Assembly (NCBI GenBank): GCA_945859605.1
Contig: OX243815.1
Location: forward strand, 39,853,959 to 39,917,958
DNA from: Lumbricus rubellus
Lineage: Eukaryota > Annelida > Clitellata > Crassiclitellata > Lumbricidae
Direction of reading: 5' to 3'
DNA: 64,000 nt
Of this stretch, positions 1-64,000 are shown one piece after another. The position numbers and the translations under genes are program-made. Under the pieces are notes generated by a model that saw only the letters and a program-made list of their open reading frames with translations, ran no database searches and had not been told where the DNA came from. Position 1 is the stretch's first letter, and each line of letters starts with the position of its first letter.

Positions 1-117
1 AGCTGACGTCTGGAGGTACGGTTCACTCCAAAGTGTAGTGCTCATAGTTTTTGCAGATTTAGGCACGGCGCGAATGTATGTATAGATGGAAATGTACATT
101 TTTCATAACTTACATAT

Positions 118-337
118 CATTTGTTTGTATGTGCACTCGTTATAGCGCCCCTTCAAGCTCTCTCCACTCAGACGCGCTCCCAAATGCAGAGCGGACATTT
201 CATCGGAGTTTCACGCCGAAGCGCTGAGCAATTGTGAGTGAAAGACTTGCCCAAGGTCCTTACGCGGCGAGGTGGATTCGAACCTCGAACCTTTCGGCTC
301 CAAGGCAACGACGCCACCACTACACCACCGCGCCCCA
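118..337 (-). mobile_element. tRNA-derived SINE, copy 1
   Basis: On the minus strand the head reads like a tRNA gene: an A-box-like GTGGTGTAGTGGTGG, then the B box GGTTCGAATCC. A constant body and the tail TTGAAGGGGCGCTATAAC follow. The same head, body and tail recur at 6834, 19818, 21998 and 28481. It lies in the intron before the first zinc-finger exon. Confidence 0.8.
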
Positions 338-401
338 CAATGTGTTATTAGAATGTGTTATCAGAATATTTGAATGTGTTAGTGGTTTGTTTCTGACGCA
401 G

Positions 402-1877
402 CGTCAGTGCCAGCCAACGATGATGAATCGAAGAATCTGAATGCAGCAGAAAAGCCGCAACCTCCGTCTGCGACGTTGCTCCGCTGTGACACATGCCACG
501 TCTCGGTCAACTCACAGAAGCAGTTGGCTGCCCATTATCAAGGTTTGTTGCTTTAGTTGGGCCCTTTGGTCTTGAGCTAATAATAATAATAATAATAATC
601 TTCGTTTATTGACTCAATCTGACAAACCGCAGAATGATTACAGGTACAGGTTATACGAAATACGGACAACCATAGCACGACACGCAGGTCGGCTTTACAG
701 CAGTGGGTTTGGTAGCTTAACACTAATGGCCTAATTGCTGGATCACTCCTGGTTCGGCCAAGCCAGAAGTGGAAAGGGCTATCTTATTTTCAGCAGAAAA
801 TGTCACCTGCTAGTCCTCTGGAGTCTTTCACCTCGGGATTTCATGTTTTGTCTTGCTATGGATTTGTTTTGTCTCATTTAATGCTATATTGAATTTGTAC
901 ACTGCCTGCCTTAAATTCAATGTTTTTGCCTATTTTGTAAGGCTTTTTATATGTACACCGATTCTTGGTTCTGGTGGCGTTAGGCATACTTTAGCTCGTG
1001 AAAAGTGTATTTCTTAAAATTAATGTATTGATACAAATTTCAGGTCAATAATGCTGTATGCATTTTGGTGGTTGCTCAGAGTTTTTTTAAATGTTCAATG
1101 TTCTTAGTTAACTTTTTGTGGGTGGCAAATCTTTTATACTGTAGGGGGGGGGGAATTGTGGGGAACGCTGCATGAGGTATTTTTTACATTTTACATTACT
1201 TTCTTGGTTTTCAGGAATGAATCACAAGAGCAAGTTGGGTCTGATCGAGGGTGGAAAGACAGAGACGCAGCCGTCGTTTGAAGTCCAAGAAGGACAGAAG
1301 GGCGGCTGGTTCTTCTGTGCTACGTGCAACATCAGCGTTCCAACATCAGCTGCACTTAGCCAGGTCTTCATAATAATTGTCTTGAGCTTCTGTAACTATG
1401 ATATTTTAACTGATTGCTTGCAGTTTACGAGTGATAGTTTTCTGAGTGAAAGTTGGCAAGTCCTATAGGCAATGAATGGTCCCAGTAGATTTGTTTTCCA
1501 GATTATGTCTGTATAAAACTGTCCTGTGTATTGTATTGTATTGTATTTAAGCATTTATAAAGGGCACTAGTAGGGTGATCGGTTCAGTAGCATAAGGCCT
1601 TGTGAAAAGCAAAAGGTTTTGAGAAGAGTGAAGGAAGGAAGAAGAGACACTGCCAGACAGAATTGTAGAGCGAACAAAAGAAGAAAGCACACTGCAGAAA
1701 GAAGTGTAGCTGCATATTTGTCTATTTCTAAATTATTTAACTAAATTACAAGTATATCATTTGACGTGTCTGCTTTGTAAATTATGTTTGTATAAAATTG
1801 ACGATCGTTGTTTTGTTTCATTTCTTTGACAGCATGTCCTGTCGGCTGAGCACAACAGCAAAAAGCCAGTTGAGTGA
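402..1877 (+). CDS. U1-type (C2H2) zinc-finger protein, ZNF385/ZNF346-like, C-terminal three exons
   Basis: Three exons join in frame: 402-542, 1215-1363 and 1833-1877 (stop TGA at 1875-1877). The junctions have clean AG/GT signals, with a phase-1 then a phase-0 intron. The spliced peptide holds two zinc fingers of the form C-x2-C-x12-H-x5-H. One is CDTCHVSVNSQKQLAAH completed by H across the first intron; the other is CATCNISVPTSAALSQ with its His pair in the last exon. This spacing is that of the U1/zf-met fingers of ZNF385 and ZNF346 (JAZ), which bind double-stranded RNA or structured nucleic acid, mostly in the nucleus. The acceptor at 400-401 shows that more exons lie upstream, outside the window, so this is only the C-terminus. 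The last finger ends 7 codons before the stop. Family assignment rests on finger spacing; the exact orthologue is uncertain. Confidence 0.72.
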
Positions 1878-3814
1878 TTGTAGGAGAAAAGATGCATGTA
1901 TACACCAGTGGCATCATGGTGTTATTTTGGCTTTTGATTGGTCCGCATGATCAATCTAACTGCTATGCTGTTTATGCGAAACATGGCATAACAGCGTCTT
2001 GAAGCATTCATCTTTCATGAATATTTTCATCGTTGACATCAGGAAGATTCATATGACCATGGCAGTGGCAAGATGGAGAGAGTTCCTCTCACGACTCTGA
2101 ACAGTCCTGCAAAATTTATGGCTGGGCTGGAAGTACGGCTCGTGGCTTCTAGTGTTGTACAGTTGAGCGCTCAGCCTATTGAGTGACATCTTAGAGGAAA
2201 TAATGATATTAATGAAATTTTTTGAGGGTTCCATTGATTATGAGAATGGAAAATTTGTGAAAACGGAATTGATGAGATGTAGCAAAATGTGTTGAAGATG
2301 CTGCAGAAATATTGAGCATGGAGTAGACTTATATCTTTATGATTTTAAACCTCTGAGCTACTACTTTGGATACAATTTGTTGTCTTGTTTTAAGAAACGT
2401 CAATCTTTGTTTAGTGTAGGGTTTCTGTGTTTAGAAATTTATCCAAGTATGGATAATTAATTGGACATGGTTTACATACATGTACATGAGCCTTCAAAGT
2501 TAAACAGTAAATGAAGAAACTTTTCCATTAAATGAAAGTTTCTTAAGTTTGAGATTACTGTCATTTAAACCCTGTTGAAAGTAATGTAAATAGTAATGTA
2601 ACAGAACGCTTGTGTATTGTGTCTTAAGAGCCATTCACAGACACGATATAATTGTATATGTATTAGGCGTATCGTGTATTTCAACCGGCTAACAGACCGT
2701 GAATAACCGTTCTAACCAAGTTGGTTTTGAGAGTTTGCAACTGAATGTCACACAAAGTCAAAGGCAACAACAGTAGTACATAAATGTTATGAGAGGCTGT
2801 TCCAGAAGTACATTTTAATACACCACAAGGCGTTATGGGATATGCCTAATTGTGGCCCCTACAAATCTCCACGGGCCTCGAAGCATAACAATCGCTGACT
2901 CGGCATACTAGACTGGAATACAGAGCTAGCTGATGTACACTGGAGTACCGACAATTTAGGCACATGTTTTTCTTAATCTCGAATGTAATATGCCCCACAA
3001 CAGGAAGCCAGTGTAGATGTCTCCCTTGTATTGTAAATGGCATAGAACAAAAACACTTGATAAGCTTCATAAGTTTTATGTTACATCCATTTTAATCAAG
3101 CACTTTACAGTAACGTACATTTATAATCGCACAACAACAACAAATACTTTAAAATAACGCAATGTGCATACAACAACACAACACGTCTCAGATCACAAAA
3201 TTGATAAAAAAAACTGAAAGTTTCAAGTTAACCTTGTCGTGGGTCTTCTGCAGATTCAAATGAGAGCTTCATCGTTAAATACACTGAGTGAAGTTGGTTC
3301 ATGCTTTGGGTGCTGAGTAATTAAGTTATAACATGTTTTTTGTAACTTCTGCCCACTGCAGTGAGGTCCATTTCATATATAACTTTCGGCAAAGTTTACA
3401 ATTTCACCCTCTCCAATAAAGACTCGTTAAAGTTTATCCCAAGAATGTTATTTTGAAACATGTAATAACAAACTCAACCATAAGTACTCATACATGTAAT
3501 TATTAGCCATGCTGGTCCTTGTTGGGCATAATTGAAGTATCAGGGACCATAGGCCTAAGTGTCGGTTAAGGTCAGTCCTGTTAGGCGTCGTGCTCGAGGG
3601 TAGGTTAGGGTTAGTGTCGTTTTGTTTGAATTTGCAAATGGCGGGCGAACGGATTGCAACATTTCATGATACTGTCCAAAGACAGCATGTGATTCGGTCC
3701 CCGATACTGCAGTTTACACCGCCATACTGTCAATTGTGTTAACATAACCTACATCTACGGCGTTTTGCCTCTTTTTGGAAATAAATGAAATATATATGTA
3801 CATACATTCACATC
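1878..3814. other. Intergenic, no gene recognised
   Basis: No open frame here resembles a known protein. A telomere-like word (GGTTAGGGTTAG) near 3606 belongs to a module that recurs in three other places in the window. The stretch presumably contains the 3' UTR of the zinc-finger gene. Confidence 0.4.
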
Positions 3815-4036
3815 GGCGATCATGTACTATCAGGGGACGAAAAATACACAGTGTCTTTTGCCATCAATCCACCAGAGTTTCTAATGGCTAAACTAACCCA
3901 ACACTAACCCTAACCGACCCTCACGATGCCTAACCTGAGCCCTAACCGACCCTCACGAAAAAGACGTTCAATGAAAACGCTGACGGCACTGCAAAAATAG
4001 TAGGTAATGTTCGTCCCCTGATTGTACATGATCGCC
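3815..4036. mobile_element. Short inverted-repeat element (MITE) with telomere-like core
   Basis: It is bounded by matching inverted ends about 27 bp long: left GGCGATCATGTACTATCAGG, right the complement ending TACATGATCGCC. The inside carries CTAACCCTAACCGACCCTCACG arranged twice in variant form, the same module found at about 30421 and 30925 in the opposite orientation. No clear target duplication was found, so the family is unassigned. Confidence 0.5.
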
Positions 4037-5014
4037 ACCACATCTTCCGACGGTTCGTTTTGAAAAATAACAAACAGTTGCCTACGTCGAATCGCGCGTT
4101 CCTGCTTGTTGACAAGTTTTTCTAGTCAGCGCCATTTTGAAAGAGTGAATTCACGCGTAAGATGTGAATTATGACGTCATACTGTTTGACTCGGTAACGA
4201 GTCTTTTCGCCGTTGCTATGGGCAACATATGCATTGTGACGTCGTAAACCGATTAAGATGACGGACTACTCTAAAGTTAGTAACGGCGCGAGACGACGTA
4301 AGCCGCTGCCTACTGTTTGTTATTATGTTTATACTATGGGTGAAGGTCGTGAATTGTGATATCTGCAACTGTTGCGATTCATATTTCATTGCTCTGGTGA
4401 TGAATGATAACTGTGACTGATTTCTTTGACTGAGCGGCGATTAGCGCGGCTAACTAGGCTTTGAAATAGGTATTATAGTCCTAGATCTATTCGTGCCCAT
4501 CTATAGCTCCAGTACGGTTGAGGTCTAAATTGCTGTATTGATCAAATTTGTTGTGCGTCCGACTAGGCCTATGGGTAGCAAAGAGTGGCAACCGAAAAGT
4601 ATGCAGCAAAATTTACGCCTGATATGATTTCATCAAGTCGATCATGAGAATAGTGTGCTTCGAATCGCTCAACACCCACCATCTGTGCATGCGCCCTTCC
4701 AAGCTCAAACCAGATGGCCTAGCAACTGTCTGTGCCAAAAGACATGTGATAATCAGCCCTATAGCGTGTCTGTTAATTAATACGGGAAAAATCACGGCAA
4801 ACATGGCAAATGGTAAAATAGCGACGACGATCATTTTTAACAGTCGCGATGGCACGAAGACAAAAGAAATGACGAAAAGTAGAGTAAAATTTCGGTGGTC
4901 TGAGCTGCTGCAGACAATCGAATAACATATGGTGGCTGAATTGAGATTTGTCTTGGAGACTGCGACCACCTGTTTGGATCAGCGGTTCCATCATGGATCG
5001 CGGTCATCGATCGG

Positions 5015-8000
5015 TTAAGCTACCTGTTCGTACTTGGATTTGTTGATGTTCTTCGCTAAACAGCAGGACAGCAAAGCGCCGAATAGCTGCAATGAAACAA
5101 CACAGCGGACATGTAGCCTAAACATATTAGACTTTAATCATTATAATAATAATGACAATAGACAATAGACCTACAATTATATTTTAAAGCTATGTTTTAA
5201 ATTTAAGAGAAAATGACAGGTCGAATTGTTAATGCCAATGATACGTGAACGCATATGTTTGGCCATAGAGAAACATTGTCGGTCTAAGCTATAGGCCTAC
5301 TTGTCAGAGTCGCGAAATCTTCAATGACTGACTTCAATTTAGGTGCATTGTAGGGCCTACAATGCACGAGTATATATATATATATATATTATATAATATC
5401 CTACGCCTATACTATAGTTGTAGGCCGACTATTCGAAGCGCAGCCATGAGGCATGACTGCAGCAACACTGCAACAACCATTAACAAAACAACAGCACAAT
5501 TATTACCAACCACAGTTACCAGTACAATTATTATGACGTATAGAAACGCTTTGTCATGCGATAGCTAGGCCTACTTTTATTACAGGAAACGACGTCACTG
5601 CATTGTGTCGTCTGCTGACGTTTTCACTTTGGCGGGAGCTGCAAATAGACATAGGCCTATAGGCTATATAGCTGTTGTATCTATACCTGGAGGAATGCAA
5701 ATCCAATGGCCACTCCACCGATCATCGTGAAGTTGGTCTGAGTAAATGACGACAGTTTCGCGAAGCAACCCTGAAGAAACGAGAGAAAGTAATAATTGTA
5801 AGTGTAGCCCTATATGCCTATAATTGTAATTGTAATCGAACATTTATATAGCGCCACTTCAAGAGAACTCCTCAGAAGCGCTTCCGACCAGACACCAAAC
5901 CATAATCACAATTATAGCCTGATGGAGGCTACCCGGTTATGCAAATTTACACCATGAACAAAACTTCGATGCCAGCCGCAACTTTCTTAACTGAATTCAT
6001 TAATTAATAGAGATTAGCATAAGATATCTTTCATTATAGTTAGGCCTAGTTCATGGCTTAAATAAATTTTTAAGCAAAGAATTTTAAGATGCTCTATAGG
6101 CTTCTAGCTAGAGACAGGCTTCGATCGGACAGTTTTCATTTAGTAATCCAAGCAACAACGTGCCCTACAGCACCTATTATTTTTGATTAGTCATATGCTA
6201 CGATGGAGGAAGTCCTACACCTAGGCCTAATGACTCAGACCCAGTGGCTTTACGACCTTATCAGGCTTATCATATTGAGCAATATGCTCAGGGCTAGTTT
6301 AAGTGAAATTGTAGCCTACAGCTTATGCTTAACCAAGTTTGAGTTGTTTTTTTCTATGATTCCACTGGAGAAGACCTGTCCAAGATCTCGAAGATCCTAT
6401 TGGTCAGGTAATCAGGCCTAGCTATAACGAGCAGGCTAAATGTACAGCAGGCCTATATTTTATAAGGTTTAGGATGCTTGACAAAACGCTCAGAACGGGA
6501 CAAACTCCCCCGAACAGTATAGGCTTATAACCTCAAAGGCACAGACTATATAAAAATTATGCAGCTGACCTCGCGGAGAAAGGCCAAAGACAGAGACTGG
6601 TCTGGTGCGGGACCAAGAGTCACAGTGTCCAATTAGACGTAAAAAGTGTCTGATGACTTGAGGAATGGTAGCGGATTAAGACTACTTAAGGCAGCCCACG
6701 AATGATATTGACTGCAAATACCATGAGAGCTACGGTAGCACAAATTTACAGCTGAATCTGGGGTCTGTGTTTGATTGCACGGGCAGGCATCCAGCAGTGA
6801 AGGAAGCTACAACGAACACGCTACATTAATTCAGGGACGCGGTGGTGCAGTGGTGGCGTCGTTGCCTTCGAGCCGGAAGGTTCGAGGTTCGAATCCACCT
6901 CACCGCGTAAGGACCTTGGGCAAGTCCTTCACTCACAATTGCTCAGCGCTTCGGCGTGAAACTCCGATGCAGTGTCCACTCTGCATTCAGGAACGCCTCT
7001 GAGTAGAGAGAGCTTGAAGGGACGCTATAACAAGTGCACATACAAACAATTAATATTCCATATGGCAATTCGATCACTTGAAATTTTCTATTATTATACA
7101 TTACATGTTATAGGCTACAATTATATGATCTCGAGTGTAACTGAGTGCAACCTCGGTGTAGATGTCTTCGACGCCAGTTCCAGGGCAGTCCTTGACCTTG
7201 CAGCAGCTGTCTGGAACTTGCGGAACGGGTTCAGGTCCGGTCCAGTTGACCTTGTACCAGTCTTCGTAGTTGTCCTTTCCACAGCACTTCAGCTGAGAAA
7301 AAAATAAATCATCAGAAAACAGACATGAACGTCTGCGTTTTCTTTATTAAACAGCAACATCAGCATATATAGGCCTATATATATATATATATATATAATA
7401 TATATATAATATATATATATATAATGCTTATTAATTTTTTATGTGCACAATGCACATGTAGCCTTTGCACTTAACGTATTTAATATAGGCCTACGTATTT
7501 CGTATACGTGTATATGCATGCATGTACGATGCAAAGCCTATACATTCAAAGTACGTATACATGCGCATGCATGTATGCATCTTCGTAGGCCTATATATAA
7601 GTAGGCTATTCATAAGCCTATAATAAATGCATGTATGCCAATAATTTACAGGCAGGCCACGGTCTAGGATACTATAGAGTAAGCGACGGATTGTATTTCC
7701 GGCATAGACACAGATGTATTATATAGATCTAGATGTCCTGTCCAGGGGCGGATACAGACATTTTCCGGGAGTGTTGGGGGCAAAAATTTTTACCTTGGGT
7801 ACAGAAAAATTTTGCTGATCCTGGGCAGAAAAATCTGATGACCTTTTTTAGTCATCTCATCAAAAAGTCAGAGAAGCTGAGAGAACATACTATTTTTCCA
7901 TCAAAAAAATCTGTTGACCTTTTTTAGTCATCTGATCAAAAAGTCAGAGAAGCTGAGAGATACAACTGGTGAACAAGGAACTAATGTCTGCTAGTGATTG

Positions 8001-11000
8001 GTTTATAAGCAACAAATTATCACTTAATGTAAAAAAATCCAACTGTATCATTTTTCGCTCCACAGGAAAATCCATCCCCAACAATGATAGTCAAATAACT
8101 CTAAATAATATTACTATTCCTCAAGTATCCTCAACAAAATTTTTAGGTGTCTACATCGATCAACACTTGAAATGGAAAACTCACATTTTTGAAATTAGTA
8201 ATAAAATCAAAAAGAATCTTGGCATTATAAAAAGAGTATCTTACCTTCTCCCCCCTCATATTCTACGGGATCTCTATTATACCCTCATATATCCATATCT
8301 GACGTACTGCAACATGATCTGGACTTCGACATATGACTCCAATCTTAAAGGTATAAAGATCCTTCAAAAAAAGACCATACGAGTTATAACTAAATCTCCC
8401 CCCAATTCACACACGAGTCCACTATTCTTTGAACATAAACTCCTAGACATTAATCAAATCAAATTCCTACAAACTTGCATCTTCATGTATAAATACATCA
8501 ATAACCTCCTCCCATCATCATTCTCATCCTATTTTGACCCAGTGCCACATCTTATTTTCACTAGAAGTAACAATGACTTCAGGCCTGTGTTTGCAAGAAC
8601 TAATGTCCGTAAGTTTTCGCTTAGGGTTCAGGGCCCCGCTAACTGGAACAGTCTTCCCAAAGAAATCCGTACGGTTACATCCGTTAGCCACTTTAAAACC
8701 CTTGCACGTGCACACACACTAATATATATTACTTAAGCTCAGCTTTGTGTTTGTTGTTAGTTAAGTTTTAGTTAAGAATATAATCTGCATCCTTACGTAA
8801 TGTCTACTACATATATCTTATATAGACATAACAACGTCTATTTCCCTTACTTAATCTCTCCCACCATCCTGTCCTACCTCTTCCTGGTATATAGGCCCCT
8901 ACTAAGCGGGACTTGTCCCTTCTGGTGTGCCTATTGCTCCCTAATCTGTATTCTAATCTCTTTTCCGAATGTGCTAGTACTTTAATTATAATAATAATTA
9001 TTGTCTTATAATATTTTCTGTAAAAAATAATTACGTTTTTGTGGGATCAATAAAACAATTTGAATTTGAATTTGAGAACATACTATTTTTCCATCAAAAA
9101 AATCTGTTGACCTTTTTTAGTCATCTGATCAAAAAGTCAGAGAACATACTATTTTTCCATCAAAAAAATCTGACGACCTTTTTTAGTCATCTGTTCTAAA
9201 AGTCAGAGAACATACTATTTTTCCATCAGAAAAAATCTGACGACCTTTTTTAGTCATCTGATCTAAAAGTCAGAGAACATACCATTTTTCCATCAGAAAA
9301 AATCTGACGACCTTTTTTTGTTCAAACCGAATGGTGGTGGGCAACTGGGCACGATGCATGGGCATTTCTAAATGGAGGGGGTCATGGCCGGATTTCCCCC
9401 ACTCTTTGGATCCGCCTCTGGTCCGTCCATGGATAAGATTAAATACAACTGACTTACTCCGGTCTGAATTCCGTCGACAGCCTTTTTCTTTTCTTCGCTC
9501 ACTCCGTATCTTTCGATCGCTTCTGTCAGTCCATCTCTAAAGCCATCCTCCACCTGCAAAAAAATCATTATTATTATAATTATGCATTGCAAGTGTGGAA
9601 AATGTATCATGGGCAGAACAGGCTTCAGCATTATAGGGTCAGGTCACTGAGGTCAGGCGAAAATAGGTCAGGCTGAGCAAGGAAAGTCACGTAAGACTAG
9701 GTAAGAAAAGATCAGGCCTGGCAAAAGGGGAGGGTCAGGTGTTGTCAGCTCAGGTAAGCAGAGCTAAAGGTGAGGTAATGAAAGGTTAGGTCATGCAGGC
9801 AAGCAGGAGCAGTAGGCCTAGCTATTGTTCCAAAAATTTATTATTATTATAATTACTATAATTAATTGTTATTATTACTTATTATTATTATTAATATTAC
9901 TACTATTACTATTTTTTGACCCGATGTATACATGATCCCTCAGGGACTTCGATGCTGATGATGATCATGATGATAATGACAAGAAGAATAGGGTCAAGAG
10001 TGATGCTATTATGACTGTTAACTGTCTAAGACGAGGCCGTAGGTGCTACCTTAGGCTGTGTATAGGTACCTTGAATGGGAGCTATATATTATTTTGATTG
10101 ACTGATTGATATAATTAATTTATACGCCTCTACGTCGTCCTTATAATCAGCTGTTAACCGACTCTACTTAGTCTAGACGACGCGGCGACCATGTTCCTAA
10201 TTTCTACCTAATTCCATATTCCATATTCCTAATTTCTACCTACTTCCATATTCCTAATTTCTACCTAATTCCGTATTCCATATTCCTAATTTCTACCTAC
10301 TTCCATATTCCATATTCCTAATTTCTACCTACTTCCATATTCCTAATTTCTACCTAATTCCGTATTCCATATTCCTAATTTCTACCTAATTCCATATTCC
10401 ACATTTCTAATTTCTACCTAATTCCATATTCCACAGTCCTAATATCTACCTAATTCCATAATCCTAATTTCCTACCTTCTGACGAAAGATGAAGATGGAG
10501 GCAGCCGTCGCCAGTTCAACAACGAAAATGACGATCAGAAACACGGAAAACTAAAACGAAGAAACAACTTCTCTGGCTAATAACCGTTAATTGCTGCAAA
10601 ACACTAACACTTGTCACAGGGGCGGATACAGAAATTTTCGAAGGGGGCGTAGCAAAATTTTCGAAGATCTTAGCCAGAAAAATATCATTTGCTCAAAATG
10701 TCTGGGAAATATAGGCTACCAGTTTCCTATCCATATAACTGATGGCCTTTTATTATTCATCTGGTCTTCCGACTTCGTAATCTCTTGGAATATACAAATA
10801 TAGGCTACTAAGCTTATACTATAACCTCTAATGTTCTCTCTTATACCTTATCCCGCAGCACTGATTTTAAAGCTTGTTGAAAAATCCTTTGACCTCTTAC
10901 CATGTAGAGTAGAGGGCTATGTCCTTTGACCTCTTACCATGTAGAGCAGAGGGCTATGTCCTTTGACGTCTTACCATGTAGAGCAGAGGGCTACGTCCTT

Positions 11001-14000
11001 TGACCTCTTACCATGTAGAGCAGAGGGCTTTGTCCTTTGACATCTTACCATGTAGAGCAGAGAGCTATGTCCTTTGACCTCTTACCATGTAGAGCAGAGG
11101 GCTATGTCCTTTGACATCTTACCATGTAGAGCAGAGGGCTATGTCCTTTGACCTCTTACCATGTAGAGGAGAGGGCTATGTCCTTTGACCTCTTACCATG
11201 TAGAGGAGAGGGCTATGTCCTTTGACATCTTACCATGTAGAGCAGAGGACTATGTCCTTTGACGTCTTACCATGTAGAGGAGAGGGCTATGTCCTTTGAC
11301 GTCTTACCATGTAGAGGAGAGGGCTATGTCCTTTGACGTCTTACCATGTAGAGGAGAGGGCTATGTCCTTTGACGTCTTACCATGTAGAGGAGAGGGCTA
11401 TGTCCTTTGACGTCTTACCATGTAGAGGAGAGGGCTATGTCCTTTGACGTCTTACCATGTAGAGGAGAGGGCTATGTCCTTTGACATCTTACCATGTAGA
11501 GCAGAGGGCTATGTCCTTTGACATCTTACCATGTAGAGCAGAGGGCTATGTCCTTTGACATCTTACCATGTAGAGCAGAGGGCTATGGCCTTTGACATCT
11601 TACCATGTAGAGCAGAGGGCTATGTCCTTTGACCGTGCACAGACATCCGAATGATCCGATGACGACTATGGCTGCTCCTACGCCGATGAGGACATAAGGA
11701 GCTGCGTCGTAGTAGACAGTCGTCAGCTCCATGTACATGAACAGCTCGAACTTCATCCATATTCCCAGGCCAAGGATCGCCACTCCGGACACCTACACAG
11801 CACACACACAATTACATGTATGTAGCCTATACTAATTTTTTATTATATTTGATGATGATGGTTCCCTGCCCGAAAGCAGGTTCGTTGGCTTTTACGCCTC
11901 TGGGGATGAGATGAGTGAGGTGGTTTCCCGTTGTCTTCCCCACAGACAATGATGGGTAAGCAACTTGCCAAAGGTCGTTCCGCAGCAGCTTGCGCCACCG
12001 CGTCCCATGCGTGCTAGCCCGAGATATCTAAATCTCTGAATGTCAACTCCCAGCTCGGGGCTTGAACCGCAGTCCGTTGTGACCAACAGACGTATGCCGC
12101 TCTCGCTTACCGGTGTAGCTAGCTAGGCCAGTTGTTATATTTAGTGACCGCTTTATTCAATGCGATTAAGTGAAACATACATGTACATGTAGGCTGTATA
12201 CCTGGGTCCTGGCTGGGATTGTTGCCAGTCAGTAGTCTGTTTTAATTTCTTGCCAATTCGGAACAAAGCATTTTTACACAAATACACTGCGACATCAGAA
12301 ATTGTTGAACAATGATAACTATAACTAAAACTGAAACTTTTAACATAATATTTTAAAGTTAGACGTTTCAGTTTACGTTGACTATAACTAGAACCAAAAC
12401 TCAGGAGATAACGATAACAATTATAACTAAAACTCTTGATTTAGAAATACAAAATAACTGTAACAATAACTATAATGAAAACATAAAGCTTCAATTCTGC
12501 ACCTGCTCTTGGATATTAATCACGCTTCGCATATAGGCTCTATATATTATACACGTATAAAGCATTTGCATTGCATGTAGGACTGCTTATTACTACAGAG
12601 AGTTTGTACTAAAGAGACCGAGCATTGTGGTTGAAGCCAGAGAGCGCATATTATTTGCATAGAGTGTATTATAATTCCCATTGGCCTATCTATATTATTC
12701 CCTCCCTTCCTCCCTCTTCCTTCCGTCCTCCTCTAATTCCCGCTTCATCGTTTATTCTTCATTAGACTTTATGTAGCTGCAGTCGATAGCAGACCGTCAG
12801 GCTCTCGCCGAGGTCCGCGCTTCGTCGTTTCCATAGTAACAGCGTCCAATCGATAAACGTGTCAGATAATGATGCTACGCAGGCCACGCAACCTCGTCCC
12901 AGTGACCAGACTGCTTGTTACGAGGATCACCAGAACAAGTACAAGCACAAACGGACATCATGGACAATAATGACATAACCGTTAGCCAACAAGATAAAAC
13001 AAAATAATAATAATAATTACACGAACGCATACGCTTAGGCATAGGTTCTCCAGCAGAGGTACTGAAACAGGGCAAGCCATCAGGGCAAATGCCCTGGTGG
13101 AAAAGCCTGTGCCATGGTCGCTGCCCTGTCACAATGGTGACAGAATTTCTGCCCTGCAGCTAATTTATTTGGGGCGTAAATCGCCCACTGCCAGTGGCGG
13201 ATTTAGGTTTTATTGCATGGGGGGTCGAGGAAAATTTCAAGAGGGCGCCTGTACTTACATAGTTAAAAACAGTGAACAAATTATAGAGGCCTAACTCATC
13301 CGATTTAGCCGACTTAGTACATAAAACAAAATGAAGAATCTAAAACAGAAACTTTTTCATTTGTGAGCTTGACTAGGCCTACTTACTTGAGTTACATAAA
13401 TTTATGCTTAGGCCTTATAAATAAAAAAAATTATTAATGTTTTTTTAAGTAATAAGCACGGGCCGGGCCCGAGGGGGCGCCATTTTCACCCCACAGGGGC
13501 ACGGGAGGGCGACCAGACCCCCCGGGCCTGGACTAAATCCGCCACTGCCCACTGGTTATTTGTATGATTGCCGCGATGGTTATAAACACTTGCGCCATCT
13601 CGCGACTATGTTGGATATTATACAATGAACACACAAAATAATATGCTAAACACACGCATGTTTAGTCATGCATATTTAATCTATATAAATAAAAAATAAT
13701 GAAACTTTCCAATAGTTCGTAATATTTTTTCGCCGAAAGTTGCGCACCGATTGTTTTGAAAATTTACCAAAACCTTCCATTCCAATAGGACCGTGTCTTA
13801 AGATTTTTCCCGACAAAAACGCAATCTTTTCCACAAAAAGTGAACTTTGCAATCCGTTCGACCGCCATTTGCAAATTCAACAAAACCGCAGGGTTGCCAG
13901 ATTTCAGAAACGCGTGTGTCCCGAAACACAGTGACCAGACGAAACATGAATGAGGTCGCGTGCTGTGACGTCATAAGCGAGTCGCATAATTTCCGTTCAT

Positions 14001-17000
14001 TCAAAAACGAAAGCGGCCTTTCACCATTCTTGGGCTCTATCCGCTGTCAGGAAGGGACGGTGTGAGGAAGGAAAGGAGCGGAGGGAGCGGGACGAAGAGG
14101 GAGGGGAAGGGGAGGGTCTTTTCTGCCACAGCAACGCGTGGCCGGGTACAGCTAGTTTTATAATAAACATTAAAAATATACATGTATACAAATGCAGTAT
14201 GGAATGCATACCACATATGCATTCATACATACATACATACATACATGCATACATACATACATACATACATACATACATACATACATACATACATACATAC
14301 ATACATACATACATACATACATACATACATACATACATACATACATACATACACAAAGGTACATACATACATACATACATACATACATACATACATACAT
14401 ACATACATACATACATACATACATACATACATACATACATACATACATACATACATACATACATACATACATACATACATACACACACGTACATACATAC
14501 ATACATACATACATACATACATACATACATACATACATACATACATACATACATACATACATACATACATACATACATACATACATACATACATACATAC
14601 ATACATACATACATACATACATACATACATACATACATACATACATACATACATACATACATACATACATACATACATACATACATGCATACATACATGC
14701 ATACATTCATTCAGCTGTCTAGCTGCAGTTAACTTGATGACCTCATACCGCCTTCGGTTGAATTCTGATAAAACCCGATTTATTTGTGGTCGGATAGAAT
14801 CTATATATTTTGATTTATCTTTGTGCCCTTCGCCGTTTTCTCTGATAACACATTCTCATGGGCGCCTGCAGTTATTTTCGCAGGAGGGACAAAACATATT
14901 AACGATCTTGGTGAAATTTTTAAGAAGAGCTGGATGATGCAAAGCCAGAAATTAACAACGTAGGCTAGATATTTTTCACAGAGGCTTAATTCCGAATGTA
15001 AATTTATCAGTTTCACTTTTGTAGGCTACATGCCTATCACAACCATAATTTTGGCAATTGCTGTAATGCAAAATAAGAAAAGCATTCAAACGCAGTAGTT
15101 AAAAATATGATCTGACTCTGGGACCTAGTTCATAATCGTCAACCATGGGTGGAGTTGGGTTTCCGGGGGGGGGGGTTTGGGGGGAGCTAAAAAATTGGGC
15201 TATAGTTGGAGCGGAGAGTCTAAAAAAAATTTTCCTCGGCCCCAAAAAGTTGATGACCTTTTTTAGACATCGGGTCAAAATCTCATAAAAACCGTACTAT
15301 TTTCTAGGACAAAAAGTTGATGACCTTTTTTAGTCATTCGATTTGAAGTTTCGTTCGTGAAAAAGGCCATTTCCCCGAATATATTCTCGAGTCTGGGTCT
15401 TCTTGGGGGTGAGGGGGGGATGGCACTGGTGGGCCAAGGGCTGACCCCTGGAAAAGATTTTCATGGTAAAAAAACTGAGTCTGGGCCTTCTTCTAGCCCC
15501 TGATAAACTCCGCCCATGTCGTCAACGTAAAATCTAAATTTGTAATTGTAATTGTAATCGAACATTTATAATATAGCCCCACTTCAAGAGAACTCTTCAG
15601 AAGCGCTCCCGACCTGACACCAAACCATAATCAAAGAGAATGGTTTTCAAACGCTTGCGCAAAAGGGGCAAAGAGAGACAAAGAAGTTCATTACGGAGAC
15701 TAATAGGTAACTTATTCCAGAAAGACGGACCCACCATAGCAAAACTTCTATGCAGCAATGTGGAAGATCGAGCCATAGGAACAACCAGGTAATTGGCAGA
15801 GCGTTGGAATCTACGGCCTGGAATGGATAGTACAGGCACACAAAGCTCCATGAGATAGATCGGCAATTACGCATGAGCATTATACACCGTGACTCAAAAA
15901 AAGTAAGCCAAATTGTTTTGCATATATCTCTAATACCTGATGACATATGAAGCTACAATTTTCCAAATATTTAGAGAAGTGGACCAAGAATATAATTCCA
16001 AAATTTCATGAAATAAAGTTGAACGGATAAAAAGATATGAATATTTAAACTTCATATACCGAAATTGCAGTTTACAAGCAATTTTCTGTCAGATTCAATA
16101 AAAAGTAAGCCAAACAATTTTTTTTACATCTCTGATGTCTGATGAGTAATCATAAAAACTTTTTCCAGATATTTAAGGAATTGAACCAAGAATAGGATTC
16201 CAAAATTTCATGTCATAAATGTGAAGGGCTAGAAGGATATGGATATTTCAACTTCATCACCCGAAATTTCAGCTTTCAGCAAGTCTGTTATTGTGTAGAC
16301 TTCATTTCTCCCACATTATGGCCTCCGAACAGTCCAGATTTGAATCCTGTCGACTATAAAATGTGGAGCGTGATGCAAGATCGAGCCTACCAGACAACAA
16401 TCCATGATATAAACGATCTGAAGCAACGCTTGTTGGAAGTGCGGGATGGCCTGAACCAAAAGATATTCGACGTTGCTGTTGCCATTGCAATGGCGCCAGC
16501 GCCCTCAGGCTTGCGTGCAAGCAGGAGGGGGACATTTTGAGCATCTTATTTAATTAAATTATCAAACCATACTGTTGGGGTCATATTGGTAGTTCAATTC
16601 TCTACATATCTGGAAAATTTTTGAATGATTAATCATCAGGCATTGGAGATAATAGGGAAACAGTTTATCGAATCTGACAGAAAATTGCTTGTAAACTGCA
16701 ATTTCGGTATATGAAGTTTAAATATTCATATCTTTTTATCCGTTCAACTTTATTTCATGAAATTTTGGAATCATATTCTTGGTCCACTTCTATAAATATT
16801 TGGAAAATTTTAGCTTGATATGTCATCAGGTGTTAGAGATATATGCAAAACAATTTGGCTTACTTTTTTGAGTCACGGTGTATGTCTAAAGAGCACCAAT
16901 TGAAAGCAAAACACAGCTGGGGCACAATAAAATTAATAGCCTAATTACTCACTATACATGTGGCTTAATTGTTCACGATCGATCCTCGTCTGCTTGAATT

Positions 17001-17252
17001 CTTTGCCACTTAATTCCTCTCTTGCGCTATAATTAATATAGCCTAAATGTAATGAATATCAGAATAGAAAGACTTTTGGCGCTTTAAGTGTCTATAAAAG
17101 ACCGCGCGAACTATGGAACATATGGATCAGAGACTGGTGCAATAAAATCACGTTTGACTAACCCAGAAGATGAAGTTGAAAATGGTCAGCAACAGTTTCA
17201 TGCACGTAACAGCCGGACTGGACTGTAGCGCCGATCCTATTCTGCCGGCCAT
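5015..17252 (-). CDS. Tetraspanin, CD63-like, complete seven-exon gene
   Basis: Seven exons on the minus strand join in frame, all with phase-0 introns: 17163-17252 (ATG), 11604-11792, 10476-10550, 9458-9553, 7152-7292, 5687-5770 and 5015-5086 (stop). The product is 248 residues, usual for the family, and the 189/75/96/84-bp exons match the classical tetraspanin pattern. Four membrane spans are seen: TM1 across exons 1-2, TM2 in exon 2, TM3 with the conserved Glu in exon 3, and TM4 in exons 6-7. The large extracellular loop has CCG, PDSCC, a further Cys, and GC, giving six cysteines, plus two N-glycosylation sites (NWT, NFT). Cysteines near the membrane (VTCMK, GCLC, LSCCL) are likely palmitoylated. 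The tail ends KSKYEQVA; YEQV fits the YxxPhi lysosomal/endocytic sorting signal, as in CD63. Intron 1 is over 5 kb and full of repeats. Two donor sites are expanded into minisatellites (described separately). Confidence 0.93.
5818..5925 (-). mobile_element. L2/CR1-like LINE 3'-end fragment
   Basis: The + strand reads TAATTGTAATTGTAATCGAAC, then TATATAGCGCCACTTCAAGAG. This is the same 3' end as the longer ORF2 fragment starting at 15538, in the same orientation. It lies in a tetraspanin intron. Confidence 0.65.
6834..7052 (+). mobile_element. tRNA-derived SINE, copy 2
   Basis: The head begins ACGCGGTGGTGCAGTGGTGG and has B box GGTTCGAATCC. Its first ~70 bases can still fold as a tRNA-like cloverleaf, closed by CACCGCGT. 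The body and the tail CTTGAAGGGACGCTATAAC follow. It lies in the tetraspanin intron between exons 5 and 6. Confidence 0.85.
7743..9420. mobile_element. hAT-like non-autonomous element with internal minisatellite and nested LINE
   Basis: Terminal inverted repeats are CAGGGGCGGATACAGA on the left and the complement of CAGAGGCGGATCCAAA on the right. The flanks are GTCCTGTC and GTCCGTCC, a degenerate 8-bp duplication. The inside is a ~65-bp tandem repeat containing TTTTTTAGTCATCTGATC at 7830-7960 and 9074-9320. It is split by a LINE at 7961-9073. Confidence 0.7.
7961..9073 (+). mobile_element. CR1/L2-like LINE, 5'-truncated, 3' half of ORF2
   Basis: An open frame of 255 codons (7969-8736) encodes the part of a non-LTR reverse transcriptase after the YADD box. 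Visible motifs are SLNVKKSNCIIF, STKFLGVYIDQ, YCNMIW and the C-terminal GPANWNSLPKEIR, typical of CR1/L2-type ORF2. A ~330-bp 3' UTR ends in CAATAAAACAATTTGAATTT. Because the host minisatellite is known, the breakpoints can be read: GAGA is duplicated on both sides. The frame has no stop, so the insertion is fairly young, but it is severely 5'-truncated and cannot act alone. Confidence 0.88.
10195..10475. repeat. Minisatellite repeating the tetraspanin exon 3 splice donor
   Basis: Read on the gene strand, the exon ends AG followed by GTAGGAAATTAGG, and the intron then repeats AGGTAGAAATTAGGAATATG nine more times in 26- or ~32-bp units. Each unit restores an AG|GTAGAA donor-like site. TACCT cores (minus-strand donors) are at about 10205, 10236, 10262, 10293, 10325, 10351, 10382, 10415 and 10446, before the true one at about 10473. 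Confidence 0.9.
10618..10800. mobile_element. hAT-like element left end, fragment
   Basis: CAGGGGCGGATACAGAAATT matches the left terminus of the element at 7743. The text that follows (AAAATTTTCGAAGATCTTAG) is of the same type. No right terminus is seen, so it is treated as a remnant. Confidence 0.45.
10885..11633. repeat. 37-bp minisatellite repeating the tetraspanin exon 2 splice donor (~20 copies)
   Basis: On the gene strand each unit is the last 30 bases of exon 2 (ending CTCTGCTCTACATG) plus the first 7 of the intron (GTAAGAT, GTAAGAG or GTAAGAC). There are 20 copies. The one at the exon (donor at 11602-11603) is the only one that keeps the reading frame open, since reading on meets a TAG in the next copy. 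GTAAGA is kept in every copy; most variation is at intron base +7 and at the GAG(C/G)AG position. Confidence 0.96.
11851..12115 (-). mobile_element. SINE of a second tRNA-derived type
   Basis: On the minus strand it has an internal promoter-like B box (GGTTCAAGCC), a body with GACGCGGTGGCGCAAG, and a tail of ATC repeats (CATCATCATCAAAT). It lies in tetraspanin intron 1. Confidence 0.55.
13192..13547. mobile_element. hAT-like MITE (356 bp)
   Basis: The ends are CAGTGGCGGATTTAG and its exact complement CTAAATCCGCCACTG. The flanks CCCACTGC and CCCACTGG form an 8-bp duplication with one change. There is no coding capacity. Confidence 0.85.
13679..14157 (-). mobile_element. Unclassified ~0.45-kb repeat, copy 1
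   Basis: The minus strand starts TAGCTGTACCCGGCCACGCG and ends near ATTTATATAGAT. A second copy in the other orientation is at 61801-62208. Both share CGTCTGGTCACTG and a purine- or pyrimidine-rich stretch just inside the head. The family is unknown to me; Penelope-like or Helitron-like ends are possibilities I cannot settle. Confidence 0.5.
14221..14708. repeat. (CATA)n microsatellite, ~490 bp
   Basis: Almost pure CATA repeats with a few interruptions (ACAAAGGT at 14352, ACACACGT near 14481, two CATGCATA variants at the end). The repeat leaves four frames open on both strands, but these are not genes. Confidence 0.98.
15144..15518. mobile_element. hAT-like MITE with perfect 8-bp target duplication
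   Basis: Inverted ends: CATGGGTGGAGTT on the left and the complement of CATGGGCGGAGTT on the right. TCGTCAAC is duplicated exactly at 15136-15143 and 15519-15526. The inside holds G-runs and two copies of the TGATGACCTTTTTTAG module. Confidence 0.9.
15538..16960 (-). mobile_element. L2/CR1-like LINE ORF2 C-terminal fragment, split by a mariner
   Basis: The minus-strand frame ending at 15597 shows SFAMVGPSFWNKLPISLRNE and LRKRLKTILFDYG, the C-terminus of a CR1/L2-type ORF2. The 3' tail repeats TTACAA. The coding side is interrupted at 15883 by a mariner element and appears to resume after 16882 (through about 16960). Confidence 0.7.
15885..16880 (+). mobile_element. mariner-type element with ~220-bp inverted repeats and a transposase remnant
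   Basis: The ends are CACCGTGACTCAAAAAAAGT and its complement, with TA on both sides (15883-15884, 16881-16882). The inverted arms extend over 200 bp each, to about 16095 and 16670. Between them a frame at about 16305-16500 reads WPPNSPDLNPVDYKMW and DLKQRLLEVRDGLNQ, the C-terminal third of a mariner transposase. A diverged second set of mariner ends sits inside the outer arms. It cannot move by itself. Confidence 0.88.
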
Positions 17253-19503
17253 TTCGTCCTCAGAAGAATCTTAAGTTTTTTTACTCCTTCGAATGACGAA
17301 CAACAAAACCTCAGATGATCGTCTGCTTCTACTGTTGTTGGCGCCGTCGTCGCTCTTCTGCCAAACGACAACTGCAGTCAGATTTCGACAGATTTTAGTC
17401 GATATGTGCAGTGTGTAATATATCTGCGCATGCACTGGCCTCCGCAACGACGATAGGCGCACAGATCATCCGACGAGTACACAACGCAGGGCATGGCGTC
17501 GCCGGTCGCTTGATGTCGCCCCGTTACTTACACATAATGAATTATTACGATGCTTGTTGCCTCTCGCCGGCTCTATCGATTGAGCGTCTGTGGTGCGCAG
17601 CAGACACTCTGACGTCATTTTTGATGCGCTATAAATAAATAAGCGGCCGGTGGCGCAGAACGCCTACGCACCCGTGTGATGTCCACATTGGCATCATGAA
17701 TATTAATTAGATTAGTGATTTCGTGATTAATTACCGTTTGTGATGCCATCAACTGTTCAACAACATCTGGTTACAAAAGGCGTCCATTGACGGAAGGATC
17801 TTAATGGTGCGTAGGCGTAGTACCTGTGGGCTGAGCAGTGCGCAGTTCCCAAAAATTTCTCAGTAGTAGATTTTGAGGGGCCATGAATGTATTATTATTT
17901 TTTATTTTCGTATTATTATTACTTATATATTATGCTGCAGCAGCAACAGTAGTAGACCTAGTAGCAGTAATAATAATAATTGTAACAATAATAGGCCTAA
18001 TAATAAATAATAATAATACAAATCCCGAACACAAGGTCTAACCCTCCAGACAAATGTCCTGCATATGCAACATATGCAGATTATGAGGGTCTATGAATGT
18101 ATTATCACAGAATAAAAAGCAATGCTCTACAATTAAGCCATCCTACTCCTGTACAACAATTTCCAAATTTCTTTGATCATAAGATATTATGTGGACAGGC
18201 AATTTGTAGGTATCTCGCACACAACCTATTAGAGATCTTTAAAAGACATAAAAGGTACAAAACTGGAAAACATTTTTGAGCCGCAGAAGGCCAGAACTTT
18301 AATCTTGTAACTCTTCTGCCAAGTAGGCTAGCCTCTCATAATTTTCAGTGTTACAATCCACACTAGTCACAATCAGATAATAGCTGCTAGCCAGGATCTT
18401 TTGAAAAGATGGTAAACTACATGACATAATATCACTCCAGCAATCAAAACACAGAGATCCCAATTTACATACACTATAAATTATCATTACAATATTTTAT
18501 AATGCACATGTTAAAATACAATAGCGTTTGTTACCGCCTTACGTCTGAAGTCAAGAAGTGCATACAATGACCATCAAGAGACAATTGATAACACTGAACA
18601 ATTGTAAATGAAGGACTTCCTAAACGTCATTATACAGTGAACGTTTGAACCTGTCCTTTTCCCATAAAAAGATGAATGTTCTACCCAATCAGCAACCGTA
18701 CCCAAAACAAATACACGCACTGCAAATGGCAGCAATGGAAAGCACAAGACATTGTTTGATGGTGATACACGTAGATTGTACTTAGCGAGCTCAATCCAAT
18801 TTAACTCATTTCCGTTCAGTTGAAAATGGCAACTCCTTCACGTTCAGAAGCTTACAAGTTGTCTGTGGCAGTATACTGTGAAATGTGCTGTGAAACCAGG
18901 CATGATGTCAGTGGCAAATTCACATGAATTCACTTTCAAGTGTTTTTTACATTCTAACTGACAACCAGTTCATGGCTTATCCTCAAAATCCACAGCAGTA
19001 TTTCTCATACAAGTAATCTGAACTTGATAAACAGTTATCCCTTGGTAGAACATCCATGTAGCAAGTACTTATTAATTTTACACGTAGTATTTACAAACGG
19101 TAAGGGACTGCCCATATATTATGCACACAGGGGGGGAAGTCACCGGATTTAGGCGAGTTGCCTACAGATGTGCATACGGCAGGGTCGGCAAAATGTATGT
19201 AAACAGCAAACCAGAACAGTCAGCAAATTTTAGCTAGCAAAATGTTTAAAAAAATAGTAGCCATGATAAAACAATTGTCTATTGCTGAGTTTAGTTAATG
19301 AATGTAAAATTTGCAAGGGTATAGAGAAGCCTACATGTACTCCGTTTGTACAGAGGTGGAGTTTTACAAAATGTAACAACAGGAGAAGAGACTCGAAAAT
19401 ATCATTTTTTGCTTATGAAATATATGGATAGGCCTAGTTGTTAGATTCTAACTTCAGAAATAACAAGCAGCATGATAGCAACCCAGAAATGCACACGACA
19501 TTT
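17253..19503. other. Region between the tetraspanin start and the frataxin stop
   Basis: It should hold the tetraspanin promoter and 5' UTR (just above 17252) and the frataxin 3' UTR (just below 19504). I see no TATA box I would trust, no further exons, and no transposon with clear ends. Confidence 0.4.
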
Positions 19504-22500
19504 TCAACTAGTGGATCTACCATGATCACAAGCGGTAAAGTCAATGTCAGTCTTCAGTGAATCATGCAACTCTTGTGTGAGAAGCGCATGAAGAGATCTG
19601 TCCTCATATTTGTAAATCCATGTTCCGTTCACGAAATCATATCGCTTAGGACCGCTAAAACAGAAATCACCATGTAAACATTAATCTCATTATGAAATCA
19701 AGTTTTCAACAGCATTTTATACATAACATCATATAAAGCAATGATTTTTATGTAAAAACTCTATTTCAGTGACAATTTCAAATATAAAGAAATAATTTCA
19801 AACACTAATTACTAAATGGGGTGCGGTGGTGTACTGGTGGGTTCGGGGCCTTGGAGCCGAAAGGTTCAGGTTCGAATTCATCTCAAGTCGCCACATAGGG
19901 ACCTTGAGAAAGTCTTTCACTCGCGATTGCTCGTGCGCTTCGTCCCTCGATAGAGAGCCTGAAGGGGCGCTATAGTAAATGCAAGAAACATAATAAAAAT
20001 AATAAAATGACAGACGTTACTACTGTGTTGTTGCTTGTACACGAAAATGTAGCTAGCAATTGATTTATTAAATGATATTCTTACTTACTCAACTAACCAA
20101 TCAATTTCATATTTAATGATGAATAATTTCATATGTAATGATTTATAAGGCAAGTAACAGCACAGGCAGTTTGGCCAATTGGTTGAATGGAGAGTTAACC
20201 TGCGTGGAGAAGACAGCCAGAGTTGTTTATTCGGAGTCTGCTTGTTGATGACGTAAGTGCCAAGAGATGAACTCAGCTTCAGTGTAATGACACCATTCTG
20301 CAAAATCATCAACAACACCATTCTGTAAAATCATCAATAACACCATTCTGTAAAATAATCAATAACACCATTCTGTAAAATCATCAATAACACCATTCTG
20401 TAAAATCATCAATAACACCATTCTGTAAAATAATCAATAACACCATTCTGTAAAATCATCAATAACACCATTCTGTAAAATAATCAATAACACCATTCTG
20501 TAAAATCATCAATAACACCATTCTGCAAAATCATCAAAACAATAACATTCTGTAAAATCATCAATAATAACACCATTCTGCAAAATTATCAATAACACCA
20601 TTATGAAAAATCATCAATAACACCATTCTGTAAAATAATCAATAACACCATTCTGTAAAATCATCAATAACACCATTCTGTAAAATAATCAACAACACCA
20701 TTCTGTAAAATCATCAATAACACCATTCTGCAAAATCATCAAAACAACAACATTCTGTAAAATCATCAATAATAACACCATTCTGCAAAATCATCAATAT
20801 AACACCATTATGAAAAATCATCAACAACACCATTCTGTAAAACCATCAATAGCACCACTGTGTAAAATCATCAATAACGCCATTCTGTAAAATCATCAAT
20901 AACACCATTCTGTAAAAATCATCAATAACACCATTCTGTAAAATCATCAATAACACCATTCTGTAAAAATCATCAATAACACCATTCTGTAAAATCATTA
21001 ATAACACCATTCTGTAAAATCATCAATAACACCATTCTGTCAAATCATCAATAACACCATTCTGTAAAATCATCAATAACACCATTCTGTAAAAATCATC
21101 AATAACACCATTCTGTAAAATCATTAATAACACCATTCTGTAAAATCATCAATAACACTTGTCATTCTATAAAATCACTGAGGCTGAGTGATGTTTGAAT
21201 GTTAATACAAGGGCATGAAGTACAGGACACATAGTCAAAACCTGCTAGTCCCTTAAGGTTTACTCAGCCATAAGCAGCAGGAGAACAGATCATTGCCTAA
21301 AATTCACTCTCGTTTAATTTCTTTTCATGTTCACGCTATTTCATGTAAATCACACTGTGGTCTATCAGTTAGAGTTGAATAAACGAATATTATTATTATT
21401 ATAATCATCACATAATGACAATCAATATCATATATAATTAAACTTATTTGCGTCAAATAGAACTATGCAGTAATCAGAGAACATAAAATATGTTTAAAAT
21501 GCATTTAGTAAGTTCCCTTGACGGTAACAGCCCAGCCATTTAGATACCAGGTGACAAGGCAATTGACTAGCTGTGTGGCATGCTAGCTGATTGGAATCAC
21601 TTTAATGTGAATTTTATTCTGACATCCAACAGCTGGGAATTTTCTGTTATTTCATTTGACCAAAATTACCAAACTCACGGAAAACGAAACGTCAAATTCG
21701 CCGCCAGTTGCAGGAGAATCAGCCAACTCTTCTAACGTATCAGCTAACGATTCGAGTGTTTCATCCGCAATCCTGTTATATTCAACGTCCGAGAGTTGCC
21801 TGAAATGGATAAAGGCATTAATAAGAAAATCAATGATACACACACACAGATAGCCAAACTCACTTGTAAGTGAATATGTTTATATTTTAAATTACCAAAA
21901 TACATAATCGTAAAGTTACAATTAGCTAATGTGAATGTCGTAATATTTAACATATGTATATTCTGTTGAGACCCCTCCCCCACCATAAGCACTCGTATGC
22001 GTGGTGGACTGGTGGTGTAGTAGGGATGTTTGTTACCTTGCAGCCGGATGGTTGCAGGTTCGAATCCACCTCAAGACGCCGCATAGGGACCTTGAGCAAG
22101 TCCTCCACTCGCAAATACTCATTCGCTTCCATGTGAAACTCCGATTTAGTGTCTGTGCCGTAAACGGGAGCACTTCTGAGTAGTCTTCTTGAAGGGGCGC
22201 TATAACAAGTGCACATACATCTGGTGACCGCTCCTGCATATCTAATTATATGGACAGCTCGTAATGTTCATGGCTAATATACTCAACAGTGTTACTGTGA
22301 AAATCTGCAATATTATACCGATACTTAGTCAATTATTACATCACAATATTAATATTCTTTGCTTTAAATAATGTCACTTCAACCAATTCTCTCTTTACAT
22401 TGTTTTCTTCAAGCCTTGTTCGATCATGGTTCTATTGTATAAGATCAGGAGCACCTCTGATGAGCCTCTCTTAAGGTGGTGCTATATATGAATTTACAAT

Positions 22501-23631
22501 TACCATTAACAGTGTCAGCCAAAAAATCTAAAGCATGTCAGATTACATTAATCTTACTAATTTTTTAACTCTTGAGCATAGCATCGACCTCAGTTTTAAA
22601 AGCCAAAAACTACGTAAATAAATGGTCATTTATGAAGTTGCCAAGAGTTTTAAAAAATCTCAGCATAATGACCTGATCTGATCTCATTCTCGTGCGACGT
22701 TTACGTTGTATCTAATCGCCCCTCACTGCGTGCATGATTATATAGATCTAATCGCCCCTCACTGCGTAAAAGCCATACATGATTATATGGAAGAAGCAAC
22801 AACAGCCGGCAGGTGCATATACATATTATGCCATCAACAGCAATCCTGCTGTGAATGGTACATGTCCATTATCACCTTTCAAAATCATCAAGCCTTGTAC
22901 TTTTGTCTTTTGAACACCTAAATAATAAAGTTTCTTATCGCATTACATTGTTAAACATTGATTCACTTACGTCGTGATTTCATTTGCTGGTGGTGCTCCT
23001 CCATGAAGAAACCTAACTGCTCGTGCATAACTGGCTACAAGATTTTCATTTCTAGCAGATAAACGATGGTCAGACCGAACTGTGTACCCGAAGGATGCCT
23101 GGAAACAATAATTTTAAATTTCATTCATTCATTCATTCATTCTATGGACTAATTATACAGTGTCCCTTCACTCAGATAACATTTATTACTGAACAAGGGA
23201 ATAGTATGGTAAAAAAAAATTACACTACATTTTTTCAATCAGGTAACAAGAATTTTTCATCACAGCGAGAAACTAATTTCATGACATTGTCAGCAAGCTA
23301 ACTTCATCTATTGGATCAGTCATGTCATTTCCAAAACCGGTAACGGATATAATCCTCTGACAGATGCTACTGAATAACCACATGATACTAGCAAGTCGTA
23401 ACTTTAGAACTTATGACACTTTCACATCTAAAGTTCAGACCTACGTGAGCGATAATACAATAACCAATGATTATATAATTTTTCTATCTCTTTAAGCATA
23501 AACGCGTCAGTGCAAAAGCTTGACACTTTTACCTGTGTTACTAATCGTGTAAAATTTGAAAATCGACCATTTCGCCACGAAATTAATTGTTTATTTGACA
23601 AGTTAACACTTCGAAGTATTTTGGTCGCCAT
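19504..23631 (-). CDS. FXN: Frataxin, mitochondrial, complete five-exon gene
   Basis: Five exons on the minus strand join in frame: 23533-23631 (ATG), 22971-23098, 21679-21799, 20200-20297 and 19504-19654 (stop). The product is 198 residues. The first ~70 are basic, Ser/Asn-rich and nearly free of acid, a mitochondrial targeting sequence. Then come the acidic helix with [10 protein letters not shown], the strand [14 protein letters not shown], the family signature [19 protein letters not shown], and GPKRYDF with NGTWIY. Frataxin binds iron and activates the NFS1-ISCU complex in Fe-S cluster synthesis in the matrix. Exon 4 is 98 bp, as in vertebrate FXN. The start chosen is the first in-frame ATG; an out-of-frame ATG lies 8 bases upstream. 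Intron 3 carries a minisatellite made from the exon 4 acceptor. A Friedreich-type GAA expansion is not seen. Confidence 0.96.
19818..19990 (+). mobile_element. tRNA-derived SINE, copy 3
   Basis: Head GTGCGGTGGTGTACTGGTGG with B box GGTTCGAATTC and tail CTGAAGGGGCGCTATAG. It is shortened in the body relative to copies 1 and 2. It lies in the last frataxin intron. Confidence 0.8.
20285..21175. repeat. 25-bp minisatellite repeating the frataxin exon 4 splice acceptor (~35 copies)
   Basis: On the gene strand each unit is 13 intronic bases (GATGATTTTACAG) followed by 12 exonic bases (AATGGTGTTATT). The true junction reads GATGATTTTGCAG then AATGGTGTCATT, so the array duplicates the acceptor and the start of the exon. 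Most copies keep a usable pyrimidine-AG; a few have small indels or TATGAAAAATC variants that remove the AG. Confidence 0.96.
21998..22221 (+). mobile_element. tRNA-derived SINE, copy 4
   Basis: Head GTGGTGTAGTAGGGATG, B box GGTTCGAATCC, full body and tail CTTGAAGGGGCGCTATAAC. It is inserted in frataxin intron 2. Confidence 0.85.
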
Positions 23632-23667
23632 GCTGGCATTCAATTATATAGCGCGTGTTGTTGATCA

Positions 23668-26028
23668 CAGTGATACCGCTCCAAAATTTAAGAAAAGCCA
23701 AGATGGGGTCTTAAAAAAGCCAAGAAAAGCCAAGTTAATAATTATTGACTATTTTTGAGTGCTTTTTGGGGATCTTGTGAGCCATTAAAGCTGACTTGTT
23801 TGCATTTCTAAGATTAATGCCTATTGTTATTAATATACGTATCGGTGATCAACTTATCATTATTTTATCTTTATCCATTTATTTGCGATTTTGCGAGGAA
23901 TCTCGCGAAATTGCACGTGACGTCATCATCATCATCATAAACCGTGGGCTCATCGCCCGAAGGTGTCCGACGCCCTTTTCGCCATATTCCTCCACAGATC
24001 TCTTTCCGTGACGTCACAAATAACTAATATGCAGAGAGCAAACAGTTCATGTCATGTCATGTCAATCACCGACGTCGCTGCGCGACGGTTGGTCGCATGC
24101 ATGGACTACGTACAGCTCTCCACTGCCTCCTATCGCGTGCAGCGGCGAGAAGATTGGATCCGGAAAGACGGGACCAAGCAAGAATGTTGTCAATCCAGCT
24201 AATACGCGGTCTACCCTTGCGTCGACAACCTTCCACGTGACCCAGCATAATGGCTTTTTCCACGCAATCCTGGGGAATCCTGATGGTATGACCGAAATAG
24301 GAGAGTTTGCGAGCCTTAATGGAATCCAAGAGCTCTGGTGAAGTTCCGGCAAGCCAATAAACCTGCTCTGTGGTAAGTTTGAGCGTCCAAGAAATGCGCA
24401 AAAGCTTACGGGTACATTTGTTCTCGAAACTCTGTATCTGCTTTTCCTCCGCCTTTTTAAGCACCCATGATTCGCAACCATAGGTTGCAACTGACCAGAC
24501 CAAGGATTTCATCAAACGAAGCTTGGTTTGAGTACTATTAATGGACTTGTTTTTCCAGACCTTCGTACGTAAGCTTCACCATGACCGCCATACCCATGGC
24601 CAGCCTGGACTTAATATCGACTGAGCACTTTGCATCGCTTGAGATTTTGCTGCCTAGATATATAAAGTTATCCACTTGTTTGAGTTCACTGTCCGCGACA
24701 AAAATCCTGAGGATCCTATCGGTATTGGTCATAACCTTCGTCTTTGAAACATTTATCTTTAAACCGTACTCCTTGGCAGCAGATTCGACACGATTGACGA
24801 GCTCCTGGAGTTCCTCTGGTGATGTAGCGATCAAGAGTATGTCATCCGCGTATCTAAGATTACTGATGGTCCTACCTCCAATTCTGAAGCCCCCCCTGAA
24901 CCCGTCAAGCGCCTTGCGCATTAGCCTACCTGTTCCGCCAGGATGTTAAATAGGCAAGGCGAGATGTTACAACCTTGCCGAACGCCTTTCTTAACGCGGA
25001 ACCAGTTAGAGGTGATATTATCTGTCCTAACAGCTGCTCGCTGCTGTTTGTATAGGTTCATCAATAGTTGGACAAGTTGTGGGGGAAACCCCATGTCCAG
25101 CATGGACAACCACAGTTGACCGTGTTGCACTATGTCGAACGCTTTCGTAAAATCTATGAAGCAAAAGTAGAGATTCTGACTTCTCTCATTTGCCTTTTCT
25201 ATGATGATCCGGAGGTTCGTAATCTGATCGCGAGTGCCTCGATTGGGTCTGAAACCGGCCTGCTCAGGAGCCAGTTCATTGTCAAGTTTGGTTTGAATGC
25301 GCTCCAGGATGACCCTTAGGAGAATTTTGCTGGCGTGCGAAACTAGCGCTATGGTCCTGTAGTTCTCGCAACAGAGCGGATCCCCTTTTTTCGGTAAAGG
25401 GATAAAAACTGATTGCGTCCAATCGTCGGGCCAGACTCCAGATATCCATACATCAGTACAAATCTTATGTAGCATGGTAAGAGTCATATCACCACCAAAT
25501 CTGAGAAGCTCGGTGGCGACTCCGTCCGGTCCCGAGGCTTTATGCAAAGAGGCTTTAAGCAAAGCGCGTTTGATTTCTTCTCGCAGTGGAGGCGGTTCTC
25601 TTTCCGTAATTTCGAACGTTATCTCGTCTTCATTGCCTGTGTAAAGTCCTTCACAATATTCCTTCCAACGTTCATTAACCTTCACCGGATCAACTAACTT
25701 CTTTCCAGAGACGTCCTTGATAGCTATTTTACGCGCCTGAAACGGTCTAGTGAGATTTTTGACTGACTAAACAAACAGTTCAGAGAATAATAATAAGTCG
25801 GATAAATCCTAATCAGTAGATAGTTATATTACTGCTAAGATTATTGTTATTTAGTGGATTATTGCTTAAATTGTTGTTATTTAGTTGATTATTGCTAAGA
25901 TTATTGTTATTTAATGGGCAGAAAAAAGCCAAGTAAAAAAGCCAAGGTCCTTTGAAAAAAGCCAATATCCCAAGATACGATTGAAAAAGCCAAGATCTTG
26001 GGAAAAAAGCCAAGGAGCGGTATCACTG
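23668..26028. mobile_element. hAT-like element with perfect 8-bp duplication, split by an RTE-like LINE
   Basis: Ends CAGTGATACCGCTCC and its exact complement. GTTGATCA is duplicated at 23660-23667 and 26029-26036. Subterminal repeats of AAAAAGCCAAG are on both sides. It begins 36 bp upstream of the frataxin ATG, so it occupies the promoter-proximal side of that gene. Confidence 0.9.
23918..25765 (-). pseudogene. RTE-like LINE reverse transcriptase, 5'-truncated, two frameshifts
   Basis: Three overlapping minus-strand frames (25685-24921, 24921-24538, 24515-24066) together give the RT domain: HKASGPDGVATELLR, FIPLPKKGDP, EQAGFRPNRGTRDQI, FIDFTKAFDIV, VRQGCNISPCLFN, then YADDILLIA. The C-terminus GRPRISWIDNI is typical of RTE-type and related non-LTR elements. 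Frame breaks lie near 24921 and 24530. The 3' end is a TGATGATGATGA tail, also RTE-like, at about 23918. The apurinic endonuclease half is missing. It is inserted in the hAT-like element at 23668-26028 and cannot be active. Confidence 0.88.
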
Positions 26029-27654
26029 GTTGATCAAACCGCCGCATACTTATACACAGATTTTCTATACCCATCAAAAGGCTTTCATCTTGCTTGTTTG
26101 TTAACTGAATTTAACGAGTGAGGACCTCCACCATGTCTGCTAAAATTATGTCTTAAATGGTGGCACATCGTTTAAAGGCACGTATACGGACCGCGCTGGG
26201 CTGATATTCAGTCTTTCAAATCAGCCACATTGTTCTGAGCAACGACCGGTTCTGATCGAGCGTCTTAAATCTGCGTTCTCCCATCCTGGCTACGTTGTTT
26301 GGCATCTACCGGAGACCAAGCCAGCCTAGTCTGCTACTGTAAATAGGAGTGCTACTAGCTGAAGCATACCGAGCTACTCCAGTACACAGTAACACAGAGC
26401 ACGGCCATGTTTTCGAGATTCCCTGGAGGCCTACAATAATTTCTCTGTTTGGGTTGCTGTTTTTTCCCGTTCTCATTCCAGTATAGACTGTTGCTCTGCT
26501 ATTAAAAACTGTAAAAACACTTCGAGTGACTCTGGACAGTAATCTAACATTCCAATCCTACATAGCAAAGCCTTAAAAATCCTGTTTCTGATAGGCCTAT
26601 ATCAGATAAACACGTCACAATCGTCACATAGGTTTGCAATCAAGGAACTGTCACCGAGCTGTCTGACCATACATGGCCAGCTGACAAAGCTGCCCAGTGC
26701 CCAACTTTCTTGTCCACTAGCCTTGATTTTGCAAACTCTGCAAGGATATCAGATCTTAAAGTAAACAGGTTTCACCAATACATCAAAAATTCTCTGGCTC
26801 ATGTAGTTCTGTGTGTATCCTCTCATTCAGCCTAATTAGCACTGTTCCTGATTAAGGACAAGAGAGAAACCCTTGAAAGCAAGTCTGCCTATTTTCAACC
26901 AACTGCTACTCTTTTCTCACATTCCCCATACAGCCTGCAATTTTCAGATATTGGTCCTTCAGTCGAGTTTCGATGTAGCAATGTCACAGGACTTTCAAGG
27001 GCACTTCATATTGTTGCCCAAAAGAGTGGAACCAACTACCAGCGTTTGTCCTAAACTATTTAAAAGAAAAGGCCTCAAGACTCTTTTTTCTCTCATTGCA
27101 TTTCAACAATTTATATATCCATTATCCAACAGTTCTTCACCTGATGACAGGCTAAGAGCATCTCTGATTAGCATTCTGTGCAACCTTGTGCATGTAAAAA
27201 ATGTTTGAAATTTAAAAAAATTATGGCAGAATATAGAAAGCTGAAATCCTAGCACATGACAAAGAACTGAACACGATACAGAAAGTTTCATAAATCAATG
27301 GAAGCTACTCAAAATTATAAGAACGCAAAAGTTCCTAACAATAGTTATTACTACGTAGCGGCCGCAAGAATTTAACATAGCAGCTATCTAACATTAAGTG
27401 CTACGTCATTAAGAACATAATTTTATTGGTTTACCTATATTGTTCACATAATTAAAAATGAAAGTTCAAACATCAGTAATGATGAGCAAGAAAAAATTTC
27501 CTTCCTACCAGATCCTTCACTAATAAACCTGAGACTTGGAAATATGAACATATTGATTCGCCTTTAAAGTTTAAACAATATTCATTTAATAAGTTTAATC
27601 ATAAAAGGCACATATTTTAATAGTTAGATCTGCAGTGTAGTTAACGTGAACTAA
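26029..27654 (+). other. Intergenic; decayed CR1-like LINE pieces
   Basis: Around 26516-26580 a broken frame reads VTLDSNLTFQSYIAK, an ORF2-like motif. Near 27030-27110 another resembles a LINE C-terminus. Stops and shifts are frequent. Nothing else is recognised; the GRHPR 3' UTR ends somewhere in the right part. Confidence 0.4.
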
Positions 27655-30600
27655 TTAGATGCTGGCTATATCCAAAGGCGATGGCATCGGCTGGCCTTTC
27701 AGACCAGCGAGGATGTTCCTAGCAGTCAACTCGGCCATTGCTGATCTCGTTTCCATCGTAGCACTACCAATATGCGGCAGGACAACACAGTTCTTCAGCT
27801 TCAGAAGCGGATGATCGGTTGGCAGCGGTTCAGGAACCGTAACATCGAGCCCGGCAGCTGCAATCTGTTTTGTTTCTAGCGCCTCATAGAGGTCATCCTG
27901 GTTCACAAGTGCACCACGGCTGATGTTGATAAATATCGCAGTCTTTTTCATCTGGGCAAACACCGCTTTGTTGAAGAGCTCCTTTGTTCCGGACCCAAGT
28001 GGCAGCGTGGCAATAACAAAGTCGGACAATTTCAGTAGTTCTTCGAATGTCACGTAGTTGGCACCAACTTCAGTGTCGTAAAGTTTTTTGTGTCGACCGC
28101 AGTAGAGAATCGTCCCGTTGCTGAATGGACGGACACGCCGTGCCACAGCCGTTCCAATGCGACCCAGACCGACAATTCCAACGGTGCTGTTGCTCAATCC
28201 CTTTCCGCACATCCATGACGGACTCCACGTACTCCACTCGCCAGATTTCACGGCCTCTGTGGCTGCAATGAGAAAACATGTTAACTATTAATTTAATAGT
28301 AGAGTCTTACAGCATGGATAAAGAGTTGAGCCAAGCATTATTGGAGCTTTGTAACGTAGATACAGAGTTCAGCAGTTCAGGTGAAGAGTTAAAAGTCACA
28401 CAGAAATGGACTTAAGGTTGAATCAAATGCAATAACTTGATCATTTTACAATTATGCATGTTATATGGTGCACTTTATGTGGGGCATGGGTGTATAGATG
28501 TGTGTTCGGCACCTTGGAGCCGGGAGGTTGCGGGTTCGAATCCACCTCAAGACGTCGCATAGGCACCCTGAGTAAGTCCTTCACTCGCAACTGTAGTTGG
28601 TAGTGCCTCTGAGTAGGAATCTTGAAGCGGCACTATAACAAGTGCTCATACAGACATATGGTTTCAAGATTGAATACTGGGGATGGATGAGAAGAGACAG
28701 TGGGTGCAGTCTTGGGCATGATTATTGTGTGTTTAGCAGTTCCCTAAGACAACCATGGATATAAAGTGTTAGCGATTTCACATTTCTTAGCATCATTATG
28801 CGGCCTTGGCCAAGGGACACTTGTTGCTCACTAGGTCAGCAGGTAATTGGATATTAACCTAAACCATGATTACTGATTCTTGCATTTAATTAATGCAACC
28901 GCATCTTCTGCTCACTGTTTCAGAACCTATATTATGCCGCACGATGTATTAAGGCCCAAAAATTTAATTAATGCATTAGGTAGAGACGTGTTGAATTTTT
29001 GTTAATGACCCTTTCGCACAAAATGATTTTTTATATTTTTATTTACAAAGGGCATAAATTTTTATCCAATATCCTGAAATTCTTCCCAAGACTTTCTATT
29101 GATCAGCATAATATGCTAATATAATGGAAACTGCTAATAAAACCATTTCTAAAGTGGTCCATTTGGGGGCCTAGGTAACACGTACATTGTACAGCACATT
29201 CAAATACCGCCTAACCCCTAGAAATATTGCCAACACATTTTACAAGTTGCTGAAATCTGAAAGTATTTATATTGCCGTGGTTGGGCTGAGAGCACCTCTG
29301 AGTAGATTTCTTCAAAGGCACTATAGAGATTTTTAAATGAATGAATGAATGCAAATGAACTTTCTCCACATCTGATTGAGTATAAAACAGGTAAGTTCTG
29401 CAGTGATTAAGAAGTAACATGTGCATGCGCAGTCCTGAATTTTTTTAAGCAATGTTGGAAGTATACAAACTGTATTCACTGCAATCCATGTTTACCTTCT
29501 GGTATTCTCCGAGCAGTGGCAAGCAGAAGTGCCATGCCTAGTTCTGCAGTAGCATCGGTTAAAATATCTGGTGTGTATCCAATCTTGATCCCTCGCTTCG
29601 AACACTCAGCTAGTGCAATGTGTTCATATCCAACAGACATTGTACCAATGACCTTCATGTTTGGACCTGAAATTAAGTTAAAACTTGTAATAAATTTACG
29701 AAGTGACTAGCGGACCGCCAGACGGCCGTCCAATTTCAATTACTAGCGGACCGCCAGTCACGTGTAACCTGTCACATGAGTAACGAGTCTTGATTCTTGA
29801 ATATTGTTACAATGGCGGCAGTTACCGATAGTTTGTTTTATGTCGGACAAAAAATTATAGAAACAAGGTTACGGGAAACGAGAAACCGGTTATTTTCTAT
29901 AATGGCTCGGTAGTATTTCTATAATGGCTCGGTAGCAAGTAAACATTATGGCCGCCGCAGATAGATGCAGAATTAGAGCGGCCTGACATACGGCGATCGA
30001 TAGCCCAATATTTCCACGACCTACGGCGAACTATAGGCCAATGTTTTCGCAAAAGTAAGTAAGTAAAACTACCATGAAAAGGTGTATTTCGTAAATATTA
30101 ATACGCTTAAATAAGCTAAATAACACAACAAAATCGATTCACCTTAACACATGGCCACCAGATACGAGATATCTATCGATCGCCGTATGTCAGGCCACTC
30201 TAATTCTGCATCTATCTGCGGCGGCCATAATGTTTACTTGCCACCGAGCCATTATAGAAATACTACTGAGCCATTATAGAAAATAACCCGAGAAACCATT
30301 TAGATGATATATAGTATAAATAGAAGTTTGATTAACGAAGATAAATTTTGGTGTAAATAGAATTTGATAATCCTGTCAACAGCGGTCCCAAATATTCCAC
30401 TCATCCCAACATGCAAAGCGTGAGGGACGGCTAGGGCTCAGGTTAGGCGTCGTGAGGGTCGGTTAGGGTTAGTTTTAAGGTTAGTGCAGTCATTCTGCTG
30501 AAATTGAAGCTGAACTGATGAACAATCGTCGATACGTCGCGCTCTAATTTTATTGCATTTGTTGGCAGCCATATTGTCTGGCGGTCCGCTAGTATTCCGT

Positions 30601-31704
30601 ATTGGACGGCCGCCACTGGCGGTCCGCTAGTATTTGAAATTCGAGGGCCGCCTGGCGGTCCGCTAGTCACAGCCATAAATTTAATACAAATTTTTCCTCT
30701 AAAAATAATAGTCTAAATCATCCATCATCAGCTGTAAACTCAGAAAATAATGGGCCTATTTGGTCATCAAGGATCCATTAAGTAATACAGCTCAGTATCA
30801 TTTTAACTGTCAACCCGCATGATATAGGCCTACTCTAAGTAAGTCGGTCTGGGTTAAATTCTATGACGACGCGGTAGCAATTCTATAACGACGCGGTAGC
30901 AAGTAAACATCATGGATTTTACGCGTGAGGGTCGGTTAGGGCTCAGGTTAGGCGTCGTGAGGGTCGGTTAGGGTTAGTGCAGTCATTCTGCTGAAATTGA
31001 AGCTGGATTGATGAACAATAATTTTTAATGACAAATTGAATAAAAATATTTGCGGACGACATAGAAGCGAAATTTATCGAACAAATTCTTGCCTAAACAG
31101 AAGCTGGATCGATTAAAAGAATTCTCGGCAAACTAGAAGTTGGATTTATGGGCTCTATTATGCGCGGATCTTTTGCCGACATGATGTTTACTTGCTACCG
31201 CGTCATTATAGAATTGCTACCGCGTCGTTATAGAATTTTACCGTCGGTCTGCATCGTAAGCATTTTGGAATTTAATAAGAGTCGTGAAAGTTGCACTGTG
31301 TCACAAATTAATGAGGTCGCGATTGGAAGGCCAGAAACATTTGTTTTCGCTTTAAAGAGTTTCTAATAATTTTCACCTGCGGCACTGATAACCTCTTTGT
31401 CGATTGCGTCCGACAGGAGACAGAACAACGCGTCTACCGTTTTGATATTCTCGATGATTTCATGCTTCGCAACAGGTTTATCGCTATCCCACTGGGTAAC
31501 AGCGCACCCGGCCTCCTTCAGCAACTCCACTCCAGGGTATGGCACACGACGAGTGACGTACACTCGCTTTCCAGCCACCGTACTCATCCTTCTCAGTCTA
31601 ACCAATCGAGTCGCTTGGTTATCTAGAGTAGAACAATCCAACTTCTTTAAATTCCAAAGGGGGTTACGACAGACATTTTGCAACAGTTTGTGTATAACAT
31701 TCAT
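27655..31704 (-). CDS. GRHPR: Glyoxylate/hydroxypyruvate reductase, complete three-exon gene
   Basis: Three exons on the minus strand: 31377-31704 (ATG), 29496-29666 and 27655-28262 (stop), joined by phase-1 introns; 368 residues. It is a D-isomer 2-hydroxyacid dehydrogenase that uses NAD(P)H to reduce glyoxylate to glycolate and hydroxypyruvate to D-glycerate. Signs in order: [15 protein letters not shown] and [15 protein letters not shown] of the N-terminal domain; [11 protein letters not shown]; the Rossmann motif [19 protein letters not shown] with the substrate Arg; DVTVPEPLP with the catalytic Glu; and LPHIGSAT with the catalytic His. Human GRHPR is 328 residues. The extra ~40 N-terminal residues here are basic and nearly free of acid, so they may target mitochondria; an internal ATG before [10 protein letters not shown] would give a protein of usual length. 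A Mutator-like element cluster sits in intron 1 and a SINE in intron 2. Confidence 0.96.
28481..28656 (+). mobile_element. tRNA-derived SINE, copy 5
   Basis: B box GGTTCGAATCC and tail TTGAAGCGGCACTATAAC; the head is diverged. It lies in GRHPR intron 2. Confidence 0.75.
29699..30674. mobile_element. Mutator-like element, outer, with nested MITE
   Basis: The ends share GTGACTAGCGGACCGCC in inverted orientation, with ATAAATTTA on both sides (29690-29698, 30675-30683), a 9-bp duplication. Several further copies of CTAGCGGACCGCC lie near each end. The inside includes the telomere-like module GGTTAGGGTTAG and a complete inner MITE at 29888-30288. Confidence 0.65.
29888..30288. mobile_element. Mutator-like MITE, perfect 9-bp duplication
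   Basis: Long inverted arms start GGTTATTTTCTATAATGGCT. Each arm repeats TTTCTATAATGGCTCGGTAG and then runs on for over 100 bp, including AAGTAAACATTATGGCCG. CGAGAAACC is duplicated exactly at 29879-29887 and 30289-30297. Confidence 0.88.
30852..31242. mobile_element. Mutator-like MITE of the same design, perfect 9-bp duplication
   Basis: Inverted arms of about 63 bp start GGTTAAATTCTATGACGACG and include two copies of GACGCGGTAGCAA, then AAGTAAACATCATG. GTCGGTCTG is duplicated at 30843-30851 and 31243-31251. The core carries the module GGGTCGGTTAGGGCTCAGG. Confidence 0.9.
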
Positions 31705-31827
31705 TTTCAACCACCGAGGTCAGACCGGTACATACCGGCCCCTTTAACACAACATTTGAAAATACTTTACCTCGGGTAGCCTGCAGTAACCGCTAAACAG
31801 TAAGCACGAGTCTGCACGACAGTTACA

Positions 31828-31865
31828 TTAAGTCCTATATCCGCTCAAGCGGATATAGGACTTAA
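31828..31865. repeat. Perfect 18-bp palindrome with 2-base loop
   Basis: TTAAGTCCTATATCCGCT, then CA, then the exact complement. It lies about 120 bp upstream of the GRHPR start. Its function is unknown. Confidence 0.95.
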
Positions 31866-32010
31866 ATAAGAATTTACAAAAACACTAAAATATGCTATCT
31901 CACACAATTTTAATTTTCTAGCTCAAGCTGCACTTAAACGTTGTATAGACTGGGTCCAAAAACACCAAATTCAAACGATCGCGGAGCGACGCGGACTTCG
32001 ATCCTATTAG

Positions 32011-32434
32011 CAGGGTTGCCAGATTTCGGAAAACTTTTGTCGCGAGATTTTGAAAAAAAGTCGCGAAAATCGCGAGACCATCGAGCTTTTCTATTTCCGT
32101 CGCGAAAATTTCTTGTGACGACTAAAAAAAAAAAAAAAAAGGTCGTCAAATTTTTTGACGTCCTTTTTTAGTCTTTCGATCGAAATCTCGTGGAAAATAC
32201 CCTTTTTCGCTCAAAAAACCCCAAAAGTCGCTGAAAAAAACCCCAAAAGTCGCTGAAAAAACACTAAAAATCGCTGAAAAAACCCAAAAGTCGCCCAAAA
32301 AAAGTCGCCGTCGCGACCGCGAGGCAATTCAAAAGTAGCCCAAAAAAGCGCGAGTCGCGAGGACGAAATTTTCAGTCGCGAGCGATTTCAAAAGTCGCCC
32401 AATTCGCGCTTTTCGCGACGACCTGGCAACTCTG
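32011..32434. mobile_element. hAT-like MITE, perfect 8-bp duplication
   Basis: Ends CAGGGTTGCCAGATTT and the complement of CAGAGTTGCCAGGTCG. CCTATTAG is duplicated at 32003-32010 and 32435-32442. The inside is rich in GTCGC/GCGAC and holds the GACTAAAAAA...GTCGTC module. Confidence 0.9.
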
Positions 32435-33165
32435 CCTATTAGGTCTAAACACTCACTGTGGTGTAACAGTGTAGACCTACGCCTAGGCGGGTGAGTCAAT
32501 CGTATCATTCCATTTAGCGTACCCTGAGTAGTACCCTCTGCGGACGTTGCTATAGTGATGGTCTCTAAGCCTAACGATCGTAAGATCAACGTCACTTCGA
32601 AAATAATTATTGTAGGCCTACTAATATACGCTCTTGTGATATTTCACTTTAACAGCTGCCCTGAGAAATGCTAGGCTATGTAATATGTATCAGTCTCTTG
32701 TTTTGAACATTGTCTGGACCACCGTGTCTGGTTCTCAAGACCAAATTTAGGCATAACGCTGACTGGCTGCATCGCGAATCGCTAGATGGCCACTTATTAG
32801 GTCTAATGGTCAGCATTTTCTACATCGTGGTAGCCTAATGGTCGCGTAAACAGCTCTAAGCCTACCAAAGTTTTTTTAAATCTGTTGCTAACTTGCTCTG
32901 TGGGTTTTGTTGGCTACTTTAAATGAGTAAAGTAGCCTATGTCGATCTAGCCTACTAGATGATTAACATTTACGGTGTCACAACCGACAAGTAGGCTAGC
33001 CTAGTGACAACGATCACCAACACCTATAGGCTGTTAGGCTAAGCCTAGATTAGCCTAATTCTAGCAGACGACCAACACAGCGCCTAATTAATATTCGTAA
33101 GTGGAAGTCATGCGCATTTATTTCAAATTATTTGCACCCGAAATATATTCTGATCGCATTATCTC

Positions 33166-33422
33166 AAGTAGCAGCGCTAGGGGTCTAGTGGGGCTAATTC
33201 CCCCCGCCCAAAGGCCATCCATTATTCCCCATGTAAAAATAAAATATTTAGATGATTAGGCCCTCCAAAATGAACCAGATGACTAAAAAAGGTCGTCAGA
33301 AATGTTGGCGGTGAAAATGAAGAATTTCTACGAGATTTCGACCGGATGACTAAAAAAATGTCGTCAGGAATTTCGGCAAATGAAAATGGAAAATTTCAAC
33401 TGAAATCCTGGCGCCGCCACTG
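33166..33422. mobile_element. hAT-like MITE, perfect 8-bp duplication
   Basis: Right end GGCGCCGCCACTG; the left end AAGTAGCAGCGCTAGG is its complement with mostly transition changes. ATTATCTC is duplicated at 33158-33165 and 33423-33430. It contains two copies of the ATGACTAAAAAA module. Confidence 0.8.
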
Positions 33423-33626
33423 ATTATCTCATTCACTGAATCACAGGTTCTCATCGATCAACAGCTGAAGATTCGCGCGACAAGCCGGATAAGATGGACG
33501 CAATAGCCAGTGATTAGTCAAAACTCAAAAGTGTAGCCATTTTGTGAGTGGAGAAAAACACTTTGGATCCAATTGAAAGCACTTAGGGATGTAGGCTATC
33601 ATGTAAGAACCTGGGATGTAAATAGA

Positions 33627-34695
33627 CAGGGACGTCATTTGGGAGGGGGGGGCAGGGGGGGCATTTGCCCCCCCTGAATTTGGCGGAAAACAATTTTTTA
33701 TACGTAGCCTATATCAGTGCATTTTCTCATTTGATGAAAATAAGATACATTGTATCTTTATTTTTCGCTTGGAATCTAAGACAGCAGAAGACCAATTACT
33801 ACTTGTATCCAATGTCAGTGCTGTAATCTGGTAATTTCTGGATGTCAGAACTTTGCACAGAGCGGTTTCCTAAAGTGATAGAAACCTCCCAAGAGATTGA
33901 ATTTGAATGGATCTCGTGTGCTAAGTTAGAAAATAGCTAAAATGGCAGAGCACCCCTATAGGCTATAGAGGTCAACAATGTACAAAATAGTCGTAAAACC
34001 CGGTTGATGAAAGGGAGGAACTTAATTACCCCATCACGGTGTCCTAAAGAAGTCAGCAATGTAGAAGTCAGGGCCGTAAATTTTGATGATGAAAGCAAGG
34101 GAACTTCCCCCCTATCTATACCGAGGTCCCTACTGTACATCGGCCCTGATCGACTTGCGGCGAAAGGCTGACTTTGATCCTATAATAATAAGTGCTAGGG
34201 GACAGGGAATATCTAACGTACCAGGGTATTGTATATTATATATAGATATGTATTTATGTAGGCTTTAGGCCTATAGGCCTATATATATTTATATATGTGC
34301 GTCAGTATATTCTGCATCAGCTTTGGGAGTGGGAGTAGACACATAAGAATAGTTATATGGTATGTTAATTAGACACAGAACCAAGCTCAGTTCATTTCGA
34401 GACCTGATATTGAAGTACATGTATCTAGAGGATTCTTAGTGAATGTCAAATAGGACTAAGTGAACTTGGCAAATGTCAGGCCTAGAGAGTGTTCTGCTTT
34501 TCTGCTTGTTTCCAAATCACGGTAGTCGCCAAGAGCTGTATAAAGGTGTGATGGTAAGTAAAGCTCTATTTTTGTTGCATGGCCTGAATAGGACCGCCTC
34601 TGAGTATGGATGTTGAAGGGCGCTATATAAATATTGATTGATTGAACTAGATAAACATTGCAAGTAGGCTACACACAACTCCAACTGCGCATAAC

Positions 34696-34730
<35 letters not shown>

Positions 34731-34894
34731 TACAGGACAGACAGACAGACAGACAGACAGACAGAAATAGAGAGATATAGCTGAACTGTTTCAATTGCAT
34801 AAATGTACATTTTTTAAATGTATACCGGTTTCGTTCTGTCGTTAGGCTTATAATTATGCAGACATCGTGCAACACTGGCTTGTGCTGCTTGCAG

Positions 34895-34931
<37 letters not shown>

Positions 34932-34962
34932 GCACGCACGCACACACACAACCCTATATATG

Positions 34963-35021
<59 letters not shown>

Positions 35022-35094
35022 ATCGACTAAATACGAAACATAAGCTAGCTAAGTTTTGCCCCCCCCCCTGGAAAAAACTGAAATGACGTCCCTG
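33627..35094. mobile_element. hAT-like element (1.47 kb), non-autonomous
   Basis: Ends CAGGGACGTCATTT and its exact complement AAATGACGTCCCTG. The flanks TAAATAGA and TAAACAGA form an 8-bp duplication with one change. Runs of G and C lie just inside. It contains an L2-type tail (GGGCGCTATATAAATATTGA) near 34618 and a microsatellite cluster. No transposase is left. Confidence 0.82.
34692..35019. repeat. GA/CAGA, CA and TG microsatellites
   Basis: GAGA then CAGA repeats at 34692-34765; CA with CGCA at 34901-34950; TG repeats at 34968-35019. The CA and TG runs face each other across a short spacer and could fold together. Confidence 0.95.
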
Positions 35095-35225
35095 TAAACA
35101 GAAGGCATGTTTGTCATCGTGGCTGTTAAATTAAGTCACCCGTGATATTGTCTACACACTCTACAAAGTCTACATGCTGGCGATACTTAGTGTCAGTTTT
35201 TGAAGCAAGGTCACGAGCATTCAAC

Positions 35226-35377
35226 TACGGCGCTCCGTTCGGGCCATCGGATAAAAAAAATTAAAATCTCGTTATAACGAGATTAATCTCGTTATAACGA
35301 GATTAATCTCGTTATAACGAGATTAATCTCGTTATAACGACTTTTTCGTTCCTACGACTTTTTGTTGCTAAAAATAG
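35226..35377 (+). repeat. Left terminal inverted repeat of the 14.6-kb transposon
   Basis: The order is TACGGCGCTCCG, a short A-rich stretch, four palindromes centred on GTTATAAC, then ACTTTTTCGTTCCTACGACT. It is matched in inverted orientation at 49705-49857. Confidence 0.97.
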
Positions 35378-36298
35378 TGGGAAACAAACTTCCAGAATTT
35401 ATTTGATTCTATAAATAAGCGCGTGCTTATTGCGACTTCTTGCATGTTTAGAATTTTGGAATCAAAATAGTGCGGTTTGCAAAATAAGTGAAATACGCTA
35501 TTTTTCGAAAGAAATAAGCTTCCTGCGGTAAGTATTAATGGTTACTATGTCATATTATATCATTTATCATTATGTTGACTGACCTTTCCCTGCTCCGAGT
35601 GCTTCTGAATAGTTGCTACGGTTTTCTAAAAACCGATTGCTTACGAACCTATGGCACTTAAATCTCTACATATTATTATTATTACTTAGTTTGTTATATT
35701 TTTTCGAATAGTTTATACCCGTACCCTTTGCCCAACGACCTTATTATTAGGTTCTGCCTACAGCAAGAATTGTAAATTGTCCTTGGCCTACAGTAGACCT
35801 GGGACTAATGTCGATATTAGTCCCAATTAGTCCCAGAGTAGACCCTAGCAAAAGTCCAACGTTCTTAACTAAATTGGGTAAAACAGCTTTTGGCGTCTGA
35901 AATTATTCGCTCGTTGCAGCATTTATTCTTTTTAATCCATTTAACTTCTATCTTGGCAAGAATAATTCTTCTGATCGATCCAACTTCTGTTTAGCCAAGA
36001 ATTCATTTAATCAATATAATTATGGCTTTTATATCGCAGGCAATTAAGAAATGTTGACCAAATCAGCTTCGATTACAGCGCTTTTTGTTATGGAAACCCA
36101 TTTCAACCCGACTTCTAGTTATAAACCAAGGATCATTTCTTCGTCAGTGCGACGTGTATTCAACCAACGCTGAAACCTAGGCAATGGCGAATAATTTCCG
36201 ACGCTAAAAGCCTATTTTATCCTGAATTGTGTAGTATGAAACTGTGCAAAGATTGATAATTTTTTATCGTATACGTGCAGGTGTTTGTACCTTTTGCC

Positions 36299-38718
36299 AT
36301 GAGTTACTGCGAGCAGGAAAAGATTGATAATTACTTACAGGAGTACCACCGTCTTGGCTACACTCAAAATGAGATGCGGATATCATTACAAGTGAAATAT
36401 AACATCAGTATAAGTGCTAGGCAGATCAAGCGTCATTTGCGACGACTACACTTGTTTCGTCGCAAATACCTTTCAGATATCAGCGAAGTGACAGTTTTCA
36501 TCATGAATGAGCTGAGCACTTCTGCACAGCACCTTGGATATCGAATGACGCACATAAGATGTGTGCGTGCGGGACTAGTTGTTAGTGCCCATAAGGTTCG
36601 GCATATTTTAGCACTTCTGGACCCTCGAGGAGTTAGTCTGCGCAGTAAGGGACGCATTGTTAGAAGACGCTATTTGTCAAAAGGTGCGAATTTTCTGTGG
36701 CATATTGATTCCTATGATAAACTGAAGCCCTACGGCATATGCATCAATGGATGCATAGACGGATTTTCCAGAAATATAATATGGCTGGAGGCATCCCGTA
36801 CAAGCAGTGATGCCAAGCTCATTGCCGGATATTATATGCAATCTGTACAGCGATTGGGTGGTTGCCCCGTGCGCATCAGAGGAGACATGGGAACTGAGAA
36901 TGCATATGTAGCATTGTTGCAACAGTTTATGCGGCGTGATGGTGTAGATCGTTGGGCTGGAGAGGGCAGTTTTCTTTATGGAAAGAGCACTGCCAATCAG
37001 AGAATTGAAAGTTTCTGGTCAATGTTAAGAAAACAACACTGCCAGTTCTGGATAACACATTTCAAATACTTTAAAGAAGAGGGCATTTATACTGGAACTT
37101 ACATTGACCAGGAACTTATTCGTTTCTGCTTTCTCCAACTGATTCAGGTTGTCAACAACAAACTTGTATTTTTGATAATTTATCATAATACACAAGTAAT
37201 GCCTAATCAATAGAGATGCATGACCGTATAGAATCATTCAATTAGCTCGTTATTTGATCCCAGGTCGACATGAGACCTTACTTCCCATGGAGTATAACAT
37301 CTTTAATAGCATCGATCTATAGCTGAGATTAAACCAATTTATGATGAAATGTGAACATTTGTTTAAAAAAGTAGTTCTTTATTTTCATCTCACAAGAGCA
37401 CAATCAATGCAATGTATACAATGATTACATAGATATATATAAACTATACGGAATGACCTGTATGAGATTATAGTCAGATGTGTACAGCTAAAAATGCATT
37501 AACAAACACCTTCAAACAGAATAGATTTAACAATAGACAGCATTAAATGATATTTTCGCCTTCAAAGCAAGTTCTCGCATGTTCTGAACCCTCACAAGCT
37601 AAGCAATAAAAAAAGCACACGTGTTGATATACAACGAAGCTATGTCTTCGGATATTGATAACTGCCAAGTTTCACATAAAATTGCACACTTTGAAACTTA
37701 ACTAAAATCAACTGTCAGCACAATCGAGACTACAGTCACTTACACACAACCGGCACTTTGTTGCATGCTTTCCATCGTCACAATTGCATAAAAGACAGTA
37801 ATTGCATAAAAGACAGTAATATGGAAGAGGAATTAAGTATAATGTCATCACAGATACACAAAACCGCATGGCACAACTCCAATGCTAAACATTCAGAAGA
37901 GACACTATTTTATTTTTGTCATTATACATGTTTTCCCATACATTGTTTTCTTAAACTCAAGTTTGTGCTTTATGAGGGAGGAAATGTTCTAGGTTGGAGG
38001 TTGGGGGGGGTGATATGGTAAACGTCTGTGGGGGTTAAATGTCCGGCTATCAAAAATTCAGTGCAAATACTTCACCTTGTCACCTTGTGCTGTCAGTTCG
38101 TTGAACTCTAGCGATCGTCATGGCCAGCCTTCTGATACTTAGTGGTCTGAAAATGCACTCCACTTCCGAATCTTCTGAGTGTTAATAGGTGGCCAAAGCT
38201 GACGAATACATTGGTCAACAAACATGACTGTCCTTTAATCTTCCCTCCTCCTTACCTTACACCTCATCTATTTACTTTGCGTAAGTGCCTGTCTGTAAGT
38301 GTTATTTCTAGACTGCTTTGGATTACCTGGCAAACAACAGTTTTTACATTATTTTTTATTTTAATGCAAAGTCTGGTGTCTTTTTCAGAGAGAACTCAAT
38401 GAATTTGTCCACGTTTGGAGTGCGCACCGCATTCGTCCGTCAAAGTTTGCCAGCGGACCGTTTGGTAGACCATCACTTATGTATGATGCACCTGAGGCAT
38501 TTGGAGGCTCTGAATGTCTTGTAAGCATACCTGAAAGTGATGTGTCAGCATGTTTGGAGGCATGCAAATTCAAGGCCGTACTGCCATGTGACACAGACAT
38601 ATACGAATTAGCCCACATGTGCATGCAGGAACATGGGTGGACATATGCCTCTTCTCCCGAAGATGCTATAAGAATGTTCAAAGACTTGCGCCCACTGATT
38701 CTTTCTCTGCTGCATTGA
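36299..38718 (+). CDS. DDE transposase (integrase-core type) of the 14.6-kb transposon
   Basis: Two exons, 36299-37147 and 38389-38718, join at a phase-0 intron (LIQ then RELNEFVHVW); 392 residues. The N-terminus has a helix-turn-helix region (YTQNEMRISL to ARQIKRHLRRLHLFRR). The integrase/rve core follows: WHIDSYDKLKPYGICINGC with the first Asp (about residue 137), IRGDMGTEN with the second (about 196), and NQRIESFW with the Glu (about 237). Exon 2 carries AHRIRPSKFASGPFGRPSLM and DIYELAHMC, the conserved C-terminus of this family in fish and invertebrate genomes. It would cut and join the ends of the element. No stop or frameshift is seen, and the catalytic residues are intact. The ATG at 36299 is the first in frame; a GTG lies 8 codons upstream, next to a possible acceptor, so a 5' exon is possible. 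Confidence 0.93.
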
Positions 38719-39084
38719 CATCTAGCATAATGTTTTCAAACTTTCTCCTCGTTTTTAATGACTCTTAAACAGTGGTTTTTTCGCTGGTTATTTCTCGTGT
38801 CGTTTTCTTACGTTTTATAACACTTTATTTATATACTGTATGCTATTATTTTCATTAATTTCATTTCTGATATTACTCATGTTTATTCTGCGCTCTCAAG
38901 TATTCGGCTAACAAAATGTCATTATCTAAAAGCTTAACAGTAGGTTCCTACAAGAAATAAAATTTATTAGAATTATTTTGATTTAAAGCTATTATCCTAT
39001 GTAGGCAACAATTTTAATTACAATTTATTTATTAATTAGGCTACACACCTATAGTCTTTACTTCTTGTTAGATTTGAATGCCTA

Positions 39085-39640
39085 CACGGTGGGCCATAAA
39101 AAGAGCCCAAACACTTTTTGCCAGTATCTCGGCCAGAAGTAAGAACTGTTAAAACAAATATCACAGGCTTATAGGCAATTCATATTTACGCATGATGGCC
39201 AAATTTCATGAAATTGTTTTCAAAAAGCACAGAAGTGATATCGCTTTTAGTGAAAGCACCCACTGGTTTTTGACGATTCGTGAACATAATGCAACAAAAA
39301 GGTTACAAAAACTATTTTTTCAAGTCGCATCTCAAATAATTGTTATGAAATGCACTTGGTAGTGCTTCACAATTTGTCCACCACCAGTGCCCCCACTTCT
39401 AATCACTGTGTTTTTGCAATTCATATTCATAACTTGGGGCCTTGTTGATTGGTTCCAGCGGTATATCTTCCCATATCAACCACTGTGACCATCAATTCTC
39501 TTATCGCTCTTGGTGTGGGTTGCAGATTGTGGTATTTCTCCAGCATAGCTCTTCACATCTGATAATCAATCTATCGGTTCCAGTCCGGAGAATTTGGTGC
39601 CATTGGCTTCTTCAATTACACCAGAACAATGGACATTGAG
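39085..39640 (-). pseudogene. Decayed mariner transposase remnant
   Basis: On the minus strand a broken frame reads APNSPDWNR, stop, IDYQM, then AMLEKYHNLQPTPRAI, matching the C-terminal part of mariner transposases. A possible left end CACGGTGGGCCATAAAAAGA is at 39086. The right end was not found. Confidence 0.6.
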
Positions 39641-40435
39641 CCGATTTTCTTTCATCAAAAGCAAATTTCTTAAATTTATTTTTTGCTCTAATTTCTGCGC
39701 TTTCACTGTTGATCAGAGTAAGTTGTGCTCATAGCTTTATATCTCCCGGGTCGTGCTTATGAGGTGTCTGAATACACATTAACGTAGTGCAAGTAAATAG
39801 GTGTCCCTGTTAGCGGGATATTCATGACTTGGGGCCTTCCTTCTTACCATCCTTTTATGTGAAACTAATTGTTCATGGTTACAATAAACTGAGTTGAATT
39901 GGGCATTACGTTTTTGAATCGTCACAAAACAGTGGGTGGCCTCACTAAAAGTTTTTTAAATTTTAAATATTTAGGCCATCATATGTTAACATGAATTGTC
40001 TAGAAGCCTGTAAAATTTTATGTAAGAATTCATACCTGTGGCCAACATATTGGCCAAAAACCGTATGGGGCCTTTTTAATGGCTTACCATGTACATTATA
40101 TCTTATGCTTACACTTTCAATTTGAAAAGATTTAACAATCTGTAACTCTCCTCGAAAATTGTCTTCGGAATACAATTTTCCATTTTTGGAGGGTCATGTG
40201 ACTGTAGACATGCATCAGAAATGCACATTTTTTGCATATTTCTGTAAAATAAGTACATTAGTATCAAGAATTGTTAAAACATTCTTTAATGAAACCTTAA
40301 TCTGGCTTCACCAGGGTTGCAAAGTACGATCATCAGACAGTCGCAAGTTATTTGCAGAAAACACTGCCGCAATTGAAAAAAAAAATATTGCATGAACAAG
40401 ACAGAACACCATCACAATTTTTGGTGAACTTAGAG

Positions 40436-41673
40436 CAGCGGTTCTCAACCTTTTTAGTGCGACGACCCCTTGGTGACATTCCGAAAGTTGTGACGACCCC
40501 CAGCAACAATATTGATTGAGTTACCCTTCCTTCGCTGCATTTTTTATCGTCCAAATTTCAATAGGCCTAGTTGTGCATTTTCACTTCATAGTTTGAAAGC
40601 CGCTTGTGGCAGTACGATCGTGTGAGGCTTCTTGGCTCTTGCGATTAAGAGCAACCTATTTCTCAGTCTGAAGTTGAAGTTTCACATATCAATTCAGCAG
40701 AGGGAGGATTTGGTTTTTTTTATGGATTTTTTTAAATTTTAACATTGCAATAGTCAATAGTGGCATTTAAAGCTGCCATTCTAGCAAAATTGCTAATAAT
40801 TTCAGTGCTCATAGTCGTGGTTTGAGACTTCAAAATTGTCCCCCACTCATTGTTTAAAAAAATATAATTTCCAAACTGCAGTGAATGCATTTAAAGTTGC
40901 CATCTCAACAAAATTTCTCTTAATTTCAGTGCATGCTTATAGATAAGGCTCAAGACGTCAATAAAATGCTCCCTCACAAATGTTTAATTTTTTAATTCCC
41001 CCACGGTAATAGCTGCACTTTAGGCTGTCAGCTTAATAAATTGCTATGTTTTCAATGCTGTTAGTCATGGTTTAAGACTTAAGAGTGTCGTCTCCCAATT
41101 GCTGGCAATTACTTGGATCTGCACACAAACTGCAACATTTCAAGGTGTCATTTAAAAAAAATTGCTAATGATTTCAGTGCTCAGAGACGTGGTTTTGGAT
41201 TTTAATAAATAATTCCACCCACCTGTTTACATTTTTTATTTGCAGATGTAGGCCTAATTAGCCTAATAGCATTCTAAGTTGGCATCTTCAAAAATTGCCA
41301 ATTATGGATAAACAGCGGATAACACTGTAGAAATAGATGATGCTTACGAAATATTTATGAAATATTTATTGGGAGATACCTCATTCTTTGAGTAAACGGA
41401 ATATTATTGTTTTACTTTTAGAAGCATGGCAAAAGTGCAATTTACATTTGAAAACTAAAATGGTCAAAATAAAATTAGTTGCTGCAATCTAACGAATAAA
41501 TCATAGCAGAAGTATAGGCCTAAGTAAAAATTTATTTTAAGTTGCATGGTGTAGTAGATATAATCATTGAAATTGTTTTACAAATTTTACAAATTTTGAA
41601 GGGTCCAGGCGACCCCTGGCAAATCGTCAGGCGACCCCCGTGGGGGTCGCGACCCACAGGTTGAGAACCGCTG
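40436..41673. mobile_element. hAT (Charlie-like) non-autonomous element, perfect 8-bp duplication
   Basis: Ends CAGCGGTTCTCAACCTTTTT and the complement of GGTTGAGAACCGCTG, a well-known hAT-type terminus. ACTTAGAG is duplicated at 40428-40435 and 41674-41681. The interior repeats a weak ~120-bp unit (ATTGCTAATAATTTCAGTGC type) and has no coding capacity. It inserted into the 14.6-kb transposon. Confidence 0.93.
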
Positions 41674-41984
41674 ACTTAGAGTATCTGAGCTCCTCTTTCC
41701 AATGATGCAAATTTCATTGCTCTATGACCTAACAAACCAAGATGTATACAGCATTCTTAACATAAATATAATGTCGAGTAATATTGCCATAATCCTTGTA
41801 TTCTTCATTCATATATTCCTGTAGCACATAACCCAATATCAAGGCAATTGCAATTAACCCATGAAAATAAAGAGAATAATAATAATATTAATTTTTTCTT
41901 TAATCCAACGCATGCAAATGCACTGCACTTTACATGTACAAGTTATGCAGTATTCTTTATTAACATAAAACTGAACAGACTGCC

Positions 41985-42110
41985 TGCAATACGCGGCGCT
42001 AATAGCAATCCACAAAGCATGTCCACCCAATGGGGGCTCGAACTCGCTACCTCTCACTCTCTACGCCAGCGTATTATCCATTACTCTACCGGTCACACAC
42101 TATCCACAGT
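41985..42110 (-). mobile_element. tRNA-derived SINE head of another type
   Basis: On the minus strand there is an A-box-like TACCGGTAGAGTAATGGATA and a B-box-like GAGTTCGAGCCC, spaced as in a tRNA gene. The acceptor stem is not convincing, so it is treated as a SINE. Confidence 0.5.
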
Positions 42111-42655
42111 AAATGCAAGGAATTTGACAATAACGTTTCATCCAGTATTCTTAACATAAAAGCATTGTTGTTAACGTTCGCATATTACTTGTTTGTTCAT
42201 TCAAACATTCCACAAGTAAATTAAAGCATAATCAAACCCTGAGTTCATGAAGTATGACAAACACATGCTTGTTGCAACATCAGTCTTCTAGGTATGGCAA
42301 GCAGAAAAACAATAGCATGAATGTAACAAGTGAACTAAGAACTTATTAGCTTCTGTCACAATGGCAACAGTGCGGACACTGGAAATTCCGCTGATGCCAT
42401 AACAATAATTTCTGACGACAACAGCTTCATGTTCTAATTATGCTGTATGTGTAAACAAGATCTTTATGGCTCCATACACCACAAGAACTGGTTAAACAAT
42501 AGACATGCAACTGAAACTAGTACTACAGAAAACATCGAGCCACATATTCCCTGACATAGACTAAAAATGAACAAAGACTTCTGCTGCTGTTACTTGTCAG
42601 ATACCTAATTTACAGTTTCTTCATTGAACCATAATATGCATACACAGAAGTAAAT

Positions 42656-45600
42656 TTATGAAAATCCAAATGTTGGAGATTGCAAAATACCTTCTTCCAT
42701 ACCTTCCTTGAATGTGTCATAAGATGTTACTACAGGAAGATTCAAAATGAGTGCGCAAGTATTTGCCAAAGGATATTTGGCACCGGCTTCATGATTAAAT
42801 AGCAACTGTGGGATTGAAGGAAAGCCAAGCGGAGGTACAGAATCGGCACCAGTTGCAAACGCCAGTATTTGATCCAACGACACTTGCGACTCATTATCTG
42901 CACACAACAATCACAAATCAAATGAAATCAAATATTGTTTATTCATAGCGATCAACGAATCAAAACAGCAAGAAATATATAAGATAGGAATGTGCAGTGA
43001 AATAAGGAGCTAATAGTTATTATCATCTATCAGGTAAAAGATCACTAAGAAAAACAAAAAACGAATATGGTGAGTGCAAATTTCAGTGTAGCAAACATGG
43101 GGACTTAAAGAAGTGACATTCTATCGTTTAATGTGTTATGTTCTTGGGAGCAATAAAAGCCTATGTTATGTTATGTTATGTTATGTCTTCTTCTTCTTTA
43201 TCCATGGGTTGACAGTTTTCTTGTAAAAAAGTAGATTGAGATTTAAAATCGAAACTGAATGCGTTCACAAAACATGGTTCAGCATAATTTTAAGAAATAA
43301 TGTAAATGTGTTGCAATTTTAATTAATACAGAGTTCTGTTGGATAGGTTGTAGGGGCCTACCAATAGATTAATATGCAAAAGTGCCTAGGGCCTACAATG
43401 ACCATAAGACGGCCCTGCAGAAGCAAATCTCCTTACTATTCTGTAGTCAACTTTAAGACTCAATGGGCCTCTATCTAGCGAGACTTGTCCTTCTGGTAAG
43501 CCTATTGTTTCCAAGTAATCTGTGTCATTCTTTTGCCTCAATGTGTTGCTTTTGTGTGCATTAGTGATTATTTCGAGTAATATTGTTTGACACTTTGTAT
43601 TACTGGGGAAAATTGATTTGATTTTTAATCCCACTTAAAACATTACTCACACAAGAATAACCGGTTGCAAGAGGCTCTCAATAATTGCAGTTTGGATATC
43701 GCATTGATCATCGTCACCCATGTGATCGTCCAATGCACTTGTCGTGCTGCCTGTCTGCAATTGAAGAAATTATCAGTGAAAACATGAAGCCCTTCAATTG
43801 GAACAGTATTAATTTGAGAGCAATAAAGAACAAAAAACTACAGAAAACACAAATTCAATAGTGGAATGAAGTGAAAACGGGTAAATAAGAAGAAATGAAG
43901 AAATCTGCAAAATAACTGTCCCTTGCAGCTAGCGTTCCTACCTCAAGTTCTTGATTGTCATTCCTCACATCGACTTCAGAGAGATGCTGGTAGTTGTGAA
44001 CAGTGGTGTTCTGCGAAGTGCACTGTGCACGTGAAGTTGTGCTATCAAGACATCGACTGTGGTGTTCGATGATGACATCACCACGTTGCTCATGAACTCC
44101 AGCCTGTTGCATTGATGAAACATGTCAATCAATAATTATTAATTAAGACTAGTACTGATTACAGAAATTTATTGCTTGAACTCCAACATTTCACTTCAAA
44201 TGTACATGAAACTGAATTCCAATCATGAATTTGATATCTCGTACATGATTTTGTACTCGCACGTTTCACACTGTCATTGTTCAAATTGTTGACCGAGGAA
44301 ATAGGCTGTTCAGCAGCATGAAATGAGTAATAATATACAACGATAATTAATGACAATATGTAATGATTAATCAATAAATTAATTCATTAATTACAAGTTC
44401 ATATCCACATACATAATTACTTACCTACATAATTGTGAACTATTCACTGATGAGACTGAACAGAATACCAATGTAACTGAAGCCTAAAGCCACTGAACTC
44501 ATGCAAAGCAAACCTAGGAAACTTGTAGTTGACGGAATCTACTTGAAAGTTGCATGATCATGATTGTCATTTGGAATGTTTACTGCAGTTGCCAGAAGTT
44601 TGGAAAGAACTGGATTAGTTGGAAAGTTCACTATTATTTAGAAATGTGTAATGTATAAAATTCAAGGGTATTATAATAGCCAGGGAAGTTCTGTCTCTGA
44701 AAGAAAGTGGTTTATTACAAGAAAGAAGAAACACTAGATACTGTGAGAGATGAAAAGTCATGGCTAACATGCATGATTGGTGGAAATTCAAAGTGACATG
44801 CAAGGCCATTTCATGCAAGAAATGCAACTTCATTGTGATATGAAGAACCTGAAATGAAACAAAAACTCACATGTGCACTGTAGTAATCATGCTGAACTAA
44901 TACCTATAAGTAAATCAGCTATGGCTAAGACTGATGGCAACCCCGATCGTGCACAGAACTTGAGCATTACAAGAAAGAACAAAAGGCCTCAAAGGTCCAC
45001 CATACTTACGCTGTTGCTGCTGCAGCCTGCGACAGGATCTGCATGAGCAGAGACAACATTGTTGAATAAGTAAACCAAATGCAAGTGCAGTTAAGAGCTA
45101 AAAAGATCGTGACTTTGACTGTGCTACATTGAAATGCACTGACCTATCCGTTTGTTAAATGGGTTCAGCGAGTATGATGATTAACAGTGTAGAAGCCTGT
45201 GAAGAATGTAGGTTCAGCTTAATGCCAAAAGGTGGCATACTTAAATTACCAAGTTTCATGCTTGCATGGCACAGCAGAGCACTTTTTGTGGTCACCTACT
45301 GCTTCATATATCAATTGCCTTAATAAGCAGTGATGTGAAGTCCTTCGACTTCTTTCCACAAGCACACGAATGCCCTTCTGTTTGATCTCGGTTACCTTAT
45401 AACTTGAGAGCAACTGTCATGAGTTTCTATTTAAGTGGGGCTATTTTAACTTGCAATGACAGCACAATGTTCACTAAAGCATGTACATACCTAAATAGCT
45501 TGTGGACCTGAAAAACACAGAAGGCGTTCCAGCTGATACCCAATAGCTTCCATCAGAACATTGTGATGGTGTGGCAACTGTCGTGCAGACCGATGCCAAA

Positions 45601-47709
45601 TTGGATATACCGGTAATAGGCACATCTGCAAAGTTTGTCACAACATTCAATATCACATTTGAGCTGTAGAACAAATGTAAAAGCAATGACATTATGAAGA
45701 ACAAACGGTCACAATCATTCCCTTTTCATTCAAATACTTTTTACAAATGGATAAATCAGTGCCAGATATAGAAAATGCTTGTAATAGTAAATTATATGCA
45801 TCTTATTAGAATAAAATGACAAAGATATTTCATTTATATCAAACAACGAAGTGTTATTACCATCAACAGGAATACTAGGCAGTCCTTCCTCATTACCGCT
45901 CGATATGTAGCGAAACTGTTCCATGGTTGGCTGCTCATCACTATCAGGTACAGTAATAGTCTGGCTAGTCTCATTGTCACCAATCAACATGGAAGGCCGT
46001 GAAACCAGATAGAATCGAAGCAATGGTAATTTGGTTGATTCATGAAGTTCGCCGATGGTCAGGCTGGCATGCATCGGTTCGTGCTGGAAATTCCAAACAT
46101 CAAATTGGAACTGGGTGGCTGGCCCATGCGGTGAAATTCCAGCAGGAAAGAATAAATCTTTAGAGAGACGTAAGACGTCGATTTTTTGATTCGTCCTTGG
46201 AACAACTACTTTCCGTGTTCCACCACCTTGTCTCTGTCTCACCTGCTTCATTACTCCTTTCATTTGACACAGCCACCCAATTTCGATTTGCCTGGTTGGC
46301 CTCATGGCATTGATGTTCCCAACTTTCCTTCTTGGAAGTTCTGTGTCATCATCTGAACTTGACAATGGTTCATCTTTATCATTCTGTCTACTTCCCAAGT
46401 CTAGCCTATGTCGTATCCTTTTCACCAACTTGTCTCGACGACTAGTTCCTATACCTCGCAGTCCACTCTTTGTGTGCATCTGTCGACAGAAATCTTTCAC
46501 CATGACTCTGTCTCCAGCAAGTGGCAAGAACTGGGACAGCATGTTGTCATCCATAACATGTATTACTGCAGCATCAATCTACAACAAAGATGAAGCCTAC
46601 TTTAAGTCTGCAACACAGTCTTCACACAAGAGGGAAATGTGCAAGATTTAATGGCCCGAAAATAATTATTTTATATACACATATGAAGATATTTACATAC
46701 CTACATGCATACACATATACAAGATAATATACAGTATCAACTAAGGAAAAACACACATCAAGGTGGTGGTGCATGATCACTGCACTAGATTTCTTGTAAC
46801 CTTGTGCCATCGATGCTTGGAACCCTAGCGATCGCCATGGCTAACATTCTGCACGAATTGCAATCTCTCACTGCATTCCTCAGTTCCTCCAAGTTCATCT
46901 TTGTTGTCTCGTGTATTTCTTCCATCCACCTTCTTCTTGGAGACCCTCTCCTCCTTCTTCCCTCCCAAAATGTCAGCATCATATGCTTTTCCAGGACTTT
47001 CGCAAGCTTCACGTGCCCAAAGAACGTCATATTCTGTTTGTCCGCTCTCTGCCTCAGTGACATGCTCCCTCTTAATTGTCTTATCTCTTGTAATATGGAT
47101 TCAAATGTTCTTTTATAGGTCCATGGTGTTCTCAACAACCTCTTCCATATCCATATTTCACAAGCATCGATTTTTTCCCAATGTCTTTGTTTTTATCCAA
47201 GTTTCGCATACATTTCTATTATTAGAAATTGAAATGAATTTATAACGTGTGCAAGGTCACACCGAAATGTGAATAATTATGAGGCACGGAAATTAATAAT
47301 GAAATTAATTAATTAATATTTAATTAATTAATATACGTGATCATATTTCAGGTCTCATAGATGTACAGATCAGCGAGTTATGAAAATAACAAGGTATGAA
47401 AATTTAGTAAAATATCCAGAGTTGCTCCATAATAAATTATGGAGCAACTCTGTCTGGATATTTTACTATTCATATCTTGGTATGAATAGCAAATTTTGAG
47501 ATTCAATGAGATAGCATTGCTCTGGCATTAAAATAAATATTATTTTCACGAAATTAAGGTTTATATGCATGTACATATTATTTGATGCATTTGGCAAAAG
47601 TCATGTTGCATGTGCAGCTGTTTCAACTCACTCTTTCCGCTTTCAGACGATCGATGACATCTTCCGCCACTCCCCGCTGTCTCAAAAACTTTTCAAGTGA
47701 TTTTTCCAT
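42656..47709 (-). CDS. G2E3/HECT-like protein carried by the transposon, HECT N-lobe missing
   Basis: Six exons join in frame on the minus strand: 47632-47709 (ATG), 45861-46578, 45491-45625, 45010-45038, 43942-44103 and about 43651-43754. A seventh, 42656-42897, ends in a stop. Exons 1-2 give a SAM-like helical domain (FLRQRGVAEDVIDRLKAER, then DNMLSQFLPLAGDRV). Exon 2 continues with RQIEIGWLCQMKG, RQRQGGGTRKV, LSKDLFFPAGISPHG and LPLLRFYLVSR, a conserved block of proteins annotated G2E3-like in fish and invertebrates. Exon 6 has a ubiquitin-interacting motif (CDIQTAIIESLLQ). Exon 7 is a HECT C-lobe with the catalytic Cys (YPLANTCALILNLP). Exon 7 begins in phase 1 and does not join exon 6 in frame; the HECT N-lobe should lie between 42898 and 43650, but only LINE sequence is found there. 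The ligase is therefore probably broken. Whether it aids transposition is unknown. Confidence 0.78.
43136..43640 (+). mobile_element. LINE 3'-end fragments inside the HECT-like gene
   Basis: GCAATAAAAGCC followed by TTATG repeats at 43150-43186 looks like a LINE tail. At 43465-43635 GCGAGACTTGTCCTTCTGG and what follows resemble the 3' UTR of the LINE at 7961-9073. They occupy the place where the missing HECT exons should be. Confidence 0.55.
46800..47170 (-). mobile_element. RTE-like LINE ORF2 C-terminal fragment
   Basis: The minus-strand frame reads RADKQNMTFFGHVKLAK, GRRRRGSPRRRWMEEI and LAMAIARVPSIDGT, the usual C-terminus of RTE-like reverse transcriptases. A short related 3' piece (CTAGCGATCGTCATGGCCAG) is at 38111. 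It sits in intron 1 of the HECT-like gene. Confidence 0.8.
47405..47468. repeat. 64-bp hairpin
   Basis: TAGTAAAATATCCAGAGTTG and onward is mirrored by GGATATTTTACTA. The inner arms AGAGTTGCTCCATAAT are exact around a 2-base loop. It is a small palindromic insertion or MITE. Confidence 0.85.
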
Positions 47710-49704
47710 CTGAAACGGCAACAACACTTGGCAGTGACAGAAAGTAATAACAATTAACGCACAGGCAACAAAACTGAATTTTGCAGTGAAGATGAATTAT
47801 AGCAACAAGTATAAGCCTATGAGTAATCCATATGTCCACTATTTAATTTGAAATTACTCCCATGCTGTCATTTCTGTATAGCCTATTTAGTTGACCGACA
47901 TACCTTAGAAGATATTATACATGTATGTACATTCGAAACCCATGGCCAAATCGAGTCACCTGCTCAGTGGTCCCAATCAACACTAAAATAGCAAATATTT
48001 GCGGAAATAAACAAATGATTCAATACTGGTGACTTGCAACAGTGATATCTACAAATCGAAGCTAATCATAAGAATTCGTTGTCAATAGTTAGAAAGCGAT
48101 TACCTTGAGCTGTGTTTATGGTGAATCGAATGGAATTCCAAAATCGCGGTTGCTTCTTTTCACCATAGATAACGTTGTCATATACGCTAAGGGGGCGTCC
48201 ATAACCGACGTCGCGACATATCGACCGCTCCATAATCTTTATCACAACGGCATGTTATTCATCCATTCATTTCAAGAATTTATATAGCGCCCCTTATCTA
48301 TTCAGAAGCGCTCCCACTGTTCCGAAGCGCTCCCAGTCAAACCACGGTGAAACAAAGAAGTTTTAAGGAGCCTGTGATCTTATTGAAACATGAAACTAAA
48401 CAGGTTTTCATTATTTTATGTTAATAACATAAGTATGAGTAACATAGGCCTATAATCATATATCACATCATGTTATAGGTCATAAATTTATAGAACATTA
48501 GATAAAAAAAAAGGCCGGGGAGGCCTATGAGAGCCTAAGCACACGCAAAAAAGCATCTGTACACCGTGTCAAACTTAATAATCCCTGTAGGCTACGTGTT
48601 ATGCTATAACCACAGTATACTGAGTAGGCCTATAGATATCGTTATCTATACTGTGCTATAACGCAGGTAGGCCTAGGCCCTATACTGTAGATCCTGAAGC
48701 CTACACTTAGGTCTATAGCTGACGAGTCCGGTCTGAAGTAGCCTAAATTTGAAGGGGCTTTGCTATTTTTAGTTTCACACTTTCGATCGACCTGCCACAA
48801 ACTGTTGCTAATAGCCTAATTACATTCCTTAGCCAATGAATCAAGCAGTGATTCTTACCCTTCTTACCTCTTAGACTCGATCTTAGGGTCCTGACAAGGA
48901 GATTTCCTGGTGAATCTGAACCAGTCTAAAGGTACCGCCTCACGTCACGTAAAGTGCTAGCAATTTTCCTCGAGCAGTGCATCGATCTGGCAAGCAGACC
49001 CTTAGGCCTAATTATAAGTCCTCCAGTAACCTAGGGGAACCACCTATTATTGCGTGAACCATAACTTGGAGACATCCCGTCACATCCGTATAAATAGGGT
49101 ACGCCTAACAATTGCACAACGTCATGCATAAGGTAAGTTTATTTCATAATAAAGTTACTATAAATGTCACGGCAGACGGTAGGCTATTAGGCTACATGTG
49201 CACTCGTTAATTATAGCCTACTTGCTTGAACAAATTTCTATTTCGGCCCTCTAGCCTATAGGCCTATATAGGTACCGTATGGCGCGCCGCTCTAAACATG
49301 TAGCTAAATGCTAATTGATTAAATTTTCTTGTCATGACACTTAACATCACGTCGGCTAGTTAACGCAGAGGGTGCCTCTAAGTAGGCCTAGATTTCGTGA
49401 AGTGGATCTATATAAATACTCTAAAGGAACGAATGAATGAATAGCAAGATTGTAAAGTGTGTTAAGCCTATTGAGAAATCTTTCACCGAAATATAAAATT
49501 AATGACAGCCATCTAGGAACCAAATTAACATTCTTAGAAGTTCAAATCTACGATCAAATGATAATTATTATTTCGTTTCACAAGTGAGGTCTATACGTAC
49601 TTACTAACCGATATTAACAAGGCCTAATCATTTACCATCTAAAGTGTAGCCTGTTTATTCACTCGATGGTTTATTCATAGACGAATCTGGGGATTTTTTA
49701 TTTG

Positions 49705-49857
49705 CTATTTTTAGCAACAAAAAGTCGTAGGAACGAAAAAGTCGTTATAACGAGATTAATCTCGTTATAACGAGATTAATCTCGTTATAACGAGATTAAT
49801 CTCGTTATAACGAGATTTTAATTTTTTTTTACCCGATGGCCCGAACGGAGCGCCGTA
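49705..49857 (-). repeat. Right terminal inverted repeat of the 14.6-kb transposon
   Basis: Inverted match to 35226-35377, with four GTTATAAC-centred palindromes, ending GGAGCGCCGTA. TTCAAC follows. Confidence 0.97.
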
Positions 49858-50469
49858 TTCAACCAATACAGTAGGCCCTATCATTATTACATGTAACACG
49901 ACGCTGCATGATGACACACAGTAGACTACTTATCCATTCACTGTTTTTATTATGGCAGCGAGGAGCCTACCTACGTAGGCTGCTACGTGTGCGGCTGAAA
50001 CCTGACACTGGGTGTCGCCCATAATAGGCCTAGATAGGCCTACCGTAAATTTCGTCCTCTTCGATCGGGGACGTATTGCAACTTTCAAGCGCTTGAAGCT
50101 TATTTTTATACGACTGAAAACGGAGCCTCATAGGCCTATTGTTGGGTCGGGATTACTGATGGGGTGTGCTTGAAGTTGTGCTTTACAAATTCACATTTTT
50201 TATATTGCGCTGAACATTGTCATACCTGCTTGACTATTATAGGTCTTTATACTAGTGATGTTGGTGATGGAACAGGTGTCTCTTTGCGCCGTATGTGGCT
50301 GCCTCCAGAGAGTCCGTCGATCGCCTGTCTCTGAAGTGTGTTTGTCTTTGTCAAGTCGCCCTTGTAGCAGCATGGTTGATTGGTTGTGTTAATTATGGCG
50401 CCATAGAATATTGTCGTCATTACATTACATTGTACATTAACCTCCTATTCGACAAACCATTATAATAGC

Positions 50470-50781
50470 CATGGGCGTCCGCAGCGGGGCGCAAGGGGGC
50501 GCAAGTGCGCCCCCCTGGATTTTTCGCATAGTTGCACATAAAGTTAGATTATTTGGTTGTGATTGTTACAACGCGATTTTCAGTGTGTTTTATCGATTCG
50601 TTCTACAAGTTAAACTATTATACGTGTATCTTTCTTTGAGCGCAAAACGTATAGGTAGGCTATACTATAGGATTCTCTCGGGGTAATATGGAAATTCAAA
50701 CTGTCACCCATTAAATTTAGACCATGTGACAATTGTTTAAAAGTTTGCGCCCCCCTAGAAAAATTCCTGTGGACGCCCATG
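50470..50781. mobile_element. hAT-like MITE (312 bp), perfect 8-bp duplication
   Basis: Ends CATGGGCGTCCGCAG and the complement of CATGGGCGTCCACAG. ATAATAGC is duplicated at 50462-50469 and 50782-50789. TGCGCCCCCCT runs lie inside both ends. Confidence 0.93.
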
Positions 50782-50997
50782 ATAATAGCCTGTAATATTA
50801 TGTAGAAGTTGACCTCTGTAACAGATGATACCTCACACCTTCAAGCGACTGTCACACGACGTCTGCTTACGTCACCAGACTGGTTCGTCACCACATTAAC
50901 AGCGTTAATCGATGCATTGAGGTCACACGTTAAGTCCATGACACGTGACTGTTGGGACGAGCAGAACTGTGTGGGCCGTGCATCGATTAACAGTTAA

Positions 50998-51380
50998 CAG
51001 TGTCAGCAGGTCGTCGCGGAAAGCGCTAGTTGGGCTACTTTTCAAAGCGCTCGCGACTGAAATACTGTCGTCCTTGCGACATTTGGGCTCCTTTTGACTT
51101 TTCTCACGGTCGCCAGGGCGACATCCTAAATTCTCAAAAATTGACCGCTGTACACTAGGCCTACTATTACCGTATTTAGGTGTATTTTTTTATGAAATTT
51201 TGTGCGAATGACTAAAAAAGGCTATCAGTTTTTTGGACAGGAAATTTGACATTTCCACAAGATTTGGGCTGGATGACTAAAAAAGTCGTCAGAAATATCG
51301 TTATCTGTTCATCTTGCGATTTTCAGCGACTTTTTAGACGAGATCTGGCGACAAAGTTTTTAAGAAATCTGGCAACCCTT
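50998..51380. mobile_element. hAT-like MITE, relative of 32011-32434
   Basis: The right end AAATCTGGCAACCCTTG matches the left terminus of the 32011 element in inverted form. The left end CAGTGTCAGCAGGTCGTCGC is a worn version of its other terminus. Two ATGACTAAAAAA modules are inside. No target duplication is visible. Confidence 0.7.
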
Positions 51381-54300
51381 GTATGGGTACCGCTAGACAA
51401 TAGACAGCGGTGGGCGTGTTGTTGCCAGTCTGTGGCCGTTGCCGTTTAAGTTACAACAACTGCTCTCCTCCGGGAAGAAGAAGAGACTTGGCAGATCCAC
51501 CCTCAAAACAATAACTGAAAGCACGGTGATACGCAGAGGGACGTACGGACGGACAAGACAGACCGAACCAAGTGACGCGAGCCCTGGATTTATGCGCCAA
51601 ACGAAAACAATATACGCAGGCTGTGAAATAAAAACTCTGGGGCGACAAGCAGTCTGGTGGTTGAAATTAAACCAGAGCCAGCAATACCGCGGGGTCTTTC
51701 AAATTCATTGTCACGACCCACTCGTCAATGTCGTCGCTGTCATCATGATGATGATGAAACTAACGGATTAATCAACCGTACCATTACTAACCACCCTGAC
51801 ACCAATCAACAACCTTGTGCACCTTCACCAAGTCTCAGCTTCATACCCATCACCCTCATGCTGATAAACATTCTCTAATTTCTCTTCATCATAATCAACT
51901 CTCCACTATCATCATCATCATCATCAACCTCCTTGTCGTAATCAATTTTTCCTGCACCATAATCCACCTGAACCTAATCTTCTTCGCCATCATCACCATC
52001 ACCATTAACCTCATTTTAATCATTCTCTTCACCACTGTCACCGTGCTATTTTAGCCCTCAGTTTTCATTGCGTTAATATTTGATGAATGTAAAGTTAAGG
52101 TTGTTGAGTGCATGGCAATACATTTCCCCACACACCACTCCTCATCAGGGTTCTGTATAGTGGCAAAATTAGAGGTGAGTACACACTACAGTTGCCTAGG
52201 TATGTCTATTTCCTCTTATCCCCTATACACTAAACACAAATATTTGTGACTTCAGTACACTCTGTATACCACTGACTACAGCCCAGGGTCCCCATACAAC
52301 TTCTGTTGTAACTGTAAGCCCTTGGTGCACCAACAGAAGAAAAACATATTATCTTGAACAAACCTCACAACCACCCTCGGCCTCAACTTTACCAGAATTA
52401 TGCCTACATCGTTACAATGTCCACCTCTTTACCATAATCATGACCAACTCTTTACCATAATCATGACCAACTCTTTACCATAATCATCAAAACCTCTTTA
52501 CCATAATCATTGAAACCTCTTTGCCATAATCATCCGCCATCTCTTTACCATACTCATCGACCACCTATTTACAATAATCATCGACCACCTCTTTACCATA
52601 ATCATCAAAACCTCTTTACCATAATCATCGAAACCTATGCTGGCGATCGTCATGAAACTCATCTTCTTAATCATCATCTTGACAAGTTCAGTTAGTCCAT
52701 CACCATATGACAACAGTCATCATCCAGGATTCATCCTACAGCAATAATATTGGCTCTAACTGACCTAGTCTCTTGTCAGAAAGATGGGGCGAAGAAATGT
52801 CGCTGCACATTGACAAACACGTGATGACAAAATACATGTTAACATCCTCATTAACACACTGTAAGTCATTATCATCATTGTCATTTACAATGACCAGTAC
52901 AACTGCAAAGCATTTAAGACCCCTTCTCATAGTATACAGACAGATACAAACAATACAAAAAGCCTATGCATATTTAAGCACACTTAAAGGGCGAAAAACC
53001 TTAAAACTGAGAATGATGTTGTCGAGTGTCAGAAGAGGCAAGATTAACATTGGAACGACTATAATTATATATTTACAGATACACTCAACCAGACATGCAA
53101 AGTACAATGCATCATGCTGATGTTCAATACTGAAATGGTTGCCAGAGGAAGCAAATTTATATCCTACAAAGCTCTCAGAAAACACAATTATTCCATAATA
53201 ATGTTTGCCGCACTCATTTTTTTTGCGAGAGCCGGTTGCATGCAAAACACGCGTAAAGCACATGAAATAAAAAAAAGCTGCAAGCAATTCGTAAACTTTA
53301 ACATATATAATTATATTTACTTAATTATCACTGATTATCATAGACTTGTAATCGATACATAACACTCTATTTACAAACGTAAACATACATAGAAAGGTTT
53401 TTTATTGATTTATTTAATGTACAAATTTTCACCTGCCATTTCTTGATTTCAGTTCAAAACTGGACACTTCTCAACATTAAAAAATCTGCCTCTTAAAAAG
53501 GTGCAACACAAAGGGGTAAGGTACAACGTGAGGGTAAAGTAAGTCAACTGCAAAATATATGGAGCACATATTTATCAACACAGTCCACAACAACACTGAG
53601 GCAAAGCTTGGTATCTTACCTATAAACCTGTGGTACAATTGTAGTGCAAGAAAGCACAACTTTTGGGCTATGCATGCGACTTCAAATAAAAGACAATAGA
53701 CATCACTTGGTTGTAGGCCAAGATGGTTTTCAGCTACCATTTCTTTAAAATACAGCTGCAAGTACTTATGCATTTGCTTAGCCATCTTTAATCCATTAAG
53801 CCAAGGGCTGCAATATCATCACTTAGCTACAAGACATCAGTAATTATCAGATCCCACTTTCAGACAATGAATGCATATGCAATTACACATGCACAGCCAT
53901 GTTGAACCCATTAAACCAAGGGCCACAATACATAAATCTCTACAGTAGATTAATTATCATATCCCTTACAGTACGAACACATGCATACTTTGCATAGCCA
54001 TGTAAAACCAATTGATTATACAAAACAGGCTTCATGATCATTGTCAATAGTCTTTGAAACAGTTCAAACCATCATTATTAAACACAAGGCTTTCCTACAC
54101 AAAAGCTGTTTAATAAGCACTGGGCAAATTCACTGTTGCAGAAGCTGTGAGTGAGCACAGTACAATGAAGACTAGCCAAACTGATGAATGCTTTTCATGG
54201 TGCTTTAATCGCCTCTCAAGATTCTGACACCTCTTTGGAACCAGATAATGGAGTACACACTCCTTTCTAATATGTGCCCATTAAGATAGCAAGGTCCTTG

Positions 54301-56652
54301 CAAGTGTAGATTACAACTATAAATAGCTAGTTGTGTGCACAGCTAAAAATAAGCACTTCCAGGTTGCCTAAGTTTTCCAGTGCCACATAAAATGTCTGCC
54401 CAGCAACAATGTACTAACAAATAATAATAATACAAACAAAAATAATGTTGACTCATACAGAAAGTTTAGTAACAAAATACTAACAAATAATAATAGTACT
54501 AAAAAAAGGTAGCCTAATGTTGAATCATTATACAGAAAGCAGATAATCAGAAAGCTTTGTTTCTAATCGATGTGTTGCTTTCGTTGTCCAGTATAATATA
54601 ACAATCACAATTTAAACAATCTCAAAAACAATCACAAAACCATAAGCCCAAAGCATTCGATGCATTTGCTGATGGCTCAAACAGAGCATTCTAAACTTGC
54701 AAAGTCTTTTAACATGTAAAGTTCGTCCACTATTGCTCACAGTTGCACGTGGCTCAAAATCAAAAGCTTTCAACAAACACACGTGATTCTTTTTGTGTAA
54801 TTCTACTAGTAAATATTCAAAAAACACAGAATGTATAAAAATTACTGCACAGATTTATAATGTACAGATTCAAAGTCAAAAGCTCGGAACATAACGAATT
54901 TACTGATCAATAGCAAACTATTTATTACTCATGCTTAGCAAAATCCACAGTTTTAGACCAGCCTAAAGAAGCCTACACAGTTCCATAGAGATTAAAGTCA
55001 TTCCTTAAAAACAAACCAATATTCCAGTAAAGATTAATTTTCGAAAATACTAGTTAATATCTTTTTCATAATATCAAAATAATGAAATTTGTTTCTCGCT
55101 TTTTTTTATCCAACAACCAAGGACGATTTAAAACGAGGTTAACTAAACAACTAAATATTACTACCGTATAATCACGACCTTCAACAATGACAGACGGTCC
55201 GCAAAACAATGTGGTATGATTAACGTAAGAGATCACACGTTCAATGAGTAAGGTAGTCTGCTACGATGGACAACTGGACAAGCAGATCTACCCAAGCTCT
55301 CCTCTCCAGCTGACCGAACCACAGATGATAACAAAACTAACATTGCATACATGTGTTCTTTTAATATGTGGCATGGCGCGTAACTGACAGCATAAATCAC
55401 ACCGAGTATCCCAGTCAGTTCTATAAAGATGGCACGAAAGATGGTCTGACTTTCCTAGACTACGTACAAACACTGCAGCAACCTTTCCCACAGATAATAC
55501 ACTGCAGCATAATATTAGAGGGCTTATATAGCACCCGCCTAAGATATCTACTTTGGTGCATTTGTGGCATGTACAGTTACACTCTCAAAAGTAATATCCA
55601 GTGGCAGCAGGCACTAATGTGACACAAAGTCTCAATAATGAGACACAGGCAGGCACAGTGTGCAGCCAGCATGGTAGTTGGACTAGCATTTCTGTTCCAG
55701 TGTCTGATGGCAGGATGTGAAAACACTGCAAGGTTACAAGACAAATGAAGACCACAAGAAATCTGGACACAATAGTGCCTGCTGTTGCAAGACACCCAAA
55801 GTGTGGCTCAGAGACACCTCATTACATAGCCAAAAATGTCTTACCCCTAAGGCAAAGTGACATTTCACTAAGTACTAATGTTCTAAGAAGACGAAATGGG
55901 GTAAAAACAAGCACACACATACACACAGGCAACAACAAGCACTTGAATCATAATTATTCAACTTGCATAACACATAAATCTTCATTATCCAATGAACTCC
56001 GAAGAGATATCTACAACGAGAAGCCATAGAAATCCTCTTCTATGCCACATCAACGTTCAGAAACATCTAGAAACTGTGCATCAATTTCCTTCTTTCCAAA
56101 CTATCAATAAAGAATGCGCCTAAGTTGTAAAGTCTGTAAGGCTTAAGAAGGCACTATATAAATAGTCCAATTCATTCACACGCATTAGCATCTGGTAAGA
56201 AAATACCAGACAGCTCTGACGGATAAAAAACACTGCTTGTTGGTAGGCCTACATATATCCAATAAATCACTAGTCAGGCAAATGCCACAGAAATCTAGTT
56301 CAGAGAAGAGCTGCCGTAGCTGATCAGCAAAAAGTAACAATTGTATCCACTTCTTTGCACTACAGATAAGATACCAAGACACACACACATACGCTCACAC
56401 ACCACACAATGCAAAGCACCCAGATCTTTCTTAGACATGGACCATCTTCGCAGACCTATGCCCAAGTGCGGAAAAGTATTCAAACAAATTTAGAATTTAA
56501 ATTTAAAGTTCAACAATTGTCCTCAGCCCAGCTGTTGAAGATCACTCAGGATGCAGCACAAACATTAAATACAACAGAACCCAATGTGGAGGGGGGAATT
56601 TCACACCCAAATAGATATTACTGAAAATCAGGCTGTCATCATGCTATTCCTT
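51381..56652. other. Intergenic, no gene recognised
   Basis: Apart from the 24-bp minisatellite at 52421-52632, I see no exon or element with clear ends. Short open frames here look random and are rich in CAT/ATC simple repeats (51740-52050). Confidence 0.4.
52421..52632. repeat. 24-bp minisatellite, ~9 copies
   Basis: The unit is CTCTTTACCATAATCAT plus a variable end (GACCAA, CAAAAC or CGACCAC). On the minus strand each copy reads ATTATGGTAAAGAGG, which looks like a splice donor, but no exon is recognised beside it. Confidence 0.9.
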
Positions 56653-57094
56653 AGGCGTAAAAAAATAAATTGTTGTGTTTCCGGTAACCCGACCGACCCA
56701 TTTTTACGGCCGCGACTCAAATATTTTTGAAAAAAAATTTTATAAAAAAAAAAAAAATTCAAAAAATTTTTTTCAAAAAAATTAATTAATTTTTTTCAAA
56801 AAATATTTTTTTAACATTTGTATTGACATAACATAAGAGACGTCAACAAAATGAAATTAATAGGACTGTTTCTAGAGCAGTTTTAGGTGCAGACAGTCGG
56901 GAAATATTTAGGCAGTTTATACTTGCTGAGAACACGTACTTTGTTTCAGCATGCAAAAAAGACTAGTGGGGTATACTTTTTCGGATAGTCACTGCATAAA
57001 AATATTTTACCAAAATAAAAATATTTTCCGACCTACCTACCTACCCAATTTTTTTTAGCTCTGTTACCGGAAACACAAGATTTTTTTTAGGCCT
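56653..57094. mobile_element. ~0.43-kb inverted-repeat element, copy 1
   Basis: The outer ends carry GTGTTTCCGGTAAC and its complement GTTACCGGAAACAC, with A- or T-runs just outside. GACCGACCC and CCTACCTACCTACCCAA lie inside. The same element occurs inverted at 60413-60835. Confidence 0.75.
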
Positions 57095-60000
57095 TACAAG
57101 TATTAAATCTACCAACAACCAGATCTTTCCAATGCATAAGTATACCAGAGTGTTAATCATAATTAATACCACATGAAAAGATTTCCATTGGTGATATAGA
57201 ACGTTCACTGTCTGGCATCGAAGAAGAAAAACTGAAACCTAATCGGAGACAATTTGGTTGTAAGGTCTGACAACACTTTACTTTCTAATTCTGAATAGTT
57301 ACTCAGACTATTGATAGCGGCACAATGTATCATACACACATTAATATTTAACAATTTGCGTCTGTGAAAAATCATTTAAATTCTCATAAACTATCCTTGG
57401 CAGCGTAAACACAGGGCGAAAACGGTTCAGCAGCATTAATGAAATTCGAAAAAGACTAAAAAGCATAGTGAAACAGAATTTGAGTTTCATGTAGCACCAA
57501 TTGCACCAATTTCAAGAAACATCCTCAACTACTTTGAACATTGTGTGCCACTTACACACACCGATCAGCTGATCATCCATTCAGTCAAAAGTAGTAAATA
57601 AGGCATAAAAACGACGCAGTACAGAGTGTTCCTCAGCACCTGAAGACGAACGATCAAATAGTTCCGACTTTGGGTGACATCTTTAAAAAAATAAATAGTT
57701 GAACATGCAAACAGATGGGCTTTCGTAGCTGACGTGTTTCTTCAGCATCTGTTACAAAGTCTTTTTTTTCTGAATTTTTCGAGTACAGCGAGAGAAGGCG
57801 GAGGAGAAGAAGGAAGAGATTGCGCATTGAAGCTCACCCAGTCCTGCCAGAAACAATGACGAAATGTAGGCTAAAGATTCCTGCAAAATCACACCAAAAG
57901 TCAGTTTGAAAACAGCGGTTTGTAATAACTGGGGCAGTTTTTAAATAGTAACAACTTGGGAAAATCTCATTAAGGTCATGGGCACACGGAATTTCAAGGG
58001 AAATGGCTCCGTTCAAATATGGAGCCCTCGAGTATGTTGGCCCTACTTTGTGACCCCCAAGGCAAAACCATGTTTGATACTCGTGCTTTTCCAGCTATAC
58101 CATCTGACTTTTAATGGCAGTAAAAGGGAAAATAGCAGTAAGACTGATAATTAATAATATGACTGGTCAACTGATAACATAATTATTAATCAGAAATCAG
58201 GCATCACATATGACACAGTGCCAACACGATTTAATTGCCACAAGCCAGCTGTTTGTTCAGTTTTTAAGGGCAATTAAGAACTATTAAAGCCCATTAGGGC
58301 CATTATAATCTCTCAATACCCATTATGAGCCAACAGAGATATAATGTAACTAGTAATTGCCTTTTGTTGTGAAATACAGATGACAGTAAATACTGAGCAT
58401 TAGTTGGTATTAAGGGGGTCTGTGTTAGCTTTCACGTTCAGCAAACTGCTGCTGTTACTCTAATTGCTCTTTAGCAGCTCGACAATTTTTTCAGTAATGG
58501 CTGCACAGTTTCATTTACAGCCAATATTAAAACCAGTTTTAATATGCTTGGTCTCTCAATAATGAACAAGCCTAGGGTTTATTTATCACCATAGAATTAC
58601 AATTACACAGTTAGTGGACACCGTGACATCATGTGTGTTTTATTATGAGCTCATAATGAAAAATGTGCCATTCGTCATATCTTGAATGGAAGGCAGTTGC
58701 TAAATTATATTAAAAATGGCCACCTGCTCTATATGCAGAGCTGGCCAATCGCATAATAATAAAACGCACCAAAGAAAGATGTCACAGTGCCCACTAACTG
58801 TGCAAACTTTCTGTGGTAGCAAAGTGCACTCATGTTCGTCTCAATTGATGTGCGTTGGTAATAACTGAAGTCCTGCCTATAGACGCATGAACCTACTCAT
58901 GAGATTGTCTAGATATAATAATATCTTGTCAGCACACATCAGGAAGTTGAACTGTGCCCAGTCTATAGATAACACGTAACGACAGATTCTCGTGTCAAAA
59001 CTGCCCTGGATATCTGGGTGACTCGTGATGTGATGATCAAGCATGCCATCTGCCCAGGACACATAAATTCAGTAGCTAACTTACTGACCGATCATGCTGC
59101 ATATCTAATATCTATATGATATGGAAAGCTTCAGCCGCTGACCTAAATCGCAGAGTGATCAGATCATGACAGCCGCCCGACGTCCGCATAGGGACATTTT
59201 AATATGGGACTTACTGAATAAGCCAGTCGTTTCTGTCTGGAAAATATCAGAAGCTGACTACATGATGATCAGATGATGACTAAAAACCGACCATTTCTGC
59301 AGTACAGTTAAAAGGGTGCTTTAACAAATCTGAACGCCAGTCATGGATATGCTTTTGAGTTCTAAGCATCAAGTACTGAGACTAGACTTGCAAGCCTCAA
59401 CTGAAGTTTCAGCATGGATTGAAGTTAGGAGGATGTTAAAGCACTTCAAATGGTCCTATTAACAAGTGAGCTCAGCACACCTCACGAAGACTAAGTCTTA
59501 TGTTTGAAGTTGCACCCAGAAACCCTAGCCATGAGAAGTTGGTTGGTATTAATGGAATTTTAATTCCCAATACTAGCTGCTGAATACTATGGTCATGGTT
59601 GACCCTGAGAATTAAAATCTCCCTCAAACTATTAGCCATGCTTCCAAGAAGACTTTTCTATTTAAGTCTGCATCAAACTTGGTTCCCCAGCAACCAACAG
59701 CCTCTATAATGATAAACAGTACAAGTGAACTGGTAGAATTTGGCTATAAAACATCTCAATGAAAATTATTTATCCATTGTAAAAATTTATCGGTATTTAA
59801 AAAAATTAAATTTACTTAATTCATTCGTTACACTTTGTACATTAACAGTGAATATGGATGACATCAACTTGTCCAACAAGTGGGCGAACAACCAGGACAG
59901 AGTAATTATATAATATCCACTCAGCAGGCCCTAACTCTTAAGTGCTACAACACATAGTAAATGTCCTATGACAATAAGTACTCTGTCTCTAACAAGTACT

Positions 60001-60412
60001 CTGAAAGTACTTGCCAAGATGTCAACAACTCACTTCTGATTCACATGTCAAAAACAACAATGAATACAAAAATAGTTAAAGCTGGCACACATAGCCATTC
60101 ACAGAGCAGCATAAAAATCCTTGCAAACATGTTTCAAAACTAATATTAGCAACTGTAATATTTAGTACGGTAATCTATCTATCTAAGAAATTTATGCCCC
60201 TTCAATATAACTACTGAGATGCGCTCCCAACACAGGCTCAGTCAAAAATTAAGACCTGAGCAGAACTTTAATTTCATAAAAAAAGAACCAGAGAGACAGG
60301 ACAGAATAGCACTAGTCAGAAGGGAGGCAATTCTAAAGAAAATGACCTGCGATCAAGAAAACTGTTTTGCGGCACAGCAAGTACGTGGATTGCAGAACCA
60401 TAAGGCCTAAAA
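57095..60412. other. Intergenic, no gene recognised
   Basis: AT-rich, without an exon or element I can identify. An L2/SINE-type tail fragment (GCCCCTTCAATATAAC) is near 60195. Confidence 0.4.
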
Positions 60413-60835
60413 AAAATGTTGTGTTCCCGGTAACAGAGCTAAAAAAAATTGGGTAGGTAGGTCGGAAATTTTTTTTATTTTGGTAAAATATTTTTATGCA
60501 GTGACTATCCGAAAAAGTATACCCCACTAGTCTTTTTTGCACAGAATGGTACACGCTGCAACAAAGTACGTGTTCTAAGCAAGTATAAACTGCCTATTTC
60601 CCCCGACTGTCTGCACCTAAAACTGCTCTAGAAAACAGTCCTATTAATTTCATTTTGTTGACGTCTTTTCTGTTATGTCAATACAAATGTAAAAAAATAA
60701 TTTAAAAAAAAACAATTTAAAATTTTTTTTTTTATTAACAATTTTTTTTAATCAATTTTTTTTACAAAATTATTTGAGTCGCGGCCGTAAAAGAGGGTCG
60801 GTCGGGTTACCGGAAACACAACATTTTTTTACGCC
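60413..60835. mobile_element. ~0.43-kb inverted-repeat element, copy 2 (opposite orientation)
   Basis: Matches 56653-57094 read on the other strand, including GTAGGTAGGTCGG and GGTCGGTCGGGTTACCGG. Confidence 0.75.
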
Positions 60836-61328
60836 CAAACCCACATCTCAAGGCCGAGCACAGAGACCAGAGCATGCCATGGTTAAATTAAAGAGCTTGG
60901 GACCAGAGAAGACAGATACTCTGTCCAGTGTGTCCAGCACAGTGCCAGATGATAGAATAGATCTACATTGAAGGACACACTGCTGGACTGGAAGCCAGTG
61001 GAGTACATCACTCATAAATGCAGAGATGTGGCCTAATTTAGGGACACCACCATCCATTAAAACAAGCAGTCGAACACAAAACACCTTCCACAGGATGCAA
61101 ACAGACCTGTTGAATCTCACAGTACAGCGAAGAGCGGTAGTTCAATAGATTAAAAATGAAGGCTTGGACCTGAGTGGAGGCAGAAGAAGAAGGCAGAAGA
61201 AGAAGAAAAAAGAGAGTGAGTGACAAGCACAGCTGGTGCGAGTGATAGTACTATAGGAACAATGCTGCAATGTAATCTGCAAGAAACAGTTCCTGCTCCA
61301 GGATGACCCCATAACTGAGTTGCTAACT

Positions 61329-62449
61329 ACCATAGATGCTCGAGTATATCACAAGCTTTTTAGGTCGAATTTCCGAGCAGCAACTGGGGTAGTACTAGTC
61401 GCGGTATATTCGAGACACGTCGAAACTTAACTTTTATTACACAAAATATGTCACTTGTTGAAGTAATTTGATGCTTTCAAACTGATATTGGATGGTCGCA
61501 GATCGCCTACCACCATAGTTTGCACACACGGTAATTTGCATCCCAGTAGTCCTTGCTGTGGCTTGGCCAATAAATGCGACAATTTTAAAAGTGCTGACCT
61601 ATGTGCAGCTTTACAGTCTAAACACATGGCTGTTTCAGACACACATCAATTTTTAAGAGACTTAACCTTCAAAACTTTTAGTTGTTGGTACTAGCATTGC
61701 ACTGGAAGGAACTACATTAATTTTCGCTCACATGCTGTAAGAAAACTCAATTTAATCAAATAAGAACAAAATCTCAATTTGGTTGCATTTTATTTATAAC
61801 TAGCTGAACCCGGCCACGCGTTGCTGTGGCTGAAAAGAGCATTCCCCATCCCCCTCCCCCTACCCCCTCCCTCTCCCAAGAGAGCATGAAAGGCCGCTTT
61901 TGAGTTAACGGAAATTATTTATGCGACTCGCTTATGACGTCACGGCACGCGACCTCATTCTATGTTTCGTCTGGTCACTGTTGATTAGCGACGACGTGTT
62001 AAATTGCATAGAAATAGCGGACGAATTTGATAAAATATTGTTGTTGTTAAAGATTGCGGTTTTTGAAGAAAAAAACATTCAAAGAACACGCACGTATTTG
62101 AATGGAACGTTTTGGTGAGATTTTGAAAAGAATCCGTCCGTTACTTTGGAAGATCCTGTTCGCCTAAGTTTGCATGGTGCGTACGCCGTTACATTTTTAT
62201 TTATATAGATATTACAAAATGTCGGATGTGCATAGATCTATAATTCTGTAGTAATTGTTTAGGGAAATTGATTTTTGATATGGTCTAGGTCGTATTTTAA
62301 ATAAAATTTAATAACTTTTAGTGTTTAGCCATCAAATTTCCTGATAATTTTTTTAATTTTATCCTTGCGTTATACTCATGTATTGTACCTTTTTTAGCAA
62401 TCTATCTGCCAAATTGTTAAACCCCGCGTTATACTCGAGTATCTACGGT
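61329..62449. mobile_element. Inverted-repeat DNA element, ~1.1 kb, carrying another repeat
   Basis: Ends ACCATAGATGCTCGAGTATA and the complement of ACCGTAGATACTCGAGTATA. No target duplication is clear and no transposase is left. The element at 61801-62208 is inside it. Confidence 0.6.
61801..62208 (+). mobile_element. Unclassified ~0.4-kb repeat, copy 2
   Basis: Starts TAGCTGAACCCGGCCACGCG and ends TTTATTTATATAGAT. It is the counterpart of 13679-14157 on the other strand. Confidence 0.5.
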
Positions 62450-62710
62450 TTTTAGGTGGAACTGGAAAAGCAAAGACAAAGAATTCAGCAGCAAAGGACT
62501 CCAAATTCAGCATATCCAACTGCTGGCGAGTACCAAGTCACATTGTGTTTTCAAAGAATTTAGGTGCAATCGAAAAATAGCATATTGTATATGATAACAA
62601 TAAAGGGTGCTGTTCAAAGATCCAAACACATACATCCACCCCACTTAAGTCATTTACATCTGGAACAAAATTACCGAAGACAACAGAAAGAACAACAAAG
62701 CTCACATATT

Positions 62711-63247
62711 TCAGGAGAGCACGCAGCATCCACTGTCGCGAGGTGCCGGACTTGTCATCTGTCGCACAATCTCGATAAACACCTCGTTGACGTTTTGAGC
62801 ACTTCTGGCAGACGCCTCGATTAGCGAGCATCCCCACGTCTGAGCGAGCGCGTCTGCGTCTTGGGTGCTCACCTCTCGCTGGTTCTCAAGATCAGCCTTG
62901 TTTCCAACGAGCAGAATTGGAATTTCCGTACGGCCCTTCAGCCGCTGAATGTGTTCCTTCATACTCCGAATATCGTAGAACGTCTGCAGGCTCGTGATGC
63001 TGTATACGATTACAAAGCCCTGGCCGTTTCGGATGTAAAGATCACGCATCGAGGCGAACTGTTCGGTTCCTGCCGTGTCGAGAATTTCCAGCACCGACGG
63101 ACTTCCATCGACTTCGATCTCCTTCCGGTAGAAATCCTCAATTGTGGGATCGTACCGTTCGATGAATTTACCCGACACAAACTTCACCGTAAGAGCACTT
63201 TTACCGACACCACCGCTGCCCAGTACCACAACCTTTAGCTCGCGCAT
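62711..63247 (-). CDS. Rap2-like small GTPase, intronless coding region
   Basis: 178 residues in one exon, start ATG at 63245-63247 ([20 protein letters not shown]). It is a Ras-superfamily switch at the plasma membrane or recycling endosomes. The G boxes are all present: GSGGVGKS; effector loop [25 protein letters not shown]. Phe at effector position 39 (Rap1 has Ser) and Thr at 61 mark it as Rap2. The C-terminus SGCCVLS is a CaaX box (CVLS), predicted to be farnesylated, with a second Cys for palmitoylation. Rap2 signals through TNIK/MINK-type kinases and regulates adhesion and cytoskeleton. An in-frame stretch extends upstream to 63298 but begins without ATG, so the family start was chosen. 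Vertebrate Rap2 genes are also intronless in the coding part. Nothing in it looks broken. Confidence 0.95.
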
Positions 63248-64000
63248 GACCTTTTTAGTATTCGTAATCTCGAGATGTCTACATCTACAAACAGCCAAGT
63301 CGTGGAAACCGGCTCATTCACAGGCACATATTATTTCCCTATATCCTCTCAAACTCAAGACTGATGTAAAGAAGTCATGTGATATAACTCTGGTATCCGG
63401 GTTACACGCGTTATTTTAACTTGAACGAACGAGTTCGGATACGGCGAGTCAAGCATGTACACACGAAATGGAACCACTCAGAAACTGTAAATATCAATTT
63501 CGCATGACAACAAAACGTTTCAGAGTGAAGGTTCAAGATAATCACAAATTCCTGTAGCTACAGCTTATTCGACATGTCACGTGATCATCTAAGTAGCCGA
63601 CAAGGACACCAATGGTTCCTGCCCCGTAGGCCGTGGTTTTATACGTTTTAAGTACGACGCAAACAATCAAACAGGTAAAGTTGCACAGTAGAGTTCCTGA
63701 AGGCCTCAGACTTTCCTAGCTCATGGTATAATCGACGGCGCAATTACTGTTACAACGTTATGACAAATACACACTGTCATCAAAATTTTAGCAAATGATT
63801 AATCTCCGGCCGACATTATAAGCCGACTCCAACTGCGCCATCTACATCCGGATATTTGACCCGACATGCGCTAAAAATAGAACAAAGAATATATATATTG
63901 ATGTTCTTCCCAATGAGAAATATGATATCTCAATGGTTCTTCCACAGCGCCAAAACTTTGCCAGGACCACGAAAAAGCCTGGGGCTCGTCCAAATACGAG
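63248..64000. other. Upstream region of the Rap2-like gene
   Basis: Contains the likely 5' UTR and promoter. There is no TATA box at a convincing distance, and no further coding sequence is recognised to the end of the window. Confidence 0.35.

Follow-up and report, generated by a model that had tools for sequence, protein, structure and literature searches.

How is one acceptor chosen where the splice junction that holds it has been repeated dozens of times within the preceding intron? This question is raised by a locus on chromosome 5 of the annelid Lumbricus rubellus, in a stretch of 64,000 nucleotides that was analysed as a whole (the window). Here, the boundary between intron 3 and exon 4 of a frataxin gene forms the last unit of a long minisatellite.

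The frataxin gene and its acceptor array

The gene lies on the minus strand, where exons 2 to 5 were delineated. Exon 2 (22971..23098, 128 nt), with edges placed by eye, is followed by exon 3 (21679..21799, 121 nt), which ends in phase 0 at TCC|GTGAGT. Exon 4 (20200..20297, 98 nt) begins behind the acceptor ...GATGATTTTGCAG|AATGGTGTCATT, and the coding part of exon 5 runs to the stop codon (19504..19654), its end having been determined by hand. The 33 residues encoded by exon 4 resemble solved frataxins (best phmmer E 4.2e-12), and the joined exons 3–5 matched Pfam Frataxin_Cyay (PF01491) with 118.4 bits at a cut-off of 21.3, covering positions 1–106 of the 107 in the profile, in agreement with the identity that the first-pass annotation had given to exon 4. 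A relative of 190 amino acids (P0001, 72% identical) aligned colinearly with the window, strongly to exons 3–5 and weakly to exon 2 (E 0.055); its source is cDNA-like, since this protein sits on a contig of 904 bases. The exon phases fit together across exons 2–5, and judged from exon 2 onward the gene looks intact. We number the array-bearing intron (20298..21678, 1381 nt) as intron 3 because the lengths and phases of the exons of 121 and 98 nt agree with those of human FXN. Upstream of exons 2–5, a reverse transcriptase in two pieces (PF00078) is present on the minus strand at 24541-25766, probably a broken retrotransposon.

The acceptor-type array extends over 20286..21179 on the minus strand, within a few bases of the previously annotated 20285-21175, and was parsed into the real junction and 34 copies upstream of it, where about 35 copies had been counted before. 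It lies within intron 3 (21678-20298), as had been stated, with 879 nt of this intron counted within the array. The outer end at 21179 was set by the unit register; TRF delimited the array at 20286-21158 (period 25, 34.3 copies, 90% matches), with a score of 1387, higher than in any other of the 38 TRF rows from the window. In gene direction the unit reads GATGATTTTACAG|AATGGTGTTATT and combines 13 bases from the end of the intron with 12 from the start of the exon, exactly the composition given in the first-pass annotation. Units measure approximately 25 nt (23–29 nt), one stretch of 50 nt having been divided manually into units of 27 and 23 nt. The exonic part AATGGTGTTATT is one base apart from the real start of exon 4, AATGGTGTCATT, whose first 12 nt belong to the last array unit. 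Beyond base 12 the identity to the exon ends: four copies were compared with it, and each matches at 10 or 11 of the first 12 positions and at none of the following 13. The claim that most copies keep their AG also held, with an in-register AG in 31/34 upstream copies and one shifted by 2 nt in a further copy (ACACAG). The AG is lost in 2/34, which read CATA; these probably go back to a single event, as both lie in what looks like the same block present in duplicate.

Among the 34 units, 17 types can be told apart by point changes and small indels; their order is ABCDEDBCDCDFGHIJKDLDMNOJPDMDMDDMDQ. Type D accounts for 11 of the units, duplicated blocks are present, and the copy at either end of the array is of a unique type, yet 10 interior types are unique as well. 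Exact repeats run over 117 nt at a lag of 126, over 93 nt at lags of 50 and 75, and over 86 nt at a lag of 205. The order of types and these long exact runs demonstrate, at the level of sequence, growth in steps of one unit as well as of multi-unit blocks. The boundary of exon 4 would have spread backwards into intron 3 as tandem copies, with slippage or unequal exchange as the presumed process.

Since one assembly and one haplotype form the basis of these observations, an assembly artefact or a pseudogene copy has to be considered. The intact exons 2–5 with their joining phases argue against this, as do the 17 types with their point changes and small indels. An array of ~0.9 kb should, moreover, fit within HiFi reads. 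The assembly is reported as 30-fold HiFi with a QV of 52.2, and a second L. rubellus haplotype has been deposited besides it (PMC11015115); because of these reads and this second haplotype, we consider an artefactual origin of the array scarcely credible, as we do a pseudogene copy.

A 75-nt array query against the 787-Mb genome, in which common words were skipped and the best candidates alone were scored, returned 15 matches, all within this array and none at a second place; they put the window at 39.85-39.92 Mb of contig 5. The COX1 gene on the mitochondrial contig of this genome shares 96% identity with that of Eisenia nordenskioldi and 94% with that of an Amynthas. The idea of a dispersed repeat was dropped on the result of the array query, and no Rfam or tRNA element was detected in the window at gathering thresholds.

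Decoy acceptors and the choice of the last copy

All 34 upstream register starts lead to a premature stop, 33 of them within the array and one in exon 4, consistent with the earlier statement that use of an upstream copy brings a stop. Intron 3 contains 59 AG dinucleotides including the real one, which alone gives the full frame. Use of the array as coding sequence was rejected, as none of the 58 upstream AGs opens a frame through to exon 5. No insert was found at the exon 3–4 junction in 11 aligned relatives (535 were found and 120 listed), and P0001 at this junction likewise has no insert and reads as the joined worm sequence; these cDNA-like relatives, some of them from other taxa, may themselves lack an array.

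Acceptor strength by itself fails to single out the last copy. Using a matrix that is approximate and was written from general knowledge, the real site scored 8.35, and 28/34 decoys scored equally or higher, so that the acceptor itself leaves the winning of the last copy unexplained. RNA structure hiding the decoys was rejected as well: the 300 nt from 20270 to 20569 gave a z of 0.72, with 151 of 200 shuffles folding at least as well.

The first-AG rule holds downstream of the branch point in use, and an AG within ~12 nt of a branch point is too close to it. Adenosines in a yTnAy context were found at positions -12, -29 and -37 of the real AG, the nearest upstream AG being 25 nt off, and the branch-like motifs TTGAT and TTTAC recur in the copies adjoining the real site. 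Located one or two copies ahead of the real acceptor, such motifs would place the branch point near it. If branching took place in the copy just before it, the AG of that copy would lie within ~12 nt, and the real AG could become the first usable one. A nearby branch point, together with the body of exon 4 and its donor, which the real acceptor alone adjoins, is the reason why we expect the exon-proximal acceptor to be chosen.

Our preferred reading, to which we assign a probability of about 0.75, is that the array is a largely passive splice-junction minisatellite, or "mirage", whose exon-proximal acceptor is used. We infer passivity and correct-copy choice from the sequence, in which passive and regulatory arrays look alike. 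Messenger RNA with an early stop would be destroyed. A decoy-spliced frataxin mRNA would, by its sequence, contain such a stop, and for this reason the array may lower output somewhat and would add no altered full-length protein.

The term mirage is used for minisatellites of duplicated intron/exon boundaries in amphioxus (PMC3087553, PMC3902484). On the basis of Adh3 data and their own RT-PCR, the authors suggested no interference with regular splicing (PMC3087553). This bears on the final claim of the first-pass annotation, which had expected that the array should disturb splicing under first-AG scanning from an upstream branch point. Its observation and anatomy stand, but the disturbance is not supported, though not disproved, because scanning starts from the branch point used, possibly near the last AG with its branch-like motifs, and because amphioxus mirages are reported to splice regularly (PMC3087553, PMC3902484).

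If the decoys were regulated, some transcripts would take upstream acceptors and be degraded, and array length or trans factors would set the frataxin dose. The 31/34 in-register AGs, the 28/34 decoys that equal or exceed the real site in score and the stops behind all upstream copies would fit such a function. However, retention of the AG is expected for a young homogenised array, published mirages are reported without splicing disturbance (PMC3087553, PMC3902484), and random extensions often hit stops anyway, so that an all-stop outcome is no sign of design. On balance, regulation by decoys appears unlikely.

In human FXN, the GAA expansion of Friedreich ataxia is a tandem repeat in intron 1 that is not known to act through splice sites. 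It has in common with the L. rubellus array that both are intronic tandem repeats in frataxin, whereas intron, unit and mechanism differ, and the likeness is a coincidence of the gene only. The array might still be harmful, an expansion that hinders the inclusion of exon 4 and reduces frataxin, and would then parallel the human case at the level of splicing; the many near-identical competing acceptors scoring about as high as the real one could suggest this. We judge such harm highly improbable: in addition to the different location and action of the human repeat, exons 2–5 are intact, the animal came from a culture collection (PMC11015115) and normal splicing is reported for the amphioxus precedents (PMC3087553, PMC3902484).

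Donor-type arrays and junction repeats in other animals

A neighbouring tetraspanin gene on the minus strand contains two arrays of the donor type. Its exon ending in LLYM| (11604..11792, 189 nt) has the real donor after 11604, and the first array (10885..11633) comprises 20 donors CTACATG|GTAAGA exactly 37 nt apart (11604 ... 10901). The unit consists of 30 exonic nt plus GTAAGAN, and the GT is kept in 20/20 copies. Only the first donor leaves the frame open, and 19/19 later donors lead to a stop. The second array lies in the next intron (10189..10476; TRF rows end at 10464) and holds 10 copies of AG|GTAG that are 25–32 nt apart. Its first copy is the real donor of the TM3 exon FSVFLIVIFVVELATAASIFIFRQK (10476..10550, 75 nt), with ~2 exonic bases shared; again the first donor alone is open, and 9/9 later copies bring a stop. 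A further exon, VEDGFRDG...DGIQTG, follows at 9458..9553. The concatenated exons, including one wrong junction residue, matched PF00335 with 134.9 bits (cut-off 32.1) over positions 14–211 of 225 in the profile, and the first exon alone reached 30.9 bits, just below the cut-off. Going by these matches, the gene is real. No insert was found at either array junction in the four relatives aligned out of 66 found (93, 77, 68 and 53% identical). Both arrays would have been made by the same kind of process as the frataxin array, and junction minisatellites are perhaps common in this annelid.

Mirages have been described in cephalochordates and proposed as a route to new introns (PMC3087553, PMC3902484). 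Reported cases are Adh3 with units of 10–72 bp (PMC3087553, citing the Adh work), the globin gene BflGb6, in which units of 150–160 bp join the 3′ end of an intron to the 5′ part of exon 2 (two haplotypes have 6 and 3 of these units), and a donor-side mirage in the globin gene BflGb9 (PMC3087553); a mirage in TnC and, as a related case, imperfect repeats in PGBD5 were added to the amphioxus examples (PMC3902484). As far as these accounts describe them, they are like the L. rubellus arrays in spanning a boundary, in occurring as acceptor and donor types, in having many copies with AG or GT, and in their turnover. The frataxin array likewise spans the boundary of a real gene, and many but not all of its copies carry the splice dinucleotide. 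In layout it corresponds to BflGb6, from which it differs by more copies and a far shorter unit. Whereas length instability and regular splicing have been reported for amphioxus, the L. rubellus arrays are known as sequence from one haplotype, and the host belongs to a different phylum.

In human young paralogues within segmental duplications, minisatellites with units of ~30 bp at exon-intron boundaries are described that can create introns (PMC2812944). They are similar to the frataxin array in unit size and position, but in the published description have a mean of ~4 copies, reside in young paralogues and are connected with alternative splicing or intron gain (PMC2812944), in contrast to 35 copies in a conserved gene with no sign of a new intron. 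Intronic minisatellites are also reported from metallothionein genes of L. rubellus and Eisenia, with one clone showing fourth-exon duplications that are absent from the final transcript (PMC12783039). These share species and intronic location with the frataxin array; they are situated in intron 1, have monomers of ~180 bp on average and, in that account, are not presented as splice-site repeats (PMC12783039).

Our literature search, in which annelids, minisatellites and splice sites were queried jointly only narrowly, found no report of junction arrays in annelids. This kind of object is already known from the amphioxus accounts; new are the annelid host, the high copy number with a short unit, the two donor-type arrays in a neighbouring gene and the same frame outcome. 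Mirages are thereby extended from cephalochordates to an annelid.

With 35 acceptors in one gene and 20 + 10 donors in another, all in one window and with a clear frame readout, these arrays are a natural test of splice-site choice among many copies. Choice among identical competing splice sites is usually studied with few engineered copies. L. rubellus RNA has already been sequenced (run ERR9837136, PMC11015115; a long-read set, PMC12783039), and the question is therefore answerable from existing reads.

Frequency of minisatellites at splice junctions

We scanned the window together with a genome sample of 199,892 bases (263,892 bases in total) for arrays with a period of at least 10, at least 3 copies and a length of at least 60 bp, considering open frames that leave the array edge. 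The scan covered 33 arrays and gave 48 rows, 40 of which were read by eye. Besides the frataxin array, two scanned arrays hold the splice site of a recognisable exon, the tetraspanin array at 10885-11633 and one in sample locus L022; the second tetraspanin array (10189-10476) is outside the 33 and was met by following the gene.

The L022 array (positions 61-140; C4:30000000-30009999) is a triplicated acceptor immediately in front of a cyclophilin-like exon, with TATGTTGCCTTTGTGATTTCTTTTCAG as its 27-nt unit. Its acceptors at 84/111/138 are three copies of TTTCTTTTCAG|TA, of which the two upstream ones lead to a stop. The Pfam match of the exon, 21.7 bits, equals exactly its cut-off, and a motif scan detected no further cyclophilin exon in the 5 kb before it, which makes this case weaker than the arrays in the window. 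In the frataxin, tetraspanin and cyclophilin-like arrays, the exon-proximal site alone keeps the frame open. That such an all-stop outcome recurs in the other two is a further point against regulated decoys in frataxin.

Other arrays in the sample were not counted. At L028 3337-3891 (minus strand), 10.5 copies of a 53-nt unit contain AAG|GTAAAT; the array starts tens of nt downstream of the presumed donor, and with this strong donor-like consensus is possibly a further junction array. At L025 9354-9498 the array is situated upstream of a presumed acceptor, whereas L022 3377-3622 has the look of a coding repeat within an open frame.

These cases raise the possibility that minisatellites in L. 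rubellus are seeded preferentially at splice junctions, with hundreds to thousands of introns holding long arrays in which their own donor or acceptor is repeated as decoys and the spliceosome reliably choosing the exon-proximal copy. We placed four arrays at random in the window relative to 14 exon edges (the frataxin array, the two tetraspanin arrays and 52422-52636) and obtained p = 0.0012 for an edge inside at least three of them, and p = 0.010 for at least two of the other three holding an edge when the frataxin array was left out. These probabilities overstate the case against randomness, because the placement was post hoc, the edges came from the two array-bearing genes to the exclusion of all others in the window, our own cut-offs decided which arrays entered (microsatellites, short arrays and a 12-nt low-complexity array at 34696 did not), and the outer bound of the 10189-10476 array was set at the donor. 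There was no general excess of splice-like motifs in the units of 29 arrays, where 8/58 tests gave p < 0.1 against ~6 expected; the array at 10189, whose best-scoring TRF row has 2.7 copies, was not part of this test. Among the sample arrays with at least 5 copies, 0/13 were shown to hold a junction, the sole case from the sample having 3 copies. Minisatellites are plentiful, with 13 in the 200 kb of the sample, and some junction arrays are therefore expected without any preference. For these reasons we hold preferred seeding to be doubtful, as a tentative idea. If it were true, L. rubellus would offer a natural library in which splice-site choice could be measured across dozens of near-identical sites, and its genome would be a source of new introns.

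Two further kinds of repeats were noticed in the window. The separate segments 35265-35340 and 49742-49817 share a 20-nt unit, which in one register reads TCGTTATAACGAGATTAATC; each has 3.8 copies with 100% matches, and they are perhaps part of a mobile element. A CATA tetranucleotide repeat of ~490 bp occupies 14220-14710 and leaves several frames open on both strands.
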